From Pseudovibrio sp. Alg231-02 (GTDB taxonomy: Bacteria; Pseudomonadota; Alphaproteobacteria; Rhizobiales; Stappiaceae), in contig NZ_FREX01000002.1 of assembly GCF_900143565.1 (NCBI RefSeq), forward strand, positions 434,001-498,000: 64,000 nt of DNA. Direction: 5' to 3'. Position 1 is the first letter of the stretch; each line of letters starts with the position of its first letter. A program made the translations under genes and the position numbers. This document shows, piece by piece, positions 1-64,000 of the stretch. Under the pieces are notes generated by a model. It was not told where the DNA came from. It was given only the letters and a program-made list of their open reading frames with translations, and made no database searches.

Positions 1-478
1 CCCGTTTGCTCAGGCTAGCTTATTGTTGATCTCATGTTCACGTAAACGGGCAGCTGGCGGAGCGACCGTCAGTGCAGCGTGAGCTGGGCGGGGCTACCGG
101 GAGACATAACGCATCCTCCGGCGGGTCCGTTGAAACACCCCTTGAAAGTCTTTAGTGCAGGGACCAAGCGGAAGCTGGTCACCCGATGGGCGTCTACACT
201 GGCAGGCGTTTAGCTATCACCGACACTCACATTTGCCTCTGGCTGATGTGCTTGTTGCTGATGGTGCCTGCTCCCAATGCCTTTCGGTGGAGACCTTGTT
301 TCATACAAAAACGCCCGGGCGAGGCGAGCAGCCAATGCCGAAGAAACTAACTTACTCATCATGCGCAGGCATCGCCTGCTCGCCTTGCTCACCCCGTACC
401 TGGGGCCCAAACGACAACACCGCCGGACATGAGCCAGCGGTGCTAAATCTGTTTGTTTTTCAGGATGCAGGGCAGAGC
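1..478. other. Non-coding structured stretch, function unknown
   Basis: No convincing gene: the open frames here have poor composition and no ribosome site. The DNA is rich in local inverted repeats, including a GCAGGC/GCCTGC hairpin near 365-379, a CCCC/GGGG hairpin near 391-405, and the stem at 418-442. Read on the plus strand, three hairpins in a row followed by a T-rich run look like the 3' end of a structured RNA. I tested RNase P, tmRNA, SRP RNA and cobalamin riboswitch signatures by eye and none fits. It could be an unrecognised small RNA or only the shared 3' region of converging genes. Confidence 0.35.
417..460 (+). terminator. Hairpin plus T-rich run
   Basis: CACCGC (418-423) pairs with GCGGTG (437-442), followed on the plus strand by a T-rich stretch to about 460. 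It would end a plus-strand transcript coming from the non-coding region. It also lies just past the stop of the minus-strand SMP-30 gene, although in that orientation no T-run follows. Confidence 0.4.
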
Positions 479-1354
479 TTAGCCAAAGCGGCAGGCTGGC
501 AGACCTTTGTGCTCCACATCCATTGCGAAGAGACCGCCTGATTTCGGGAACTCTTTGAGAAGCTCCTCATCTCCATGTGGGCGCAGGCTTGCCACGACCA
601 GTGTGCCCAGGTTTGGACCTGCAAAGCACGGGATTGTCGGGCGTGGGACCGGCATGGCGATGGATTGCAGCAGCTGTCCATCCGGATCAAAGCAGTTGAC
701 GTTGCCCGCAGAGACGCCTGCGGACCAGTAGTTGCCATCGGTGTCTGTTGTTGCGCCGTCGGGTCTGCCCACTGTGTTGTCCAGCTGCAGGAATTTGCGC
801 TGGTTGGTGACTGCGCCGAAGTCGCGGTCGAAATCATAGGCGAAGACTTCACCGGAGCCGGTGTCAGAGTGGTACATGGTCTTGTTGTCCGGAGACCATG
901 CCAAGCCGTTGGAGGTTCTGATTTCCGTGGCGATCTGCGTGACGTTGCCGTCTGGCGTGACGCGATAGAGGCTGGCGATAGGTGTTCTTGGACTGATGTC
1001 ATCCATGGTACCCACCCAGAATGCGCCGTCAGGTCCGACCTTACCGTCGTTCAGACGGGTGCGTGGATTATCCGGCTCAATCTTTGCGATGACCTCGTAC
1101 ATTTTGGTTCCTGTATCGAACAGGATGATTTCGTCTTTCATCGCCACGATGAGGCGACCGTCTTTACAAAGGCCGAAGGAGCCAACGACTTTCGGGAAGC
1201 CCCATGTGGTGACTTCTTTGCTATCCCAATGCATTGCGTGGATCTGTTTTCCGAGGATGTCACAGAAGAACAGGTGTTTTGTCAGCTCATCCCAGAGGAG
1301 ACCTTCGGCCAGCTCGTAGCGACCATCCAGCAAGCAAGTGATAATTGGGGTCAA
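479..1354 (-). CDS. SMP-30/gluconolactonase/LRE family protein
   Basis: This is a predicted calcium-dependent six-bladed beta-propeller lactonase of the senescence marker protein 30 family, about 291 residues, the usual length. The family hydrolyses sugar lactones such as gluconolactone in the cytosol. Visible landmarks are the early metal-ligand Glu in AEGLLW, the RLNDGKVGPDGAFWVGTMD blade with its Asn and Asp, and the SNGLAWSPDNKTMYHSDT blade with the Asn and Asp that complete the metal site. The start is a TTG at 1354, preceded by GGAG at 8 bases. An upstream in-frame TGA lies close by and there is no in-frame ATG. It sits downstream of the Lrp-type gene on the same strand. The substrate is not deducible. 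Confidence 0.85.
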   Translation of the reverse strand: MTPIITCLLDGRYELAEGLLWDELTKHLFFCDILGKQIHAMHWDSKEVTTWGFPKVVGSFGLCKDGRLIVAMKDEIILFDTGTKMYEVIAKIEPDNPRTRLNDGKVGPDGAFWVGTMDDISPRTPIASLYRVTPDGNVTQIATEIRTSNGLAWSPDNKTMYHSDTGSGEVFAYDFDRDFGAVTNQRKFLQLDNTVGRPDGATTDTDGNYWSAGVSAGNVNCFDPDGQLLQSIAMPVPRPTIPCFAGPNLGTLVVASLRPHGDEELLKEFPKSGGLFAMDVEHKGLPACRFG

Positions 1355-1453
1355 AGTCGTGCTCCATACTCATGCAGCCCGGGAGAGCTGCAGCAATATA
1401 CAATTGAGCGTTGTTATAGAGAGGTTTGGCAGAAGCGTCGAGTATGCCTGTGA

Positions 1454-1471
1454 GAAAACCGCAAGGTTTTC
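1454..1471 (-). terminator. Short hairpin after the Lrp-type gene
   Basis: GAAAACC (1454-1460) and GGTTTTC (1465-1471) form a perfect 7-base stem with a 4-base loop just downstream of the regulator stop codon. No long T-run follows on the minus strand, so termination is possible but weak. Read-through into the SMP-30 gene is plausible. Confidence 0.4.
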
Positions 1472-1479
1472 GAGGTGAA

Positions 1480-1947
1480 TTAGCTCTCTGAAATTGGCAG
1501 AGCGCTGCCTTGTTTGGTGGAGCGGATCGCGAAGGAGGAACGCATGCGCACAACGCCGGGAAGGCGGGTGAGGTGGTCACGGTGGATGCGCTCAAAATCA
1601 ACCGGATCATCTGCCATCACTCGCAGGATGTAATCCGCATCGCCGCCCATGAGGTGGCACTCCATAATTTCGGTGGAGCGATCAACGGCTTTCTCGAATG
1701 TTGAAAGGGCTTCCTCTGACTGAGACCCGAGCGAGATCTCGACAAAGACACTCATACGCTTGCCTAGCTTTTTCGGATTGAGCAGTGCGACGTACTTCTC
1801 GATGACGCCTTCACCCTCCAGCGTCCGGACACGACGCAAGCAGGCAGAGGCGGACAGACCCACATGATCTGCAAGATCAGAATTGGAGATACGGCCATTG
1901 TCCTGCAGCGCACGGAGGATCTTTTTATCAAGCTTGTCGAGTTTCAT
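1480..1947 (-). CDS. Lrp/AsnC family transcriptional regulator
   Basis: A 155-residue protein with the standard Lrp/AsnC layout: an N-terminal helix-turn-helix (about residues 5-55, opening LDKLDKKILRALQDNGRISN) and a C-terminal RAM ligand-binding domain (about 65-145). It is transcribed away from alanine dehydrogenase with about 150 bases between the two. That is the classic arrangement for an Lrp-type activator (AldR/AlaR-like) that senses alanine or another amino acid and controls ald. The ligand and target are inferred from position. A GTGCGCAC palindrome at 2022-2029 lies in the shared promoter region and could be part of its operator. Confidence 0.93.
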   Translation of the reverse strand: MKLDKLDKKILRALQDNGRISNSDLADHVGLSASACLRRVRTLEGEGVIEKYVALLNPKKLGKRMSVFVEISLGSQSEEALSTFEKAVDRSTEIMECHLMGGDADYILRVMADDPVDFERIHRDHLTRLPGVVRMRSSFAIRSTKQGSALPISES

Positions 1948-2103
1948 AGCTTTGCCGTTTTCGCAGATTATTGTGTCTGAACGATGTTTATTCGTAGATG
2001 TTTGCTAAAATGTATCGTGTCGTGCGCACATTGCAAGCATCTGCAGCTGAGATTTCCATAAGCTATGTAGAAACACAAAGCCGAAGCTGATTGGGAGATT
2101 GTG

Positions 2104-3237
2104 ATGCTTGTTGGTGTTCCTAAGGAAATAAAAAATCACGAATATCGCGTTGGTCTGACACCAGACAGCGTGCGTGAAGTTGTTGCTCATGGCCACGACG
2201 TGGTTGTTGAAACCAATGCCGGTGTTGGCATTGGCGCGAGCGATGCTGACTATATTGCAGCTGGCGCATCCATCCTGCCGACTGCTGCAGACGTCTTCGC
2301 GAAAGCAGAAATGATTGTGAAGGTGAAAGAACCTCAGGCTGTTGAGCGCAAGATGCTCCGTCCTGACCACCTGCTGTTCACCTACCTGCACCTGGCTCCG
2401 GACCCAGAGCAGACTGCTGACCTTGTCGCCTCCGGCGCGGTTTGCATCGCTTATGAAACCGTAACGGATGAGAAAGGTCGCCTTCCTCTGCTGGCGCCAA
2501 TGTCTCAGGTTGCTGGTCGTCTTTCCATTCAGGCTGGTGCAACTGCACTGCAGAAAGCCAATGGCGGCGCTGGCGTTCTGCTCGGCGGCGTACCGGGTGT
2601 TGCTCCTGCGAAAACCGTTGTGATTGGCGGCGGTGTTGTTGGCGCTCACGCAATTGAAATGGCAATCGGCCTTGGCTCCGATGTTACCGTTCTGGACAGA
2701 AACGTTGATGTTCTCGACGCCCTTTCTGCTCGCTTCGGTTCCCGTTTGAAGACAGTGTTCTCCAACCGTGCCGCGCTTGAGAAAGAAGTTCTGGCTGCTG
2801 ATCTGGTTGTTGGTGCTGTTCTGGTGGCTGGTGCAGCTGCACCGAAACTGGTGACCAAAGAGCACATCAAGGCGATGAAGCCGGGTTCTGTTGTGGTTGA
2901 CGTTGCTATCGACCAGGGTGGTTGTTTTGAAACCTCCCGTGCAACAACTCACCAGGATCCAACCTATATCGTGGATGAAGTGGTTCACTACTGCGTGGCA
3001 AACATGCCGGGCGCTGTGGCTCGCACCTCCACTTATGCGCTGAACAACGCGACCTTGCCTTACGTTCTGGCGCTGGCTGACAAAGGATATGCAGCTGCTC
3101 TTCGCGACATCCCAGGCTTCTTGCCGGGTCTGAACGTTTATAAAGGTCAGGTCACTGTTGCTGAAGTTGCTGAAAACCTGGGCTATACTTACGTAGCTCC
3201 AGAAGCTGCTCTGGTTCAGGAAACTGAAGCAGCCTGA
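2104..3237 (+). CDS. ald: Alanine dehydrogenase
   Basis: NAD-dependent alanine dehydrogenase converts L-alanine to pyruvate and ammonium, or the reverse. The protein opens [19 protein letters not shown], the family signature with substrate-binding Arg and Lys, and has the nucleotide-binding glycine pattern [12 protein letters not shown] near residue 168. The length, 377 residues, matches the family. I chose the ATG at 2104 over the GTG at 2101 because GGGAG lies 7 bases upstream of the ATG. It is divergent from an Lrp-type regulator, which is its likely controller. It allows use of alanine as carbon and nitrogen source. A strong terminator follows. Confidence 0.96.
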
Positions 3238-3264
3238 AAGTCTAAGCGGACTTAGAGATTAGAA

Positions 3265-3288
3265 GCGGGAGCCACTGGCTCCCGTTTT
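3265..3288 (+). terminator. Rho-independent terminator of ald
   Basis: CGGGAGCC (3266-3273) and GGCTCCCG (3277-3284) form a perfect 8-base stem with a 3-base loop, followed by TTTT, 28 bases after the ald stop. Confidence 0.85.
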
Positions 3289-3406
3289 GCGTTGGTAAAG
3301 GTTCTGTTTACCCTGTCACCGGTTTGCTGCGGCGTTAATGAGTTTGCAGGTGCGGTTTCGATATACTGGTCAAAATTTACTAGTATTTTTCGGGTTAGGC
3401 GGCGTC

Positions 3407-4354
3407 ATGTATCATGATTTGGAATTGGTTCTTCAGCATGATTTGATTGTTGAATGGAAAGAGCACTACAAAGAGGTGTTCGGCAAGCACACGCTCCTGC
3501 TGAATAACCGCCTGCATGAGCTGCCTGTGTTTCTGCCAGAAAACCTAGCGCGGTTGATTGAGACCACTCCCTCTGAGCACTATGATTTTGTTCGTCCCGG
3601 TGCGATTGGCACCAAGAAGTCCCAGTGGCTACAGGGCAGCATTGAAGGTGCCAAAGGCGAGGATGTGCTTCGTGCTGTAGAAGAAGGGCGTTTCTGGCTT
3701 TCTCTTCGTGCACTTCAGGACTGGGATGAAGGTTTCAAGCAGGTTACTGCGAAGATATTTGATGAGCTAGAGGTGAAGGTTCCAGGCTTTGAGACCTTCA
3801 AGCACAAGACCGGGATGTTGATTTCTTCCCCCGGTGCCCAAGTGTACTATCATGTAGATGTACCCGGACAATCCTTATGGCAGGTGAAGGGCCATAAGGA
3901 CGTTTATATTTATGAGAATACCGCGCCGTTTCTTTCTGATGAGCAGTTGGAAGGTATCTTCCTTGGGACGACCGAAGAAGAGATCCGCTTTGAGCCCTGG
4001 TATGATGAGTTCGCTACAAAGGTGACGCTGAGCCCGGGTGAGATGGCGCACTGGCCGCTCAACAACCCACATCGGGTTGAGAACCATGATGAGGTGAACA
4101 TCTCGGTGACCACTGAGCACTTCACCACTGAGATCAGGGATTTTTATGCGATCATCTATGCCAATGGTTTGCTACGTAGAGCAGGTATCTCTGGCAACCG
4201 GCATAGCGTTGGTACGATGAAATACGCCAAGATGGCTTTGGCGGCTGCACATAAGATCATCTACAAGAAGATAGTGCAGCAAAGTTCGGGTGCCAAAAGC
4301 CCGCGCAGCTTTAAGCTGGACATGGCAGCGCCGGAGTTTATGGCTGATCTGTAG
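3407..4354 (+). CDS. Cupin-like/JmjC-like fold protein, function unknown
   Basis: About 315 residues from the ATG at 3407; the frame stays open upstream to 3338, but that extension looks like non-coding sequence. The second half resembles a double-stranded beta-helix. A YYHVDVPGQ segment supplies H149-x-D151, and a later NNPHRVEN segment supplies H222, giving the HxD...H metal triad typical of iron(II) oxygenase-like cupins. It has no signal peptide or membrane segment. It stands alone between the ald terminator and two convergent lipoprotein genes, so context gives no role. Hydroxylase activity is a possibility, not a finding; some relatives are loosely named transcriptional regulators. Confidence 0.7.
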   Translation: MYHDLELVLQHDLIVEWKEHYKEVFGKHTLLLNNRLHELPVFLPENLARLIETTPSEHYDFVRPGAIGTKKSQWLQGSIEGAKGEDVLRAVEEGRFWLSLRALQDWDEGFKQVTAKIFDELEVKVPGFETFKHKTGMLISSPGAQVYYHVDVPGQSLWQVKGHKDVYIYENTAPFLSDEQLEGIFLGTTEEEIRFEPWYDEFATKVTLSPGEMAHWPLNNPHRVENHDEVNISVTTEHFTTEIRDFYAIIYANGLLRRAGISGNRHSVGTMKYAKMALAAAHKIIYKKIVQQSSGAKSPRSFKLDMAAPEFMADL

Positions 4355-4366
4355 AGACGATTGTTG

Positions 4367-4642
4367 TCAGCAGCGGTAGTAGTATGGGCGGCCATAGGTG
4401 TCGTAGCCGACACAGCGGCGCGGAGTGGTGGCTGCACCAATCAACCCGCCTGCAACGGCACCGATACCAGCACCGGCAAAGGCGGCGCCAACATCTCCGG
4501 TTGCTGCTCCAATCGCAGCGCCGGTGGCTGCACCAAGACCACCGCCAACGAGGACGCGGTCTGTTCGGTTATACTCACTGCAAGCACCGAGTGTGAGCAG
4601 GGTGGCTGTTATGATTAATGCTTTTCTCACGATCCTACCCAT
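4367..4642 (-). CDS. Small glycine-zipper lipoprotein (copy 1)
   Basis: A 91-residue predicted outer-membrane lipoprotein. A short positively charged N-terminus and hydrophobic stretch end in a lipobox, LTLGAC, with the lipidated Cys at about residue 20. Next comes a glycine-zipper segment (GGGLGAATGAAIGAATG and a second Gly/Ala-rich run) of the 17-kDa surface antigen type, then a short YGRPYYYRC tail. The protein 4826-5101 is a close paralogue with the same architecture, so this is a tandem duplication. Such proteins sit in the envelope; the exact role is unknown. A weakly supported promoter region separates the two copies. Confidence 0.85.
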   Translation of the reverse strand: MGRIVRKALIITATLLTLGACSEYNRTDRVLVGGGLGAATGAAIGAATGDVGAAFAGAGIGAVAGGLIGAATTPRRCVGYDTYGRPYYYRC

Positions 4643-4765
4643 CGTCTGATTGTTTGAAACCCACGGTAGTACCTGATCTGTTGCAGATGAGTGAATGCAG
4701 CTTACGAGATGGCAAGGTGGTTAAATTGAAGCTGTTTGCCTTTTGAGAGTTGTAGGTATGTAACG

Positions 4766-4796
4766 CAAAAAGGCCCCGCGGTTGCAGGGCCTTTGG
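4766..4796 (-). terminator. Terminator of glycine-zipper copy 2
   Basis: AAAGGCCC (4769-4776) pairs with GGGCCTTT (4787-4794). On the minus strand the stem is followed by a T-run (TTTTT), immediately after the copy-2 stop codon. Confidence 0.8.
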
Positions 4797-4825
4797 AATG
4801 GTGTAACCAAATCTTTTTGCGAAGC

Positions 4826-5101
4826 TTATGGGCACTTCACGCGGTATGGGCGGCCATACTGATCGTAGGCTGTGCAGTTCTTCGGAGTTGTCACATTACC
4901 GATGATACCGCCAGCGACACCACCGATAGCTGCGCCTGCCAGAGCATCTCCGACGCCGCCGCCTGTCGCAGCACCGATGGCTGCACCAGTTGCAGCACCA
5001 AGGCCACCGCCGACGAGGGTACGGTCTGTGCTTGAGGATGTGTTACAGCCAGCGAGGGCAAGCAATGCAACACTTACACCAGCAAGAGCAATTTTTTTCA
5101 T
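4826..5101 (-). CDS. Small glycine-zipper lipoprotein (copy 2)
   Basis: A 91-residue lipoprotein precursor: a KK-positive start, hydrophobic core and lipobox LALAGC with Cys at residue 19. Then comes a STDRTLVGGGLGAATGAAIG glycine zipper and a YDQYGRPYRVKCP end. It is the same length and plan as the copy at 4367-4642, differing mainly in the signal peptide and linker. Both copies keep a conserved C-terminal Cys and the YGRPY motif, which suggests that the tail matters. An ACTGGAAAAA-type purine stretch just before the ATG serves as ribosome site. It is expected in the periplasm or outer membrane; the role is unknown. Confidence 0.88.
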   Translation of the reverse strand: MKKIALAGVSVALLALAGCNTSSSTDRTLVGGGLGAATGAAIGAATGGGVGDALAGAAIGGVAGGIIGNVTTPKNCTAYDQYGRPYRVKCP

Positions 5102-5218
5102 TTTTTCCAGTCTCCTTTTGCTGCCAATCCCAATTTGACCGGACCCCGATACCTCCTGGCAGCTCTAACTTTGTGAGGTCGAGCTAACAAAAAGAACATG
5201 GTTAAAGTTTGTTAAAAA

Positions 5219-6862
5219 TTAGAGGCTCCTCGCCTTCTTTAGATATTTTAACAAGCCTTGGGTCGAACTGTCTTTGTTTGCTGCGGATTGGCTGCCTTCA
5301 ACCATTGGCAACAGCTGTGTCGCGAGTTCTTTTCCAAGTTCAACACCCCACTGGTCGTAGGAGTTGATGTTCCAAATCGCTCCTTCAACAAAGACGCGAT
5401 GTTCATAAGACGCGATCAGCCTACCCAGCGTGAATGGATCGAGACGATCATAGAGGAGGGTGGTTGAAGGCCGGTTACCCGGGAAGACCTTTTGTGGAGC
5501 TAGTTTGGCAATCTCTTCTTCAGATTTTCCATCTTTACGAAACTTGTCTTCAACCTCTTCCAGAGAACGGCCACGGAGCAGGGCTTCACTCTGGGCAAGG
5601 CAGTTTGCCAGAAGGAGATTGTGATGGGTTTGCAGGTCTTCTTCGTGGCTGTTGGCAGCAACCAGAAACTCACAAGGAATGATGCTCGTGCCCTGATGGA
5701 TGAGCTGGTAGAACGCATGCTGGCCATTGGTGCCAGGCTCACCCCAGACGATTGGGCCGGTCTGGGTTTCAACCGCTGTGCCATCTTTGGTGACGCTCTT
5801 GCCGTTGGATTCCATATCCAGCTGCTGCAGATAGGCAGGGAAGCGGGCGAGGCGCTGATCATATGGCAGAACTGCGCGGGTGTCGTAACCCAACACGTTG
5901 CGATGCCAGACACCGACGAGGCCCATCAGGAACGGGATGTTGTCTTCAATCGGGGTGGCGCGGAAGTGATTGTCCATTGCATGGGCGCCGCCGAGGAAAT
6001 CGGAGAATGCATCCGGACCAATAGCGATCATGAGCGGGAGGCCGATTGCAGACCAGATGGAGTAACGTCCGCCGACCCAGTCCCAGAAGCCAAAGACACG
6101 CTCTTGCGAGATGCCAAAGGCCGCGACCTTTTCCAGTGCGGTGGAGACAGCTGCAAAGTGTGCTCCGACAGCTTCTTCGCCGTTGTGTTTGGCAATCCAA
6201 CGGCGGGCTGTCGCCGCGTTGGTCATGGTCTCAATAGTGGTGAAGGTCTTGCTGGCGATGATGAAGAGGGTCTTCGCCGGATTCAGGTTTTCCAAAGTGT
6301 CGGCAATGTGTGCGCCGTCTACGTTGGAGACGTAATGCAGGTTCGGACCATCATGATATGGGGCCAGAGCCAGAGTTGTCATCACCGGACCAAGATCAGA
6401 GCCACCAATGCCGATGTTGACCACGTCTGTGATCTTCTCGCCGGAATGGCCTGTGATTTCGCCAGAGCGGATGCCTTCTGCGAAGTCGCCCATGTTGACG
6501 AGAACTTCGTTGATGTCAGGCATGACGTCTTTGCCGTCCACCAATACCGGGTTCTCGGACTGGTTGCGCAGGGCGGTGTGCAGCACAGCGCGGTCTTCAG
6601 TGGTGTTGATGTGCTCACCTGCGAACATGGCATCGCGTTTTGCTTCAACATTGGCAGCGCGTGCGAGTTCGAGCAGGAGCTCCAGGGTTTCTTCAGTCAG
6701 CTTGTTCTTGGAGAAATCGTAGAGCAGGTCGTCAGAAGAGCGGGAAAACTTATCAAAACGAGAAGGATCTGCAGCGAAGAGATCGGTAATCTTAGTGGAA
6801 TGAATGGCCTGAGCGTGTTCATCAAGGTGTTTAAAGATATCTTTTGGATTAGCTGTCGGCAT
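5219..6862 (-). CDS. pgi: Glucose-6-phosphate isomerase
   Basis: Interconverts glucose-6-phosphate and fructose-6-phosphate in the cytosol. About 547 residues, the usual bacterial length, with the family signatures [21 protein letters not shown], the [20 protein letters not shown] block and the QWGVELGK end block. I set the start at the second Met (6862), because GGAGG lies 5 bases upstream of it; the longer form would place the ribosome site inside the coding region. It lies in the same orientation as the Entner-Doudoroff genes upstream (eda, edd, zwf) but 230 bases away and behind a strong inverted repeat. It can return fructose-6-phosphate to glucose-6-phosphate and so feed the Entner-Doudoroff route. 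Confidence 0.97.
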
Positions 6863-6994
6863 CAAGGCCTCCATTTATTCTTGTAATAGCTTCTGGCTGG
6901 CAGCGAGTGTCGCGCCTTGCCAATTTACCGTAAAGCAGCTTGCTCGTTTTTCGGGACGTGCAAACTGCTCTAAAGTTTTGTTTTTATGCGTCTT

Positions 6995-7061
6995 CTTACC
7001 CGGAAACATGTTCATGCTTTTTAGGAGCATGACAGGTCCTTGATGTAAGGCCCCGGGTAAG
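6995..7061. repeat. Nested inverted repeat between eda and pgi
   Basis: Outer arms CTTACCCGG (6995-7003) and CCGGGTAAG (7053-7061) enclose an inner hairpin CATGCT (7013-7018)/AGCATG (7026-7031). It lies just past the eda stop and about 130 bases before pgi. It may terminate or process the edd-eda transcript, or act in the pgi leader. No long T-run follows. Confidence 0.6.
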
Positions 7062-7094
7062 AAATTCAATGCAATCAATCGTGATGGTTTGCGA

Positions 7095-7736
7095 TTAAAC
7101 AGTCAATGCAGCTGCTTCGCGAGCCCGCTTTTCAATGCCTGCCCAGTCTTCAGATTCAATTGCTTTTGCGTCTGCGATCCAGGACCCACCAACGCAAAGG
7201 ACGTTAGGCAGAGCAAGGAAATCACGTGCGTTGCCAAGGTTGATACCACCAGTTGGGCAGAATTTAGCCGCAGCCAGAGGAGAAGACAAACCTTTCAACA
7301 TCGGAGTGCCGCCGGCTGGAACAGCTGGGAAGAACTTGAGACGCTCATAGCCTGCTTCCAGCAGCTTCATCACTTCAGACGGAGTGCACGTGCCCGGAAG
7401 TAAAGGAGTTTGCTGGAAATCTTCAGCAGCTGCGATCAGATTGTCTGTTGCGCCCGGAGAAACGACGAATGTTGACCCTGCTTTGACGGAGGCTTCGTAC
7501 TGCTGATGGGTGAGAACGGTACCGGCACCAACCAGAGCGCCTTCGACGTTGTCAGCGACTGCCTTAATGCAGTCCAGAGCGTTTGGAGTGCGCAGTGTGA
7601 TCTCGATGCCCGGGATGCCGCCATCCACGAGGGCCTGTGCCATTGGAACTGCTTTTTTGGGGTCATCGACAATGAGAACTGCGAGGACCGGGGCGGCGGT
7701 CATGATTGCTTCTACTCGCTCGATATTTTGAGCCAT
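7095..7736 (-). CDS. eda: KDPG/KHG aldolase
   Basis: 2-dehydro-3-deoxy-phosphogluconate aldolase, the last step of the Entner-Doudoroff pathway, giving pyruvate and glyceraldehyde-3-phosphate. At 213 residues it has the normal length for this class I TIM-barrel trimer. Landmarks are GIPGIEITLRTP with the catalytic Glu, VGAGTVLT, and the Schiff-base lysine in ERLKFFPAVPAGG, followed by CPTGGI. Its ATG overlaps the edd stop codon (TAATG), which implies translational coupling and one transcript. It may also split 4-hydroxy-2-oxoglutarate. Confidence 0.97.
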   Translation of the reverse strand: MAQNIERVEAIMTAAPVLAVLIVDDPKKAVPMAQALVDGGIPGIEITLRTPNALDCIKAVADNVEGALVGAGTVLTHQQYEASVKAGSTFVVSPGATDNLIAAAEDFQQTPLLPGTCTPSEVMKLLEAGYERLKFFPAVPAGGTPMLKGLSSPLAAAKFCPTGGINLGNARDFLALPNVLCVGGSWIADAKAIESEDWAGIEKRAREAAALTV

Positions 7737-9646
7737 TACACTGTCTCCATTGCGCTGATTGTGTCAGCATTCCGTTGGGTTTTGTTTGTCTGTTCCAGAT
7801 TGAAGAGGCGAGCGCCGGTATCGGCTGAGCTCACGTTTGCTCTGAAACTTGCGAATAATTCTCTTCCGGTTCCACTCTGGTAAGCTTGCAGGTCTGCAGG
7901 TGCGGCAGTTCTTTGCGCAAACTCATCTGCAGGAACAAGCAGCTCCAGCGTACCGCTTACTGCATCAAGACGCAGCAAGTCACCGTCCCTTACCTTTGCA
8001 ATTGGTCCACCATCCATCGCCTCGGGAGTAACATGAATTGCAGCTGGGATCTTGCCACTGGCGCCGGACATCCGGCCATCTGTTACAAGTGCGACTTTAT
8101 ACCCCCGGTTCTGCACAACGCTAAGAGGTGGCGTCAGTTTATGGGCTTCTGGCATGCCGCAGGCTTGCGGGCCGACGTAACGGAGCACAACAATCACATC
8201 TTTGTTGAGTTCGCCAGCTTTGAAGGCTGCTTCAACATCTTCTTGCGTATGGAAAACCTGAGCTGGCGCTTCGATGACATGGCGATCAGGTGCGACAGCA
8301 GAGGTTTTGATGATCGCGGAGCCGAGGTTGCCTGTGAGGACTTTTAGGCCACCGTCTTTGTTGAACGGAACGGACATCGGCGCAAGGTTGGTTTCATCCA
8401 ATGCCTTAGTTGGGGCCGGCTTGCGGAGGACGCCGCCCTTGTCATCAAGGAAAACGTTGACGGTGTAACCCTCCAAGCCAGTACCGTTGACTGTTTTTAC
8501 GTCTTTGTGCAGCAAGCCTGCATCCAGCAGTTCGCGAATGAGGAAACCCATTCCGCCTGCTGCTTCAAAATGGTTTACATCGCTTTTACCGTTTGGATAA
8601 ACGCGAGCGAGCAGCGGGACGAGCTCGGACAGGTCAGAAATGTCCTGCCATGTGAGCTGAATGCCAGCGGCGGCGGCTATTGCGACGAGGTGCATGGTGT
8701 GGTTGGTGGAGCCGCCTGTTGCGTGCAGGCCGACGACACCGTTTACGATTGCGCGTTCGTCGATGATCTCAAAGAGCGGCGTAGGTGTGCTGCGCTGCGC
8801 GGTGAGTTCGACAACTTGTGTGACTGCCTCTTCAACCAATGCTTTGCGCAGTGGTGTGAGCGGGTTGATGAAGGAGCTGCCCGGCATGTGCAGGCCCATG
8901 ATCTCCATCAGCATCTGATTGGAGTTTGCGGTGCCGTAGAAAGTACAGGTGCCAGGTGAGTGATAGGATGCGCTTTCAGAAGCAAGCAGTTCTTCGCGGG
9001 TTGCTTTGCCTTCTGCAAACAGCTGGCGAATGCGGGCTTTCTCGTCGTTGGCAATGCCGGAGGTCATTGGGCCAGCAGGTAGGAAAATTGCCGGTAGATG
9101 ACCGAAGGACAAGGCACCGATGAGCAGGCCCGGGACAATCTTATCGCAAACACCGAGGAACACTGCCGCGTCAAACATGCCATGTGACAGACCAACGGCA
9201 ACGGACATGGCGATCAGGTCACGGGAGAACAGTGACAGGTCCATCGCTGGCAGACCTTGTGTGACGCCATCACACATAGCTGGTACGCCGCCAGCAACCT
9301 GGGCTGTCGCCTGAATTTTGCGGACTGTTTCGCGGATGATTTCCGGGTAGCTCTCGTATGGCTGGTGTGCGGAGAGCATGTCGTTGTAGGCAGTGACGAT
9401 GCCGAGGTTTGGCTGCTTGTCTGTGGCGAGGTGCTGTTTATCAGCTACCGGACAGGCTGCGAAGCCATGTGCCAGGTTAGTGCAGCCGAGGTTTGTGCGT
9501 TGTGGTGCGTTTGTGTGCTGCGCTTTCATGCGACGAAGATAGTCTTGTCTGCTCGTGGCGCTGCGCTCGATTATGCGATCTGTAATCTCTTTGAGGCGAG
9601 GGTGAACCATGTCTTGTGCTCTGCCTTTTGTTCTTTGACTTTTCAT
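7736..9646 (-). CDS. edd: Phosphogluconate dehydratase
   Basis: Converts 6-phosphogluconate to KDPG in the Entner-Doudoroff pathway; IlvD/Edd family with a 4Fe-4S cluster. Family segments are [56 protein letters not shown] and [14 protein letters not shown], with the cluster cysteines in the CDG, GTC and CDK regions. It is 636 residues from the first Met; the second Met (9610, [12 protein letters not shown]) gives 624 and matches relatives at least as well. Neither start has a strong ribosome site. It is coupled to eda by a TAATG overlap and separated from zwf by about 200 bases. Confidence 0.96.
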
Positions 9647-9814
9647 CAGTCAAACCGAATGACCAGATGCGGGATTGGGAGGAGGAAATCCCTGTTTTTG
9701 GTCGTTTTAATCGATTTAAATTCTGAGCCTAATTTTTATTCTGACAACTCTGCCCGTAGGCAATTTTGATTTTTTCGGGGATGGGCGCAAGTGGGAGAAA
9801 TACTTGCAAGGGAG

Positions 9815-9842
9815 ACCAGGTGCCAGCGGACCGGCACCTGGT
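9815..9842 (-). terminator. Perfect hairpin after zwf
   Basis: ACCAGGTGCC (9815-9824) and GGCACCTGGT (9833-9842) form a perfect 10-base stem with an 8-base loop, starting 6 bases past the zwf stop. The T-run expected of a strong terminator is lacking on the minus strand, so it may be a terminator or an RNA-stabilising hairpin that separates zwf from edd-eda expression. Confidence 0.65.
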
Positions 9843-9848
9843 GTTTAA

Positions 9849-11321
9849 TCAATATGTTTCATCATGCCATGTACGGCCATCACGCTCGATAAGTGCGATG
9901 GAAGCAGATGGACCCCACGTGCCTGAGGTATAAGGCTTTGGAGCTTCTTTAATTTGGGACCATTGTTCAAGGATCGGATCGATCCATGTCCATGCCGCTT
10001 CGACTTCGTCACGGCGCATGAACAGGGTCTGGTTGCCACGGATCATATCCATGATGAGGCGCTCATAAGCATCCGGATGACGGGAGCTGAAGGCTTCAGC
10101 AAAGGTCATGTCCAGCGGAACTTCACGCAGCCGCATGGAGCCTGGGCCCGGGTCCTTAATCATCACCTGCATTTTCACGCCTTCATCTGGCTGCAGGCGG
10201 ATGACCAGCTTGTTTGCAGCAATCCGTCCAGCATCTGGCAGGAAGATGGAGTGAGGCAAGTCTTTGAATTGGATGGTGATTTCAGATACACGAGCGGCAA
10301 GGCGTTTGCCAGTGCGCAGGTAGAACGGAACGTTGGCCCAACGCCAGTTCTCGATGTCTACTTTGGCAGCTACGAAGGTTTCAGTGTTGGAATCGTTGCG
10401 ACCCAGCTCTTCCAGATAACCCTTCACAGCACCGCCAGCAGATGCGCCAGCACGGTACTGACCGCGAACTGTGTTGCGCTCGACCATTTCGGTGCTCATT
10501 GGACGGAGGGCTTTGAGCACCTTCAGTTTCTCGTCGCGCACACTGTCTGGTGCCATGGATTCAGGTGGTTCCATAGCAACGAGGCAAAGCAGCTGAAGCA
10601 GGTGGTTTTGGACCATGTCGCGCAGAGCGCCTGCGGTGTCGTAGTAGCCAGCGCGGCTTTCAACGCCGAGTGTTTCTGCCACGGTGATCTGTACGTGGTC
10701 GATGTGAGCCGCGTTCCAGAGTGGTTCAAACAGTACGTTGGCAAAGCGCAGAGCCATAAGGTTCTGAACGGTTTCTTTGCCGAGGTAGTGATCGATACGG
10801 AAAATCTGGTGTTCTTTGAACACGGAACCGATGGTTTCGTTAACTTCGTGAGCCGATCTGCCGTTCTTGCCGATCGGCTTTTCGATGGTCACGCGGGACG
10901 TTTCTGTTACCAGGTTGTGTTCGCCAAGGGCGGAACAGATTGGGCCGAAGAAGTCCGGAGAAACAGAGAGATAGAAAGCGCGGACAACGTCTTCGCGGCC
11001 TGCCAGTTTTTGCTCCAGAGCTTCCCAACCGGTGTTCTGAGCAACGTCAACGGACACATATTGGATACGAGCGAGGAAGCGTTCGAGAGCTTCCTGATTG
11101 ACTTCAGCGACGTGCTCACAAATGGCAGTACGGGCCCAGTCGCGGTACTCTGTATCGCTGAGCTCGCGGCGGGAAACTGCGATAATGCGCGCGTCTTCGC
11201 CCAGATGACCGACTGGTTCGCGATGATAGAGAGCTGGGAGCAGCTTGCGGTGTGCAAGATCGCCGGTGCCTCCAAATACAACGAGATCAAATGGGTCAGA
11301 TTGAGCTGGACGGTTCGCCAT
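9849..11321 (-). CDS. zwf: Glucose-6-phosphate 1-dehydrogenase
   Basis: Oxidises glucose-6-phosphate to 6-phosphogluconolactone with NAD(P). At 490 residues it has normal length. The N-terminal nucleotide site is VVFGGTGDLAHRKLLPALY, and the active-site segment RIDHYLGKETVQNLMALRF has the catalytic His/Lys. It starts at the ATG at 11321 with a purine-rich GGGAACTCC just upstream. It is the first gene of a minus-strand Entner-Doudoroff block (zwf, edd, eda, pgi). The lactonase gene pgl, which usually follows zwf in alphaproteobacteria, is absent between zwf and edd. Confidence 0.97.
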   Translation of the reverse strand: MANRPAQSDPFDLVVFGGTGDLAHRKLLPALYHREPVGHLGEDARIIAVSRRELSDTEYRDWARTAICEHVAEVNQEALERFLARIQYVSVDVAQNTGWEALEQKLAGREDVVRAFYLSVSPDFFGPICSALGEHNLVTETSRVTIEKPIGKNGRSAHEVNETIGSVFKEHQIFRIDHYLGKETVQNLMALRFANVLFEPLWNAAHIDHVQITVAETLGVESRAGYYDTAGALRDMVQNHLLQLLCLVAMEPPESMAPDSVRDEKLKVLKALRPMSTEMVERNTVRGQYRAGASAGGAVKGYLEELGRNDSNTETFVAAKVDIENWRWANVPFYLRTGKRLAARVSEITIQFKDLPHSIFLPDAGRIAANKLVIRLQPDEGVKMQVMIKDPGPGSMRLREVPLDMTFAEAFSSRHPDAYERLIMDMIRGNQTLFMRRDEVEAAWTWIDPILEQWSQIKEAPKPYTSGTWGPSASIALIERDGRTWHDETY

Positions 11322-11802
11322 GGAGTTCCCTTAGTCGTGAGCCGGTATCGGATATCCGGCTTCAATTGCTTGGCATGCGGTATCAGTTGGAGAATTTGCA
11401 GGAGCAAGCCAACAGGCCAACTGAATTAAATTTGATTGTAGAGTTGTGAGAGGCGCGGACGTGAGCCGCAAGCTTGGCAGTTAGACTGCTCTTATCTGCA
11501 TCAAAACTCATACAAAGGTTGCATTTATGAAATTGCACCTCTGTTTGATGCGGGTTTCATCAAAATGCAAGCAAAAATACGAATGTGCCTAGAAACTAGG
11601 CAGTTCGGCGTGCTGAAAGGGGAAGTCGCCATCCAAAAAATGCAGTTTCTGTGGGTTTTGTTTTCTGACTGTCATGATTTGTACAATTCCAACAAGCATT
11701 TGTAATGGCGGCATTGGGGAGCTTGCGATCTTTTGCTAGGCTTGCCCCAAGGGAAATATAAATGAGGAGGCATGCCCTATGCTTCCTCTGGGAGGAAATG
11801 GC
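11322..11802. other. Intergenic region with a GCATCAAA dyad
   Basis: No gene seen between divergent zwf and adenine deaminase. An inverted repeat, GCATCAAAAC (11498-11507) and GTTTGATGC (11543-11551), lies about midway and could be an operator for either gene. No purine riboswitch was recognised, although the downstream gene is an adenine deaminase. Confidence 0.4.
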
Positions 11803-13518
11803 ATGGGATCTCGTCAGCAAAAGGTTGCCGGTTTAAAAACACTCATCGATCAGGGGCAGGGCAATGTGCCTGCCGATCTGGTGTTGAAGAATGTTGAGCT
11901 GTTCAATGTGATCGACGGCAGTCTGACGAAGACCGACATTGCGATCTCCGGCGAGAAGATTGTTGGGACTTATGACAACTACAGCGGTGTGAACGAGATC
12001 GACTGCAGCGGCAAGACTGCCGTGCCGGGCTTTATCGATACCCATCTTCACGTGGAATCATCGTTGGTGACACCGTTTGAGTTCGATCGTTGTGTGTTGC
12101 CTCATGGTGTGACGACTGCGATTTGTGATCCGCATGAGATTGCCAATGTGACTGGCGCTGCTGGCATCAAGTACTTCCTCGACAGCTCTGTTGAGACCAT
12201 TCTGGATTTACGGGTGAACCTGTCTTCCTGTGTGCCTGCCACCAAATTTGAGACAGCTGGTGCTCAATTGGAGATTGATGACCTTTTGCCATTCAAGGAT
12301 CATCCAAGCGTTATTGGTTTGGCGGAGTTTATGAACTTCCCTGGTGTGTTGGCTGGTGACCCGGATGCTTTGGCTAAGATTGCCGAGTTTGAAGGGGAGC
12401 ATATTGATGGTCATGCGCCTTTGGTGCGTGGCAAAGCCTTGAATGGTTACCTTGCTGCGGGCATTCGGACTGATCATGAAGCAACCACCGCAGAAGAAGC
12501 ATTGGAGAAGATCTCTAAGGGCATGACGATCCTGATCCGTGAAGGATCTGTCTCTAAAGATCTGGATGCTTTAGCGCCTGTCCTGACGCCTGAACGGGCC
12601 AGTTTTGTTGCGCTTTGTACGGATGATCGGAACCCTCTTGATATTGCGGAGGAGGGACATCTTGATTGTCTCATCAAGCGCCTGATTGCTCATGGATGTG
12701 CACCTCGTGATGTCTACCGTGCGGCAAGCTGGTCAGCAGCCACTGCGTTTGGTCTGCGAGATCGCGGATTGATTGCGCCGGGTTGGCGTGCAGATATTGT
12801 GCTGCTCAATGACTTAGAAAGCTGTGATGTGGATCAGGTGATCAGTGCTGGGCGTGTGGTTTCGGATGAGTTGTTTGCCAGCCGCAAGTTGATTGAGCCG
12901 GAAGGATTGCTGGACAGTTGCCATGCCGAACCAGTGCATGCAGAGAGCTTCCGTGTGCCTGCGCAGCGCGAAACATCAGTGATTGGTGTGAAACCGGGGC
13001 TGATTATCACCGAGCATCTGAAGAGGGATTTGCCCGTTGAGCATAATTATTCCCAGATCGATTTGGGGCAGGATGCTATCAAGGTGGCTGTTGTGGAGCG
13101 TCATGGAAAGACAGGGAATATTGCGACAGGGTTCGTAAACGGGTTTGGAATGACATCGGGTGCGATTGCCTCCTCTGTTGGACATGACAGTCACAACATC
13201 TGTGTGGTTGGCGCTGATGAAGAGGCCATGGCAATTGCTGTGAACCGATGCATTGCGTTGCGCGGTGGATTTGTGGTTGCTGAAGGTGAAGAAGTGCTGG
13301 CTGAGATGGAACTGCCACTTGCCGGATTGATGAGTTTGGAGCGATTTGAGGTGGTCAAAGAGCGTTTGGAAGTGCTGCGCAAAGCTGCAAAATCTCTCAA
13401 TTGTGTTTTACCAGAGCCGTTTTTGCAGGTCGCATTCTTGCCTCTTCCGGTTATTCCCCACCTTAAAATTACTGATTTTGGGCTTTTTGACGTGTCGAGT
13501 TTTCAGCTCATTCAATAG
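11803..13518 (+). CDS. ade: Adenine deaminase (ADE/amidohydrolase type)
   Basis: Deaminates adenine to hypoxanthine in purine salvage or catabolism. The frame has the amidohydrolase layout: [43 protein letters not shown] with the His-x-His metal ligands, [30 protein letters not shown] near the active site, and a C-terminal adenine deaminase domain ([21 protein letters not shown]). It is about 571 residues, family length. The start is uncertain: ATG 11803 follows GGGAGG, while ATG 11779 follows GAGGAGG and would add 8 residues. It stands alone, divergent from zwf. Confidence 0.93.
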
Positions 13519-13759
13519 AGCAGAGCTTTGATATCTCTTGGGTTCTCGAGAAAAAATCAGTGGAATTGAGTAATGTGTCGCATTGAAGGTCAACCGTATG
13601 TCTGGGTTGACGCAATGGTAAACCTGCCGCAAATTCCACGCAAAGCATGATGATATAAGGTTTTTCTGATATGTTGCGCACATGAACCTTGGCGCTCAGC
13701 TTCGGTTTCCTGTCAACTTCGTCTGAAGAACTATAATAATTCGGGGAGGAGATCTGCGC

Positions 13760-15427
13760 ATGGCGACAGGTCGTGAGGGACAAGTGGAATTTCCAATTCG
13801 TACTATCGATAGCTATCTGGATGATACGGTCAAAAATTATGCGCACCGTCCGGCTATCTACTTCATGGGCAAATCAACAAGCTACGGCGAATTGGGAGAT
13901 TTCGTTGAGCGTGCTGCAGGTGCCCTGCAGGCGATGGGTGTGAAGAAGGGCGACAAGATCGGCCTTTGTCTACCTAACACGCCGTACTACACCATTTTCT
14001 ATTTTGCGATCATGAAAATTGGCGGTGTCGTCGTCAACTTCAACCCGCTTTATGTTGAGCGCGAAATCGCGTTCCAGGCGCGGGATTCTGGCGCACGCAT
14101 CATGGTGACCATGGATCTTTCTGTGATCTATGATCGTGTGGAAGCTGTTCGTCAGGAAGGTGCTCTGGACAACATCATTGTATGTCCGATGGCTGACATT
14201 CTGCCTCAGCCTAAGAAGCTGTTGTTCCAGCTGTTTAAGCGGAAGGATGTTTCCAACATTCCAGCTGATAAAGCTCACATCCGCTTCAAAGATTTTCTTG
14301 CAAAGTCTAAAGGCATTACTCCGGTTGAGATTGAGCCGAAGGAAGATGTGGCGATCCTGCAGTATACCGGTGGTACGACTGGTGTGCCTAAGGGTGCGAT
14401 GCTGACGCATTACAACATCACGTCAAACATGGAGATGCTGGAAAGCCATTACGGTGGCTTGAAGCGCGGCTACGAGAAGACACTTTGTGTGCTGCCATTC
14501 TTCCATGTGTTTGCGATGACTGTTCTGCAGAACCTTTCCATTCTAGGCGCTGCTGAGATGCTGCTTATGCCGCGGTTTGATCTGAAAGAACTGCTTGATC
14601 TGGCTGCGAAGAAGAAGCCAACCTTGTTTGCTGCTGTGCCAACGCTTTACACCGCGATCAACAACAGTGAGTTGACGAAGAACTATGACCTGACATCAAT
14701 CCGCTATTGTATGTCTGGTGGAGCGCCGCTGCCTGTTGAAGTGAAGCAAAAGTTTGAAGCCCTGACAGGCTGCGTTCTGGTGGAAGGCTACGGTCTGACA
14801 GAGAGCTCTCCGGTTGCCTCTGCTAACCCGATGGACGGAACTGGCAAAGACGGTTCTATCGGTGTTGTGATGCCGGGAACGACTGTTGAGTTTCGTGATC
14901 TGGATGAGCCTGAGAAGATCGTTGCACAAGGCGAAAAAGGTGAGCTTTGCATCATCGGCCCGCAGGTCATGAAGGGTTACTGGAACCGTCCTGATGAGAC
15001 CGCCAAGACTTTGGAAGGTGGCCGTGTCTTGCACACTGGTGATGTGGGTTACATGGATGATGAGGGTTTCATTTTCCTTGTTGATCGCATCAAGGACCTC
15101 ATCATCTGCTCTGGTTACAACGTGTATCCGCGTGTGATCGAGGAGGCGCTTTATCAGCATCCGTCCGTTGCTGAGGTTATCGTGATTGCTATTCCAGACG
15201 GGTATCGCGGGCAGGCACCGAAGGCGTTTGTGAAGCTGAAGGATGGTCAGAGCGCGACTGCAGAAGAGTTGAAAGACTTCCTGAAGGGGCACATCTCCAA
15301 GATTGAGATGCCGAAGGCGATTGAGTTCCGGGAGGAGCTGCCAAAAACTATGGTTGGTAAACTCTCCAAGAAAGAGCTGGTTGAGGAAGAGGCTGCCAAG
15401 ACACGTAGCACTGAAAACGCCAGCTGA
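13760..15427 (+). CDS. Long-chain fatty acid-CoA ligase (FadD-like)
   Basis: An ANL-superfamily adenylate-forming enzyme, 555 residues, that activates fatty acids to acyl-CoA for beta-oxidation or lipid synthesis. Motifs are the AMP-binding loop LQYTGGTTGVPKGAMLTH, VEGYGLTES, the HTGDVGYMDDEGF block and DRIKDLIICSGYNVYPRVIEE, with the C-terminal catalytic Lys in PKTMVGKLSKKEL. The ATG at 13760 follows GGGGAGGAG at good distance. Chain-length specificity cannot be read. It is monocistronic, closed by a strong terminator. A FadL-type porin at 22.8 kb could supply its substrates, but the two are not linked. Confidence 0.93.
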   Translation: MATGREGQVEFPIRTIDSYLDDTVKNYAHRPAIYFMGKSTSYGELGDFVERAAGALQAMGVKKGDKIGLCLPNTPYYTIFYFAIMKIGGVVVNFNPLYVEREIAFQARDSGARIMVTMDLSVIYDRVEAVRQEGALDNIIVCPMADILPQPKKLLFQLFKRKDVSNIPADKAHIRFKDFLAKSKGITPVEIEPKEDVAILQYTGGTTGVPKGAMLTHYNITSNMEMLESHYGGLKRGYEKTLCVLPFFHVFAMTVLQNLSILGAAEMLLMPRFDLKELLDLAAKKKPTLFAAVPTLYTAINNSELTKNYDLTSIRYCMSGGAPLPVEVKQKFEALTGCVLVEGYGLTESSPVASANPMDGTGKDGSIGVVMPGTTVEFRDLDEPEKIVAQGEKGELCIIGPQVMKGYWNRPDETAKTLEGGRVLHTGDVGYMDDEGFIFLVDRIKDLIICSGYNVYPRVIEEALYQHPSVAEVIVIAIPDGYRGQAPKAFVKLKDGQSATAEELKDFLKGHISKIEMPKAIEFREELPKTMVGKLSKKELVEEEAAKTRSTENAS

Positions 15428-15446
15428 TAGCTACTTTGTGACAAAG

Positions 15447-15476
15447 AAAAGCCCTCGCATTTGCGAGGGCTTTTTG
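15447..15476 (+). terminator. Strong bidirectional terminator
   Basis: GCCCTCGCA (15451-15459) and TGCGAGGGC (15462-15470), preceded by AAAA and followed by TTTTT, lie between the converging acyl-CoA ligase and EamA transporter genes. Confidence 0.92.
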
Positions 15477-15495
15477 CTTGAGCTTAGCGTTTTCT

Positions 15496-16470
15496 CTAGT
15501 GCGTTTTCGTGGGCGCTGTTCCAGTTGCCACTTTCTTGCCCAGCACAGTCTCGCGGTGCAGAGTGTAAAGGGAAGCTGCGACGATAATTGCGCCGCCGAG
15601 ATAAGTGGTCCAGAGCGGCCAGATGCCGAAGATTACGACAGAAATGACTGCCGCGTAGACAAGGCGGATATAATCAAACGGTGCAATCACAGAGGCCTCA
15701 CCAAACTTGAGGGCCTGAATGTTGCTCATCTGAGCACTCCAGCTCACACCTGCCAGCAAGAGCAGCAGGATCGCATCATTTAGGTTGATTGATACCCAAT
15801 AATAGATGCCGAAGGGGGCCATGATCAGACCCACAAATGTTGCTTGAAAGGTCAAGATCGTGATGGGCTGATCAACCTGAGTGACCTTGCGCAGGATGAT
15901 GCCTACGAGTGCGGCACAGGCTGAGGCCAGGATCGCCATGAAGCTGTAGATGCTCATTTCCGCGCCGGTGCCAGGCTGGACGATGACCATCACACCGATG
16001 AAGCCAAGGATAGTTGCCGAAATTCGGTGAATACCGATAACTTCTTTCAGGAAGAAAACTGCAAAGATCGTGATGAAAAACGTGCGCGCAAAACCAATCA
16101 CTGTGCTTTCAGCAAGCGGCAGGTGAATGACTGCGGTGAAGCCGAAATACATTGCAGAGGACGCAAGCAGGATGCGGCCCAGGTGAAGCAGTGGAGCCTG
16201 TGTTTTGAGCGAACCCGGAAATCCTTTGATAATGATTGGAGCTGAGATCACCAGCATGAAAAACTGGCGCAGCATAAGGATTTGAGTAACGTGTAAGCGG
16301 TCGCCGAGCAGCTTGATGATGGTGCTCATGACGGCCATAAGGAATGTTGCCAGAAGGGCCCAGCAGATGCCGCGTGTGTTATTGGACAGGCTTTGCCATT
16401 TTGCGGAAAACCTTGTTTTTAACGCAGCAGATGATGAGCTGCCTTCAGGCTCTGCTGAAGGAACAGGCAT
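15496..16470 (-). CDS. EamA/DMT family transporter
   Basis: A 324-residue inner-membrane protein of the drug/metabolite transporter superfamily. A polar N-terminal tail of about 30 residues is followed by ten predicted membrane segments in two EamA repeats, from GICWALLATFLMAVMSTIIK to the last before the LHRETVLGKK tail. Relatives export metabolites or take up S-adenosylmethionine; substrate cannot be assigned. No strong ribosome site precedes the ATG at 16470. It converges with the acyl-CoA ligase and shares its terminator. Confidence 0.9.
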   Translation of the reverse strand: MPVPSAEPEGSSSSAALKTRFSAKWQSLSNNTRGICWALLATFLMAVMSTIIKLLGDRLHVTQILMLRQFFMLVISAPIIIKGFPGSLKTQAPLLHLGRILLASSAMYFGFTAVIHLPLAESTVIGFARTFFITIFAVFFLKEVIGIHRISATILGFIGVMVIVQPGTGAEMSIYSFMAILASACAALVGIILRKVTQVDQPITILTFQATFVGLIMAPFGIYYWVSINLNDAILLLLLAGVSWSAQMSNIQALKFGEASVIAPFDYIRLVYAAVISVVIFGIWPLWTTYLGGAIIVAASLYTLHRETVLGKKVATGTAPTKTH

Positions 16471-16872
16471 GTAACTGCTTTCGAAGCTGCCTTGATACGA
16501 TCAAAACGACCAGACCCGATGTCTGGTGCAAAATGGTGTGCGCCAGGGGGCGGACAACGTAACAAAGATCAGATGGGTGTATGGCTTAGATAACCTAATG
16601 TTTGCGGTTTGGTCAAATTCTAAAACAAATTTTAGCTTGAGAGTTTCGACAGTAAGCACGAAGCTGCCGACAACTTAGAGCTCCAAGTACCCTTCCGTAA
16701 TTTGCTCTAAATAATGCGATAATGACCTTAAGTCACTCTGGAAAATACACCTCTGTGGTGAACCAGAAAACACTTGCAGCCTGAGAAAAGCACTGTACGT
16801 TCTCTGCTGATACGTAAAAAGCTGTATTGGGAGGTGCGGTGTTGGGTCGCTCTCCAGATTTTTGAGGTTTTC
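16471..16872. other. Intergenic region, no feature recognised
   Basis: About 400 bases between the divergent EamA and CoxL-like genes. An in-frame extension of the CoxL-like gene back to 16774 exists but is not supported by homology-like composition. I see no RNA gene, riboswitch or repeat. It probably holds both promoters. Confidence 0.5.
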
Positions 16873-19176
16873 ATGAATCAGGTTGCTACACCGAAGTTTG
16901 GAATTGGTGCTCCCGTTCGCCGAAAAGAAGATGCTGCCTTTATTTCTGGCAAGGGTCGTTACACGGATGACCTGAAGGTGGCTGGTGCAGCACATGCCGT
17001 TGTTTTGCGGTCTCCTCTCGCGTTCGCGAAGTTCACTTTAGAAGGAGTGGATGAAGCACGGGCTATGGATGGTGTGCAGCTTATTTTGACTGCTGCAGAT
17101 ATTGAAGGAACGAACTCTATCCCATGTAAAGCCGTGCTTCGGCAGCTGGATGGGACGAAGCACTGGGTGCCTCATCGTGAAGTTCTTTGCTCTGATACAG
17201 CCCGGTTTGTTGGTGATGCTCTTGCGTTTGTTGTTGCCGATACGGTGGAGCAAGCGCGGGCTGCGATGGAGGCGATTGAGGTTGACTACGAGGATGTTGA
17301 TCCGGCAATCGGAACTGAAGCAGCTTTAGAAGACGGCGCTCCGCTTGTGTGGCCTGAGCATGGGTCTAATGAGGCCTTTCACATTGGTATGGGTAACAAG
17401 GAGGCGATGGAAGAGGCCTTCCAGAAGGCGCATCATGTTACCAAGATCAAGGTGATCAACAACCGTCTGGTGTCCAACGCGATTGAGCCTCGGGCTTGTA
17501 TTGGCGAGTTTGATGGTGAGAGCGGCAGGTATACGCTGACCACTGGAACGCAGGGCGGTCATGGGATGCGTGATCTGATTGCCAAGAACATACTCAACGT
17601 CGACCCTAAAGATATCCGCGTTGTGACACCTGATGTGGGTGGTGGTTTTGGAACCAAGATGTTCACCTATCTTGAATACCCGCTTTGCCTGATTGCCGCA
17701 AAACGTCTTGGCCATCCCGTGAAATGGCTTCAGGAGCGTACTGAGCACTTCATGTCTGATGCGCATGGCCGGGATAATGTATCCACGGCTGAGCTTGCGC
17801 TTGATGAAAACGGCAAGATGATCGGCCTCAAGGTGCATGTGCTTGCAAATATGGGGGCTTACCTGCACGAATTTGGCCCAGGTATTCCTCAGATCGGCAT
17901 CACCATGACCCCCGGTCTTTACGATATCCCCGCAACATGGGTGGAAGCGACAGGCGTTTATACCAATACAGTGCCGGTGGATGCGTTCCGAGGGGCAGGG
18001 CGTCCGGAAGCGCTTTATCTGATGGAACGGCTGGCAGACAAAGCTGCGCATGAGATGGGTATGGATCCGGCTGAGTTCCGCCGTCAGAGCTTTATCCCCG
18101 ACGCTGCTTTGCCTTATACGACAGCGCTTGGCCGCATGTATGATACGGGTTCCTTTGGGGCTCACCTGACCAAGGCGCTGGACGAGATTCATTATTCGAC
18201 GTTTGCGGAGCGTGAAGCGGAGAGCAAGGCAAAAGGTTTGTATCGGGGTGTTGGGCTATCGACCTATGTGGAGGCGTGTGCCTTTGCCGGCGGTGAGGAA
18301 GCCAAGCTTGAGCTTAACACAAACGGCAGCGTTACTTTGCTGATTGGAACGCAGAGCAACGGTCAGGGTCACGCCACTGCATATGGCCAAGTCATTGCAG
18401 AGCATCTTGGTTTGCAGCTTGATCAGGTTGAGATTGTGCAGGGAGATACGGACCGTGTTGCGACTGGTGGTGGTACCGGTGGATCGCGGTCCATTCCGAT
18501 TGGAATGCCATCTGTGAAAGCGGCTTCTGAAACGCTGGTTAAGAAGATCAAAGAGATTGCCAGTGAGAAGCTTGAGGTTGGTGTTAGGGATCTGACGTTG
18601 GAAGACGGGCAGGTGCGCGTGGTTGGTACCGACCAACAAGTCAGCCTTGTTGATGTGGCTGGTTCGCAACCGGAGACCTTGAGTGCAGCGGAAAAAGTCA
18701 TGCAGGATGAATGTACTTATCCCAATGGCACGCATGTGTGTGAGGTGGAGATTGATCCGGAAACGGGCAAGACAGACGTGGTCAGTTATGTGATCGTGGA
18801 TGATTTTGGCGTGACGGTGAATCCGATGCTTTTGGCTGGTCAGGTGCATGGTGGTGCGGGGCAGGCGATCTCGCAGGCGCTTTGTGAGAACACGGTTTAT
18901 GATGAAACCGGGCAGCTGCTGTCAGCATCCTTCATGGACTATCATGTTGCACGTGCTGATGATTTGCCAAATTTCGACTTCTCGACGAGCAACGTTCCTT
19001 CCACGACAAATGCGATGGGCATCAAAGGGGCTGGTGAGGCTGGTTCTATTGGAGCGGCGCCGGCGGTGATGAATGCTGTGCAGTATGCGCTGCGTAAGAA
19101 TGCAGGTGTTGAGCATATAGATATGCCCGCGACGCCGGTTGCTGTCTGGAGCGCTATTCAGGACGCTCAGAATTAA
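16873..19176 (+). CDS. CoxL-like molybdopterin-binding subunit (xanthine dehydrogenase family)
   Basis: A 767-residue large subunit of the molybdenum hydroxylase family (xanthine dehydrogenase/aerobic CO dehydrogenase-like). The N-terminus IGAPVRRKEDAAFISGKGRYTDDL and later GGGFGTKM, GTQSNGQGHATAYGQV, GGGTGGSRSI and GAGEAGSIGA (with the active-site Glu) are cofactor and catalytic segments. The active-site loop reads AFRGAGRPEA, close to the form II AYRGAGR pattern and not the form I CO dehydrogenase AYxCSFR, so CO oxidation is unlikely to be the main role. It starts at ATG 16873 with GAGG 5 bases before. No FAD or 2Fe-2S subunit gene lies nearby, which is unusual. Confidence 0.92.
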   Translation: MNQVATPKFGIGAPVRRKEDAAFISGKGRYTDDLKVAGAAHAVVLRSPLAFAKFTLEGVDEARAMDGVQLILTAADIEGTNSIPCKAVLRQLDGTKHWVPHREVLCSDTARFVGDALAFVVADTVEQARAAMEAIEVDYEDVDPAIGTEAALEDGAPLVWPEHGSNEAFHIGMGNKEAMEEAFQKAHHVTKIKVINNRLVSNAIEPRACIGEFDGESGRYTLTTGTQGGHGMRDLIAKNILNVDPKDIRVVTPDVGGGFGTKMFTYLEYPLCLIAAKRLGHPVKWLQERTEHFMSDAHGRDNVSTAELALDENGKMIGLKVHVLANMGAYLHEFGPGIPQIGITMTPGLYDIPATWVEATGVYTNTVPVDAFRGAGRPEALYLMERLADKAAHEMGMDPAEFRRQSFIPDAALPYTTALGRMYDTGSFGAHLTKALDEIHYSTFAEREAESKAKGLYRGVGLSTYVEACAFAGGEEAKLELNTNGSVTLLIGTQSNGQGHATAYGQVIAEHLGLQLDQVEIVQGDTDRVATGGGTGGSRSIPIGMPSVKAASETLVKKIKEIASEKLEVGVRDLTLEDGQVRVVGTDQQVSLVDVAGSQPETLSAAEKVMQDECTYPNGTHVCEVEIDPETGKTDVVSYVIVDDFGVTVNPMLLAGQVHGGAGQAISQALCENTVYDETGQLLSASFMDYHVARADDLPNFDFSTSNVPSTTNAMGIKGAGEAGSIGAAPAVMNAVQYALRKNAGVEHIDMPATPVAVWSAIQDAQN

Positions 19177-19210
19177 GCTATCAAGATCGTAAAGCTTGAA
19201 AAGAGATCGT

Positions 19211-19239
19211 GCAGGCGGGCTGGTGTCCCGCCTGTTTTC
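19211..19239. terminator. Bidirectional terminator
   Basis: CAGGCGGG (19212-19219) and CCCGCCTG (19227-19234), followed by TTTT, lie between the converging CoxL-like gene and the small Lrp-domain gene. Confidence 0.82.
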
Positions 19240-19246
19240 GTAGGTA

Positions 19247-19483
19247 TCAGAACGCTTTGAAGGTGATGATGGTTCTGGTGTCCTGGATGCCTTCGAAGAC
19301 CTGAACCTTGTTTGCAACGAAGTGTCCGATGTCTTCGTTATCATCGATGTAGAACTTGGCCAGCAGGTCGAAATCCCCGGAGGTGGAGTAGATCTCGGAG
19401 GCGACTTCTGCGTCTGCGATGGCGTTGGCAACCTGATAGGTTTTTCCGAGCTGGCATTTGATCTGTACAAAGAACGGAATCAT
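19247..19483 (-). CDS. Stand-alone Lrp/AsnC ligand-binding (RAM) domain protein
   Basis: From the ATG at 19483, with AAGGAT about 9 bases upstream, the protein is 78 residues. It is a single RAM domain (MIPFFVQIKCQLGKTYQVAN at the start; EIYSTSGDFDLLAKFYID in the middle), the ligand-sensing half of Lrp/AsnC regulators. No DNA-binding helix-turn-helix is encoded; a longer open frame to 19567 adds only residues that do not look like one. Known single-domain relatives form dimers or larger rings that bind amino acids. Here it could modulate a full-length Lrp partner; that is inference. It converges with the CoxL-like gene and is divergent from the thiamine operon. Confidence 0.85.
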   Translation of the reverse strand: MIPFFVQIKCQLGKTYQVANAIADAEVASEIYSTSGDFDLLAKFYIDDNEDIGHFVANKVQVFEGIQDTRTIITFKAF

Positions 19484-19697
19484 AAATCTGCTATCCTTCT
19501 GTCCCGAAAGGCTGATTTGTCTTTCAGGGATGCGCTCAAATTTGAGTTTGCGTTGTTTTGTGAGCATTTTGCGTTGAAGCTGCGTTTTTTTGCAAGCTTT
19601 TGCGTTTTTTAAGCGAAATCTACCCCCAGTTGCCTTTTGTCGCTGCCTCTCGTTTCCGCTTGCAGTTCGCTCTCTTGTTTGCTAGCAAAAAATTCTA

Positions 19698-19800
19698 ACC
19701 AATGGGGGTGCTCGGAAGTGACTGACGGGCTGAGAGGCGCAAAGCCAACTCCTAGAACCTGATCCGGATTGTGCCGGCGGAGGGAATTGGGATGAGTACC
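19698..19800 (+). promoter_or_regulatory. TPP riboswitch (THI element)
   Basis: The region contains the conserved blocks of the thiamine pyrophosphate aptamer in order: GGGGGTGCT, CTGAGAGGCGC, CCAACTCCT, GAACCTGATCCGG, and a closing GGCGGAGGGAATTGGGA. It lies 45-145 bases upstream of thiM, on the same strand. The thiM ribosome site GGGGAG (about 19829-19835) sits in the expression platform, so control by sequestering the ribosome site is plausible. No clear terminator hairpin was seen. Confidence 0.96.
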
Positions 19801-19843
19801 AAGGTAATCGTTCCCGCCGTAATCTATAGGGGAGCGAAAACAA

Positions 19844-20599
19844 ATGTCCTACACAAGTGAAAATCTCTGGGAAGTCTTTGAGAGCGTGCGTGAGCGTGGG
19901 GTTCGGGTTCATTGCCTGACGAACTCTGTTGCGCAGAGCCTTACCGCGAACATCATGTTGGCTTGTAACATCGTGCCGTCTATGACAGCAGCCCATGATG
20001 AAATTCCTGCATTCATCGAGAGTGTTGACGGGTTGCTCCTCAATCTTGGTACGCTGGATGGAAAACGGCGGCATGGTATTCGGCTTGGGCTTGAAGGGGC
20101 TGCCAAAAAATCTATGCCCGTGGTGCTGGACCCGGTTAAAGTAGATCGCTCAGACATTCGCATGGAGTTTGCGAAAGATATTCTGAAAGAGAATGTTTCG
20201 ATCCTTAAAGCAAACATGACTGAGAGCGCTGGGCTGAGTGGAGCTGTCACCGAGAACACACTGATTGTGCGCACTGGTATTGAAGACGCTGTGTTTGGCC
20301 GGGAGACAACCTACACCGTGGGCAATGGACATGCTTATATGGACAAGGTGACTGGCATTGGCTGTGCGCTGGGCGGTGTGCTGGCTGGTTTCGCCGCTAC
20401 CGAGCCAGATAAGGAACTTGCCGTGCTTGCTGCGCTTGCTGTCTATGGTGTATGCGGCGAGATTGCCGCAGAGCAGGCGAACGGACCGGGAAGCTTCACT
20501 CCAGCTTTCATCGATACCCTTTATGGCTTGAAGGCTGACCAGTTCAACGAGCGTCTCAAGCTCGAAACAATGAATAATAAAGGTGGGGTATTGGCCTAA
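19844..20599 (+). CDS. thiM: Hydroxyethylthiazole kinase
   Basis: Phosphorylates 4-methyl-5-(2-hydroxyethyl)thiazole in thiamine salvage. At 251 residues it has normal length. Visible family segments are VHCLTNSVAQSLTANIMLA, PVVLDPVKVDRS and the DKVTGIGCALGG active-site region with the catalytic Cys. It is first in a TPP-riboswitch-controlled operon; its TAA shares a base with the thiD ATG (TAATG). One odd point: DPVK-VDRS replaces the DPVG-AGAT form seen in many ThiM proteins, so the substrate loop is somewhat divergent. Confidence 0.93.
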   Translation: MSYTSENLWEVFESVRERGVRVHCLTNSVAQSLTANIMLACNIVPSMTAAHDEIPAFIESVDGLLLNLGTLDGKRRHGIRLGLEGAAKKSMPVVLDPVKVDRSDIRMEFAKDILKENVSILKANMTESAGLSGAVTENTLIVRTGIEDAVFGRETTYTVGNGHAYMDKVTGIGCALGGVLAGFAATEPDKELAVLAALAVYGVCGEIAAEQANGPGSFTPAFIDTLYGLKADQFNERLKLETMNNKGGVLA

Positions 20600-21402
20600 T
20601 GAGTGCGATTGCAGTCACAATTGCAGGGTCGGATTCCGGTGGTGGTGCCGGAATTCAAGCAGACCTGAAGGCCTTTTCGGCTCGTGGGGTCTATGGGGCT
20701 AGTGTCATCACTGCACTGACGGCCCAAAATACCAAAGGTGTGACAGGTATTCATGATGTGCCGCCAGCATTTGTGGCGGAGCAGATGGATGCTGTTTTTT
20801 CTGACCTGAAGGTGGATGCCGTGAAAATCGGCATGCTTTCACAGCCAGAGATTATCGCTGTTATTGCCACAAAGCTGGCGGAATATAATGTTAAGCGCGT
20901 CATCCTTGATCCGGTGATGGTTGCAACTTCTGGTGATGTTTTGTTGCAAAACTCCGCCGTTTCGGTCCTGAAGCAGAAGCTGTTTCCCATGGCGGCGTTG
21001 ATTACGCCGAATATGCAGGAAGCGGCCTTTTTGCTGGACCAGCCGGTAGCCGAAACCCGTGAAGACATGCACAGACAAGCGTTACTGCTGCTGGACATGG
21101 GTGCTAACGGGGTCCTGCTGAAAGGCGGACACGGATCTGATGATACCTGTGATGATCTCTTCCTCTCCCGCGATGTGGAGAGGTGGTATACGGCGCCAAG
21201 ACATAAAACGCAGAACACACATGGGACTGGCTGTACCCTGTCCTCTGCGATTGCGGCGGAACTGGCCAAGGGGTTGGCGCTGCAAGATGCCATTGGCGAA
21301 GCGAAAGAATATATTAGTCAGGCGATCAAAGCTGCGGATACGCTTGACGTAGGCGAGGGACATGGGCCTGTGCACCATTTCCATGAATTCTGGTCTGAAT
21401 AA
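20599..21402 (+). CDS. thiD: Hydroxymethylpyrimidine/phosphomethylpyrimidine kinase
   Basis: Phosphorylates HMP and HMP-phosphate for thiamine synthesis and salvage; PfkB-like fold, 267 residues. Typical blocks are VTIAGSDSGGGAGIQADLKAF at the N-terminus, DAVKIGMLSQPEII, LDPVMVATSGD, LITPNMQEAAFLL, GVLLKGGHG and the anion-hole GTGCTLSSAIAAELAKG. It overlaps thiM by one base and lies 12 bases before the TRAP binding protein. With thiM it forms a thiamine-salvage unit; no thiE, thiC or thiG is seen in the window. Confidence 0.96.
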   Translation: MSAIAVTIAGSDSGGGAGIQADLKAFSARGVYGASVITALTAQNTKGVTGIHDVPPAFVAEQMDAVFSDLKVDAVKIGMLSQPEIIAVIATKLAEYNVKRVILDPVMVATSGDVLLQNSAVSVLKQKLFPMAALITPNMQEAAFLLDQPVAETREDMHRQALLLLDMGANGVLLKGGHGSDDTCDDLFLSRDVERWYTAPRHKTQNTHGTGCTLSSAIAAELAKGLALQDAIGEAKEYISQAIKAADTLDVGEGHGPVHHFHEFWSE

Positions 21403-21414
21403 AAGGCGGAGATA

Positions 21415-22518
21415 ATGACCAAGAACAAAGAAAACAATCTGACCCGCCGTCAGGCGCTGGGGCTAACTGCTGGGGCGGTTGCCGGTAGCGCTGCACTTGC
21501 TGCACCTGCACTGGCTCAGGATGCTGATCCGGTGATCGAATGGCGCATGGTGACCAGCTGGCCCAAGAACCTGCCGGGCCCAGGCATGTCTGCGCAACGC
21601 ATTTGTGATCGCATCAACATTATGAGTAATGGTCGGATGCGTGTGCGCCTGTTTGCTGCAGGTGAGCTGGTTCCGGCTTTTGAGGTGTTTGACGCTGTTT
21701 CAAGCGGCACTGCACAGATGGGCCATTCAGTTGCTTTGTACTGGGCTGGCAAGATGCCGGGTTCGGTGTTTTTTACGACTGTTCCTTTCGGTCTGCTGCC
21801 TCAGGAGCACACTGCCTGGGTGGACCAGATGGGTGGACAGGAACTTTGGGATGAGCTTTATGCGCCGTTTGGTGTGAAGCCGTTTATGGCTGGTAATGCT
21901 GGCCCAACCATGGCGGGCTGGTATCGTGAGCCTGTTGAGACGCTGGATGACCTGAAAGGGCGCAAACTGCGCATGGTAGGTCTTGGTGGTGAAATCATGC
22001 GCAAGCTTGGTGTTACTCCGGTCAACATTCCAGCCTCCGAGATTTTCACCAGTCTGCAAACGCGTGTGGTGGATGGTGTAGAGTTTCTCGGTCCATGGAC
22101 GGACAGTGCGCTGGGCTTCCATAAACTGGTCAAATACTACTACGGTCCGGGCTTTAATAAGCCAAACGGCACCGGCGAGGCAATTGTGAATGCGGTTGCT
22201 TTGGAAGGTTTGCCAGCTGAGCTTCAGGCGGTGGTTGAAGAGGCCTGCCGTGTAGAAGCTGACTTGGCGCTTTCTGAGGCCAATGCGCAGAATGCAGCGA
22301 GCCTTAAGGTGCTGCAGGAAGAGCATGGGGTAGAGATTCGCGAATTCCCGGAAGAGGTTCTTGCAGCATTGAAGGAAACCAGTGTTGAGGTGCTGGATAT
22401 CTATACCCAGAAAGACAAAACAGCTCGTAAGATTTATGAGAGTTACATAGAAGCGCAGGAGCTTCTGGCGGGGTGGAGCGCTCTTTCACTGGGCAAAAAC
22501 ATCTCTGCAAGAAGTTAA
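21415..22518 (+). CDS. TRAP transporter solute-binding protein, DctP-like, Tat-exported
   Basis: A 367-residue periplasmic binding protein. The N-terminus carries a twin-arginine motif (TRRQALGLTAG) and a hydrophobic stretch ending ALAQ-D, so Tat export is likely. The mature part shows DctP-family features (EWRMVTSWPKNLPGP, then a GRKLRMVGLGGEIMRKLGV segment with the conserved ligand-binding Arg). It follows thiD by 12 bases with its own GGCGGAG site and a terminator after it, so it shares the riboswitch-controlled transcript. No TRAP membrane subunits (DctQ, DctM) are encoded nearby. Involvement in uptake of thiamine or precursors is a guess from position. Confidence 0.92.
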   Translation: MTKNKENNLTRRQALGLTAGAVAGSAALAAPALAQDADPVIEWRMVTSWPKNLPGPGMSAQRICDRINIMSNGRMRVRLFAAGELVPAFEVFDAVSSGTAQMGHSVALYWAGKMPGSVFFTTVPFGLLPQEHTAWVDQMGGQELWDELYAPFGVKPFMAGNAGPTMAGWYREPVETLDDLKGRKLRMVGLGGEIMRKLGVTPVNIPASEIFTSLQTRVVDGVEFLGPWTDSALGFHKLVKYYYGPGFNKPNGTGEAIVNAVALEGLPAELQAVVEEACRVEADLALSEANAQNAASLKVLQEEHGVEIREFPEEVLAALKETSVEVLDIYTQKDKTARKIYESYIEAQELLAGWSALSLGKNISARS

Positions 22519-22540
22519 CTGGCAGATCAAATCGCGTTTG

Positions 22541-22568
22541 AAGGGCCCTCCATTTGGAGGGCCTTTTG
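22541..22568 (+). terminator. Terminator of the thiamine operon
   Basis: GGCCCTCC (22544-22551) and GGAGGGCC (22556-22563), with AAG/TTT extending the stem and TTTT following, 25 bases after the binding-protein stop. Confidence 0.88.
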
Positions 22569-22811
22569 TTATGCGGACGTTTTGTCACAGAAAATGTTTC
22601 AGTGTACCTGCCTGAAATGCGAATAACCAAGTGATTGTAAGTGAGCTGGGCATTGTTGTTTTATGAAGTCGACGCCTCATACCTTTAAATATGCCAGTGC
22701 AATTACTCTTTAATATTTTCAATCATGAGGAAGAGAGCCGAATCAATAAGTAACTCGTAGGTTGATCATGGCACTGCTTGAATGTTTTCTTGAGAACAGA
22801 AAGTACCGTGC

Positions 22812-24080
22812 ATGTCCAGATATTTACCCATTACGATCGCTAGCCTTTCTTCCTTGCTGATTGCGTCTGATGCATTTGCCGGTGCTTTTGCTGTTCGTGA
22901 GCAATCTGCGTGGTATCAGGGGCTCTCCTTTGCGGGAAATGCAACTGTCTCTAAAAGCCTCTCCAGTATGTACTGGAACCCGGCGACCATGACTGGTCAT
23001 GATGGGGTGCAGGTGGAAACTTCGCAGACATTTGTGTTCCCACGTGCAACGATTGATCTGGATACGGCGACGATTGATGCGCTGAGCATTCCTGTAACCG
23101 GCGTGCCATATTCCTCAGGTGACATTGGCGTGGATGCCTGGGTGCCAGCAGGATATGGCACTTGGAAGATTAATGACCGCCTTACTCTTGGCGTCAGTTC
23201 CAATGCACCTTATGGCTTTGAAACCAAACCTCAAATTGAATGGGCGGGGCAGGTCTATGCGCGGTCTTCCCGTGTGCTTTCTGTCAATGTTACGCCGATG
23301 GCGGCTTATGAAGTCACCGAAAAATTCTCTGTTGGGGTTGGGTGGCAGCTTCAATATTTGCAAGTGAGGCTGAAGTCTGCGACGGGTGTTCCGCCAATTG
23401 CTGCGAATTCACCAACTGCGGAACTGCGCGGCGAAGACTACAATCTCGGATTTGGGGCAACCCTTGGAGCTCTTTTTAAGCCGTGGGAAGGCACTCAGCT
23501 TGGTATTGGGTATCGCTCGCCCATTGAGCACAACCTTAAGGGGCGGCTTGTGGTCGGTGGTGGCACGCCAACTCCAATTCGTTCCAACATCATTATGCCA
23601 GAGACTGTGACAGTTTCCTTCCAGCAGGTATTGAATGAGCGCTGGCGCGGGATGGGTACGTTTGAATGGACGCATTGGTCACGGTTTAGCACCTTCCCGG
23701 TGTTCAATCTGCAGGATCAGGTGGTTTCCGAGTTACCGTTCCAATACAACGACGGCTACTTCATCTCGCTTGGTACGGAGTATGATTTCACTCAGAACAT
23801 CACTGGTCGATTTGGGCTGGCTTATGAGTGGTCTCCAATTGACGAAGCGAACCGGACACCGCGACTGCCTGATTCAAACCGGTTCTGGCTGAGTGCCGGG
23901 GTGAGTTACTTCTACGAGGACTGGCTGGAAGTTGATTTTGGCTACTCGCATATTTTTCCAGAAAGCTCAAACATCAACATCAATCCGGACCACCCGTTCT
24001 ATGAGGGCATTACCATTCAAGGGCCGGTCAATGACACCAATGTTGACATCATCAGCTTTGGTGCACGTTTGAAGTTCTAA
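22812..24080 (+). CDS. FadL/OmpP1/TodX family outer-membrane protein
   Basis: A 422-residue outer-membrane beta-barrel of the FadL family, which passes long-chain fatty acids or hydrophobic compounds. A signal peptide of about 23 residues ends in SDAFA. The plug region GAFAVREQSAWYQGLSFAG with the NPATM motif follows, then alternating strands and a C-terminal aromatic-type end (FGARLKF), typical for BAM recognition. The nearest possible partner is the distant acyl-CoA ligase at 13.8 kb. Upstream, about 290 bases hold no recognised feature apart from an AT-rich promoter region. Confidence 0.93.
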   Translation: MSRYLPITIASLSSLLIASDAFAGAFAVREQSAWYQGLSFAGNATVSKSLSSMYWNPATMTGHDGVQVETSQTFVFPRATIDLDTATIDALSIPVTGVPYSSGDIGVDAWVPAGYGTWKINDRLTLGVSSNAPYGFETKPQIEWAGQVYARSSRVLSVNVTPMAAYEVTEKFSVGVGWQLQYLQVRLKSATGVPPIAANSPTAELRGEDYNLGFGATLGALFKPWEGTQLGIGYRSPIEHNLKGRLVVGGGTPTPIRSNIIMPETVTVSFQQVLNERWRGMGTFEWTHWSRFSTFPVFNLQDQVVSELPFQYNDGYFISLGTEYDFTQNITGRFGLAYEWSPIDEANRTPRLPDSNRFWLSAGVSYFYEDWLEVDFGYSHIFPESSNININPDHPFYEGITIQGPVNDTNVDIISFGARLKF

Positions 24081-24175
24081 AGCAGTTCGCATTTAAGCTG
24101 AATTACCTGAACTGCTTTAGCCTTTGTTTTGCGTATCTTTATCCGAAAACCGGTTTCCACTTTTCGGAGATACGC
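24079..24175. repeat. Pair of palindromes, probable dispersed intergenic repeat
   Basis: First palindrome: AAAGCAGTTC at about 24079-24088 with GAACTGCTTT at about 24109-24118. Second: GCGTATC (24131-24137)/GATACGC (24169-24175) enclosing CCGAAAA (24143-24149)/TTTTCGG (24161-24167), with ACCGGTTTCCAC in the loop. The second strongly resembles palindromic units that recur between genes in many alphaproteobacterial genomes. It lies between the converging FadL and SDR genes and may also serve as terminator. Confidence 0.7.
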
Positions 24176-24243
24176 TGTAGGACACTGCAAAAGCTAAATT
24201 GATTTGCCTCCCTGCAGAGCGACTGCGGGGAGGCTTGTCGTTT

Positions 24244-25023
24244 TTAAAAAGCGCTTGGGTAGAGGCCGCCGTCGAGCAAGAGGTTCTGGCCTGTGATGTA
24301 TCCAGCATGGGCTGAGCACATGAAGGCGCAGGCTTTGCCGAATTCTTCCGGATTGCCGAGGCGCCTTGCAGGGATCTCTTCTGAAGACAGGCGTTTGGCT
24401 TCTTCAATGGTGATGCCGGTCTGCTCTGCCTGACGCTCGAAGCCACCTTTCAGGCGGTCGGTGTCGAACTTGCCGGGCAGTACATTGTTGATGGTGACAT
24501 TGTGCTGGGCGTATTGGCGGCAGACGCCTGCCAGGAATGCAGTAAGACCTGCACGGGCACCACTGGACAGGTCCAGCCCTTCAATTGGCATCTTCACAGA
24601 CATGGAGGTTATGTTGACGATGCGGCCAAAACGGCGCTCTGCCATGCCATCAATGACTGCTTTGATCAGTTCGATCGGGGTGATCATGTTCTGGATGACA
24701 CCGTCCTGAATCGCCTGACGATCCAGCTCTTTGAAGTCTTTGCGTGGCGGGCCGCCGTTGTTGTTGACGAGAATGTCCGGGTTTGGGCACGCTTTGAGAA
24801 CGGCTTGCTGGCCTTCTGGTGAGGAGATATCTGCTGCCACGGGAATGACTGAGATGTTGTGTTGTGCTGCCAGTTCGCTCGCGATTTGGTCTAGTCGTTG
24901 CTCGTTGCGTCCGTTGATTACGAGATCACATCCAGCCTCTGCCAGTGCTTTTGCTGTTCCCAAACCCAGCCCGCGGCTGGATGCGCAGACAATGGCTTTG
25001 CGCCCCTCAATACCCAAGTGCAT
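24244..25023 (-). CDS. Atypical short-chain dehydrogenase/reductase
   Basis: A 259-residue Rossmann-fold protein of the beta-ketoacyl reductase-like SDR group. The nucleotide loop is CASSRGLGLG (residues 13-22), then NNNGG and the catalytic-type Ser in NITS (S140). The usual Tyr and Lys of YxxxK are missing: their expected positions hold S153 and R157 (DLSSGARAGL). Such subgroups without the tetrad are known, and their chemistry is unclear. The C-terminus DGGLYPSAF is SDR-like. It stands alone, converging with FadL. Confidence 0.9.
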   Translation of the reverse strand: MHLGIEGRKAIVCASSRGLGLGTAKALAEAGCDLVINGRNEQRLDQIASELAAQHNISVIPVAADISSPEGQQAVLKACPNPDILVNNNGGPPRKDFKELDRQAIQDGVIQNMITPIELIKAVIDGMAERRFGRIVNITSMSVKMPIEGLDLSSGARAGLTAFLAGVCRQYAQHNVTINNVLPGKFDTDRLKGGFERQAEQTGITIEEAKRLSSEEIPARRLGNPEEFGKACAFMCSAHAGYITGQNLLLDGGLYPSAF

Positions 25024-25286
25024 TTCAACATCCTAATGAATCGGTGAATTGTGAAGGGCAGCCTACATTCTCAGAAAGGTTTGAGCCAGTCAGGATCAAG
25101 CTTAGCAAGCAAATAGAATATTCACTTGAATTGCAGGCACTTGATTTTCTCTCCCCTAATAAACGGGGAGTAATGTTACTTGAGGTTCAAGCAAGAAGCT
25201 GACAGGTTTGAGTATATGCATCCTGTCATATTTGTTTCTTGTGAATCAATTTAAAGGAAAGAAGGTTTTCTTATTCCGGAGGCTTT

Positions 25287-26096
25287 GTGGTGACCGGGGA
25301 TTCTACTAGTAAAAAATACAGAAGCTTGTTTTTGTCTGATGTGCATCTGGGCACACGCGGATGTCAGGCTGATCTCTTACTGGACTTTTTGAAGCAAAAC
25401 GACGCTGACACGGTTTATCTTGTCGGCGACATTATTGATGGCTGGCGGCTGAAACGGTCCTGGTATTGGCCTCAACTGCATAATGATGTGGTGCAGAAGC
25501 TCTTGCGCAAAGGCCGCAAAGGGGCACGGATCGTTTACATTCCCGGCAATCATGATGAGTTCCTGCGGGATTTCTTCGGCATCCACTTTGGGGGTGTCGA
25601 GGTTGTTGATCAAGTCATTCATGAAGGGGCCAATGGCAAGAGGTATCTTGTCATTCACGGTGACCAGTTTGATGTGGTGGTGCGCCATGCAAAGTGGTTG
25701 GCCTTCTTTGGTGACTGGGCTTATGTGAGTGCGCTCAATCTCAATACAGTGCTGAATTATTGCCGCCGTAAGCTGGGGCTGACCTACTGGAGCCTTTCTG
25801 CGTGGGCGAAGCTGAAGGTAAAGAACGCCGTCAACTTCATTGGCAAGTTTGAGGAAACACTGGTCTCAGAAGCGCAGCGTCAGAAGGTGGATGGGGTGAT
25901 CTGCGGTCATATCCATCATGCGGCTGATCATGAGACCAACGGCATCCATTACATCAATACTGGTGATTGGGTGGAGAGTTGCACTGCCGTTGCCGAGAAC
26001 TTTGATGGAACGTTTGAGGTTATTCATTGGGGCGATGGCAAACGAGGCGAGAGTGAGCCTACCAGCGAGAGTTCTGACGGACGGGTGGCGGCATGA
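25287..26096 (+). CDS. LpxH-like UDP-2,3-diacylglucosamine diphosphatase/metallophosphoesterase
   Basis: A 269-residue calcineurin-like phosphoesterase. All metal motifs are visible: SDVHLG (D and H), VGDIIDGW, GNHDE, IHGDQFD and the final GHIHHA. This subfamily resembles LpxH, which removes UMP from UDP-diacylglucosamine in lipid A synthesis; in many alphaproteobacteria LpxI does that job, so another substrate is possible. The start is GTG at 25287 with CCGGAGG about 6 bases before. Its stop overlaps the ATG of the following glycosyltransferase by 4 bases, so the two are translated together and probably act on the same envelope lipid. Confidence 0.9.
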   Translation: MVTGDSTSKKYRSLFLSDVHLGTRGCQADLLLDFLKQNDADTVYLVGDIIDGWRLKRSWYWPQLHNDVVQKLLRKGRKGARIVYIPGNHDEFLRDFFGIHFGGVEVVDQVIHEGANGKRYLVIHGDQFDVVVRHAKWLAFFGDWAYVSALNLNTVLNYCRRKLGLTYWSLSAWAKLKVKNAVNFIGKFEETLVSEAQRQKVDGVICGHIHHAADHETNGIHYINTGDWVESCTAVAENFDGTFEVIHWGDGKRGESEPTSESSDGRVAA

Positions 26097-27172
26097 GCTC
26101 GATCCTGATTGTCACCGATGCGTGGAAGCCTCAGATCAACGGCGTTGTGCGGACGCTGGAGCGACTTTCAGTTGAACTGCGCTCTATGGGTATTCGGGTT
26201 GAGTTTCTGACACCGCAATCGTTCCATAGCATTCCGATGCCGTCTTATGGCGAGATCCGGCTGAGCCTGACACTTCCACATATCGTGCGTGGGTTTATTG
26301 AGAAGTACGACTGCGATCATCTGCATATCGCGACCGAAGGACCGTTGGGCCTTATGGCAAGGCAGGTGGCAAAGCGAGACGGGCATGTCTTCACCACCAG
26401 CTATCACACGCGCTTTCCTGAGTATTTGCAAGCACGTTATCCGGTTCCGCTGTCCTTCAGCTATTCCTGGCTGCGCCGTTTTCATAACAGCGGGCAGGGG
26501 TGCATGGTTGCGACGAGTACATTGGAAGCTGACTTGCGTGTGCGTGGGTTTGACAATCTGCTGCGATGGTCGCGCGGGGTGGATCATCAGCGGTTCCGGC
26601 CAATGCGGACCAGCCTGCTGGATCATCTGCCGGGGCCGCGGTTTTTATATGTGGGACGTGTGGCGGTTGAGAAGAACATCGAGGCATTTTTGCAGCTTAA
26701 CTTGCCGGGAACCAAGGTGGTTGTTGGTGGTGGTCCGCAGTTGGAAGAGCTCAAGGTTGCTTATCCGGAGGTGTTGTTTACCGGGCCTGTCGTCGGTGAT
26801 GAGCTGATTGAGTATTATGCAAACTCGGATGTATTTGTGTTTCCGAGCCAGACCGACACATTTGGCAATGTGCTGCTGGAAGCCCTTGCTTGCGGGACGC
26901 CGGTGGCGGCCTTTCCTGTGATGGGGCCGATTGATGTGATTGGCAACAGTGGGGCAGGTGTACTGAAGAATGATCTTCAGGCGGCAGCACTGGAAGCGCT
27001 GGAGGTTTCGCGGGATCATTGCCGGGATGTTGCCCTGCGATTTACGTGGCGGGCAAGTGCCGAGCAGTTTCTGGCTAATGCTGAATATGCCTATGATCCT
27101 GCATTTACTGCAGGATTCCGGCAGGACCTGTATGCGGGCAAAGGCTCTGTTGGAAATCACCTGAATGGTTGA
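26093..27172 (+). CDS. Glycosyltransferase family 4/1 protein
   Basis: A 359-residue GT-B glycosyltransferase. The N-terminal domain opens ILIVTDAWKPQINGVVRTLE, the pattern of lipid or mannosyl glycosyltransferases of the MgtA/SqdX kind. The C-terminal domain has FLYVGRVAVEKNIEAFL, a GGGPQLEEL loop and the E-x7-E type segment FPSQTDTFGNVLLEALACGTPV. It overlaps the upstream phosphoesterase gene by 4 bases (ATGA). The pairing suggests glycolipid synthesis at the inner membrane, for example a non-phosphorus lipid under phosphate limitation; acceptor and donor are not known. Confidence 0.9.
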   Translation: MSSILIVTDAWKPQINGVVRTLERLSVELRSMGIRVEFLTPQSFHSIPMPSYGEIRLSLTLPHIVRGFIEKYDCDHLHIATEGPLGLMARQVAKRDGHVFTTSYHTRFPEYLQARYPVPLSFSYSWLRRFHNSGQGCMVATSTLEADLRVRGFDNLLRWSRGVDHQRFRPMRTSLLDHLPGPRFLYVGRVAVEKNIEAFLQLNLPGTKVVVGGGPQLEELKVAYPEVLFTGPVVGDELIEYYANSDVFVFPSQTDTFGNVLLEALACGTPVAAFPVMGPIDVIGNSGAGVLKNDLQAAALEALEVSRDHCRDVALRFTWRASAEQFLANAEYAYDPAFTAGFRQDLYAGKGSVGNHLNG

Positions 27173-27263
27173 GTGGATCTCCTTGAGCTGTGATCAGAAT
27201 ATCTGAAACCCTCGTAGATTTGCGTGCTATACAGGGCGGCATATTGCTGTTGCCGAGGTTCTT

Positions 27264-28283
27264 ATGGTTTTAGATGTTTCCAGTCCAGTCGAACTCACTT
27301 TTTCCGAAATTGAAAAAGCAAGAACAAGGCTACAAGGCTATGCCAGCCTGACACCGCTTCTGAACTTTCCGGTGTTGGATGAGCAGGTGAATGGCCGTGT
27401 CTTTATTAAAGCCGAAAATCTGCAGCGCACCGGGTCTTTCAAGTTTCGAGGCGCGTTCAATCGCCTTTCTCTGATCTCGCAGGAACAGCGACCCGCTGGT
27501 GTGGTTGCGTGTTCTTCCGGCAACCATGCGCAGGGCGTTGCAGCTGCTGCGAAGATCCTTGGTTTTCCGGCGGTGATTGTGATGCCTGAGGATGCGCCTC
27601 AGCTGAAGATCCAGCGGACGAAAGCGCTGGGGGCGGAGGTTGTGCTTTACGATCGTGAGAGCGAGGACCGTGAGGCGATTGCCCGTGGTCTTTGTGAGGA
27701 GCGCGGTGCGACGTTCATTCATCCTTACAATGACAGTGGTGTGATTGTGGGACAGGGTACGACCGGGCTTGAAATTGCAGAGCAATGTGAGGTTCTGGGT
27801 GTCACGCCTGATGTGTTGATCAGCTGTACAGGTGGCGGTGGTCTGACCAGCGGTATTGCACTGGCGCTGGAAACGAGTCTGCCTGAGTGTCAGATTTACA
27901 CGGCAGAGCCTGCTGGTTTTGATGATTATGCGCGCTCACTTGAAGCTGGGACACGTGTTCGCAATGCTGCTCTGGGTGGTTCTGTGTGCGATGCGGTGCT
28001 GACTGAGATGCCGGGGGACAAAGGCTTTTCAGTATTGAGCAGGCGTCAGGCAAAAGGTCTGCGTGTCACAGATGACGAGGCGATGAAAGCGGTTGCCTTT
28101 GCTTATTTTGAACTGAAGCTGGTTGTTGAACCGGGTGCAGCTGTTGCTTTGGCTTCTGTGTTGTCTGGCAAGATTGACATTTCCGGGAAGACGGCAGTGA
28201 TCACGATCTCCGGTGGCAATGTGGATCCTGCTGTCTTCGAGAAGGCATTGAAGCAGTACTCTGCAGAGAAAACACCTGCATAA
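27264..28283 (+). CDS. Threonine/serine dehydratase, PLP-dependent
   Basis: A 339-residue fold type II PLP enzyme of the threonine dehydratase (TdcB/IlvA catalytic domain) or serine racemase type. The PLP lysine lies in RTGSFKFRGAFNRL, the SSGNHAQGVA loop binds the carboxylate, and the Gly-rich phosphate cradle is SCTGGGGLTSGIA. It lacks the C-terminal ACT regulatory domain of biosynthetic IlvA, so it is the short, catabolic-type form. It would deaminate threonine or serine to 2-oxo acids. It starts at ATG 27264 after a GAGG-like site and is monocistronic with a terminator behind. Confidence 0.92.
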   Translation: MVLDVSSPVELTFSEIEKARTRLQGYASLTPLLNFPVLDEQVNGRVFIKAENLQRTGSFKFRGAFNRLSLISQEQRPAGVVACSSGNHAQGVAAAAKILGFPAVIVMPEDAPQLKIQRTKALGAEVVLYDRESEDREAIARGLCEERGATFIHPYNDSGVIVGQGTTGLEIAEQCEVLGVTPDVLISCTGGGGLTSGIALALETSLPECQIYTAEPAGFDDYARSLEAGTRVRNAALGGSVCDAVLTEMPGDKGFSVLSRRQAKGLRVTDDEAMKAVAFAYFELKLVVEPGAAVALASVLSGKIDISGKTAVITISGGNVDPAVFEKALKQYSAEKTPA

Positions 28284-28284
28284 G

Positions 28285-28323
28285 AAAAAAGCCGTTTGCG
28301 CTGAAAAGGAGGCAAACGGCTTT
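28285..28323. terminator. Bidirectional terminator
   Basis: GCCGTTTGC (28291-28299) and GCAAACGGC (28312-28320), preceded by AAAAAA and followed by TTT, between the converging dehydratase and CheZ genes. Confidence 0.88.
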
Positions 28324-28347
28324 CGAAATTCTGGTTTTCTGTCTCAA

Positions 28348-29457
28348 TCACGAGAAGAGTGCGAGGCGCTCACCTGTTGAGAGGTGATGGAGCGGGTCGG
28401 AATTGCTGCCTCTTGGGGAGGTGAGCGGAGGAGACTGCCCCTCGATTTCGATTGGTGCATCGTCCTGCTCTGTCGCGGTGTCCGTCTCGACTGGCGTATC
28501 GTCGTTTGTGACGATGAGGTCGTCGTCCTCGATCAACGCGACCTGAGGCGTTTCAACAGCGTTCAGCTCGTCTTCCACATCATCAAGCTCAAAGATTTCA
28601 GCAGGTTCCTCGGCAGGCTCTTCTGCTTTGTCCTCTTCCTGAGGGGCTGCTTCTGCTCGTGTTTCAGCAGCAAACTGAACGACGTTTTCGTTCAGTGCTT
28701 CTTCGGTCGAGGCAGGTGTTGTGTCAAACATTGCATCGATGTCTGCCTGATCAACGCCTGCACCATCCATTTGCGGGCCGTTGAGCAAGTGGGCGTCCGG
28801 GCGCTTGTCGATGTGACGATCATCTTCATCACGTGGCTCATCTAAATTGATTTCCGGGCGATCTTCATCAGCCAAGTTTACACCCCAGATGCGGATCATC
28901 TTGGAGATGCGGCCTTCAAGGTAATGAAGGGCCTTTACCACTTTGTTGATGCGCTGCCCTGTCAGATCCTGGAAGGAACACGCCATCAGAATTTCCATGG
29001 CCATTTCTTCAATGGCATCACATGGGGCATCTTCTGCGCCGGACGCACGGAGCTTGTCCACCAAATCCTGAATAGCTTCGGAGGACTCCAAAATGACCTG
29101 TGTTGCGCTTTCTGTGGATGTGACGATTGCATCTAGCTCGTCAGAAGCGGCTGAAAAGCGATTATTGTCGGCATTTTCCAGCTTGATCTTTGAGATTTCG
29201 TCCTTCGTTCGCTCAATTGCCTCATACATTTCATAGGTGTGCAGGCGATATGTTTCCATCTCAGATGGCAGTTCGCGCTCAACCAATGTTTTTTCAAGTC
29301 GTCGAACAGCTTCCAGAAGGTCTGCTGTTTCGGCGGATCTGTTTAGTGTGAGGTGATCATGAAGGAAAGCACGGCCTCTATCAGTCTCAGAGAGTGCGCT
29401 TTTGATGGCATCAAATTCCTCGGGGCTCAAAAGGACCTTTCGGTTGTTGCCAGCCAT
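28348..29457 (-). CDS. cheZ: Chemotaxis protein phosphatase CheZ-like
   Basis: A 369-residue CheZ-type protein that would dephosphorylate CheY-P at the flagellar motor or receptor array. The long helical N-terminal half ends in CSFQDLTGQRINKV, where D164 and Q168 keep the D-x3-Q spacing of the catalytic pair of enterobacterial CheZ (D143, Q147). A central acidic, low-complexity region rich in Glu, Asp and Ala (about 200-340) is much longer than in enterobacteria. A QADIDAMFD segment near 238 resembles the CheY-binding peptide but lies internally. The start at 29457 is chosen because AAGGAG lies 7 bases upstream. No other che gene is adjacent. Confidence 0.85.
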   Translation of the reverse strand: MAGNNRKVLLSPEEFDAIKSALSETDRGRAFLHDHLTLNRSAETADLLEAVRRLEKTLVERELPSEMETYRLHTYEMYEAIERTKDEISKIKLENADNNRFSAASDELDAIVTSTESATQVILESSEAIQDLVDKLRASGAEDAPCDAIEEMAMEILMACSFQDLTGQRINKVVKALHYLEGRISKMIRIWGVNLADEDRPEINLDEPRDEDDRHIDKRPDAHLLNGPQMDGAGVDQADIDAMFDTTPASTEEALNENVVQFAAETRAEAAPQEEDKAEEPAEEPAEIFELDDVEDELNAVETPQVALIEDDDLIVTNDDTPVETDTATEQDDAPIEIEGQSPPLTSPRGSNSDPLHHLSTGERLALFS

Positions 29458-29629
29458 AAGTGGCTCCTTCATAACTAACTAAGATAATACTACAAGTTTA
29501 TATAACAGATTCTACGGCTAATAATTGGTTTACATTGATTTGGATAGTCCCTATTAGCACAAGTGATAGGAGTATCCCTTCCCATCCACTTCCTCGGGTA
29601 CTCTCCACCCCCATTTGTAGTGTTTTCCA

Positions 29630-30808
29630 ATGACTATGCCCAGAAGAACTTCCTCATTAGGGAAAGCCAGTAACCTATTCTGGATTGCAACAGGCGTGAG
29701 TGGTTTGTTTGCAGCGTTTAATTTCGCAAACGCTTTCTTTCTTGCGTACTTTCCGCTTTTTTTGGAGGATATTAGCTTTACACCTGTGCAGATCGCATTG
29801 GTGATTGCCTTGCCAAATATCGTCCGCATCTTTGCAACTCCGTTGATGACGAGCATTTCGGATCGTGCAGGGCGCAGGCGTCATTCCATGGCGCTGTTCA
29901 GTGTTATTGCGCTGATCTCCTTTTGGGTTCTGATCTACTCCAGTGACTATTGGACTGTCATTGGACTGGTTGTTTTCCTCTCCATTTTTTACACGCCTAT
30001 TCAGCCGCTGCAGGATGCATATGCCTATGAAACTGTGAGCACTCTTGGCCTGAATTACGGGCCGATGCGATCATGGGGATCGATTGCGTTTGTGGTCGCG
30101 ACGCTGATTGGTGGTTGGTATCTGACATTTGGTGAGCCTGCTGAACTGCTTTTCCTGACTGTGGGTAGTCTGGGTTTGCTGGCGCTGCTTGCTGTGCTGC
30201 TGCCGGGCATGCCTTCAGAAAGTCGAAGCTCAAGCAAAGAAAGTGTTTGGGCCGCCGAAGAATTGCGCGATCCGCAGTTCCTGCTTGTGGTTTTGTCTGG
30301 TGGTTTGCTGCTGGGTAGCTTCTCTGCGCTTTATGCGTTCGCCAGCATCTTCTGGCTGTCTGTGGGTATTAGCGATGCGATGGTTGGCGGATTGTGGGCG
30401 ATCGGTACTCTGGCAGAAATTGGGATTTTTGTTTGGGGCTCCTTCTTCATGCGTCACCTGGGAGCCTGGGGGTTGATGGTCACCGGCGGTGTTGCGAGTA
30501 TCATCCGCTGGATGCTGTTCCCCTATGCAACAGAAACGTGGTCCGCTGTTTTGCTGCAGCTGTTGCATGCCGGTAGCTTTGGCATGGTGTTTCTGGGCAT
30601 GGTTGCCTACACGTCCAAACTGGTATCAAGCAAACGCCTTGGCACGGCTCAGGGGCTGACACAAACAGCTTTTGGTGTGGTGATGGGCGTGAGCGGTATT
30701 GCCAGCGGCTGGCTCTATGCGATTGAACAAGCCTATGCCTTCTATCTGATGGCGGGGATCTGCTGTGTCGGTGTGCTGACGCTTATGCTGGTGACCAAAC
30801 GCGTTTAA
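29630..30808 (+). CDS. MFS transporter (HcaT/nucleoside-symporter-like)
   Basis: A 392-residue, twelve-segment major facilitator with the MFS_1-like (3-phenylpropionate transporter HcaT) layout: FWIATGVSGLFAAFNFANAF at the N-terminus and the loop RIFATPLMTSISDRAGRRR between segments 2 and 3. Substrate unknown. Two Met codons (29630, 29636) are possible starts; neither has a clear ribosome site. It is divergent from cheZ and converges with dgcA across a terminator. Confidence 0.9.
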   Translation: MTMPRRTSSLGKASNLFWIATGVSGLFAAFNFANAFFLAYFPLFLEDISFTPVQIALVIALPNIVRIFATPLMTSISDRAGRRRHSMALFSVIALISFWVLIYSSDYWTVIGLVVFLSIFYTPIQPLQDAYAYETVSTLGLNYGPMRSWGSIAFVVATLIGGWYLTFGEPAELLFLTVGSLGLLALLAVLLPGMPSESRSSSKESVWAAEELRDPQFLLVVLSGGLLLGSFSALYAFASIFWLSVGISDAMVGGLWAIGTLAEIGIFVWGSFFMRHLGAWGLMVTGGVASIIRWMLFPYATETWSAVLLQLLHAGSFGMVFLGMVAYTSKLVSSKRLGTAQGLTQTAFGVVMGVSGIASGWLYAIEQAYAFYLMAGICCVGVLTLMLVTKRV

Positions 30809-30810
30809 AA

Positions 30811-30846
30811 AACAAGGCGGCCTCGATTTGAGAGCCGCCTTTTTTA
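30811..30846 (+). terminator. Rho-independent terminator
   Basis: AAGGCGGC (30814-30821) and GCCGCCTT (30834-30841) with a T-run to 30846, directly after the MFS stop codon. Confidence 0.9.
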
Positions 30847-30855
30847 TGCTTGTGA

Positions 30856-31839
30856 TTAGCCCCAAAGTTGCGGGGACGGCGGGTGCATCAGGCTGCCTTC
30901 AAACTGGATTGCGTGCTCGCGATCCTTAGCAAGCAGCAGTGGTCCGTCCAGATCAACAAACTCTGCGTTTTGCGCCAGCAGCATGGCAGGGGCCATGGCG
31001 AGAGATGTGGCGAGCATGCAGCCAACCATAATGACATAGTCCATCTCTTCTGCTTTGCGCAGCAGCTTCAGCCCTTCAGTGAGACCGCCGGTTTTATCGA
31101 TCTTGATGTTGATGGCTGAGTAGCGATTGCGCAGGCTTTCCAGATCTGCAGAGGTGTGGAGGCTTTCATCTGCACAAATCGGGATGAGGTGCTCTACTTC
31201 CGCCAGAATACCATCTTTGCCCGCTGGCAAAGGTTGTTCCACCAGCCCAACACCTGCCTGCTGACAAGCTTTGATGTTGGCTTCCAGATTATCTTCTGAC
31301 CAGCCTTCGTTGGCATCTACAATGAGCTTGCTGTTTGGGGCTGCCTGTCTGACGGCAGCGATGCGTTCAACATCGCCATCGCCTGCCAGTTTGACTTTGA
31401 GGAGAGGGCGGCTGGCCGCTTTTGCAGCGTCTGTCGCCATCTTCTCCGGTGTACCGACGGAGATGGTGTAGGCGGTTTCCAGAATGCGCTGGGACTTGAT
31501 GCCCACCAGTTCAGCTACAGTGGAGCTCTGGCGTTTGGCCGTCAGGTCCCAAAGGGCGCAGTCCACCGCGTTGCGGGCTGCACCTGCGGGCATAAGGCTT
31601 TGCAGCTCTTCGATGGAAATACCGGCTTCAATAGCTCCACGCACCGCTTCGATTTGAGCGGTGACGCTCTCGACGCTTTCGCCGTAACGCGGGTAAGGAA
31701 CACACTCACCGCGGCCTGTGTGACCGTCCTGTGTGAGTGTGGCGGTGAGGACGTTTACTTCCGTGCGTGAACCGCGGGCAATGGTAAAGCTTCCCGCAAT
31801 TGGGAATGTTTCAGCTTCAATAGACAGGCGACAGGTCAA
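30856..31839 (-). CDS. dgcA: N-acetyl-D-glutamate racemase DgcA / dipeptide epimerase family
   Basis: A 327-residue enolase-superfamily enzyme related to L-Ala-D/L-Glu epimerase. Visible residues are the KVK acid/base motif (K148, K150), metal ligands D175 (VDAN), E201 (EQPLP) and D224 (ADES), and the opposite lysines in NIKIDKTGG (K246, K249). Paired with DgcN it is expected to racemise N-acetyl-D-glutamate to the L form. The start is a TTG at 31839 that overlaps the dgcN stop by 3 bases (TTGA), implying coupled translation. A murein-dipeptide epimerase role is the alternative, but the DgcN partner favours D-glutamate catabolism. Confidence 0.88.
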   Translation of the reverse strand: MTCRLSIEAETFPIAGSFTIARGSRTEVNVLTATLTQDGHTGRGECVPYPRYGESVESVTAQIEAVRGAIEAGISIEELQSLMPAGAARNAVDCALWDLTAKRQSSTVAELVGIKSQRILETAYTISVGTPEKMATDAAKAASRPLLKVKLAGDGDVERIAAVRQAAPNSKLIVDANEGWSEDNLEANIKACQQAGVGLVEQPLPAGKDGILAEVEHLIPICADESLHTSADLESLRNRYSAINIKIDKTGGLTEGLKLLRKAEEMDYVIMVGCMLATSLAMAPAMLLAQNAEFVDLDGPLLLAKDREHAIQFEGSLMHPPSPQLWG

Positions 31840-32849
31840 ACCAGTTTAAACTCCGCGCAAATATGATCAATGATTGGATCGGTCCCAAAGCGGACAGGAT
31901 CAGTTGCGGGCAGTTTATGCGCTTCCCCCAGCTCTTCAATCAAGCTTTTTGCATGATTTTCAGAAAGCATCATGGTGTTGATGGCTAAGCCGACACAGCG
32001 GATGTCCAGATTGGTAAGGCTGCCCAGTTGTATTGTCAGGTCAATGACGTCTTGAATGGATGGAATGGGTGCTGACACACCGCGCATGGTGGAGCGGGTT
32101 GGCTCATGGCAGACTACAAAAGCGTCTGGTTGTGAGCCATGGAGCAGGCCGAGCGAAACCCCGGCGAAAGACGGGTGATGCAGGGCTCCCTGACCTTCAA
32201 TCACATCCCAGTGGTTGTCTTTGGTGGCCGGGCTGATGTGTTCTGCCGCACCTGAGATGAAGTCCGAGACGACAGAGTCGATGGCAACTCCGCGTTCGGC
32301 AATGAGGATGCCTGTCTGGCCGGTTGCACAAAAGTCAGAGCTGATGTTGCGGTCAGCCAGTCCTTTTTGCAGAGCGAGTGCGCTGTATTTCTTGCCAACG
32401 GAGCAGTCGGTGCCAACGGTCAGCAAACGCTTGCCGGAGCGCTTTTCGCCTTTGCCAGTTGGGAACGTGAGGTCCGTAAAGCGCAGGTCGTGAAGCTTGC
32501 GCTTGTTCTTAGCTGCAGCCTTGGCAATGGCTGGGATGCTTGCCAGCTCGATATGCAGGCCTGCTGCGATGTCGAGGCCATGGTTGAGAGCGTCGACAAT
32601 GGTTGCAATCCAGTGATCTGGCAGGACGCCACCGGCATTTACGCAGCCGATGACCATAGTCTTTGCACCTGCCTCGGTGGCATCAGCAAGACTCATTTCT
32701 GACAGGGTCGTGTGGGCTTTGCAGCCCGGGAGTGTAATTTGGCCAAGGCACCACTCTGGTCGCCAATCAAGTACGCCATGGGCAGTTTTTGCTGCCAGCT
32801 CGTCTTTTACGTCCCCAAGAAATAATAGATATGGCTTAGAAATAGACAT
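31836..32849 (-). CDS. dgcN: D-glutamate N-acetyltransferase DgcN (DUF1611 family)
   Basis: From the ATG at 32849, about 337 residues. It is a DUF1611 family protein with an N-terminal Rossmann-like part (YLLFLGDVKDELAAKTAHGV) and a P-loop GTDCSVGKKYSAL (Walker A at about 146-154), followed by EGQGALHHPSFAG. In marine bacteria DgcN is reported to acetylate D-glutamate ahead of racemisation by DgcA; this pair has the same order and overlap. The open frame runs 16 residues further upstream, but homology-like sequence begins at MSISKPYLLF and GGAA lies before it. It is divergent from the mla-like operon, with about 100 bases between. Confidence 0.87.
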   Translation of the reverse strand: MSISKPYLLFLGDVKDELAAKTAHGVLDWRPEWCLGQITLPGCKAHTTLSEMSLADATEAGAKTMVIGCVNAGGVLPDHWIATIVDALNHGLDIAAGLHIELASIPAIAKAAAKNKRKLHDLRFTDLTFPTGKGEKRSGKRLLTVGTDCSVGKKYSALALQKGLADRNISSDFCATGQTGILIAERGVAIDSVVSDFISGAAEHISPATKDNHWDVIEGQGALHHPSFAGVSLGLLHGSQPDAFVVCHEPTRSTMRGVSAPIPSIQDVIDLTIQLGSLTNLDIRCVGLAINTMMLSENHAKSLIEELGEAHKLPATDPVRFGTDPIIDHICAEFKLV

Positions 32850-32957
32850 AATTTTTTCCGTTGTACTTGTGGCTGAATGAGGATTACTAGACGACACACT
32901 ACAGAAACCTGTATAGGATCAATAGGATTTTTGGATTATAGGGCGCAGGGTCCCGTG

Positions 32958-34106
32958 ATGAAGCTGACTGATAAAATGGATGCGCCAGACCTGGTAACTG
33001 CTGAAGACGGGGCGTTACTTTTGCTTACGGCTTCCGGTGCCTGGGGTATCCGGCAGGGATCTACTTGCGAAAAACTCATCAATCAAGCCGCGTCCAGACT
33101 GCGCCATTCCGTAATTCGCGTGGATTTAAAGGCGGTTAGTTTTCTCGATACGGCTGGTGCCTGGTTGCTGCAACGGTTCCAAATGGAGCAAGCCGAACAG
33201 GGGCGAGAGGTTAAGTTCATCTATGAGGATGAACGTTTTGACATCCTGCTGAAGGAAGTTGACCGGCAAGACGTCGACAATCCCACCGAAGAACACTCTG
33301 GTAACTCTTTCGTCAATTATTTGGAAGCCGTGGGCGAGGCGACACGCCAGCTGGGCCGTGATACGCGCGATATTCTGGCCATGCTGGGTGGCCTGACCGC
33401 GACAATCACCGCCGCTGCGACGCATCCAAGCCGGTTGAGGCCTATTTCCATCGGCGTTCAGTTTCAGCGCTCCTGCATGGGGGCGGTTCCGATTGTGTGC
33501 CTGATGAGCTTTCTGATTGGCGGAATTATCGCGCAGCAGGGCGGGTTTTATCTGAAGCAGTTTGGCGCTGAGATCTTTGTGGTGGATCTCTCCGGCATTC
33601 TGGTTCTGCGCGAGATTGGCGTTATTCTGACAGCCATTATGGTGGCTGGACGATCCGGTTCTGCTTACACGGCAGAGCTTGGGTCCATGAAGATGCAGGA
33701 AGAGATTGATGCGCTTCAGGTGACCGGTCTGCGGGTGACCGAAGTGCTGATCTTGCCGCGTTTGGTAGCGCTGATGATTGCGCTTCCGATCCTCGTGTTT
33801 CTGGCGAACATCGCGGCGTTGTTCGGGGCGGGGCTGACCTGTTGGTGGTATCTTGGCATTGTGCCTCATTCCTTCATTGCACAACTGCAGGCGGCTGTTA
33901 CTGTTGACACATTGATGGTTGGTATTGTCAAAGCGCCGTTTATGGCCCTGATCATCGGGCTTATCGCGTGTATGGAAGGTATGAAAGTTGAGGGCTCTTC
34001 AGAGTCCCTTGGACGTCATACGACTGTTTCTGTTGTGAAAGCTATATTTATGGTCATCGTGGTGGATGGAGTTTTTGCTGTGTTCTTCGCGTCTATCGGG
34101 TTTTAA
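32958..34106 (+). CDS. MlaE-family ABC permease with N-terminal STAS domain
   Basis: About 382 residues from the ATG at 32958; the frame is open further upstream to 32877. Residues up to about 105 form a STAS-like domain (HSVIRVDLKAVSFLDTAGAW), then come an inter-domain helix and five to six membrane segments of the MlaE permease fold (FLIGGIIAQQGG; REIGVILTAIMVAGRSGSAY; GIVKAPFMALIIGLIACMEG). It is the membrane core of an Mla/Pqi-like lipid transporter with the next three genes. STAS-MlaE fusions are usual in alphaproteobacteria, where the STAS part replaces a separate MlaB. Confidence 0.93.
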   Translation: MKLTDKMDAPDLVTAEDGALLLLTASGAWGIRQGSTCEKLINQAASRLRHSVIRVDLKAVSFLDTAGAWLLQRFQMEQAEQGREVKFIYEDERFDILLKEVDRQDVDNPTEEHSGNSFVNYLEAVGEATRQLGRDTRDILAMLGGLTATITAAATHPSRLRPISIGVQFQRSCMGAVPIVCLMSFLIGGIIAQQGGFYLKQFGAEIFVVDLSGILVLREIGVILTAIMVAGRSGSAYTAELGSMKMQEEIDALQVTGLRVTEVLILPRLVALMIALPILVFLANIAALFGAGLTCWWYLGIVPHSFIAQLQAAVTVDTLMVGIVKAPFMALIIGLIACMEGMKVEGSSESLGRHTTVSVVKAIFMVIVVDGVFAVFFASIGF

Positions 34107-34111
34107 CCAGT

Positions 34112-34927
34112 ATGGGACAAGGACAATCGGGACCGGTGAACGGATTGGGCTCAGGTCATCGCGCGGCTGATGATCGGGAGATTTTGCTTCGGGTGCGCGA
34201 TGTTACGGTCGGCTTTGGAAGCAAACTGGTTCTTGAGAACCTGAACATGGACGTTTACCGCGGTGAAGTGCTTGGCTTTGTTGGTGCGTCTGGTATGGGC
34301 AAATCCGTGCTCATGCGTGCTGTGCTGGGGTTGACGCCGCGACGGTCCGGTTCCATTGAGGTGTTCGGGCAGGATTTTGACGAAGCAACAGATGCCATGC
34401 GCCGTGAGATTGAGCAGCGCTGGGGGGTGCTGTTTCAGCAGGGAGCGTTGTTCTCCTCTCTCACTGTGAAGCAGAATATTCAGGTGCCGATGCGTGAGCA
34501 CCTGAAGCTGTCGCCGCGATTGCGGGATGAGCTGGCTTTGCTGAAGATTGAGATGGTCGGCCTGCCATTGGATGCGGCTGATAAGCTGCCCTCCGAGCTT
34601 TCTGGCGGCATGATAAAAAGGGCTGCTCTGGCCCGGTCCTTGTCGCTGGACCCTGACTTATTGTTCCTGGATGAGCCCACTTCCGGTCTTGATCCGATCG
34701 GAGCGGCTGATTTTGATGATCTTATTGTAAAACTGAAAGAAACTCTGGGGCTTACGGTTTACATGGTGACCCATGATCTGGATAGTCTGCATAGTATTTG
34801 TGATCGTATTGCCGTTTTGGGCGAACGCAGGGTTCTGGTTGAAGGAACCATTGAGGAAATGATGCAGGTGGAGCACCCTTGGGTTAAGTCCTATTTCCGT
34901 GGGGCACGTGCCCTCAAACGGGTGTGA
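34112..34927 (+). CDS. MlaF-like ABC ATPase
   Basis: A 271-residue ATP-binding subunit of the phospholipid/MCE transporter. Walker A is GASGMGKS (residues 58-65), the signature motif ELSGGMIKRAALARS, Walker B LLFLDEPTSGLDP, and the switch His in MVTHDLDS. It starts 5 bases after the permease stop. Its role is to drive lipid movement between inner and outer membranes through the MCE ring encoded next. Confidence 0.95.
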   Translation: MGQGQSGPVNGLGSGHRAADDREILLRVRDVTVGFGSKLVLENLNMDVYRGEVLGFVGASGMGKSVLMRAVLGLTPRRSGSIEVFGQDFDEATDAMRREIEQRWGVLFQQGALFSSLTVKQNIQVPMREHLKLSPRLRDELALLKIEMVGLPLDAADKLPSELSGGMIKRAALARSLSLDPDLLFLDEPTSGLDPIGAADFDDLIVKLKETLGLTVYMVTHDLDSLHSICDRIAVLGERRVLVEGTIEEMMQVEHPWVKSYFRGARALKRV

Positions 34928-34936
34928 GGAGGATGC

Positions 34937-36874
34937 ATGGAAACCCGCGCAAATAATATCGCTATTGGTGCATTCGTTCTAACTGTTGTTGGCATCGCCT
35001 TCCTGTTTACGTTCTGGCTGCTGAGTGCGGGTGACCGCTCAAGCCGGCGTGATATCAAAATCATTTTCCCCGGTGCTGTGACGGGTCTGCCGATTGGCGG
35101 TCAGGTGCTGTTTAACGGCATCAAGATCGGTGATGTGAGTGCACTGACGTACGATCCTGAAAACCCTAAGCTTGTTGTTGCGATTGTGCGCGTTGATGCC
35201 AATGCTCCGTTGCGCCGTGACACCGTTGCATCTCTTGGGTTTACCGGGCTGACGGGCGTGGCTTATGTGGATCTGTCTGGGGGGTCCTCTGACAGTCCGG
35301 CGTTGTTCTCCAAAGCAGCTGATACTGTTCCGGTTATGTATGCGCGCAGGTCTCAGTTTGAGGATTTGCTGGAAGGTGCCAAAGACATCATGCGTAAGGC
35401 GGATTCCACGCTGGCGCATATTGATGAGCTGGTGATGACTGCGCGGCCTGAAGTGGAAAAGACCATAAAGAACGTAGAGGTCTTTACCCAAGCGCTGGCA
35501 AACAATGCCAAGGGCGTTGATGATTTTCTTGCTGGTGTAACTGAGACAAGTAAAGCGCTGACGGGGCTCTCGGGCCGGATTGGCAAACTGGTTGATCGTG
35601 GTGAAGACCTGCTGGCGAATGTCCCCCCGGACAAACTGGGTGAGATCGTCACCAATGTTGAGGTCATGACCAAGAAACTGTCTGCCTCAGCAGACGGTGT
35701 TGGTGATATCATTGCCAACGGTAAGCTGGCCTCTGATCAGCTGGTGAACTTTACGACAGAGCTTTCCGATGAACTTGATCAGATTGAAGCTGTGATTGGA
35801 GCCGTCAAGCCTGAGGAAGTTGAGCGCATTTTGAAGGGTGCGTCTGATCTTGGTGGTGTGCTGACTGAGCGTCGCGGCGATATCAACACCATGCTTTCCT
35901 CTGCTTCTGTTGTTGCTGAAAACGCGCGGCAGCTGACTGTTGAACTGACCAAGAATAAAGACGCCATCGACCGTATTGTGAAGAATGCTGAGACGGCCTC
36001 CAACGAGATTGTGCTGACCACGAAGAATGCAAACCGTATCCTGAGTATGGTGAAGTCCGAACAGGTCGGTAATATCGTGACCTCGGTTGAGACGGTGACC
36101 AAAACGCTTTCTGACAAAAATCAGGTGATTGCAAAAGTTATTGATGATGCAGGTGCTGCCACAGCGAATATTCGTGAAGTAAGCAATACCATTGCTGGTC
36201 GCAATAAGGAGATCGACAGTGTGATCGTTTCTGCCCGTGAAGTTGGAACGAACCTGAGCGCTGCCTCCGATCAGCTGAGCGAAACCATGGACAATGCGAA
36301 CTCTCTGATCTCCAACACCAACGGTATTGTGGAAGCCATCGACCCTGCGAAAGTCTCCAATATTGTTGCTTCGGCTGACAAGGTGGCGACTACTCTTGCT
36401 GAGAAGACGCCTGATCTTGCTAAAGCAATTGATGAAATCCAGAATGCTGCAAAGTCCGTCAATGACATGACCATGGAACTGAAGAAGAAGGTGCCGGACG
36501 TCGACAAAGTGATTGATCAGGCGAAGAGCATTGCAACCAATCTGAATGCCGCCTCCGTTCGTGTGAACACGATTTTGGAAAAAGTAGACGGTATGGTTTC
36601 AGCTGATGGGCAGGGCTTTATCAAGGAAGCGACTGAGGCTGCGGCCTCCATCCGCAAGGTTGCAGATGCGTTTGCCTTGCGGGCGGAGCCAATCTCTGCT
36701 GCCCTGTTGAAACTGAGTCAGCAAGGCGGACAGGACTTTACTGCAGCAATGCAACAGTTAAACCAGACACTTATTGAAATTCGGCGTGCTGTGAGCAATT
36801 TTGACCGTAACCCAAATCGTGTGATTTTCGGCGGATCGGACACACCTGTCTTTAATGGTGCGCAGCGGCGTTGA
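34937..36874 (+). CDS. MCE/MlaD-domain protein, long
   Basis: A 645-residue protein: one N-terminal membrane anchor (about 8-31, IAIGAFVLTVVGIAFLFTFW), one MCE domain (about 38-118, with GLPIGGQVLFNGIKIGDV and GFTGLTGVAYVDL), then about 500 residues of mostly helical, repetitive sequence with recurring VxxTLxxxNxxI-like segments. Enterobacterial MlaD is about 180 residues, so this is the long kind, and its tail could form a coiled tube across the periplasm like PqiB or LetB, or a needle. GAGGAGG precedes the ATG. It is third in the four-gene operon. Confidence 0.93.
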   Translation: METRANNIAIGAFVLTVVGIAFLFTFWLLSAGDRSSRRDIKIIFPGAVTGLPIGGQVLFNGIKIGDVSALTYDPENPKLVVAIVRVDANAPLRRDTVASLGFTGLTGVAYVDLSGGSSDSPALFSKAADTVPVMYARRSQFEDLLEGAKDIMRKADSTLAHIDELVMTARPEVEKTIKNVEVFTQALANNAKGVDDFLAGVTETSKALTGLSGRIGKLVDRGEDLLANVPPDKLGEIVTNVEVMTKKLSASADGVGDIIANGKLASDQLVNFTTELSDELDQIEAVIGAVKPEEVERILKGASDLGGVLTERRGDINTMLSSASVVAENARQLTVELTKNKDAIDRIVKNAETASNEIVLTTKNANRILSMVKSEQVGNIVTSVETVTKTLSDKNQVIAKVIDDAGAATANIREVSNTIAGRNKEIDSVIVSAREVGTNLSAASDQLSETMDNANSLISNTNGIVEAIDPAKVSNIVASADKVATTLAEKTPDLAKAIDEIQNAAKSVNDMTMELKKKVPDVDKVIDQAKSIATNLNAASVRVNTILEKVDGMVSADGQGFIKEATEAAASIRKVADAFALRAEPISAALLKLSQQGGQDFTAAMQQLNQTLIEIRRAVSNFDRNPNRVIFGGSDTPVFNGAQRR

Positions 36875-36884
36875 GTTTTTTGAA

Positions 36885-37676
36885 ATGTTTGACAAAAATG
36901 TAGATAAGCGACTCGAAAACGTGCGAGTGGCTAATGGCAGTAGGCTGGAGCTCGGCGTGTTCGGTTCGACACTTAAAAAAATCGTTGTTGGTGCCGTTCT
37001 GCTGGGTGGTCTTGCAGGGTGTGGGGCAAGTGGCCCTGAAGCTTTGTATGGCTTGACCGCACCGCGCGATGTTCCCGTCAAAGTCCGTGCTTCTGATTAT
37101 CAAATGCTTGTGGCGACACCTGTTGCTCTTCAGGCGTTGGATACGAGCAATATCGCAGTGACACAGGGCGGCGGCCCAATTTACTCCTACTTTCCGAAGG
37201 TGGCATGGACAGACACGCTGCCACGAGTGTTTCAGGCGAAGCTTGTTGAGACACTGGAGAACACCGGCAAGCTGCGTGGTGTTTCGCAACCGGGGCAGGG
37301 GTTGTTGATCGACTACCAGTTGCAAACCACTTTGCGGGCTTTTGAGCTGCAGGTGGACGGTGGTGACAAAGCCTATGTGGAAGTGGCTGCACGTATCGTG
37401 GATGACCGGGATGGCCGCTCCATCGGCATGCGCGTGTTCGCGGCGAGTGTGCCAACAACTGGTGATACGGTCACTGATGCAATTCCGGCACTTAATGCTG
37501 CCTCAGACAATGTGCTCGCCCAGATCACCAGCTGGTCTATCAATACTGTCGGTCGCATTCCTCGCGCAAAGGCCGCTGCCAAACGCGCCGCACTGAACAG
37601 CCAGCAGGATGCAGGCAAACGACAGGTCGCTGCTGTTGCACCAGCTGCGATTGAGGTTGCAGGGACGGTGAAGTAA
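36885..37676 (+). CDS. ABC-type transport auxiliary lipoprotein (PqiC-like)
   Basis: About 263 residues from the Met at 36885, which lies 10 bases after the MlaD-like stop. Its hydrophobic stretch ends in a lipobox GGLAGC, at about residue 47, unusually far in because a charged leader of about 30 residues precedes it; a start inside this leader is possible. The mature part is an ABC-auxiliary domain (YGLTAPRDVP; SYFPKVAWTDTLPRVFQAKL) like PqiC, an outer-membrane lipoprotein that caps MCE tunnels. A basic tail follows. It completes the lipid transport operon. Confidence 0.88.
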   Translation: MFDKNVDKRLENVRVANGSRLELGVFGSTLKKIVVGAVLLGGLAGCGASGPEALYGLTAPRDVPVKVRASDYQMLVATPVALQALDTSNIAVTQGGGPIYSYFPKVAWTDTLPRVFQAKLVETLENTGKLRGVSQPGQGLLIDYQLQTTLRAFELQVDGGDKAYVEVAARIVDDRDGRSIGMRVFAASVPTTGDTVTDAIPALNAASDNVLAQITSWSINTVGRIPRAKAAAKRAALNSQQDAGKRQVAAVAPAAIEVAGTVK

Positions 37677-37696
37677 GGCGGGTTCAAATCCGGTGT

Positions 37697-38005
37697 TTAT
37701 CGACGCGCTTCAAGCAGTTCAATTTCGACGAATGCGCATTCGAAGTTGTTGGCGTTGATGACATCGTGCTCTACGCCAATCTCTTTGAAGTATGGAACAC
37801 CGTTTTGCATAGCGGCTTCCATTGTTTCCCCATTGCCTAAATTGATTTCCAGAGCGCCATCAAAGAGCGGGACAACGATGTAGTCGTAGGCGTGGCGATG
37901 CCAGCCCGTGTTATCTCCACGTTGTTTGAACCGCCATTCGGTGACTTTTACGCGGTCATTCTCGATCAGAACTGTCGGTTTTGCGGAGCCCGTTGATGAG
38001 CACAT
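37697..38005 (-). CDS. Small cupin-domain protein
   Basis: About 102 residues from the ATG at 38005, chosen because AAGGAGAG lies just upstream. A single cupin: the GWHRHAYDYIVVPLFDGALE segment has the first metal motif (HxH) and a later EIGVEHDVIN segment the second His. The role is unknown; such proteins often hold a metal and bind small metabolites. It converges with the lipid transport operon and precedes the dehydrogenase 38098-39039 on the same strand in reverse order, so it could be downstream on that transcript. Confidence 0.85.
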   Translation of the reverse strand: MCSSTGSAKPTVLIENDRVKVTEWRFKQRGDNTGWHRHAYDYIVVPLFDGALEINLGNGETMEAAMQNGVPYFKEIGVEHDVINANNFECAFVEIELLEARR

Positions 38006-38097
38006 GACACTCTCCTTTGTTGTGCATGTGCTCATGGTAGGGATGGGTTGGAAAAGAACATAGGACCAGCGCTTGGTGAGCTGGGTGTCAGCTCAGT

Positions 38098-39039
38098 TTA
38101 GGCCGGGCTTTTCTCTTTCTTGGTTCGCCCTGACAATACATATTGCAGAACAAGGTCATCTCGGCGCTTTGCCAGTTCCTGCATGGATGTGTTTTCCAAT
38201 GAGGTCTTCACACCGTCTTCGAGTGTATCCACCACCTCTGGTGTGATCCTTGGGGTGCCAAGATCGTCCCACCAGCTTTGGAAAGGACCACCGAGGTGAT
38301 CACAGAACGAACGGATGCCGCCTTCACCGCCGCCCAGATGCAAGAGTGTGTTTGGACCCATAGCGGCCCAACGGAGGCCGGGGCCGTAAGTAACGGCTTT
38401 GTCTATATCCTCGACGCTGGCGACACCTTCCATCGCCAGGTGAATGGTCTCGCGCCAGATTGCAGCCTGCAGCCGGTTTGCAATGTGCCCGGGAACTTCT
38501 TTGTTGAGGCGTACGCAGACTTTACCGATGCTCTCATAGAAGTCTTTTGCTGATTGGAGTACGCCTGCATCCGTTTTCTCATTGTCCATCAACTCTACCA
38601 ATGGGATGAGGTGTGGTGGATTGAACGGGTGAGCCAGAATGAAGCGACTTGGATTGTTAAATCCTGCCTGCATCTCCGAGAGTTTCAAGCCGGAGGTTGA
38701 GCTGCCAATGATGACTTCTGGTTTCAGGTGTGGTTCGATCTGCTGGTAGAGCCCGTGTTTGATCTCTAGCCGCTCAGGCACGCTCTCCTGAATGAAGTCG
38801 GCATCTGAAACTGCTGCCACAGGGTCGTTTGTAAACCGTAATTTTGAAGTGTCACCGGCATGTTGCCATCCAAGTGCAGCAAGCGTTTCTGCGGTTTTTT
38901 TTACCAGAGCGGTCACCCGATCTTCTGTCTCCGGTGAGGGATCATAAACAGTGACCTGCCGACCTGTAGCTGCAAACAGCGCTGTCCAACTCATGCCGAT
39001 TGTTCCGGCCCCGAGAATTGCGATGTTTGGGTAGTTCAT
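38098..39039 (-). CDS. 3-hydroxyacyl-CoA dehydrogenase family protein (carnitine dehydrogenase-like)
   Basis: A 313-residue NAD-dependent dehydrogenase: a Rossmann start NIAILGAGTIGMSWTALFAA, the QESVPERLEIKHGLYQQIE segment, the SSTSGLKLSEMQ catalytic Ser region, HPFNPPHLIPLVEL with the active-site His, and a helical C-terminal half. This is the single-domain type of the family that includes L-carnitine dehydrogenase, lambda-crystallin/L-gulonate dehydrogenase and 3-hydroxybutyryl-CoA dehydrogenase. Which substrate is used cannot be settled from sequence alone. Neighbouring genes give no carnitine-pathway support. Confidence 0.88.
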   Translation of the reverse strand: MNYPNIAILGAGTIGMSWTALFAATGRQVTVYDPSPETEDRVTALVKKTAETLAALGWQHAGDTSKLRFTNDPVAAVSDADFIQESVPERLEIKHGLYQQIEPHLKPEVIIGSSTSGLKLSEMQAGFNNPSRFILAHPFNPPHLIPLVELMDNEKTDAGVLQSAKDFYESIGKVCVRLNKEVPGHIANRLQAAIWRETIHLAMEGVASVEDIDKAVTYGPGLRWAAMGPNTLLHLGGGEGGIRSFCDHLGGPFQSWWDDLGTPRITPEVVDTLEDGVKTSLENTSMQELAKRRDDLVLQYVLSGRTKKEKSPA

Positions 39040-39230
39040 GTCAACATTCCTTGGGTTGCCCGATGAGAAGGAGCTGCTCAGTTCGATGCGGAGGTGTGCC
39101 CGATATACTGGTGCAGGTAAGGAGAACTACTATGATGTTGATTTCTAGGTCAATTTAGCAATTTGTACCAAGGCGTATGTATCGTGCTCTGGAAAACAGA
39201 GATGCTTGTTCAGGCTACTCACATCTGGCC

Positions 39231-40115
39231 TTAGTCTGCCAGTGCTGATCTTGCCGCTTGGCGTATGGCTGTTGTGAGGGGAGCTATTGTGTGGGCTGTT
39301 GCCCGGCTTGTATGCCAGAAGAGTTTTGTTTCGAATGGCGTGTCCGGGATCAGCTCAACCAGTTTCCCTTGCTGAATGAGTGGATCGACCAGAATGCTCG
39401 GGTTCATGCCCCAACCGATGTGATTGACTGTGGCGTCGATAAACGCCTGAGGGCTTGGGAGCCAATGGGTGTTTGGGAAAATGCTCTCTCCAAAGACTGC
39501 GCGCAACCATTCTGTCTGTAGCGTATCTTTGATGTTGTAGGTGAGCGCAGGTGCGAGCTTCAGTGCATCAAGGGTGACGCCTTTCGGAAACCATCGTTTG
39601 ACGAATGCTGGGCTTGCTGTTGCCCGGTAACGCAGAGCGCCCAAAGGAAAGCAATCACATCCGCGTATGGGGGTAGGTTCCGCGCTGACAGCGGCCTGAA
39701 CTTCCCCGCGTCGCAACCAGTTTGCGCTGTGGTCTTGATCGTCAATCTTCAGGTCGAACAGAAAACCATCCACCTGTGCGAGTGCATCTATGAACCACGT
39801 GGCAAGGCTGTCTGCGTTGACTGCTATCTGGAGGCTGGTCAGGTTGCTGGCCTCGCTCGAAAAGCCAATTTCCTCTTTGACCTGTTTCTCCAGCAAAGCA
39901 ACTTCGTTAGCGTGTCGAAGCAGCACTTCTCCCTGAGTGGTGGCGACACATGGTGTACCTCGTATTATGAGGACGCAACCAAGCTTCTCTTCAAGGGCCT
40001 TCAGGCGCTGAGATACTGCGGATTGCGTGATGCCGAGGTGTTGTGCGGCTCTCTCAAATGTACCAGTGGTGAGGATTGATGCGAATGCGGCCAGTTGTGC
40101 TCGGTCAAAATCCAT
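39231..40115 (-). CDS. ArgP/LysG-type LysR regulator
   Basis: About 294 residues from the ATG at 40115 (MDFDRAQLAAFASILTTGTF). The N-terminal winged helix-turn-helix holds RAAQHLGITQSAVSQRLKAL, and a LysR substrate-binding domain follows. It closely matches the ArgP/IciA/LysG subgroup that senses lysine or arginine. It is divergent from a LysE-family exporter gene with about 100 bases between, the classic lysG-lysE arrangement, so it very likely activates that exporter when basic amino acids build up. Confidence 0.93.
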   Translation of the reverse strand: MDFDRAQLAAFASILTTGTFERAAQHLGITQSAVSQRLKALEEKLGCVLIIRGTPCVATTQGEVLLRHANEVALLEKQVKEEIGFSSEASNLTSLQIAVNADSLATWFIDALAQVDGFLFDLKIDDQDHSANWLRRGEVQAAVSAEPTPIRGCDCFPLGALRYRATASPAFVKRWFPKGVTLDALKLAPALTYNIKDTLQTEWLRAVFGESIFPNTHWLPSPQAFIDATVNHIGWGMNPSILVDPLIQQGKLVELIPDTPFETKLFWHTSRATAHTIAPLTTAIRQAARSALAD

Positions 40116-40217
40116 TAGAATCTCTAATGTAGAAGAAGGTATTTGAATTTCACTAATGGTGAAGGGCGAGGTAGTCAAGTTGGCAATGAGTTCTCAGTTC
40201 CCCTCTTAGGAAACCCA

Positions 40218-40823
40218 ATGTCAGTCTTATCAGTTGCCTTTTCCGGCTTTTCTCTTGGCCTTAGTTTGATCTTCGCAATTGGCTCGCAAAACGCTTTTGT
40301 GCTGAGGCAGGGCTTGCGAGGAGAGCATGTTTTCCTGACCTGCATCACATGTGCTGTTAGTGATGCCTTTCTGATTACGGTTGGAATATCCAGTCTCGCG
40401 GCAATATCCGCAACAATCCCCGAGTTGGAGCCATTTTTACGGTATGGCGGGGCTGGTTTTCTGGCTCTCTACGGTGCTCGCAGTGCTTTGTCCGCAATCA
40501 GAGGAGGGGCGGCTCTCAGTCCGGATGAGGGCAAAACGGCAGGGATTGTCGGTACACTTATTGTGGTGTTGTCGCTTACGTTTTTGAACCCACATGTCTA
40601 TCTGGATACGGTGCTGCTTGTCGGGTCTGTTGCCAGTCGCCATGAAGGAGCTGAGTACATTTTTGGCATAGGTGCTGTCGTGGCGTCCTTCGTGTTCTTC
40701 TTCTCCCTGGGATATGGCGCCCGTTTGCTTCGGCCAATATTTGCAAATCCCACCTCCTGGCGAGTTCTTGATGGCGTCATCGCTGTTGTCATGTGGGCCA
40801 TTGCGTTTGCTCTGGTGAGCTGA
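40218..40823 (+). CDS. LysE/ArgO family amino-acid exporter
   Basis: About 201 residues from the ATG at 40218 (TAGGAA upstream). Six predicted membrane segments, with the family signature FAIGSQNAFVLRQGL in the first loop and FLNPHVYLDTVLLVGSVA in the second half. It exports lysine and/or arginine across the inner membrane. It is controlled by the divergent ArgP-type regulator, as inferred from the arrangement. The frame is open upstream to 40143 but that part is promoter-like. Confidence 0.95.
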   Translation: MSVLSVAFSGFSLGLSLIFAIGSQNAFVLRQGLRGEHVFLTCITCAVSDAFLITVGISSLAAISATIPELEPFLRYGGAGFLALYGARSALSAIRGGAALSPDEGKTAGIVGTLIVVLSLTFLNPHVYLDTVLLVGSVASRHEGAEYIFGIGAVVASFVFFFSLGYGARLLRPIFANPTSWRVLDGVIAVVMWAIAFALVS

Positions 40824-40865
40824 TTGCCGCAACCGCTTCTGACGAGTTCATAGGGCATCTGATCG

Positions 40866-42170
40866 CTAACAGGTCTCATTCTCTCGTTTGTACAGGGAGG
40901 CTCGTGTCAGAGGCATCCCGGAGAAGCTTTTTGTTTTTCGGGTTGCGACGGTCTGGAATATTTGTGCGGAACCGCGTTCAAATGCCAGTGAGACGCCTGC
41001 CAGATACAGCGCCCACATTCTGAAGGTTTCTTCTCCCACCAGAGCGATCGCCTCCTCCTTGCGTGACATAAGCCGTGTTGCCCAGTGGGACGTGGTGTAA
41101 GCGTAATGTTCCCGCCAGCCTTCCACATCGTGCACTTCAAAGCCTGTGGCTTCGAGGTTGCGGAGGCTCATGCCGATGTGGTCGAGCTCTCCACCGGGAA
41201 ATATGTAGCGGATCAGTGCTTTGTATTCGGCGGGCTTCTTCCTGAACTTCTTCTCTGTGCGCTTGCCCGGCCTTGTTATGGCATGGTGCAGGTAGATCCC
41301 GCGTGGCTCCAGCAGACGCTTTACAGCTTGGAAGTATCCTTCGTGATTGGCAAGGCCGACATGCTCAAACATACCGATGGACGAGATTTTCGTGAAAGTG
41401 CCAGAGAGCTTGGAGAAGTCCTGCAGTTCGATTGAGACACGGTCTTCCAAGCCTCGTTCCGCAATGGTTTTGCGGCCCAGCAGGACTTGTTGCTCAGAGA
41501 GTGTCACGCCTTTGGCGGTGACGCCGTAGTGTTCTGCTGCATGGCAAATGAGAGCGCCCCAACCACACCCGATGTCCAACAGGCGGTCTCCCGGTTCCAA
41601 CTGCAATTTCCGGCAGATCATATCCAGCTTGTCGCGCTGTGCCTGATCCAGTGTGTTTTCGGCCTTCGTGAAATAGGCGCAGGTGTAGAGCATTTGCTCA
41701 TCAAGGAATAACGCGTAGAACTCATTCGAGACATCATAGTGGTGGGCGATGTTGCGTTTGTTTGAGGTCTCGCTGCCGTCGCGGGCACCTTCTCCTTTTA
41801 CATCTGAGCTAGCACGCCGCTTTGAGGGAGCGAACAGAAAGGGCAGGACTGCTTTTGCGAGTAGGAGGCGGTTCAGGTTTTTGGCGAGCTTGCTTGCTTT
41901 TCCGGGTGGGCGCAATTCTGCCATCTCAAAGAGGTTTACCCCTTCGATATCGACCCGCTTTTGTACCCATGCATCAACGAGTGTCTCAATCCTGGGGCGT
42001 CGCAAAAGGGCTGAGATCACGCCGGGATCATTGATTGCAATAATTGCTTGAGGCGGATTGGCAGGAACATGCGTGCCATCCCACAACCGGAACCCGAACT
42101 TCAGCTGCATTGTTGAGTGGATGTGTTCCAATGCGCTTTTTAAGGAATTTCGCCGCCACGTTGCCTGCAT
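40866..42170 (-). CDS. Cyclopropane-fatty-acyl-phospholipid synthase family protein
   Basis: A 434-residue SAM-dependent methyltransferase. After an N-terminal lipid-binding part, NIAHHYDVSNEFYALFLDEQ marks the start of the CFA catalytic domain, LLDIGCGWGALICHAA is the SAM site, and EHVGLANHEGYF plus HHAITRPG follow. It methylates the double bonds of membrane phospholipid acyl chains. A Met at residue 21 (MQLKFGFRLWDG) is an alternative start. The length is slightly above E. coli Cfa. It converges with the LysE gene. Confidence 0.93.
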   Translation of the reverse strand: MQATWRRNSLKSALEHIHSTMQLKFGFRLWDGTHVPANPPQAIIAINDPGVISALLRRPRIETLVDAWVQKRVDIEGVNLFEMAELRPPGKASKLAKNLNRLLLAKAVLPFLFAPSKRRASSDVKGEGARDGSETSNKRNIAHHYDVSNEFYALFLDEQMLYTCAYFTKAENTLDQAQRDKLDMICRKLQLEPGDRLLDIGCGWGALICHAAEHYGVTAKGVTLSEQQVLLGRKTIAERGLEDRVSIELQDFSKLSGTFTKISSIGMFEHVGLANHEGYFQAVKRLLEPRGIYLHHAITRPGKRTEKKFRKKPAEYKALIRYIFPGGELDHIGMSLRNLEATGFEVHDVEGWREHYAYTTSHWATRLMSRKEEAIALVGEETFRMWALYLAGVSLAFERGSAQIFQTVATRKTKSFSGMPLTRASLYKRENETC

Positions 42171-42353
42171 CGCTCTTATCCGCCTTTGCTCTTGTGAAGC
42201 ACACCCTATCGCTTCCTCTGAGGATCAAACATCCCCGAGTTGTAGGATGCGATTGAGAGAGTTTTAGGGTCGGAGACCATAGGATCTGAGAGGTTTGAGG
42301 GGCGGGAGACAAGGGCAGCGAGTACGGAGACCGGTGTTATTGTGTCGGCCCAA

Positions 42354-42389
42354 CAAAAAAGGCTCCTGAAAATCTCAGGAGCCTTTTTT
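42354..42389. terminator. Strong bidirectional terminator after the giant gene
   Basis: AAAAAAGGCTCCTGA (42355-42369) pairs with TCAGGAGCCTTTTTT (42375-42389) around a 5-base loop. T-runs are present on both strands. It lies 22 bases past the stop of the 7.3-kb minus-strand gene. Confidence 0.93.
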
Positions 42390-42410
42390 GGGTTTGATTG
42401 TTTGTCGCGC

Positions 42411-45400
42411 TTAGTCGAAGCGGCCACTTGCGTGAGCAAGCATGGTGTAGACCTTGCCGGTATCAGAGGTCAGGTAGGTCTGACCGAGCTGATTGTCGCT
42501 GTCGCTTCTGGAGACCTGAGACAGGAGTTGTTCGAAGTCCTGAATGTAACGCTCAACTGCGCTGCGGAATTCAGGATCGCGACCGTACTTCTGGCGGATC
42601 TCGTCGAAGGTCTGCTGACCTTGCAGGGTGTACAGGCGACGGGTGAAGACATCACGTTCGCCGCGCTTGTAGCGCTCCCACAGATCCACAAAGGTTTCAT
42701 GATCAACTGCACGAGCAATGTCCATACTCAGGGAGTTGAGGGATTCAACCATGTGCTGCGGGGTGCGTGCGTTTGCTGTGTCACGCGGATGTCCGCCCAT
42801 TGTGTCTTCATCGTCTGAAGCGCGGCGGAGCAGGTCGCTGATCCAGCCTTTGGATGTGCCGTTTCCCTGCGGTGCAGCCGCTGGTGTTGGCTGAGGACGC
42901 TTTGCGCGTGGAGCTGGTGCTTCCATGCGGCGAGGGGACGGGGCCATACGGGCAGGCTTTGCGCCGGTGGCTGCAACTTGCTGCAGTGTTGGTGCTTCAG
43001 CTGCTGCGTACTGGCTGGTCGCTGCCACGGCTGCCGGAGCTGCATTGACTGCGCGGGCTGGTTCTGCTGGCGTAGACACATCGAACTGAGAGGACTGGCG
43101 GGACACGATTGTGGAGAGTTCTTCCAGTGCCTTCACCTGTTCGCTCACGATGCGACGCAGTGCAGAGGTAGATGCTTCTGCTTCATCTGGCAGAGCCAGA
43201 ATACCTGCATTCAATTCAGAGCGGGTTGCTTCCAGCTCATGGTGTACTGAACGGGCAACTTCACGCATGCGGGATGTTGCATCAGTAAAGCGCTCGGATG
43301 CCTCAGTGACGGTGGACTTCATGTCATGAAGGATATCATCGTGGGCAGCTTTAACTGCGTCACGTGCCTTCTGACCTTCCATACCAGCGGTCATGCGCAT
43401 GCTTTCGAACTGCTCAGTCACAGACTTGGTCGCAGCTTCTGCAGCAGCACGGAGCATGCCGGAAACTTCGCGGGCCTTGTCGTCAGCAACTTCTAGCGTG
43501 TCACCAAGGGTGTTGGTGTAGTTCGCCATGAGCACTTCAACATCAGAGGTTTTCTTGATCAGCGTGTCTGCAACCATTTCGATTGCCATGCGGCGGTCTG
43601 TGAAGCGACTGTCAACATGGGTGTTGGTTGCTTCCAGATCCGCGATGGCCTGACCGAGAAGCTGGTTCTGGTCTTCCATGCGGCCCGCGATCTTCGCAGC
43701 GTCTGCAAGCACAGTATGTGTTGTGTTGCGGAGCTGGCCGACCTGGTTCTCGATGGTTGCGTTTGCTGCTTCAGTCTCGGTAACAGCACGGTCGATCGCG
43801 GTTCTGAACTCACCTGCACGGTTTGCGAGGTTGGTTTCAACTTCAGACAGGTTCTCACTTGCGGATGCAAGGATCTGACGAAGGCTTCCGTTGGATGCGT
43901 TGAGGCGTGTCAGGATTTCAGAGACATCTGTTTCCAGACGCTCTTTGGTGCCTGTCATCACGTTCACAGCCATCCGGGTGCGATCTTCGATGGTGTTGCC
44001 GATGCCGTCGATCGTCTGTGTCAGAGCATCGGTTGCGACTGCACCCTGACGGGTGACGGTCTCTGCAACTTCCTGACCCTTTGTGGAGACTGCGTTGAGC
44101 AGGACGTTCATGTCGGCCTGCATACGCTCGCGGCTGTCGTCCAGACGGGTTGTTGCGATGTTGCTGCGCTCATCGATTGCAGTCACGATCTTGTCGCCTG
44201 CTTCAACCAAATCGCGTGTTGCCTGCAGACCGTTCTGTGCAAAGCGGTCAGAGACTTCACGGCCCTTCACGGCCACTGCATCCAGAATTGCGTTCTGGAC
44301 TTCGTTGACGCGTGTGGTGAGGTCATGAGCGCGGTTTTCGATGGCAGTGATCAACTCGCTGCCGTCCTTGCCGATGATCTCTGAAAGCTCAGCAGAGCGG
44401 CTGCCGAAGGCATCGTTGAGGTTCTCGGCTTTAACCAGCAGCTCGTCTGCCACGGACTTGACGCGGGTGGACAGAGTGCCTGCTGCTTCTTCGATGGTGG
44501 TGAAGACGCGAGCACGAACTTCGTCGGTTTCGCCAGCCAGAAGCTTGCGGACGTCTTCTGCAGATTCTGCGAGGATCGTCTTGGAGCGCTCGCTTTCTGC
44601 GGAGAGGCGGCCAGTTACCAGCTCGATGGTCTGGGACAGATCACCACGAACCTTGTCGCTTTCGCCGGTGAGGGCGCCAGACATTTCTGCCAGAGTTGCG
44701 GTGTACATGGCGCGGGCGTTTTCGCTTTCCACGGCCAGAGCGTTAGCTGCCTGAGCCACAGTGCTGAGGACGCGCTGTGCGACTTCGTCACCTTCCTTGG
44801 TGAGCGTACCGCGGACGGTTGCCATGGCATCGGAAACAGCTGCTGCTGCTTTCTCGCCTTCGCCTTCCAGAGAGTTACGGGCTTCGCCGATGGAGTTGGA
44901 AACGATTTCCTGCAGACGCTCGCCTTCTTTGCTCAGTGTGCCGGAAAGCTGCTCTACGCTGCTGACAACCTTCTCGGTTGTGAGGTCACGTTCCTGAGCA
45001 AGACGATCGGATGCCTGACCAACGACTTCGAGGATAAGGTCGCGAACACGGGTGCTTTCGGAGCCAAGGGAAGAGGTTGCCTCTGCCATTGCGCTTGTAA
45101 GCGTGGTTGCTGCCTTCTCGCTCTCGTCTCCCATGGTGGAGGAGATTGCTTCGAGGCGATCGTTGAGGATCGTTTCGAGAGCTTTGGAGCGGGTGTCGAG
45201 TGTTTCTGCAACTTCGAACACTTTGGAGCCAAGAGAAACGTTGATCTCTGCGACCTGCTCGGACAGAGCGTCGGTGAGGTTCTTGGACTGCTGAACGATG
45301 ATGCTGCCAGCTTCTTCCAGACGACTGTCGAGCGCTTCGTTGATCTCGGTCTGACCGTCGTGGAATGCCTTGGCAATCTCGCGGGTGCGGCTGACCAGAG

Positions 45401-48400
45401 TTTCAGAGATCTGCTTGGCGCGTGCGTCCAGAGCCTGATCGATGCGCTCTGTGCCGGTGGACAGAGAGTCTGCAAGGTGTTCTGCACGGTCAGAGATAAC
45501 AGTTGCAGCTGCTTCGACTTTGTCGCCGACTGCCTGATCGAAGGTGGACAGGCTTGTAGAGATTGTCTCTTCGATAGCTTCGGAACGCTGAGCGAGGATT
45601 TCGCCAATCTTCTCTGCACGATTGGAGAGTGAGACGCCAACCTGTTCCACACGCTCGGAGAGATTGACCGCAATGATGTCGGTACGATCTTCGAGGATCC
45701 TGGAGATGGATTGGGTTTTCTCTTCCAGAGTGCTTGCGATGATGCCAGTGCCCTGTTCGACCGCGTCTGCCAGCTTGGTGGTGCGGCTTTCGATGGTCTC
45801 GGTGAGGGCTGCTGCGCGTGTATCGAAGCTCTGCTCGAAGGTGCTGGTGCGTTCTTCGAGTTTCGCGTCGAGTGTCTCGATGCGGTTGTCGAAGGATTCG
45901 CCGATGTTCTGACTGCGCAAATCGAGGGACTGAACAAGATCGGAACCGCTTTCGGTAACAACCTGTTCCAGTTCTGCCAGTTTGCTGGCCAGGCCATCGT
46001 TCAAAGCACGGCCACGGATGTCGAGGGTTTCGGTAATGCGATCGCCGATTTCGGTCAGATCAGCTGTTACGCGCTCACCACGAGAGCCGATGAGGTATGC
46101 CAGCTGTGTACCGGTGTCAGCCAGTTTGTCAGCCAGTTCCTCAGTGCGCAGGCCAAGTGCGCCGGTGATGTCAGTTGTTGTGCTTTCAAGAGCGGTCTTG
46201 AAGGCGGATGTCTGTTTGCTGATGGTGTCAGCAACTTCTGCACCGCGCTCTGCCAGACGCTGATCCAGCTCAGCACCGTTGATGGTGATGCTCTCATAGA
46301 TCTGAGTGCTGACGTTGCCAAGACGGTCAGCCAGCTCGCCGCCGCTAACTGTGATGGTTGTGCCGAGTGTGTTTGCCGTGTCATCCAGACGGGTCGCAAT
46401 GTCGCCGCCACGCAGAGACAGATCCGCAATGATGCTTTCACCAGCGCCGCGCAACACTTCGGAAACCTCAGTGGAGCGGTGGGACAGTGTGTCGATGAAG
46501 TCGGTGCACTGAACGGCGATTGCTTCGTTGATCTCGCGACCACGGTTTGCAATGCCTTCTGCTGCCTGTTCGCCAGTTGAGCGAAGGGCAGTGTCCAGAT
46601 TGGTCACACGCTCATCAACAACACCCATCATCTCTTCGGTGCGGCCTGTGATCGTATCGATCAGGCGGCCACTTGTAAGAGACAGGTTGGCGTTGATTTC
46701 TTCACCACGGGTAAGGATCTCGTCGGAAAGACGTGTGCTTGCGGAGGTGAAGTGATTGGTGATGCCAGAGATAGAGGTTTCGAGCGTTTCATGCAGCTGC
46801 GCGTTTGCACTGCCGAACTGATCGGAAACTGTTGTGACTGTCAGGTTCAGCGTATCTGTCAGCTGAGTATTGGCCGTATTTACGGTCTCGTTCAAGCTGC
46901 CAACACCGGTTTCCATAAGCGTTGAGATTTGTGTGCTTGCGGAATTGACGGTTTCGTTGAGGCTGCCGACGCCTGTATCCAGCGTTTCGGAAATGATCAT
47001 GTTTGCAGTTTTGACCGAGTCGGTCAGGCTGCCCACACCGCTGTCCATGATCGTTGAGATCTGGGAGCTTGCTGCATTGACGGTTTCGCTGAGGCTGCCG
47101 ACGCCTGTGTCCAGCGTTTCGGAAATGATTGTGTTTGCAGTTTTGACCGAGTCGGTCAGGCTGCCCACACCGCTGTCCATGATCGTTGAGATCTGGGAAC
47201 CTGCAGCATTGACGGTTTCGCTGAGTGTGACAACGCCGCCTTCCAAAGCCTCGGAGATATGCTCTTTTGCACCAGAAACAGTGGTGCTGAGACTGGAGAC
47301 GCCATCTTCCAGAGCTTCTGTGATGTTGGCGGTCGCGCCGGATACAGATGCTGTGAAGTTGGATGCGCTGGTGTCCAGTGTTTCTGTCAGCTGTGCGGAT
47401 ACGCCGTAAACACTCTCGTTGAGATTAGCTACGCCGCTTTCCATTGTCTCTGCCATAACAGAGGTTGTGTTGCTAACCGTTTGAGACAGAAGCTCAACAC
47501 CGCTGTCCAGAGACTGGGAGAGTTCGCCGCTGACGCCATCAACTGTGCGGGTGATGGTATCGATGCCACCCTTCAGGGTCTCGGTCAGGTTGTCGTTTGC
47601 TGTGGTGATCTTCTCAGTGACTTCGCTGGAAGCGGTGAGAAGTGTCGTTGTCAGCTCAGAACCTGCTGTTTCGACGCTCTGATTAATGGAAACAACGCCA
47701 AGGTTCATTGTTTCTGTCAGGGTGTCGTTCGCACTGTTGATCTGATCGGTAACAGTGGAGGTTGTTGTTGCCAGAGCTTGTGAGAGTTCGGAGCTCGCGC
47801 TTGTGACGCTTGTGCTCAACTCTGTAACGCCGTTTGAAAGAACAGCACCAATCTGCGAGCTTGCACCCTCAGCAGCAGAGCTGATGGACTGAACGGAAAC
47901 ATTGAGCGTATCGGTGAGGGACGCATTTGCTTCGGTTAGCTGCTCGGTAACGGTGGATGTGGTGATCACCAGTGTCTGTGCCAGCTCGCCGCTGGTTTGC
48001 GAAACGCTGGATGTAAACTCGGACAGACCGTTGGTCAGTGTGGAGTTGAGTTCTGTGTTTGCTGCACTGATCTGGCCAACAACTTCACCGGATGTGGTTA
48101 CCAGAGTTTGTGTCAGGTCAGAGCTTGCTCCAACAAACTGTGCCGTTACAGAAGAGACGGTCTCTTCGATAGAGGCAGTCAGCTCAGTACCCTGCGCCTG
48201 CAGAACGCCTTTCATGGCTTCTGTCTGGTCTGTGATGGTTGCAGACAGTTCTGCGCCAGCAGCGCCGAGTGTTGCGTTCAAAGCGTCGCCGCGTTCTGCC
48301 AACAGGTCGCTGATTTCATTGCCGCGAGTGGAAAGACCCTCAACAATTTCAGTTCCGGTGGAGGACAGGGATGCAGTGATTTCATCACTGCGGCTTGCCA

Positions 48401-49679
48401 GGTTGTCAACGAGCGCCTCTGAGGTTTCAGAAAGACGGGTGTTGAGGTCTGTGCCGCGCTCGGTCAGGTTATCGATGAAGGAGTTTGCAGTAGAGGAGAA
48501 CTCTTCATTGATAGAAGATCCGCGCTCGTGAAGTGTTTCGGAGAGCTTGGAGCCGGTGTCGGAGAGTGTTTCAACCAGCTCAGAGCCGGTAGAAGTGAGG
48601 CGCTCGACATAATCATCGGAGCGAACGGTCAGCGAGGAGACCATTTCGCTACCAGCTTCAGTGAAGCTGTCGGTTGCTTCTGTAACGCGATTTTCGATCT
48701 TGCTTGTCATCTGCTCAAGCGTAGCGTCGATCGAACCGGTTAGGCGTTCCCGGGCACGATCAACAGAGGAGGCGAATTCCTCTGATGTGTTCGCGAGCTG
48801 TGATGCAAGATTTTCATGGGAGCCGGAGATGGTTTCACGAACCAGCTCTGCGTTTGCCTGAATGGCTTCACGCTGGCTGACAAGTTCTTCCACCAGACGG
48901 CGAATTTTCAGTTCGTTGTCATTATAAGAGTTCTCAAGGGAAGAGACTTCCTTATGAATGAGAACTTCCAGCTCGCTGGCACGTGCAATCGCGCGTTCAA
49001 TGCCGTCGCCCATGGCGGCAGCTTCGCGGCGGATTGCCTGACCAACGTTCAGGATGCTTTCTTTTGCAACATCTTCAGGCTCAGCAAGACGAAGAGCAAC
49101 TTCCGTCATGCCGCGTGCGACGTTGCGCATTTCCTGTGCTCGCCAGAACAGGAGAGCCATAACCCAGACAAATGCAATTGGAACAACAATAAAGACGGAA
49201 ATGAGAACCAGCGTCGGGTTTTCAAATACGCCTGAGAAGGAGGATGATTTTTCAAGCTGAGCAGCGAATGAGCCCCAGGACATTGCCAAGCCAAGGCTGG
49301 CCCAGACAACGGAGACTGCAAATGCGAACCAGAACGGAGCTGCAGACGGCTTGCGCTGCAGAGCAAACATCAGTGAGCCAATGGACTGGCGGTCATCATT
49401 GCTTGCTGTGGGCGGGCGGCCACCACGGCCACGTTTGCGAACCTGTCTCGGAGCTTGATTTTCTTCTACAAGCTGAGCCAGTTTTTTATCAGAGGAAGGA
49501 GCTGTTGTTACAGACTCCGTTGCAGGACTAGCAGACATTTGCGGGGGTTCCGCAGTGGTGCTCTCCTGTTCACTGGATAAAATAGACTCTTGTGGAGCGC
49601 CAAAATCAGCCTGAAGGGCTTCTTCTACCGCTGACAGAGCCACTTCCGATGGAGCTTTCGCCTTCGGGGTGTTCGCCAT
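42411..49679 (-). CDS. Giant apolipoprotein-like repeat protein, GPR/RgsE-like polar growth protein
   Basis: At 2,422 residues it is by far the largest gene here. Order: a charged N-terminal region (1-110), two adjacent membrane segments (about 114-136 and 155-180), about 2,000 residues of helical Ser/Thr/Glu-rich repeats, a Pro/Ala linker near 2200, and a compact C-terminal domain (SLNSLSMDIARAVDHETFVD onward). In the middle, 22-residue repeats of the apolipoprotein type recur, e.g. TGVGSLSETVNAASSQIS. This plan matches GPR of Agrobacterium and RgsE of Sinorhizobium, which form a ring at the growing pole; that identity is inferred. Start at 49679 is supported by GAGGCGAG. A candidate CtrA site lies upstream. 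Confidence 0.88.
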   Translation of the reverse strand: MANTPKAKAPSEVALSAVEEALQADFGAPQESILSSEQESTTAEPPQMSASPATESVTTAPSSDKKLAQLVEENQAPRQVRKRGRGGRPPTASNDDRQSIGSLMFALQRKPSAAPFWFAFAVSVVWASLGLAMSWGSFAAQLEKSSSFSGVFENPTLVLISVFIVVPIAFVWVMALLFWRAQEMRNVARGMTEVALRLAEPEDVAKESILNVGQAIRREAAAMGDGIERAIARASELEVLIHKEVSSLENSYNDNELKIRRLVEELVSQREAIQANAELVRETISGSHENLASQLANTSEEFASSVDRARERLTGSIDATLEQMTSKIENRVTEATDSFTEAGSEMVSSLTVRSDDYVERLTSTGSELVETLSDTGSKLSETLHERGSSINEEFSSTANSFIDNLTERGTDLNTRLSETSEALVDNLASRSDEITASLSSTGTEIVEGLSTRGNEISDLLAERGDALNATLGAAGAELSATITDQTEAMKGVLQAQGTELTASIEETVSSVTAQFVGASSDLTQTLVTTSGEVVGQISAANTELNSTLTNGLSEFTSSVSQTSGELAQTLVITTSTVTEQLTEANASLTDTLNVSVQSISSAAEGASSQIGAVLSNGVTELSTSVTSASSELSQALATTTSTVTDQINSANDTLTETMNLGVVSINQSVETAGSELTTTLLTASSEVTEKITTANDNLTETLKGGIDTITRTVDGVSGELSQSLDSGVELLSQTVSNTTSVMAETMESGVANLNESVYGVSAQLTETLDTSASNFTASVSGATANITEALEDGVSSLSTTVSGAKEHISEALEGGVVTLSETVNAAGSQISTIMDSGVGSLTDSVKTANTIISETLDTGVGSLSETVNAASSQISTIMDSGVGSLTDSVKTANMIISETLDTGVGSLNETVNSASTQISTLMETGVGSLNETVNTANTQLTDTLNLTVTTVSDQFGSANAQLHETLETSISGITNHFTSASTRLSDEILTRGEEINANLSLTSGRLIDTITGRTEEMMGVVDERVTNLDTALRSTGEQAAEGIANRGREINEAIAVQCTDFIDTLSHRSTEVSEVLRGAGESIIADLSLRGGDIATRLDDTANTLGTTITVSGGELADRLGNVSTQIYESITINGAELDQRLAERGAEVADTISKQTSAFKTALESTTTDITGALGLRTEELADKLADTGTQLAYLIGSRGERVTADLTEIGDRITETLDIRGRALNDGLASKLAELEQVVTESGSDLVQSLDLRSQNIGESFDNRIETLDAKLEERTSTFEQSFDTRAAALTETIESRTTKLADAVEQGTGIIASTLEEKTQSISRILEDRTDIIAVNLSERVEQVGVSLSNRAEKIGEILAQRSEAIEETISTSLSTFDQAVGDKVEAAATVISDRAEHLADSLSTGTERIDQALDARAKQISETLVSRTREIAKAFHDGQTEINEALDSRLEEAGSIIVQQSKNLTDALSEQVAEINVSLGSKVFEVAETLDTRSKALETILNDRLEAISSTMGDESEKAATTLTSAMAEATSSLGSESTRVRDLILEVVGQASDRLAQERDLTTEKVVSSVEQLSGTLSKEGERLQEIVSNSIGEARNSLEGEGEKAAAAVSDAMATVRGTLTKEGDEVAQRVLSTVAQAANALAVESENARAMYTATLAEMSGALTGESDKVRGDLSQTIELVTGRLSAESERSKTILAESAEDVRKLLAGETDEVRARVFTTIEEAAGTLSTRVKSVADELLVKAENLNDAFGSRSAELSEIIGKDGSELITAIENRAHDLTTRVNEVQNAILDAVAVKGREVSDRFAQNGLQATRDLVEAGDKIVTAIDERSNIATTRLDDSRERMQADMNVLLNAVSTKGQEVAETVTRQGAVATDALTQTIDGIGNTIEDRTRMAVNVMTGTKERLETDVSEILTRLNASNGSLRQILASASENLSEVETNLANRAGEFRTAIDRAVTETEAANATIENQVGQLRNTTHTVLADAAKIAGRMEDQNQLLGQAIADLEATNTHVDSRFTDRRMAIEMVADTLIKKTSDVEVLMANYTNTLGDTLEVADDKAREVSGMLRAAAEAATKSVTEQFESMRMTAGMEGQKARDAVKAAHDDILHDMKSTVTEASERFTDATSRMREVARSVHHELEATRSELNAGILALPDEAEASTSALRRIVSEQVKALEELSTIVSRQSSQFDVSTPAEPARAVNAAPAAVAATSQYAAAEAPTLQQVAATGAKPARMAPSPRRMEAPAPRAKRPQPTPAAAPQGNGTSKGWISDLLRRASDDEDTMGGHPRDTANARTPQHMVESLNSLSMDIARAVDHETFVDLWERYKRGERDVFTRRLYTLQGQQTFDEIRQKYGRDPEFRSAVERYIQDFEQLLSQVSRSDSDNQLGQTYLTSDTGKVYTMLAHASGRFD
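46961..47224 (-). repeat. Two near-identical 132-base tandem copies inside the giant gene
   Basis: Bases 46961-47092 and 47093-47224 are direct tandem copies with only scattered differences (for example at the ATGATC/ATGATT and GAGCTT/GAACCT positions). Each unit encodes 44 residues, that is two 22-residue repeats. Adjacent copies, e.g. 46829-46960, are clearly diverged. This points to a recent in-frame duplication. Confidence 0.9.
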
Positions 49680-49908
49680 TTCTCGCCTCGCGTCCGTACT
49701 CTCTACTTGCCGGTCGTCAGCACATTTTTCGCCTTTTGTGCCGGCGCCGTCACCACAAGGTGTCCGTCCTACGCGAAATACATTCCTCCCAAACAAGAAC
49801 GCATTTCAGACAACAATAGGTTTGGCCCCATGCAATCCAACAGCTCTGAATTGAGAGCACCGTCGAACTTCTAGGGCCAAAAACAGGGAGTTTTCAGAAT
49901 CAAAGCGG

Positions 49909-49934
49909 ACCGTTAATGTTAACGGTACCTTAAG
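49909..49934. promoter_or_regulatory. Candidate CtrA-binding site within a perfect palindrome
   Basis: On the minus strand 49919-49933 reads TTAA-GGTACCG-TTAA followed by C, an exact match to the CtrA consensus TTAA-N7-TTAAC. Overlapping it is a perfect palindrome, ACCGTTAA-TG-TTAACGGT (49909-49926). It lies 230 bases upstream of the giant gene and about 130 bases upstream of the divergent 98-residue gene. Binding is inferred. Confidence 0.65.
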
Positions 49935-50065
49935 ATTTAGATTTCCCCACCTTGCAGCTACCCTTAACCTAATGGCACAATCCGGTGGACTGTACAACAG
50001 AAGTTGCCGGGATTTTTAGGTGCCCTACGATAAGTCACAGGCAGCAATTTTGGGGGGAACTCACT

Positions 50066-50362
50066 ATGGCTAATCGCGAAAATTCTCCAGTCAGTTCTAA
50101 AGGTTCCAATCGTCCGAGTCCCACACAACTCAAATGGTTAAGGCGAGGTCTTAACGAAGCAGGTGGAAAGTTACCGCTGTTCGATGAGAGCGGTCGACAA
50201 GTGCCAGCTGCAACTGTGCGGGCGTGTATTGCAGCAGGGTGGGCGGAGCCTTGGTTTTCCAACCCGTTGAAGCCGGATTGGCTCGTTTGTAAGCTGACCG
50301 ATACGGGACGTGCGATGCTGGAGCGTGATGGTAATTCGAAAAATCTTGTTAACCATCTTTAA
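50066..50362 (+). CDS. Conserved small protein, winged-helix-like, function unknown
   Basis: 98 residues from the ATG at 50066, chosen because TGGGGGGAA lies about 8 bases upstream; the frame extends to 49985 without support. The core, about residues 20-85 (QLKWLRRGLNEAGGKLPLFD; then WAEPWFSNPLKPDWLVCKLT), looks like a compact helix/strand domain, and the last part with LTDTGRAMLERDG resembles the wing of a winged-helix protein. It is basic at the N-terminus. I do not recognise a function. It shares its upstream region, with a candidate CtrA site, with the giant polar-growth-like gene. Confidence 0.75.
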   Translation: MANRENSPVSSKGSNRPSPTQLKWLRRGLNEAGGKLPLFDESGRQVPAATVRACIAAGWAEPWFSNPLKPDWLVCKLTDTGRAMLERDGNSKNLVNHL

Positions 50363-50419
50363 CAGAGCGTCTTGTCAATTTTAACGTGTAATGGCAGTGA
50401 GAGCCGGTGACGGGGTCAC

Positions 50420-50607
50420 GAGTCTAGATTTGAATCTGGGCGGTAGGATCTTGTTAACCATGAAATAAAAACCTGTGTTTTCTTTTGGGGACTAGATTCC
50501 GTTGCCTATGGGAAATGAGGGGTAGAGTCACTGCAGAGTCTTGGTGGTGGCAGGGTTTGAGTCACTCAAGCGAATCAACTTTCCGAATATCGCGATAACT
50601 TTGAGTC
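50420..50607. promoter_or_regulatory. Cluster of eight GANTC (CcrM-type) sites
   Basis: GANTC motifs occur at 50420, 50432, 50495, 50525, 50536, 50559, 50572 and 50603. A random 190-base stretch would hold fewer than one. Three of them are within a repeated GAGTCACT (50525, 50559, 50603). A near CtrA site, TTAA-CCATGAA-ATAA (about 50454-50468), lies among them. All are upstream of the Hpt gene. Confidence 0.7.
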
Positions 50608-50644
50608 ACTTGGCTGTGTTTGGAGGCCTAACGTAAACTTGGCT

Positions 50645-50980
50645 ATGGAACTACATAAAACTACAAGTGCTATATGTAGGGATCACTTCTCTTCTGTGAC
50701 GTTTGATGACCCGGATTTGCAAGGTCAGATCCTGGAGATGTTTGCTCACCAGATAGAAGAGTTCCGTCGGGGATTGTGCGAGACAATGGGAACAGAAGCC
50801 CTTCGTGCCTTGCTGCATCGCTTTAAAGGTTCTGCGCGCGGTGTTGGTGCGTTTGCGCTTGGGGAGGCGCTGGAGCAAGCTGAGCAGGAAGCTGCGAGCG
50901 GAGTTGTGCCATTGCTGGTGACTGTTGAGACTTGCCTTACGGAGGTGTCTGCGGATCTTTCAAAGCTGCGGAATTTGTAA
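50645..50980 (+). CDS. Histidine phosphotransfer (Hpt) domain protein
   Basis: 111 residues from the ATG at 50645, a single Hpt four-helix bundle. The phosphoryl-accepting motif is LLHRFKGSARGVGA, with H58 as the likely site and the usual HxxKG spacing. The first helix carries QILEMFAHQIEEF, typical for Hpt domains. No kinase or response regulator is adjacent, so it would serve as a free phosphorelay hub. It is not ChpT, which is a larger dimeric protein. The ribosome site is weak. Its promoter region is packed with GANTC sites. Confidence 0.9.
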   Translation: MELHKTTSAICRDHFSSVTFDDPDLQGQILEMFAHQIEEFRRGLCETMGTEALRALLHRFKGSARGVGAFALGEALEQAEQEAASGVVPLLVTVETCLTEVSADLSKLRNL

Positions 50981-51059
50981 TGCGAGATTGGCTGCGCGGG
51001 TTTGACCATAAGGTCTGGCCCAGAAGTTCTTGAATAGCTGGGCGCCTGCATGTATCTGA

Positions 51060-51422
<363 letters not shown>

Positions 51423-51442
51423 GCAGCTGCAGAGCTTGAATG

Positions 51443-51476
51443 AAAAAAGGCTGGTCCGATTGGGCCAGCCTTTTTT
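51443..51476. terminator. Bidirectional terminator
   Basis: AAAAAAGGCTGG (about 51443-51454) and CCAGCCTTTTTT (51465-51476), loop of ten bases, between the converging ferredoxin and MFS genes. Confidence 0.92.
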
Positions 51477-51493
51477 GTTGGGTAATGGGATGC

Positions 51494-52711
51494 TTACTCA
51501 GCGCCGACGGCTTGTGGCTGACGGGCCGGGACCCACACAGTTTCCATACCAGGCTCCGGATTGCGCGGAATCATGCGGCTCAGGATTAGGCTGATGGCAG
51601 CCATGGATGCGCCTGCGATGAACACCAGTGCAGGGGAGAAAAGCCAGATCGTGCCGAAGACCACCGGAATCACCACAGCTGCGATGTGGTTGATGGTGAA
51701 GTCAACAGCGGAGGTTGGTGCAATGTCTGCCGGGTCTGCAATCTTCTGGAAGTAGGTCTTCATTGCAATGGCCATGGCGAAGAAAGCATGATCGATCACG
51801 TAAAGAGTGCCAGCCACGTACACGTTGGTGACGAAGGCATAGGACAGGAAGACGATGATCAAACCGACATACTCGCAAGTCAATGCGGTCCGCTCACCAA
51901 CCCGACCGATGAACGCACCGATCTTTGGAGCGAGGAACATGTTAATTGCGCCATTCAGCAGAAACAGCGCTGCAACTTCGTGCACTTCGTAACCAAAGCG
52001 TTCGACCATCAGGAATCCAGCGAAGACTGTAAAGATCTGACGGCGGGCGCCACTCATGAAGGTGAGCGCATAGTAGAGCCAATAGCGTTTGCGCAGGATC
52101 AGCTTTTTGTGCTGTTCTACGTGTGCTTTGTACTTTGGGAAGGCAAAGGCTGCAAAGATGGTCAGGGCCATGCCTGCAATGCCTGCCCACAGGAACACTT
52201 GCTCATAGGATAGATCAAACGTCTTCCAGCCGATCATGATCGAGCCGTAGATACACAGTGAAACCAGTGACGAGACCGCAATAATTTGTCCGAGCAGTGC
52301 CGGGGCGTCTTTCTTGGGTAACCACTGCAGGGATAGAGACTGCTTGAGTGTCTCGTAGTAGTGGAAGCCGAAAGACATGATGAGGGTGGTGGCGTAAAAG
52401 CCGATCGCGGATGGGAAGTATCCGGTGATTGCAATGCCGAAGCCCATCAGACCCAAAGAGATCAACGTGAACGTTTGTTCTTTGAAGATCAACAGCATGA
52501 AAATGACAGTGAATGCCAGCAGACCGGGGATCTCGCGGATGGACTGCTGAATGCCAATTTCCTGCCCCGTGAAATCGAGCGTGTTGACTGCAAAGTTATT
52601 GATGAGGTTCCACCACACAGAAAACGAAAGCTGTGAGGCGACGGTGAGGACCAACAAAAATACAAAGGGTGAGCGCCAGTCGGCTCTGATGTCTTTAATG
52701 ATATTCAACAT
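51494..52711 (-). CDS. MFS transporter, substrate unknown
   Basis: A 405-residue inner-membrane protein with about twelve membrane segments of the major facilitator type, from SPFVFLLVLTVASQLSFSVW to VFIAGASMAAISLILSRMIP. The loop between halves is short and Lys-rich (YKAHVEQHKKLILRKRY). Several charged or aromatic residues in the first segments (FSVWWNLINNFAV) suggest a polar substrate, but none can be named. It is divergent from an AraC-family regulator with about 110 bases between, so it is probably that regulator's target. Confidence 0.88.
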   Translation of the reverse strand: MLNIIKDIRADWRSPFVFLLVLTVASQLSFSVWWNLINNFAVNTLDFTGQEIGIQQSIREIPGLLAFTVIFMLLIFKEQTFTLISLGLMGFGIAITGYFPSAIGFYATTLIMSFGFHYYETLKQSLSLQWLPKKDAPALLGQIIAVSSLVSLCIYGSIMIGWKTFDLSYEQVFLWAGIAGMALTIFAAFAFPKYKAHVEQHKKLILRKRYWLYYALTFMSGARRQIFTVFAGFLMVERFGYEVHEVAALFLLNGAINMFLAPKIGAFIGRVGERTALTCEYVGLIIVFLSYAFVTNVYVAGTLYVIDHAFFAMAIAMKTYFQKIADPADIAPTSAVDFTINHIAAVVIPVVFGTIWLFSPALVFIAGASMAAISLILSRMIPRNPEPGMETVWVPARQPQAVGAE

Positions 52712-52819
52712 GGTGCTTCGTTCTTAGAAATGAGTTTTGCAATTAAGTAAGCGAAAAGTTTGTTTACGTGATAGCACTAGTTTGCCAAAAAATATCTTGA
52801 AGTCGCCAAGAGGTGTTTG

Positions 52820-53605
52820 ATGCCTATTCATGCTGATGTTTTTGCAGACCCACATGAGGTGGATCGTCCGCAACCCATTGTTGCTTATGCGGTAGATATG
52901 CCCATTGGCGGACAAGGGGAGCCGCACGCACACTCACGCGGACAGCTGGTTCATATCATGCAGGGCTCCACAACGGTGTTTACCGAGGAGGGAACATTTG
53001 TTGTGCCACCAGAGCGTGCGGTCTGGGTTCCAGGTGGGATGATGCATCGCACTGTCTATCCGATCAAAACGCAGTTTCGGAGCCTGTATCTGCGAGAGGA
53101 TTGGTCTGCGCGGCTTTCTGATAGACCTGTTGTGGTGCAGGTGACGCCGCTCTTGCGTGAGTTGATACAGGAGATTATGGCAGCGCCCCGGGACTATGCG
53201 CTTGATGGGTCTACTGCGCGGATTGCGCAGGTGATTGTTGACCAGTTGAAGAGCTTGCCAGATGCGCCGCTGCAATTGCCTATGCCAGTCAATCATGCGC
53301 TTTTGAAAGAGCTTTGTCAGTCTATCCTGTCATGTCCTGCGCACTTGCCAAGCCTTGCAGATGCTGCGGAGCGAACGCTTATGTCTCAACGCACGTTTGA
53401 GCGGCGGTTCTTTGATGAGACGGGTTGGAGCTATCGCAAGTGGTGTGGGCAGGCCAAACTGTTTCGGGCTTTGGAGTTGCTCTCTGCAGGCCGGAGTGTG
53501 GGTGATGTGGCTTTCAAACTTGGCTATGAAGGGCCAAGCCCATTCATCTCTCAGTTCCGCAAAGCATTTGGCACGACGCCTGGTAAATACTTCAAGACTG
53601 CGTAG
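52820..53605 (+). CDS. AraC-family regulator with N-terminal cupin
   Basis: 261 residues from ATG 52820 (a TTG lies just before). The cupin sensor domain (about 1-130) includes GEPHAHSRGQLVHIMQGSTT and VPPERAVWVPGGMMHRT; the C-terminal AraC DNA-binding domain (about 160-260) has two helix-turn-helix motifs, ending GYEGPSPFISQFRKAFGTTP. The layout matches the NimR-like or cupin-AraC subgroup, many of which control a divergent MFS efflux gene. The neighbouring MFS transporter fits that. Confidence 0.92.
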   Translation: MPIHADVFADPHEVDRPQPIVAYAVDMPIGGQGEPHAHSRGQLVHIMQGSTTVFTEEGTFVVPPERAVWVPGGMMHRTVYPIKTQFRSLYLREDWSARLSDRPVVVQVTPLLRELIQEIMAAPRDYALDGSTARIAQVIVDQLKSLPDAPLQLPMPVNHALLKELCQSILSCPAHLPSLADAAERTLMSQRTFERRFFDETGWSYRKWCGQAKLFRALELLSAGRSVGDVAFKLGYEGPSPFISQFRKAFGTTPGKYFKTA

Positions 53606-53611
53606 CGCTGT

Positions 53612-55315
53612 TTACTTGCTGGCGCCGCATGCGCGGATGAAGTCGCGAACGTGCTTGGCGCTGCCTTTGAGGCTCACATTGTAGATTGCATAGCCGCCGA
53701 GATTGATCTTCAGCTCGTTGTCTCGTGCCATTCGGTTCCAGAGTGAGGAGCCATTACTCAAAGTGAGGAGTGGCAGGGAAACACCGGCCTCCTGATTCAA
53801 CGAACTGCCGACGCCAACATAACTTTCCTTGAACCGTCTCGTGCTCAAAGAGATCAGGATACTGTCGCCTTCCTTAAGAGCAGGGACGGTTGACTGAAAC
53901 ATGATCTCGATATCACCGCTTCCAGCTAGGCAGCGGGCATAAAAGTCTGTGTCGTCTGTTTCTGGTACGCCATGGACCAGAACAGCACTCTTGTTGCCTG
54001 CACCTGTTGGAAGGCCTGACACCCAGACATAAGGACCGTCATAGCCATTCAAGGGAGCTTTCTCCTGAAGGAACTTGTCGGGATTTGGCAGAAGGTCTTG
54101 TGTTATGAGGTCTGTGTTTTGCTCGTGGAAAACAAAGTGTTGAGCCGCTCTTCCGTTGCTGTTGAGGGCGCAGGAAAAGTTGAAGGGCACATACATGCCC
54201 TGACTTTGGTAGACACCGCGGCCCGCGAGTTTGTCTCCTGTTCGTACCAATACCGGTTTCTGGTTCATCTGCTGATTGGTGAAGGTGCCGAGGCCCAGAT
54301 AGACAGGCGGCAGTTCTGATAGGGAGTTCTTGGTCGCAATGATCTTACTGCCCAGTGTGGAGCAAGCGCGGCGGGCCTTCCAGAGTGGTTCGGCTACATT
54401 GATTACCAGATCATCTTCCGGTGCGATCTGGCTGTTTTTCAATGGCGGTAAGTCTTGTGTCACAACCTGCGTTGGAGGTGCTGCCTGTGGAGATGTGCTA
54501 TCCCGCTTCAGCTTGTAATAACATGCTTTTCTTGCAGCGGGATCTGGGTCTCCGAAGAAGTCAGTCCGGCAATGAACATCACCTTTCGCGGTCTTTTCAT
54601 AAAACGCGCCGGGCCTGCCGAAGCGAACTGTTGTCGCGTAAGGCAACTCACAGACTTGAAATTCAAGGGCACATTTACGCCATCCGTCCTTCGTAAATTC
54701 AGGAAGTTGCGGAATGGGGGTGATCACACCACCTGAGCTGGCGGACTTGATCTGTTTCTTTAGCGAAGACGAACTGGCACTTACCGTATTTACGGTTTTG
54801 CGAGCGTACGGTTTGTTGCCAACATAGAAGATGCCAGAGCACCCCTTATCCGTCCAAAGATGTGATGGGACGACGCCCCAGCTTTCATTGAGTTTGCAGA
54901 GCGCTGAGGAGGTCTGGCGCAGCAACTGGACGTAATTGCGGTTGGCGTTCGAGATCTTGCATTTGGTGTAGCCAGCATTCTCAGAAGCACAAACAACCAC
55001 GTTGGTGCCATCAAGACGATCTGGCGTGTTGGCGATATGGTTTGCTGTTGAAGGCCTGTGCGTCGGGTCGCTGCTATGTATGTTATCGCCCTCAGGTTTT
55101 CTGGTGAGGGTGTTGGTCAGGCAATCGATGAATTCCGGGCTGTCCAAAGCTGCATCGGTTTTGTCGAGACAGCTTTCAATTATGAGCGCTGGAATAAGCG
55201 AGTTAATGGGCGGAATTGTTGTCGCGTTGGCATTGGCAGCAAGGAACGGTGCAATGAAGGCGATGGTGCCTGCCGATGTCCTTGTAAACAGTTGCCACAA
55301 AATAGATTTGCTCAC
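53612..55315 (-). CDS. Secreted DUF3011-containing protein, function unknown
   Basis: A 567-residue exported protein starting at GTG 55315 with GAGAGG 7 bases before. A signal peptide runs to about residue 31 (FLAANANA). The segment about 100-170 (VVVCASENAGYTKCKISNAN; then WTDKGCSGIFYVG) is a DUF3011 domain with paired cysteines. A second Cys-rich part (WRKCALEFQVCELP ... CRTDFFGDPDPAARKACYY, about 215-275) resembles a domain often found with it. The C-terminal 250 residues show no family I recognise. There are about fifteen cysteines, so a disulfide-bonded periplasmic or surface protein is likely. It converges with the AraC regulator. Confidence 0.85.
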   Translation of the reverse strand: MSKSILWQLFTRTSAGTIAFIAPFLAANANATTIPPINSLIPALIIESCLDKTDAALDSPEFIDCLTNTLTRKPEGDNIHSSDPTHRPSTANHIANTPDRLDGTNVVVCASENAGYTKCKISNANRNYVQLLRQTSSALCKLNESWGVVPSHLWTDKGCSGIFYVGNKPYARKTVNTVSASSSSLKKQIKSASSGGVITPIPQLPEFTKDGWRKCALEFQVCELPYATTVRFGRPGAFYEKTAKGDVHCRTDFFGDPDPAARKACYYKLKRDSTSPQAAPPTQVVTQDLPPLKNSQIAPEDDLVINVAEPLWKARRACSTLGSKIIATKNSLSELPPVYLGLGTFTNQQMNQKPVLVRTGDKLAGRGVYQSQGMYVPFNFSCALNSNGRAAQHFVFHEQNTDLITQDLLPNPDKFLQEKAPLNGYDGPYVWVSGLPTGAGNKSAVLVHGVPETDDTDFYARCLAGSGDIEIMFQSTVPALKEGDSILISLSTRRFKESYVGVGSSLNQEAGVSLPLLTLSNGSSLWNRMARDNELKINLGGYAIYNVSLKGSAKHVRDFIRACGASK

Positions 55316-55547
55316 AGCATAGCCTCTCTTAGCCCTTCTGGTGCACTTGTTGCCTAACGCAATCAGCTTGCGCCCAGCTGAAAGCGTGTTGCAGCTTCTA
55401 CTCCAAAACAGGTGTGAAGCATGCTTTTTGCCAAGCGCGGTTGCTGTCTAGATCTCAATGCTACTTGCAGTCTAGTTGTAAAATTACAAAAAGGGGAGGT
55501 TAAATGCGCTGTGTCGTTTGATTGAATCCAATCAAGCGGAACACGCT

Positions 55548-56723
55548 CTAGCGCACAAGTTCCTTCATGGCGGAATCCATACCTTCCAGAGTGAGAGGGT
55601 ACATGCGCTGGTCAAACAACTCTTTCATCATGCCGATGGAATGGGTGTAATCCCAATGCTTTTCCCGTACCGGATTGAGCCAGACTGCTTTTTGATAAAG
55701 GTCTGTCACGCGTTTTACCCAGACGTTGCCTGCTTCTTCGTTCCAATGTTCGACTGAACCGCCGGGATAAGTGATCTCATAGGGGCTCATTGAAGCGTCG
55801 CCAATGAAGATCACTTTGTAATCGCTTGGATATTTATGGAGTACGTCCATCGTGTTGATGCGCTCTGTGTGGCGGCGGTGATTGTTTTTCCAGACGAACT
55901 CATAGAGGCAGTTGTGGAAGTAGAAGTATTCCATCACCTTGAATTCGGTTTTGGCAGCAGAGAACAGTTCTTCGCAGACGCGGATGTGATCATCCATTGA
56001 GCCGCCGATGTCGAAGAATAGAAGCACTTTGACCGAGTTGCGCCGTTCCGGGCGCATTTGGATGTCGAGCAGGCCTTTGTGGGCGGTGGATTTGATGGTG
56101 TTGTCCAGATCCAACTCATCAGCTGCTCCGGTTCTGGCGAATTTACGCAGGCGCTTTAGGGCAACCTTGATGTTGCGGGTGCCCAGTTCAACCGTGTCAT
56201 CCAGATCCTTGAACTCACGCTTGTCCCAAACCTTGACGGCACGGCGATGGCGACTACCGTCCTGTCCAATCCGAATGCCTTCAGGGTTGTAGCCATACGC
56301 GCCGAATGGGGATGTACCGCCTGTCCCGATCCATTTGTTGCCGCCCTGATGGCGCTCTTTCTGTTCTTCCAACCGCTTTTGAAGTGTTTCCATGAGCTTT
56401 TCAAAGCCGCCCATGAATTCGATAAGCTTCTTCTCTTCTTCAGAAAGGTGTTTTTCTGTGAGCTTGCGCAGCCACTCCTCTGGAATGTCTGTGGTTGCCA
56501 CTTCGCTCATCAGGTCCAATCCGTTGAACGTGTGGCCAAAGACGCGATCAAACTTATCCAGGTTGGATTCATCTTTGACCAATGTTGCGCGGGCGAGGAA
56601 GTAAAAATCCTCTACGCGCTTGCCGGCCAGATCAACGTCCAGTGCTTCCATAAGCGTAAGATACTCGCGTACGGATACGGGCAGGCCTGCGGATTTTAGC
56701 TCTTCGAAAAACTGAATAAACAT
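55548..56723 (-). CDS. VWA-domain protein, CoxE-like
   Basis: A 391-residue von Willebrand A domain protein of the CoxE/YehP kind. The metal-site motif appears as LLFFDIGGSMDDHIRV (D-x-G-x-S with Gly inserted: DIGGSMD), with the downstream Asp in FIGDASMSP. Relatives work with MoxR-family AAA+ ATPases to fit cofactors or metals into enzymes. A MoxR gene lies 5 kb upstream on the same strand. The N-terminal half is helical and rich in charged residues (KLTEKHLSEEEKKLIEFMGG). Confidence 0.92.
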   Translation of the reverse strand: MFIQFFEELKSAGLPVSVREYLTLMEALDVDLAGKRVEDFYFLARATLVKDESNLDKFDRVFGHTFNGLDLMSEVATTDIPEEWLRKLTEKHLSEEEKKLIEFMGGFEKLMETLQKRLEEQKERHQGGNKWIGTGGTSPFGAYGYNPEGIRIGQDGSRHRRAVKVWDKREFKDLDDTVELGTRNIKVALKRLRKFARTGAADELDLDNTIKSTAHKGLLDIQMRPERRNSVKVLLFFDIGGSMDDHIRVCEELFSAAKTEFKVMEYFYFHNCLYEFVWKNNHRRHTERINTMDVLHKYPSDYKVIFIGDASMSPYEITYPGGSVEHWNEEAGNVWVKRVTDLYQKAVWLNPVREKHWDYTHSIGMMKELFDQRMYPLTLEGMDSAMKELVR

Positions 56724-56794
56724 GGGGTCACATTATGCGATTGAGCGGTGTAGTGTCGAGAGTGCAATTGACACCTTAGGCAAAAGCATAGGGA

Positions 56795-57319
56795 TCAATA
56801 GGAGCCTCTTGCCCAGTCAATTGCTTTGTCTAGATGTAGTTCAACGAAATCATTCTTGCCTTCACGATAGGCTTCGACATCTCCGTTGACCTCCTGTGCC
56901 GTTTTCTTCTTCAAGTGGGCGTATTTCTCGCGAATGTCAGGATGTGCTTTCAGGTAATCACGAAAGGCCAGATGCCGGTAGACGTGTGGATCTCCTGATT
57001 TGAACGCATGGAGGTGGTGGGTGCGGTCATCTCCGCCTTTTTCGAAGTAGCGGCGGACTTCAATACCGTTCTCGCCTTTGGCAACATAGCCGAGATTGAT
57101 CAGCTTTGCAGATTGAGCATCGAGTGCTGGGATGCTGGAGACTTCCAGCAGGATGTCGATAATTGGTTTGGCAGCAAGGGCTGGTACGGAAGTGCTGCCA
57201 ATGTGGTGAATGTCTTCGACAATATCTTCGAGCAGCTCACGTAAAATTTCTTGCTCCAGCCGGAACTCTTCGGCCCAGTTGTCTTGTGCATCTACCACTT
57301 TGACTTTGCGTGTGATCAT
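56795..57319 (-). CDS. GrpB family protein
   Basis: About 174 residues from the ATG at 57319 (MITRKVKVVDAQDNWAEEF). It matches the GrpB/dephospho-CoA kinase C-terminal domain family of nucleotidyltransferase-fold proteins: IHHIGSTSVPALAAKPIIDI is the diagnostic block, with THHLHAFKSGDPHVYRHLAF following. The function is not established. It sits between the VWA gene and ycjF in a run of minus-strand genes. Confidence 0.92.
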   Translation of the reverse strand: MITRKVKVVDAQDNWAEEFRLEQEILRELLEDIVEDIHHIGSTSVPALAAKPIIDILLEVSSIPALDAQSAKLINLGYVAKGENGIEVRRYFEKGGDDRTHHLHAFKSGDPHVYRHLAFRDYLKAHPDIREKYAHLKKKTAQEVNGDVEAYREGKNDFVELHLDKAIDWARGSY

Positions 57320-57403
57320 AGCTGTGTCTGCCGCCTTTGTTTCACTAGTCCTTTGAACATACCAAGAGATTGGGGGAAGCACAGGGCTGGCGTGAGATAT
57401 TCG

Positions 57404-58465
57404 TTAATCCTGGTCCGCAATCTCATCTGGGGCAGATTTCGTGATCTCGCTCATGAGTTCTGTTAGCGACGGGCCTTTTGTGGCGATGAATGGTGCGGGG
57501 CGGCAGGTCTGAATTGCTGCAACGCCAATGCGTGCCGTGAGGAAACCGTTGACCAATCCTTCGCCAAGGCGGGCGGAAAGTTTTGCCGCTAATCCCTGAC
57601 CAATGAACTGTTCCAGCAGGCTATCTCCTGCTGCCATGCCACCTGTGACGGCCAGATGAGCTGCTACATCTCGTGACAAGCGCCAGAAACCGAGCGCGCC
57701 GGGACGAGCACCGTAGAGACGAGAGATGCGGCGGACAATGCGCAGGTTCTCGTAAAGAACAATCAGGATATCAACGAGTGCACGGGGTGATAGTGCGGTA
57801 ACTACAGAAACACGCTTTGCGCTTTCCATGACGATTAAGCGCGCGCGGGCATCCATCGGGGCCATCAGCTCACGTTCTGCCAGCTTGACGAGGTCTCTCC
57901 CATCAATGATTTCCTGCATATGACCTTTGAGTTGAGCGCGGCCATGAGCTGTTTCCGGACGGTCTGCGTAGAGCGCCATTAGCTTTTGTAGAGCTGCACG
58001 GGCTTCCTTATCGCTATCGTTGTCTGCTGCGGTTTGGAGGTCATCGCGTATATGGTCGATTTGCTCCAGTCTCGAAAGTGCTCGCCATTCTTTGAAGAAC
58101 AAACCGATCAGTCCGAGAAAGCCGAGAGCGGTGAGGCCAACAGCTGTCCAGCCCAACCAGTCATAGCGGGTAAAGAGATCTCTGATCAGGCTATCTACTG
58201 CCAGACCAACGGCAAGCGAGACGAGGCCACCACCGCCAATGGCAATGATCTTGCTCCAGCGACTCTTTACAGGCTTCGGCTCTGGCGCCACATTGTTTTG
58301 TGGCAGGGCCAACGCGTTTTCGTCTTCTTCTGATACAACGGCTTCAGAAGAAAGTGGTTCCTGCGCACACTCTCCCTCCAACCGGACGGAACTGTCATCC
58401 AGTTTGAATGCTTTCGGTGCACGACGTGCCTGAGGCTTATGTTGCTGTGTCTTCTTGATGGTCAT
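57404..58465 (-). CDS. YcjF/TIGR01620 family membrane protein
   Basis: A 353-residue inner-membrane protein of the UPF0283/YcjF family. A charged cytosolic N-terminal segment of about 70 residues is followed by two membrane segments (about 73-90 and 105-122), then a helical cytosolic domain ending in the conserved region MAAGDSLLEQFIGQGLAAKL. It overlaps the upstream ycjX by 4 bases, the same pair as in E. coli, where both belong to the phage-shock/stress regulon. Role unproven. Confidence 0.92.
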   Translation of the reverse strand: MTIKKTQQHKPQARRAPKAFKLDDSSVRLEGECAQEPLSSEAVVSEEDENALALPQNNVAPEPKPVKSRWSKIIAIGGGGLVSLAVGLAVDSLIRDLFTRYDWLGWTAVGLTALGFLGLIGLFFKEWRALSRLEQIDHIRDDLQTAADNDSDKEARAALQKLMALYADRPETAHGRAQLKGHMQEIIDGRDLVKLAERELMAPMDARARLIVMESAKRVSVVTALSPRALVDILIVLYENLRIVRRISRLYGARPGALGFWRLSRDVAAHLAVTGGMAAGDSLLEQFIGQGLAAKLSARLGEGLVNGFLTARIGVAAIQTCRPAPFIATKGPSLTELMSEITKSAPDEIADQD

Positions 58466-59958
58466 GCGAGTTTGTCTCCCAGCAAGAACTCCATTGCACT
58501 GTCCAGGCGGATGTGAGGGAGGGATAAGGTTAATCCCTCTGCTGTCCGTTCCAGCTTTGGAGGGCGGAAGCGCACATACTTCAATGCGGTCTGGTCTTCC
58601 GGTGCGTCATGGTTTTGCTCGGTGGAGAACAGATCACCCAGATCGTCAGGAAGGTCTCCGGGAAAAATAGCGGCTTCTTCTTCACCGTCAAACCTCATCT
58701 CACCGATGGTTTCTTCTGGCATTGGCGTGCCGAGGAGCGCAGGGGTTTCTGCGCCATCGTGGTGGACGGTTGCCTGACGAGTGGCTCTTACGGATGCAAG
58801 GGCGAGTGTTTCAACTGAAGCTCCAGAGAATTCTGCGCGATTGATTGCGCGTTCAACCAGCTGTTTGAGGAGCAACTCCAAATGATCATGATCCTCGCGT
58901 CGCAGATGGTCTGCCTTTGTGGCCGCAAACAGAATCCGGTCAATCTTGCGAGAGACTATTGAGAATAGCCAGCTTGCTTTGCCCGGTCTGAATGCACCCA
59001 TAATCTCAGTGAGGGCACCGCTCAAATCATCCAGAGCCTCGGGTCCGGCGTTGATTGCTGTGAGTGCGTCCACGAGCACAATCTGTCTATCCAGTTTGGC
59101 AAAGTGGTTTTTAAAGAACGGTCTCACCACATGCTTGCGATAGGCTTCGTAGCGGCGCTCCATAATGGCGAGGAGCGTGCCTGCTTTGGGTTTGACCTGC
59201 GTATCGCCCAGATTGAGCGGGGCGAAGGTGAGGGCTGGTGTGCCCTTCATATCGCCGGGCATGAGGAAGCGACCAGGAGGCAACATGGATAGTGCGTTCT
59301 CATCATCCCGGCAGCGGCTCAAATACGTGGTGAAGGTGCTTGCCAGATCTTTTGCGATGTCCTCTGAAAACTCATCGTGCAGCTTATCTTGATAGCGCGC
59401 GAGTGTTGACAGAAACTCCTCAGACAAATCTGGCCTTGCTTTAGCGCGTTTCAGGGCTTCCTCTGAAAATTGCCGGAAATCCTGTCGTAGCAAAACAAGG
59501 TCTAGGAGCCATTCACCAGGGTAATCCACGATGTCGAGGTGCAGCTTGCCGCCGCCTAACTGGCGGTTCAGGAATGTGGCTGACTCGTATTCAATGGTCA
59601 GGCGAAATTCGGAGATTTGATGTGTGGACTCCGGCCAAAGGCGATCCTTTGTCAGCGTTTCGACATGCTGCTCATAGTTGAACCGTGGAACATTGTCATC
59701 GGGCTGAGGCTGAAGATATGCACGCGCGAGCCGTCCTGTGCCCGCGGCATCCAGCAGAGGCAGGCGGCCTCCGGCAATGAGATTGTGAACGAGAGCTGAG
59801 ATAAAGACGGTCTTACCGGAACGTGCCAATCCAGTGACACCCAGACGGACAGTGGGGACCGTTAGGTCAATCGCTGATCCCGTTAGATTGTCCAATGCTG
59901 TTTGTGCATCGGTCAGGGCCAGCTTGGCGTTTTTAAATAATGAATTCAGTGGGCTCAC
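58462..59958 (-). CDS. YcjX-like P-loop NTPase (DUF463)
   Basis: A 498-residue protein with an N-terminal Walker A motif GLARSGKT (residues 43-50) in RLGVTGLARSGKTVFISALV, and the family's DIVDYPGEWLLDL Walker B region. A long insertion and a C-terminal part with LERTAEGLTLSLPHI follow. YcjX has GTP-binding, dynamin-like features in other bacteria. It overlaps ycjF (ATGA). The pair is conserved in proteobacteria with envelope stress; the mechanism is not known. Confidence 0.92.
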   Translation of the reverse strand: MSPLNSLFKNAKLALTDAQTALDNLTGSAIDLTVPTVRLGVTGLARSGKTVFISALVHNLIAGGRLPLLDAAGTGRLARAYLQPQPDDNVPRFNYEQHVETLTKDRLWPESTHQISEFRLTIEYESATFLNRQLGGGKLHLDIVDYPGEWLLDLVLLRQDFRQFSEEALKRAKARPDLSEEFLSTLARYQDKLHDEFSEDIAKDLASTFTTYLSRCRDDENALSMLPPGRFLMPGDMKGTPALTFAPLNLGDTQVKPKAGTLLAIMERRYEAYRKHVVRPFFKNHFAKLDRQIVLVDALTAINAGPEALDDLSGALTEIMGAFRPGKASWLFSIVSRKIDRILFAATKADHLRREDHDHLELLLKQLVERAINRAEFSGASVETLALASVRATRQATVHHDGAETPALLGTPMPEETIGEMRFDGEEEAAIFPGDLPDDLGDLFSTEQNHDAPEDQTALKYVRFRPPKLERTAEGLTLSLPHIRLDSAMEFLLGDKLA

Positions 59959-60051
59959 AGATCATCCTCCAAGGAACGATGTGGTGCGTTCTTTGGAGGA
60001 ATGCAATCGCAAATGCGCCAATAAATGTTGAATTGCGCAAAATTTTCCTAG

Positions 60052-60582
60052 TCAGGAGCCTGAAACAGCTTGCAGGTGCCGAGGCTGGAAGAATGAGACG
60101 ATCCTTCCTTTCTTGCAGTCAATTTCTGACCAGCGGTGCTCTTCAAAGTCTATTACAGCGAGAGCTCCGGTTGGGTACTTAGATTGCATCTGGTGTATGT
60201 ACTCAGGGTTGCCTTTGCCAGTGAGTTCAAGAGCTGTGTCCTGAATAGCTGTGTTGTGGCCGACAATGAGGATAGTGTCGAAGCCGCCGCCATAGGCGCG
60301 GATTGCATCTATGTAGTCACCTTCGCTCGAATTGTAGAGATCCCTGAGCAGTTGAATGCGCGTATCACTGCGCAAGTATGGCATTACTTCCATGAGTGTT
60401 TGCCGTGTCCGCAGAGCTGTAGAGCATAAAATCAGCTTTGGATGCATATGATGTTGGTGGATGTGGGCTCCAACCCTTGCTGCGGCTTTCCAACCGCTGG
60501 TGTTAAGGGAGCGATCATGATCGTGAGCACCCTCATCACTCCAGTCGGATTTTGCATGACGTAACAGCATCAGGCGAAGCAT
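60052..60582 (-). CDS. SixA-like histidine phosphatase
   Basis: A 176-residue histidine phosphatase: the RHAKSDW motif (R8, H9) starts the active site, and the second conserved His lies in ILIVGHNTAI. SixA removes phosphate from Hpt-type histidines, for example in ArcB or nitrogen PTS systems. The substrate here is not shown; a free Hpt protein exists at 50.6 kb, but a link is speculative. It lies between ycjX and a 400-base AT-rich gap. Confidence 0.9.
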   Translation of the reverse strand: MLRLMLLRHAKSDWSDEGAHDHDRSLNTSGWKAAARVGAHIHQHHMHPKLILCSTALRTRQTLMEVMPYLRSDTRIQLLRDLYNSSEGDYIDAIRAYGGGFDTILIVGHNTAIQDTALELTGKGNPEYIHQMQSKYPTGALAVIDFEEHRWSEIDCKKGRIVSFFQPRHLQAVSGS

Positions 60583-60983
60583 ATGTTATCCTCCAGATAT
60601 ATTTTATTACTTTATGTTCCTAAGAGGTAGAAACATTCTAAGTTGTATTTGTGCTGCTATGCGATATTGCGATGCAGCATAATTGGATGGACTTGTTTGT
60701 TTATTACTTGCTTTGTCTCTGTTTGAAACCTACATGTTTTCGATTGAATTTGGAAGGTGATAGTATTCCCCTAATAGTATGGGGTTTTTGTCTCATAATT
60801 ACTGAAATATTTATAAGTGATGCATGCATTCGTACTGAGTTCTTTTCAGTCGTGCTTATTAGATATTTAGTTGGCAGAATGGTTTAGGCAACTGTACTGG
60901 TCGCTTACGATGCGGTGTGTTGTAATATGAGGGCTGCACTGATGTAGGTGTGCTGGGCGATCCGCCAATTTAGCCGCGCTGCG
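60583..60983. other. AT-rich intergenic region
   Basis: Noticeably lower GC than neighbours. A 78-codon open frame (60651-60887, GTG start) encodes a hydrophobic sequence but has no ribosome site, so I do not call it a gene. A TGCTGC (60652-60657)/GCAGCA (60674-60679) inverted repeat lies near its start. Otherwise no feature. Confidence 0.5.
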
Positions 60984-61601
60984 TTAGTTACGGCGCTGCT
61001 CCTGCTCGACGCGAAGGGTGAGCTTTTTGAAAAGCGTGCGGATCTTCTCAAGCTCGCTGACAGGGAGATCATCTGAAATGGATGCCCAGACCGTGTAGTC
61101 AGCGCTTGGAGCTGTGTAGGCGGTGAAACTCTCGACGCGGCCCATCTGCATTGTTGTTTCGGTTCGGAACGCAACCTCATTTTGCGGTGTCTTCAGATCC
61201 AGTGGTTTGAAGTGGCTTTGACGGTATCCGCTTTTGAAGTTGTTTATGAGAGTTGTCGCCGTGTCTTTTTTGTGCCGGCGGAAGATGACTTTGATCTCGC
61301 CGTTCTCGGTTTCGTAAATGCATCCGATACCGAGTTCCTTCAGATCGGGAACGAGAGCTGATCGGGAAAGTTTGCTGATATAGTCCGGGCAAAACATGCC
61401 GGTGAAGTGCGTTAGTGCGTCCACATCTTTGCGCCAGCCGTTGTGCAGTGTATGCGGCTGGTAGAGGAGGCTTTCCGAGATGGTGCTGTTTGCTTGTGCG
61501 AGTAAGCTGCCTGTAAGAAGCAGGCAGCTTGCGAGAATTGCTTTTGATGCACTGGAAAGTATGTGCTGGCTCAAAAAACTGGTTTTATTGTTTTGCTTCA
61601 T
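60984..61601 (-). CDS. Exported protein of unknown function
   Basis: About 205 residues from the ATG at 61601. A signal peptide (about residues 15-37, ILASCLLLTGSLLAQA) targets it to the periplasm. The mature part has a Cys pair (MFCPDYISK; IGCIYETENGE) and a strand-rich C-terminal half (FTAYTAPSADYTVWASISDD). I recognise no family. It is 8 bases downstream of moxR, so probably co-transcribed with it. Confidence 0.75.
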   Translation of the reverse strand: MKQNNKTSFLSQHILSSASKAILASCLLLTGSLLAQANSTISESLLYQPHTLHNGWRKDVDALTHFTGMFCPDYISKLSRSALVPDLKELGIGCIYETENGEIKVIFRRHKKDTATTLINNFKSGYRQSHFKPLDLKTPQNEVAFRTETTMQMGRVESFTAYTAPSADYTVWASISDDLPVSELEKIRTLFKKLTLRVEQEQRRN

Positions 61602-61624
61602 TTTCAAGCCAGGCAATGCAGATA

Positions 61625-62461
61625 CTAGCGACGATTCATAAAGGCGAGGCGCTCGAACAGATGAACGTCCTGTTCGTTCTTGAGGAGTGCGCCGTGCAAT
61701 GGCGGGATAACTTTCCGGCTTTCGGTTTCGCGGAGTGTTTCCGGGTCGATGTCTTCGTTCAGAAGCAGTTTAATCCAATCCAGAAGCTCAGAGGTTGATG
61801 GCTTTTTCTTCAAGCCCGGCAGATCTCTGAGGTTATAGAATGCGTTGAGTGCTTCCTTAAGTAAGCGGTCTTTGATTTCGCCGAAATGCACATCGACGAT
61901 CTCTGTCATTGTTTCTGCATCTGGGAACTTGATGAAATGGAAGAAGCAGCGGCGCAAGAATGCGTCTGGAAGATCTTTCTCATTGTTTGAGGTGATGATC
62001 ACGATTGGACGCTGTTTTGCTTTGATCGTGTCGCCAGTCTCGTAAACAAAGAACTCCATACGATCCAGCTCCTGAAGCAGATCGTTTGGGAACTCAATGT
62101 CAGCCTTATCAATCTCATCAATCAGAAGAACCGGGCGTTCATTCATTTCAAAAGCAGTCCAAAGTTTGCCTTTGCGAATGTAATTGCGAATGTCTTTTAC
62201 GCGCTCATCGCCAAGCTGGCTGTCGCGGAGACGGGAAACCGCGTCATATTCGTAAAGGCCTTGCTGAGCCTTTGTGGTCGATTTGACGTTCCACTCAAGG
62301 AAGGGGACGCCTAAGCTTTGGGCGATTTCCTGAGCTAGGACAGTTTTGCCGGTTCCAGGTTCGCCTTTTACAAGCAGGGGACGCTCAAGGGTAATAGCTG
62401 CGTTGACTGCGATCCGGAGATCTTCTGTGGCAACGTATTGGGAGGTCCCTTGAAATTTCAT
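61625..62461 (-). CDS. MoxR family AAA+ ATPase
   Basis: A 278-residue AAA+ ATPase: Walker A GEPGTGKT (residues 33-40), Walker B VLLIDEIDKAD, sensor 1 in PIVIITSNNEKDLPDAFLRR with the arginine finger, and the lid helix region at the C-terminus. Such proteins act as chaperones with VWA-domain partners to mature cofactor-containing enzymes or transport complexes. The partner CoxE-like gene is 5 kb downstream on the same strand, separated by five other genes. Confidence 0.95.
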   Translation of the reverse strand: MKFQGTSQYVATEDLRIAVNAAITLERPLLVKGEPGTGKTVLAQEIAQSLGVPFLEWNVKSTTKAQQGLYEYDAVSRLRDSQLGDERVKDIRNYIRKGKLWTAFEMNERPVLLIDEIDKADIEFPNDLLQELDRMEFFVYETGDTIKAKQRPIVIITSNNEKDLPDAFLRRCFFHFIKFPDAETMTEIVDVHFGEIKDRLLKEALNAFYNLRDLPGLKKKPSTSELLDWIKLLLNEDIDPETLRETESRKVIPPLHGALLKNEQDVHLFERLAFMNRR

Positions 62462-62654
62462 CGCTAAATCCTGCTTGAGTATCGTGATTTGGCGAAAACA
62501 GTAATCTCTCGTTAGACAATGGGCAATCCCTGCAGGGTTGCGCCATTGGGCTTATCTAGTGGTTTCGATCTTTGCTCGGTTTCTTTTGCTGCTCTGGGAA
62601 TTATGTGCCGGGTAGGGCGAGCTATTTGCCGGGTTTAGGCAGGAATTCTTATGT

Positions 62655-62669
62655 TTAACAATAGGTTAA
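62655..62669. promoter_or_regulatory. Candidate CtrA-binding site upstream of flgE
   Basis: TTAA-CAATAGG-TTAA, an exact TTAA-N7-TTAA arrangement, 46 bases before the sigma-54 core promoter. CtrA binding is inferred from consensus. Confidence 0.5.
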
Positions 62670-62714
62670 AATTGTAAATTATTGAAATGGCTGAATAAAT
62701 TGAATTTTTTAGTT

Positions 62715-62730
62715 TGGCACGTAAGTTGCA
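62715..62730 (+). promoter_or_regulatory. Sigma-54 (RpoN) promoter of flgE
   Basis: TGGCACG-TAAG-TTGCA is an exact match to the -24/-12 consensus TGGCAC-N5-TTGCA, with correct GG to GC spacing. It ends 57 bases before the flgE ATG. Confidence 0.9.
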
Positions 62731-62786
62731 TTCAGTGTTCAAAGATCTGCGTAAGCATGAGCGAATTTGAATTCTAGGTGGGCTCG

Positions 62787-64000
62787 ATGAGTATTTATGG
62801 TGCTATCAACGCTGCAACGACCGGTTTGGACGCACAGTCCAAGGCGTTGGAGAATATTTCCGGTAACGTGGCGAACTCTTCGACCACTGGCTATAAACGC
62901 CTTGATACAAGCTTCTCCGACCTTGTTTCCAGTACAGGTAGTCGGCAGGCTGAACAGGTGTCCGGTACTGTAATTGCGACTTCTCGTGCCACTAACTACT
63001 TGTCTGGCGATGTCACATCCGCTGATCGCAACACCTATATGGCGATCAATGGTCCTGGGTATTTTCTGGTCACCAATAGGGATGGTTTAAATCAGGAGAC
63101 GCCTGAGAGTTACTATACGCGTGCTGGTGACTTTGAACTGGATACTGAGAGAAACCTGGTCAACTCCGCGGGCTATTTTCTGCAGGGGTACCCGATTAAC
63201 CCTGCAACGGGTGCTGTGAGTGATCGTGCAGTGCCAATTCAGGTGTCTGATGCCCCGATGCCAGCGCAACCATCGACGCAAATCAATTATCAGGCGAATT
63301 TGCCATCCAAGCCAACGACTGCGAACTATCAAAAAGCAGATGGTGCGGCGAACTCGCAGTATGTTGATTTGAGCGTGTTTTCCGATCCAGACGAACAATC
63401 AACACTCGCTTTGAATGATGACGGTGCACCTGCAACATTGCTTACAGCAGAGAGCAAGTTGTTGCCGTCAAACCAGTTTGAAGCTGATAGTGTGTTGACA
63501 TTGAAGGTGGGGCAGCATGACCCTGAAGTGTTGGATATTGATGCCAATACTACTGTTCAGGATCTGCTTGATAAGCTGAATGGGATGCATGGAGTAACAG
63601 CTCAGATCAATGCACTTGGCGAGATTGAGATCTCATCCTTCGAGACATTAACAATCGATCAGGCGGGAAGTGTACCTTCTTCAGGTAGCGTACTCGATAT
63701 GGACTTTGCTCCTCAGCCTTTACCCTCAACTGGTACCTATAATCCTGACGTTGTCACGGGTGATAAAGCTGATGATTTCATTAAGTCCTCTGTCGCTGGT
63801 GGGCAGGAAACTGTTTACGACGAGAATGGGACACCAGTTAACGTTGAACTACGCTGGGCGCTGAATGCAGAGAATAAGTGGTCACTTTTCTACAATACGA
63901 ACACTAATGCGTCTGGTGATGAAGTTGCGTGGAAAAAAGTCAGTGACATGTCATTCGACGCAGCTGGTCGTTTAACGTCACCTGCTTCAGGCTTAGTTGA
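62787..64000 (+). CDS. flgE: Flagellar hook protein FlgE, cut by the window end
   Basis: The frame opens at ATG 62787 and stays open to the last base, so at least 404 residues and the C-terminus are missing. The N-terminus SIYGAINAATTGLDAQSKAL with ENISGNVANSSTTGYKR is the flagellar rod/hook signature that forms the D0 coiled-coil region. The next stretch includes YMAINGPGYFLVTNRDG, the D1 domain signature, and ASFELD-type YTRAGDFELD. FlgE builds the hook joining rod and filament, exported by the flagellar type III system. An RpoN promoter and a candidate CtrA site lie upstream, and no other flagellar gene is visible in the window. Confidence 0.95.
   Translation, partial: MSIYGAINAATTGLDAQSKALENISGNVANSSTTGYKRLDTSFSDLVSSTGSRQAEQVSGTVIATSRATNYLSGDVTSADRNTYMAINGPGYFLVTNRDGLNQETPESYYTRAGDFELDTERNLVNSAGYFLQGYPINPATGAVSDRAVPIQVSDAPMPAQPSTQINYQANLPSKPTTANYQKADGAANSQYVDLSVFSDPDEQSTLALNDDGAPATLLTAESKLLPSNQFEADSVLTLKVGQHDPEVLDIDANTTVQDLLDKLNGMHGVTAQINALGEIEISSFETLTIDQAGSVPSSGSVLDMDFAPQPLPSTGTYNPDVVTGDKADDFIKSSVAGGQETVYDENGTPVNVELRWALNAENKWSLFYNTNTNASGDEVAWKKVSDMSFDAAGRLTSPASGLV

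Follow-up and report, generated by a model that had tools for sequence, protein, structure and literature searches.

Eight GANTC sites lie within 188 bp directly upstream of an hpt gene in Pseudovibrio, and comparisons among relatives indicate that this array is under selection within the genus. The gene encodes a predicted stand-alone, ShpA-like Hpt protein, and homologues of both CcrM and GcrA are encoded in the same genome. We think it reasonably likely, while keeping some reserve, that the array serves as a regulatory region coupling hpt to replication, methylated by CcrM, read by GcrA and equipped with CtrA-like boxes.

The hpt locus and the GANTC array

The window, i.e., the whole stretch of DNA analysed, comprises 64,000 nt (C14:434001-498000) and belongs to a genome of 5.96 Mb (5,963,068 bases) in 26 contigs. 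From 5′ to 3′, the locus contains a giant apolipoprotein-repeat gene, a gene for a 98-aa protein, the array-bearing intergenic region, hpt, a 2Fe-2S ferredoxin gene and, on the minus strand, an MFS transporter gene (Table 1).

Table 1. Features of the hpt locus, with positions in the window
Feature	Positions	Strand	Basis or remark
Giant apolipoprotein-repeat protein, 2461 aa in this frame	42411..49796	-	Pfam apolipoprotein domains
Full TTAA-N7-TTAA (CtrA-type), between giant gene and 98-aa gene	49919..49933		motif search
98-aa conserved protein, family unassigned, upstream of hpt	50066..50362	+	ORF and homologues
Second ATCTTGTTAACCAT copy continuing into TTAACCATCTTTAAC (TTAA-N6-TTAA, at 50349)	50343..50363	+	overlaps end of 98-aa frame
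Eight-GANTC array (GAGTC x5, GAATC x2, GATTC x1)	50420..50607		counts; conserved in genus
Site 1, GAGTC	50420..50424		fits YGAKTCK on +
Site 2, GAATC	50432..50436		motif count
ATCTTGTTAACCAT, CtrA-like half-site	50448..50461	+	repeat search; family loci
Site 3, GATTC	50495..50499		motif count
Site 4, GAGTC, in GAGTCACT	50525..50529		motif count, repeat search
Site 5, GAGTC	50536..50540		pentamer identical across 9 genomes compared
Site 6, GAGTC, in GAGTCACT	50559..50563		pentamer conserved least of the eight
Site 7, GAATC	50572..50576		pentamer identical across 9 genomes compared; TGATTCG on - fits YGAKTCK
Site 8, GAGTC, in GAGTCACT	50603..50607		14 bp 5′ of ribosome-site-like GGAGG at 50622
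hpt, 113 aa from TTG 50639 (111 aa from ATG 50645)	50639..50980	+	Hpt domain, ShpA-like
2Fe-2S ferredoxin	51102..51422	+	cysteine motif

A first-pass annotation of this DNA had pointed to eight GANTC sites where fewer than one would be expected by chance, three of them in a repeated sequence. All eight were found at the reported positions, and the number expected per 188 bp was about 0.18 when based on GANTC density in the window, or 0.8 when based on dinucleotide shuffles. GANTC is rare in the window as a whole (60 observed vs 277 ± 14 in the shuffles), and the rest of it has at most two in any 188-bp stretch. The repeat is GAGTCACT, with copies at 50525, 50559 and 50603 and five further copies elsewhere in the genome sample described below. 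No significant helical phasing of the eight sites emerged (R 0.52 at 10.5 bp, a value equally high in a fraction of 0.106 of random sets). Searches for copies of the intergenic region gave none in plasmids and, in the genome itself, only the region and five others with E of at least 0.77.

The array ends 31 bp before the TTG of hpt, which is more likely to be the start codon than the downstream ATG, because ATG stands in place of this TTG in one relative (L008) and some relatives have no downstream ATG. The product matched the Pfam Hpt domain (PF01627) with 30.2 bits (cut-off 24.6) and contains the HxxKG motif, in which the phosphorylatable H60 and G64 were invariant in 20 rows and K63 nearly so. 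Its predicted structure was all-helical (pLDDT 88.7), with the helical-bundle fold of Hpt. The 26 best Foldseek hits were Hpt proteins, none of them at E ≤ 0.001; ordered by E-value, P. aeruginosa HptB came first, a rice Hpt next and ShpA third. When a family profile was searched against solved sequences, the best match was Caulobacter ShpA (2ooc, E 2.4e-12), and we accordingly describe the protein as a predicted stand-alone ShpA-like Hpt. The likeness to ShpA of the ShkA-ShpA-TacA system lies in a stand-alone Hpt of 113 aa (Foldseek probability 1.00, TM 0.71 by query), whereas the window Hpt is 28% identical in the fold alignment.

In a single-sequence PDB search, six pentatricopeptide-repeat chains outscored ShpA over a 31-residue stretch, no single stretch reaching significance; these chains were missing from the profile search. 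An identity of hpt with chpT was rejected, as ChpT is encoded in this genome by a separate gene on another contig.

No kinase was found in the five neighbouring frames tested, in keeping with the earlier designation of the gene as an orphan. The 98-aa protein gave zero Pfam or NCBIfam matches. The likeness of the giant protein to the growth pole ring protein of Agrobacterium is limited to Pfam domain and size; the latter protein, in the part of its description available to us, is a giant protein with apolipoprotein repeats and two transmembrane segments at its N-terminus, required for polar growth (PMC8262873).

In the relative G009, whose main contig measures 4.84 Mb, 1.31 Mb separates hpt from mnmG. 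The replication origin presumably lies near mnmG, as in related bacteria; if so, and if the G009 contig is circular, hpt would be located roughly halfway along a replication arm.

To rank the array, we used a genome sample made up of the window and 100 stretches (2,011,858 of 5,963,068 bases, or 34%), with 2,147 GANTC in total or 1.07 per kb. In this sample the hpt array came first, and no other 188-bp stretch equalled its eight sites. Within the 34% covered, such a density is exceptional, which speaks against the first-pass alternative of many similarly dense intergenic regions. The runners-up had seven sites (between convergent genes), six (two tandem tRNA-Gln genes), six (a histidine-kinase promoter) and five (mnmE-mnmG). 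Dense clusters are few and not unique to hpt, and the others described stay below eight; the rest of the genome may hold comparable ones.

As the second densest sampled cluster lies between convergent genes, such clusters are not confined to promoters. It separates a methyltransferase gene from a DUF1499 gene (L046:12393-12548, G000:C12) and, by eye, has apparent paired inverted arms with TGTGAGT; six to seven sites were retained in four close relatives, while five more had two to seven, mostly at other positions. One of the six-site clusters precedes a PAS-HisKA kinase gene downstream of pepN (L150:13630-13780; G000:C8, about 663.6 kb), the product of which has DivJ as its best NCBIfam match (227.7 bits vs a cut-off of 1000). 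Two of the six are TGATTCG, and a three-site core (spacings 10 and 15) was kept in 16/16 genus genomes. Site identity there was 0.957 vs 0.878 outside, but the shift test gave a modest result, weaker than at the hpt array: rank 15 of 178 for nine genomes and rank 6 of 178 for fifteen (L192 being omitted as a near copy). The mnmE cluster spans the end of that gene and the mnmE-mnmG intergenic region, with five GANTC in 188 bp and six in 400 bp (L161:1071-1425, G000:C12); five sites were found in the genome itself and four close relatives, one to seven in five other genus members bearing the 98-aa gene, and zero to four in the remaining six. An extended motif common to the clusters (15 bases, 11 fixed letters, matching three of them) was discarded, having been derived from the same clusters and hence providing no evidence.

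Conservation of the array and of the CtrA-like box

A search for hpt over 61 genomes (own included) gave a match at E ≤ 0.001 in 52 and no match in nine. For the alignment of the intergenic region we used the ten Pseudovibrio genomes with the 98-aa gene (own included). One of these sequences, L002, is near-identical to L001 and was left out of the identity averages and of the shift test, but kept in the site counts and in the middle-base count.

Across the remaining nine genomes, the mean pairwise identity was 0.945 in the GANTC pentamers vs 0.784 in the other 236 columns (resampling p about 2e-4). It fell to 0.81 one base 5′ of the pentamer and to 0.74 one base 3′, so that the conserved islands are about five bases wide. 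When the eight positions were jointly shifted in a circular manner, the true placement ranked 1 of 276, the best other placement reaching 0.935.

Site counts pointed in the same direction. L002 and L003, which are close to the window sequence, retained 7 and 8 of the 8 sites, respectively. Six relatives are more divergent but have an unbroken hpt frame too; these retained 7-8, against 2.2-4.9 expected from flanking divergence. The binomial P for this retention was 0.0008-0.02 per divergent relative, values that are not independent, as the genomes share ancestry. Among relatives with the sites retained, flanking DNA identity was down to 73%. The array is thus present in all eight relatives with an unbroken hpt frame, which answers the first-pass question of its absence from close relatives, and these alignments show it to be under selection within Pseudovibrio. 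L002 (genome G003) has lost one GANTC through an 11-bp deletion located between two copies of AGAGTC; the aligned remainder of its intergenic region is identical to that of the window.

The ninth relative, G008 (L010), had 4 of 8 sites, where 3.9 would be expected, and a further GANTC at another position of the region. Its hpt match is broken across two frames, one of which contains a stop, in an uncultured, fragmented assembly, and it may represent either a real pseudogene or an assembly error. Decay of the array alongside a split hpt would look like relaxation of selection, in one genome.

Outside the genus the picture changes. The 98-aa protein was found in 77/87 family genomes, and 30 of these 77 loci were examined (ten from Pseudovibrio, twenty from other genera). 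A TTAACC box was located 87-129 bp past the 98-aa stop codon in all 30. The twenty loci from other genera had few GANTC in the 300 bp after this stop (none in 4 loci, one in 13, two in 2 and three in 1), which places the expansion of the array within Pseudovibrio, as far as these loci tell. At 14 of the 20, a GATTC was found three bases from TTAACC. The CtrA-like box is thus older than the genus. Six genus members gave no 98-aa match; five of them had an hpt match, with two to five GANTC in the 350 bp upstream.

Among the hpt matches listed (own included), the ferredoxin cysteine motif followed hpt at 29/30 loci, and TTAACC occurred within 350 bp upstream of the hpt match at 27/30. The 98-aa motif was also seen upstream of hpt in many loci. 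At the level of the class, 24 of 115 genomes (own included) were positive at E ≤ 1e-7, in several cases through a large multidomain protein; ferredoxin followed in 2 and TTAACC preceded in 6 of the 25 class loci examined (L256 and L257 left out).

In the window, TTAACCAT boxes are found at 50349 and 50454, each within an exact 14-nt repeat, ATCTTGTTAACCAT (50343, 50448). The near-CtrA site that the first-pass annotation had placed among the GANTC sites therefore holds as a conserved, CtrA-like TTAACC half-site, but not as a full site: TTAA-N7-TTAA was absent from the intergenic region upstream of hpt, the nearest being at 49919. That one is among two full sites in total in the 64 kb. We treat CtrA binding at the hpt boxes as putative, because the box falls short of a complete CtrA site and because TTTGTTAACCAT appears, in the portion of the study available, as an unassigned promoter motif before 19 S. 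meliloti genes (PMC3616915). We also considered whether GTTAACCAT tends to lie beside GANTC arrays, as did three of its six sampled copies; two of these, however, are in the hpt locus, and the copy at the kinase gene forms part of an inverted repeat after pepN (judged by eye), so that it is not independent support for CtrA at the kinase gene.

Methylation and other readings of the array

A CcrM homologue is encoded in the genome, with the Pfam N6_N4_Mtase and RAMA domains above cut-off; the NCBIfam CcrM model gave a near full-length match of 625.8 bits, under its 830-bit cut-off. GcrA is also encoded (179 bits, cut-off 26.9), by a search that in control genomes matched in Caulobacter but also in Sulfolobus.

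From this setting we infer methylation, binding, timing and Hpt partners as follows. CcrM would methylate all eight sites of the array, and passage of the fork would leave them hemimethylated until CcrM acts again. Several of them would be read by GcrA together with sigma-70 RNA polymerase, which in Caulobacter prefers (hemi)methylated GANTC, while CtrA would occupy the TTGTTAACCAT boxes. Production of the ShpA-like Hpt would thereby fall within a defined portion of the cell cycle, and the protein would feed a phosphorelay. No sigma-70 consensus promoter was found at 49700-51110.

According to the available part of the Caulobacter study, efficient GcrA binding needs CcrM at mipZ, podJ, pleC and other genes, and mutation of GANTC lowered the activity of reporter promoters by 60-80% (PMC3667746). 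For Ensifer, what is available of the report indicates that a promoter GANTC is not diagnostic of CcrM control (PMC8725594). GcrA is described, in the accessible portion of one paper, as having a directional preference for YGAKTCK, that of Brevundimonas being reportedly less choosy (PMC7987155). This extended motif fits two of the eight array sites, against a background of 364 among 2,146 sampled GANTC (17%), and is not clearly enriched. The first-pass proposal of a promoter read through methylation and GcrA is plausible and finds partial support in the density, the conservation, the presence of both genes and the conserved CtrA-like boxes; it is weakened by the scarcity of YGAKTCK.

The main competitor, to which we give a distinctly smaller chance, is that the pentamers are half-sites for a sequence-specific binder reading GAGTC(AC)/GAATC regardless of methylation, the overlap with CcrM being incidental or secondary. 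The middle base was conserved like the outer four: it was unchanged in 63/63 aligned sites that were retained, although the flanking rate predicts 9.1 changes, shared ancestry ignored, and the middle column was invariant at 6/8 array sites vs 43% of the other columns. CcrM methylation alone does not demand a fixed middle base. The prevalence of GAGTC (five of the eight sites, with GACTC in none), the location of three sites in an 11-nt direct repeat and the lack of clear YGAKTCK enrichment fit such a binder as well. Against it, the GAATC/GATTC sites are conserved too (identity 0.96, 0.91 and 1.00), so a single motif misses some; no candidate protein is known; GANTC is depleted elsewhere, like in other CcrM bacteria; and at the kinase promoter the middle base varies in three genomes while GANTC stays (GATTC is replaced by GAATC in L201 and L203, and by GACTC in L197).

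With YGAKTCK not clearly enriched and the middle base fixed in 63 sites, either GcrA is less choosy here or the array has another base-specific reader. A more elaborate version, which we regard as speculative and rather unlikely, is a multi-site methylation sensor with a base-specific reader (GcrA in an unusual mode or a new protein), in which hpt output tracks the number of hemimethylated sites. If true, such a sensor array would make an Hpt phosphorelay dependent on the passing of the replication fork, beside a polar-growth-like gene with a CtrA-type site.

Still less probable, in our opinion, is a role unrelated to hpt, such as local chromosome organisation, delayed remethylation or a function for the neighbouring 98-aa and giant genes. 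The sampled clusters do include a convergent intergenic region, and CtrA-type elements flank the 98-aa gene on both sides. However, the array sits immediately upstream of hpt, and the genome with the split hpt retains no more sites than neutrality predicts (again, one uncultured, fragmented assembly and possibly an assembly error).

Depending on the transcription start, several sites may fall in a 5′ untranslated region, and the pentamers might then be elements of an RNA leader (riboswitch-like or attenuator). This we consider very improbable, given zero Rfam matches up to E 1, a fold z-score of -0.70 for 50440-50640, and no inverted repeats, tRNA or terminator-like site found. A chance or mutational cluster without function, which could arise in a large genome if sites were overdispersed, is scarcely credible at a Poisson expectation of 1.3e-5 per genome combined with selective retention.

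Relation to known systems

Irrespective of the actual reader, the array recalls several described cases. Like Caulobacter mipZ, podJ, pleC and ctrA P1, it has GANTC before a cell-cycle or phosphorelay gene, in a genome encoding CcrM and GcrA; the Caulobacter probes, in the part of the paper available, carry one to three sites, whereas the hpt array has eight, mostly without the extended GcrA motif (PMC3667746). The ctrA promoters of Sphingomonadales and Caulobacterales are similar in having multiple GANTC (up to five or six per 300 bp, in the accessible text) before a phosphorelay gene, and differ in that the Pseudovibrio case concerns an hpt gene and eight sites per 188 bp (PMC8116508). In Agrobacterium, the excerpted report on chromosome 2 repABC/ori2 describes grouped GANTC, three per region, some affecting promoter or origin activity; that is a replication module, whereas the Pseudovibrio array precedes a signalling gene (PMC11514494).

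The first-pass view that a link between methylation and phosphorelay was undescribed does not hold, since action of GcrA and CcrM at ctrA and pleC has been published, as the available parts of two papers show (PMC3667746, PMC8116508). Our literature search found no report of this hpt or of a GANTC array before one, and likewise none for Pseudovibrio and GANTC. The kind of regulation is thus known, and the layout is extreme and genus-specific.

The ShpA-like Hpt beside a ferredoxin gene is conserved across the relatives searched, and the literature search found no study of it. The gene concerned is a phosphorelay intermediate, neither a kinase nor a response regulator. Its upstream region offers an unusually clear natural case of methylation sites that are selected as five-base islands, and the locus would provide a compact testbed for whether the number and identity of GANTC sites time transcription after passage of the replication fork.
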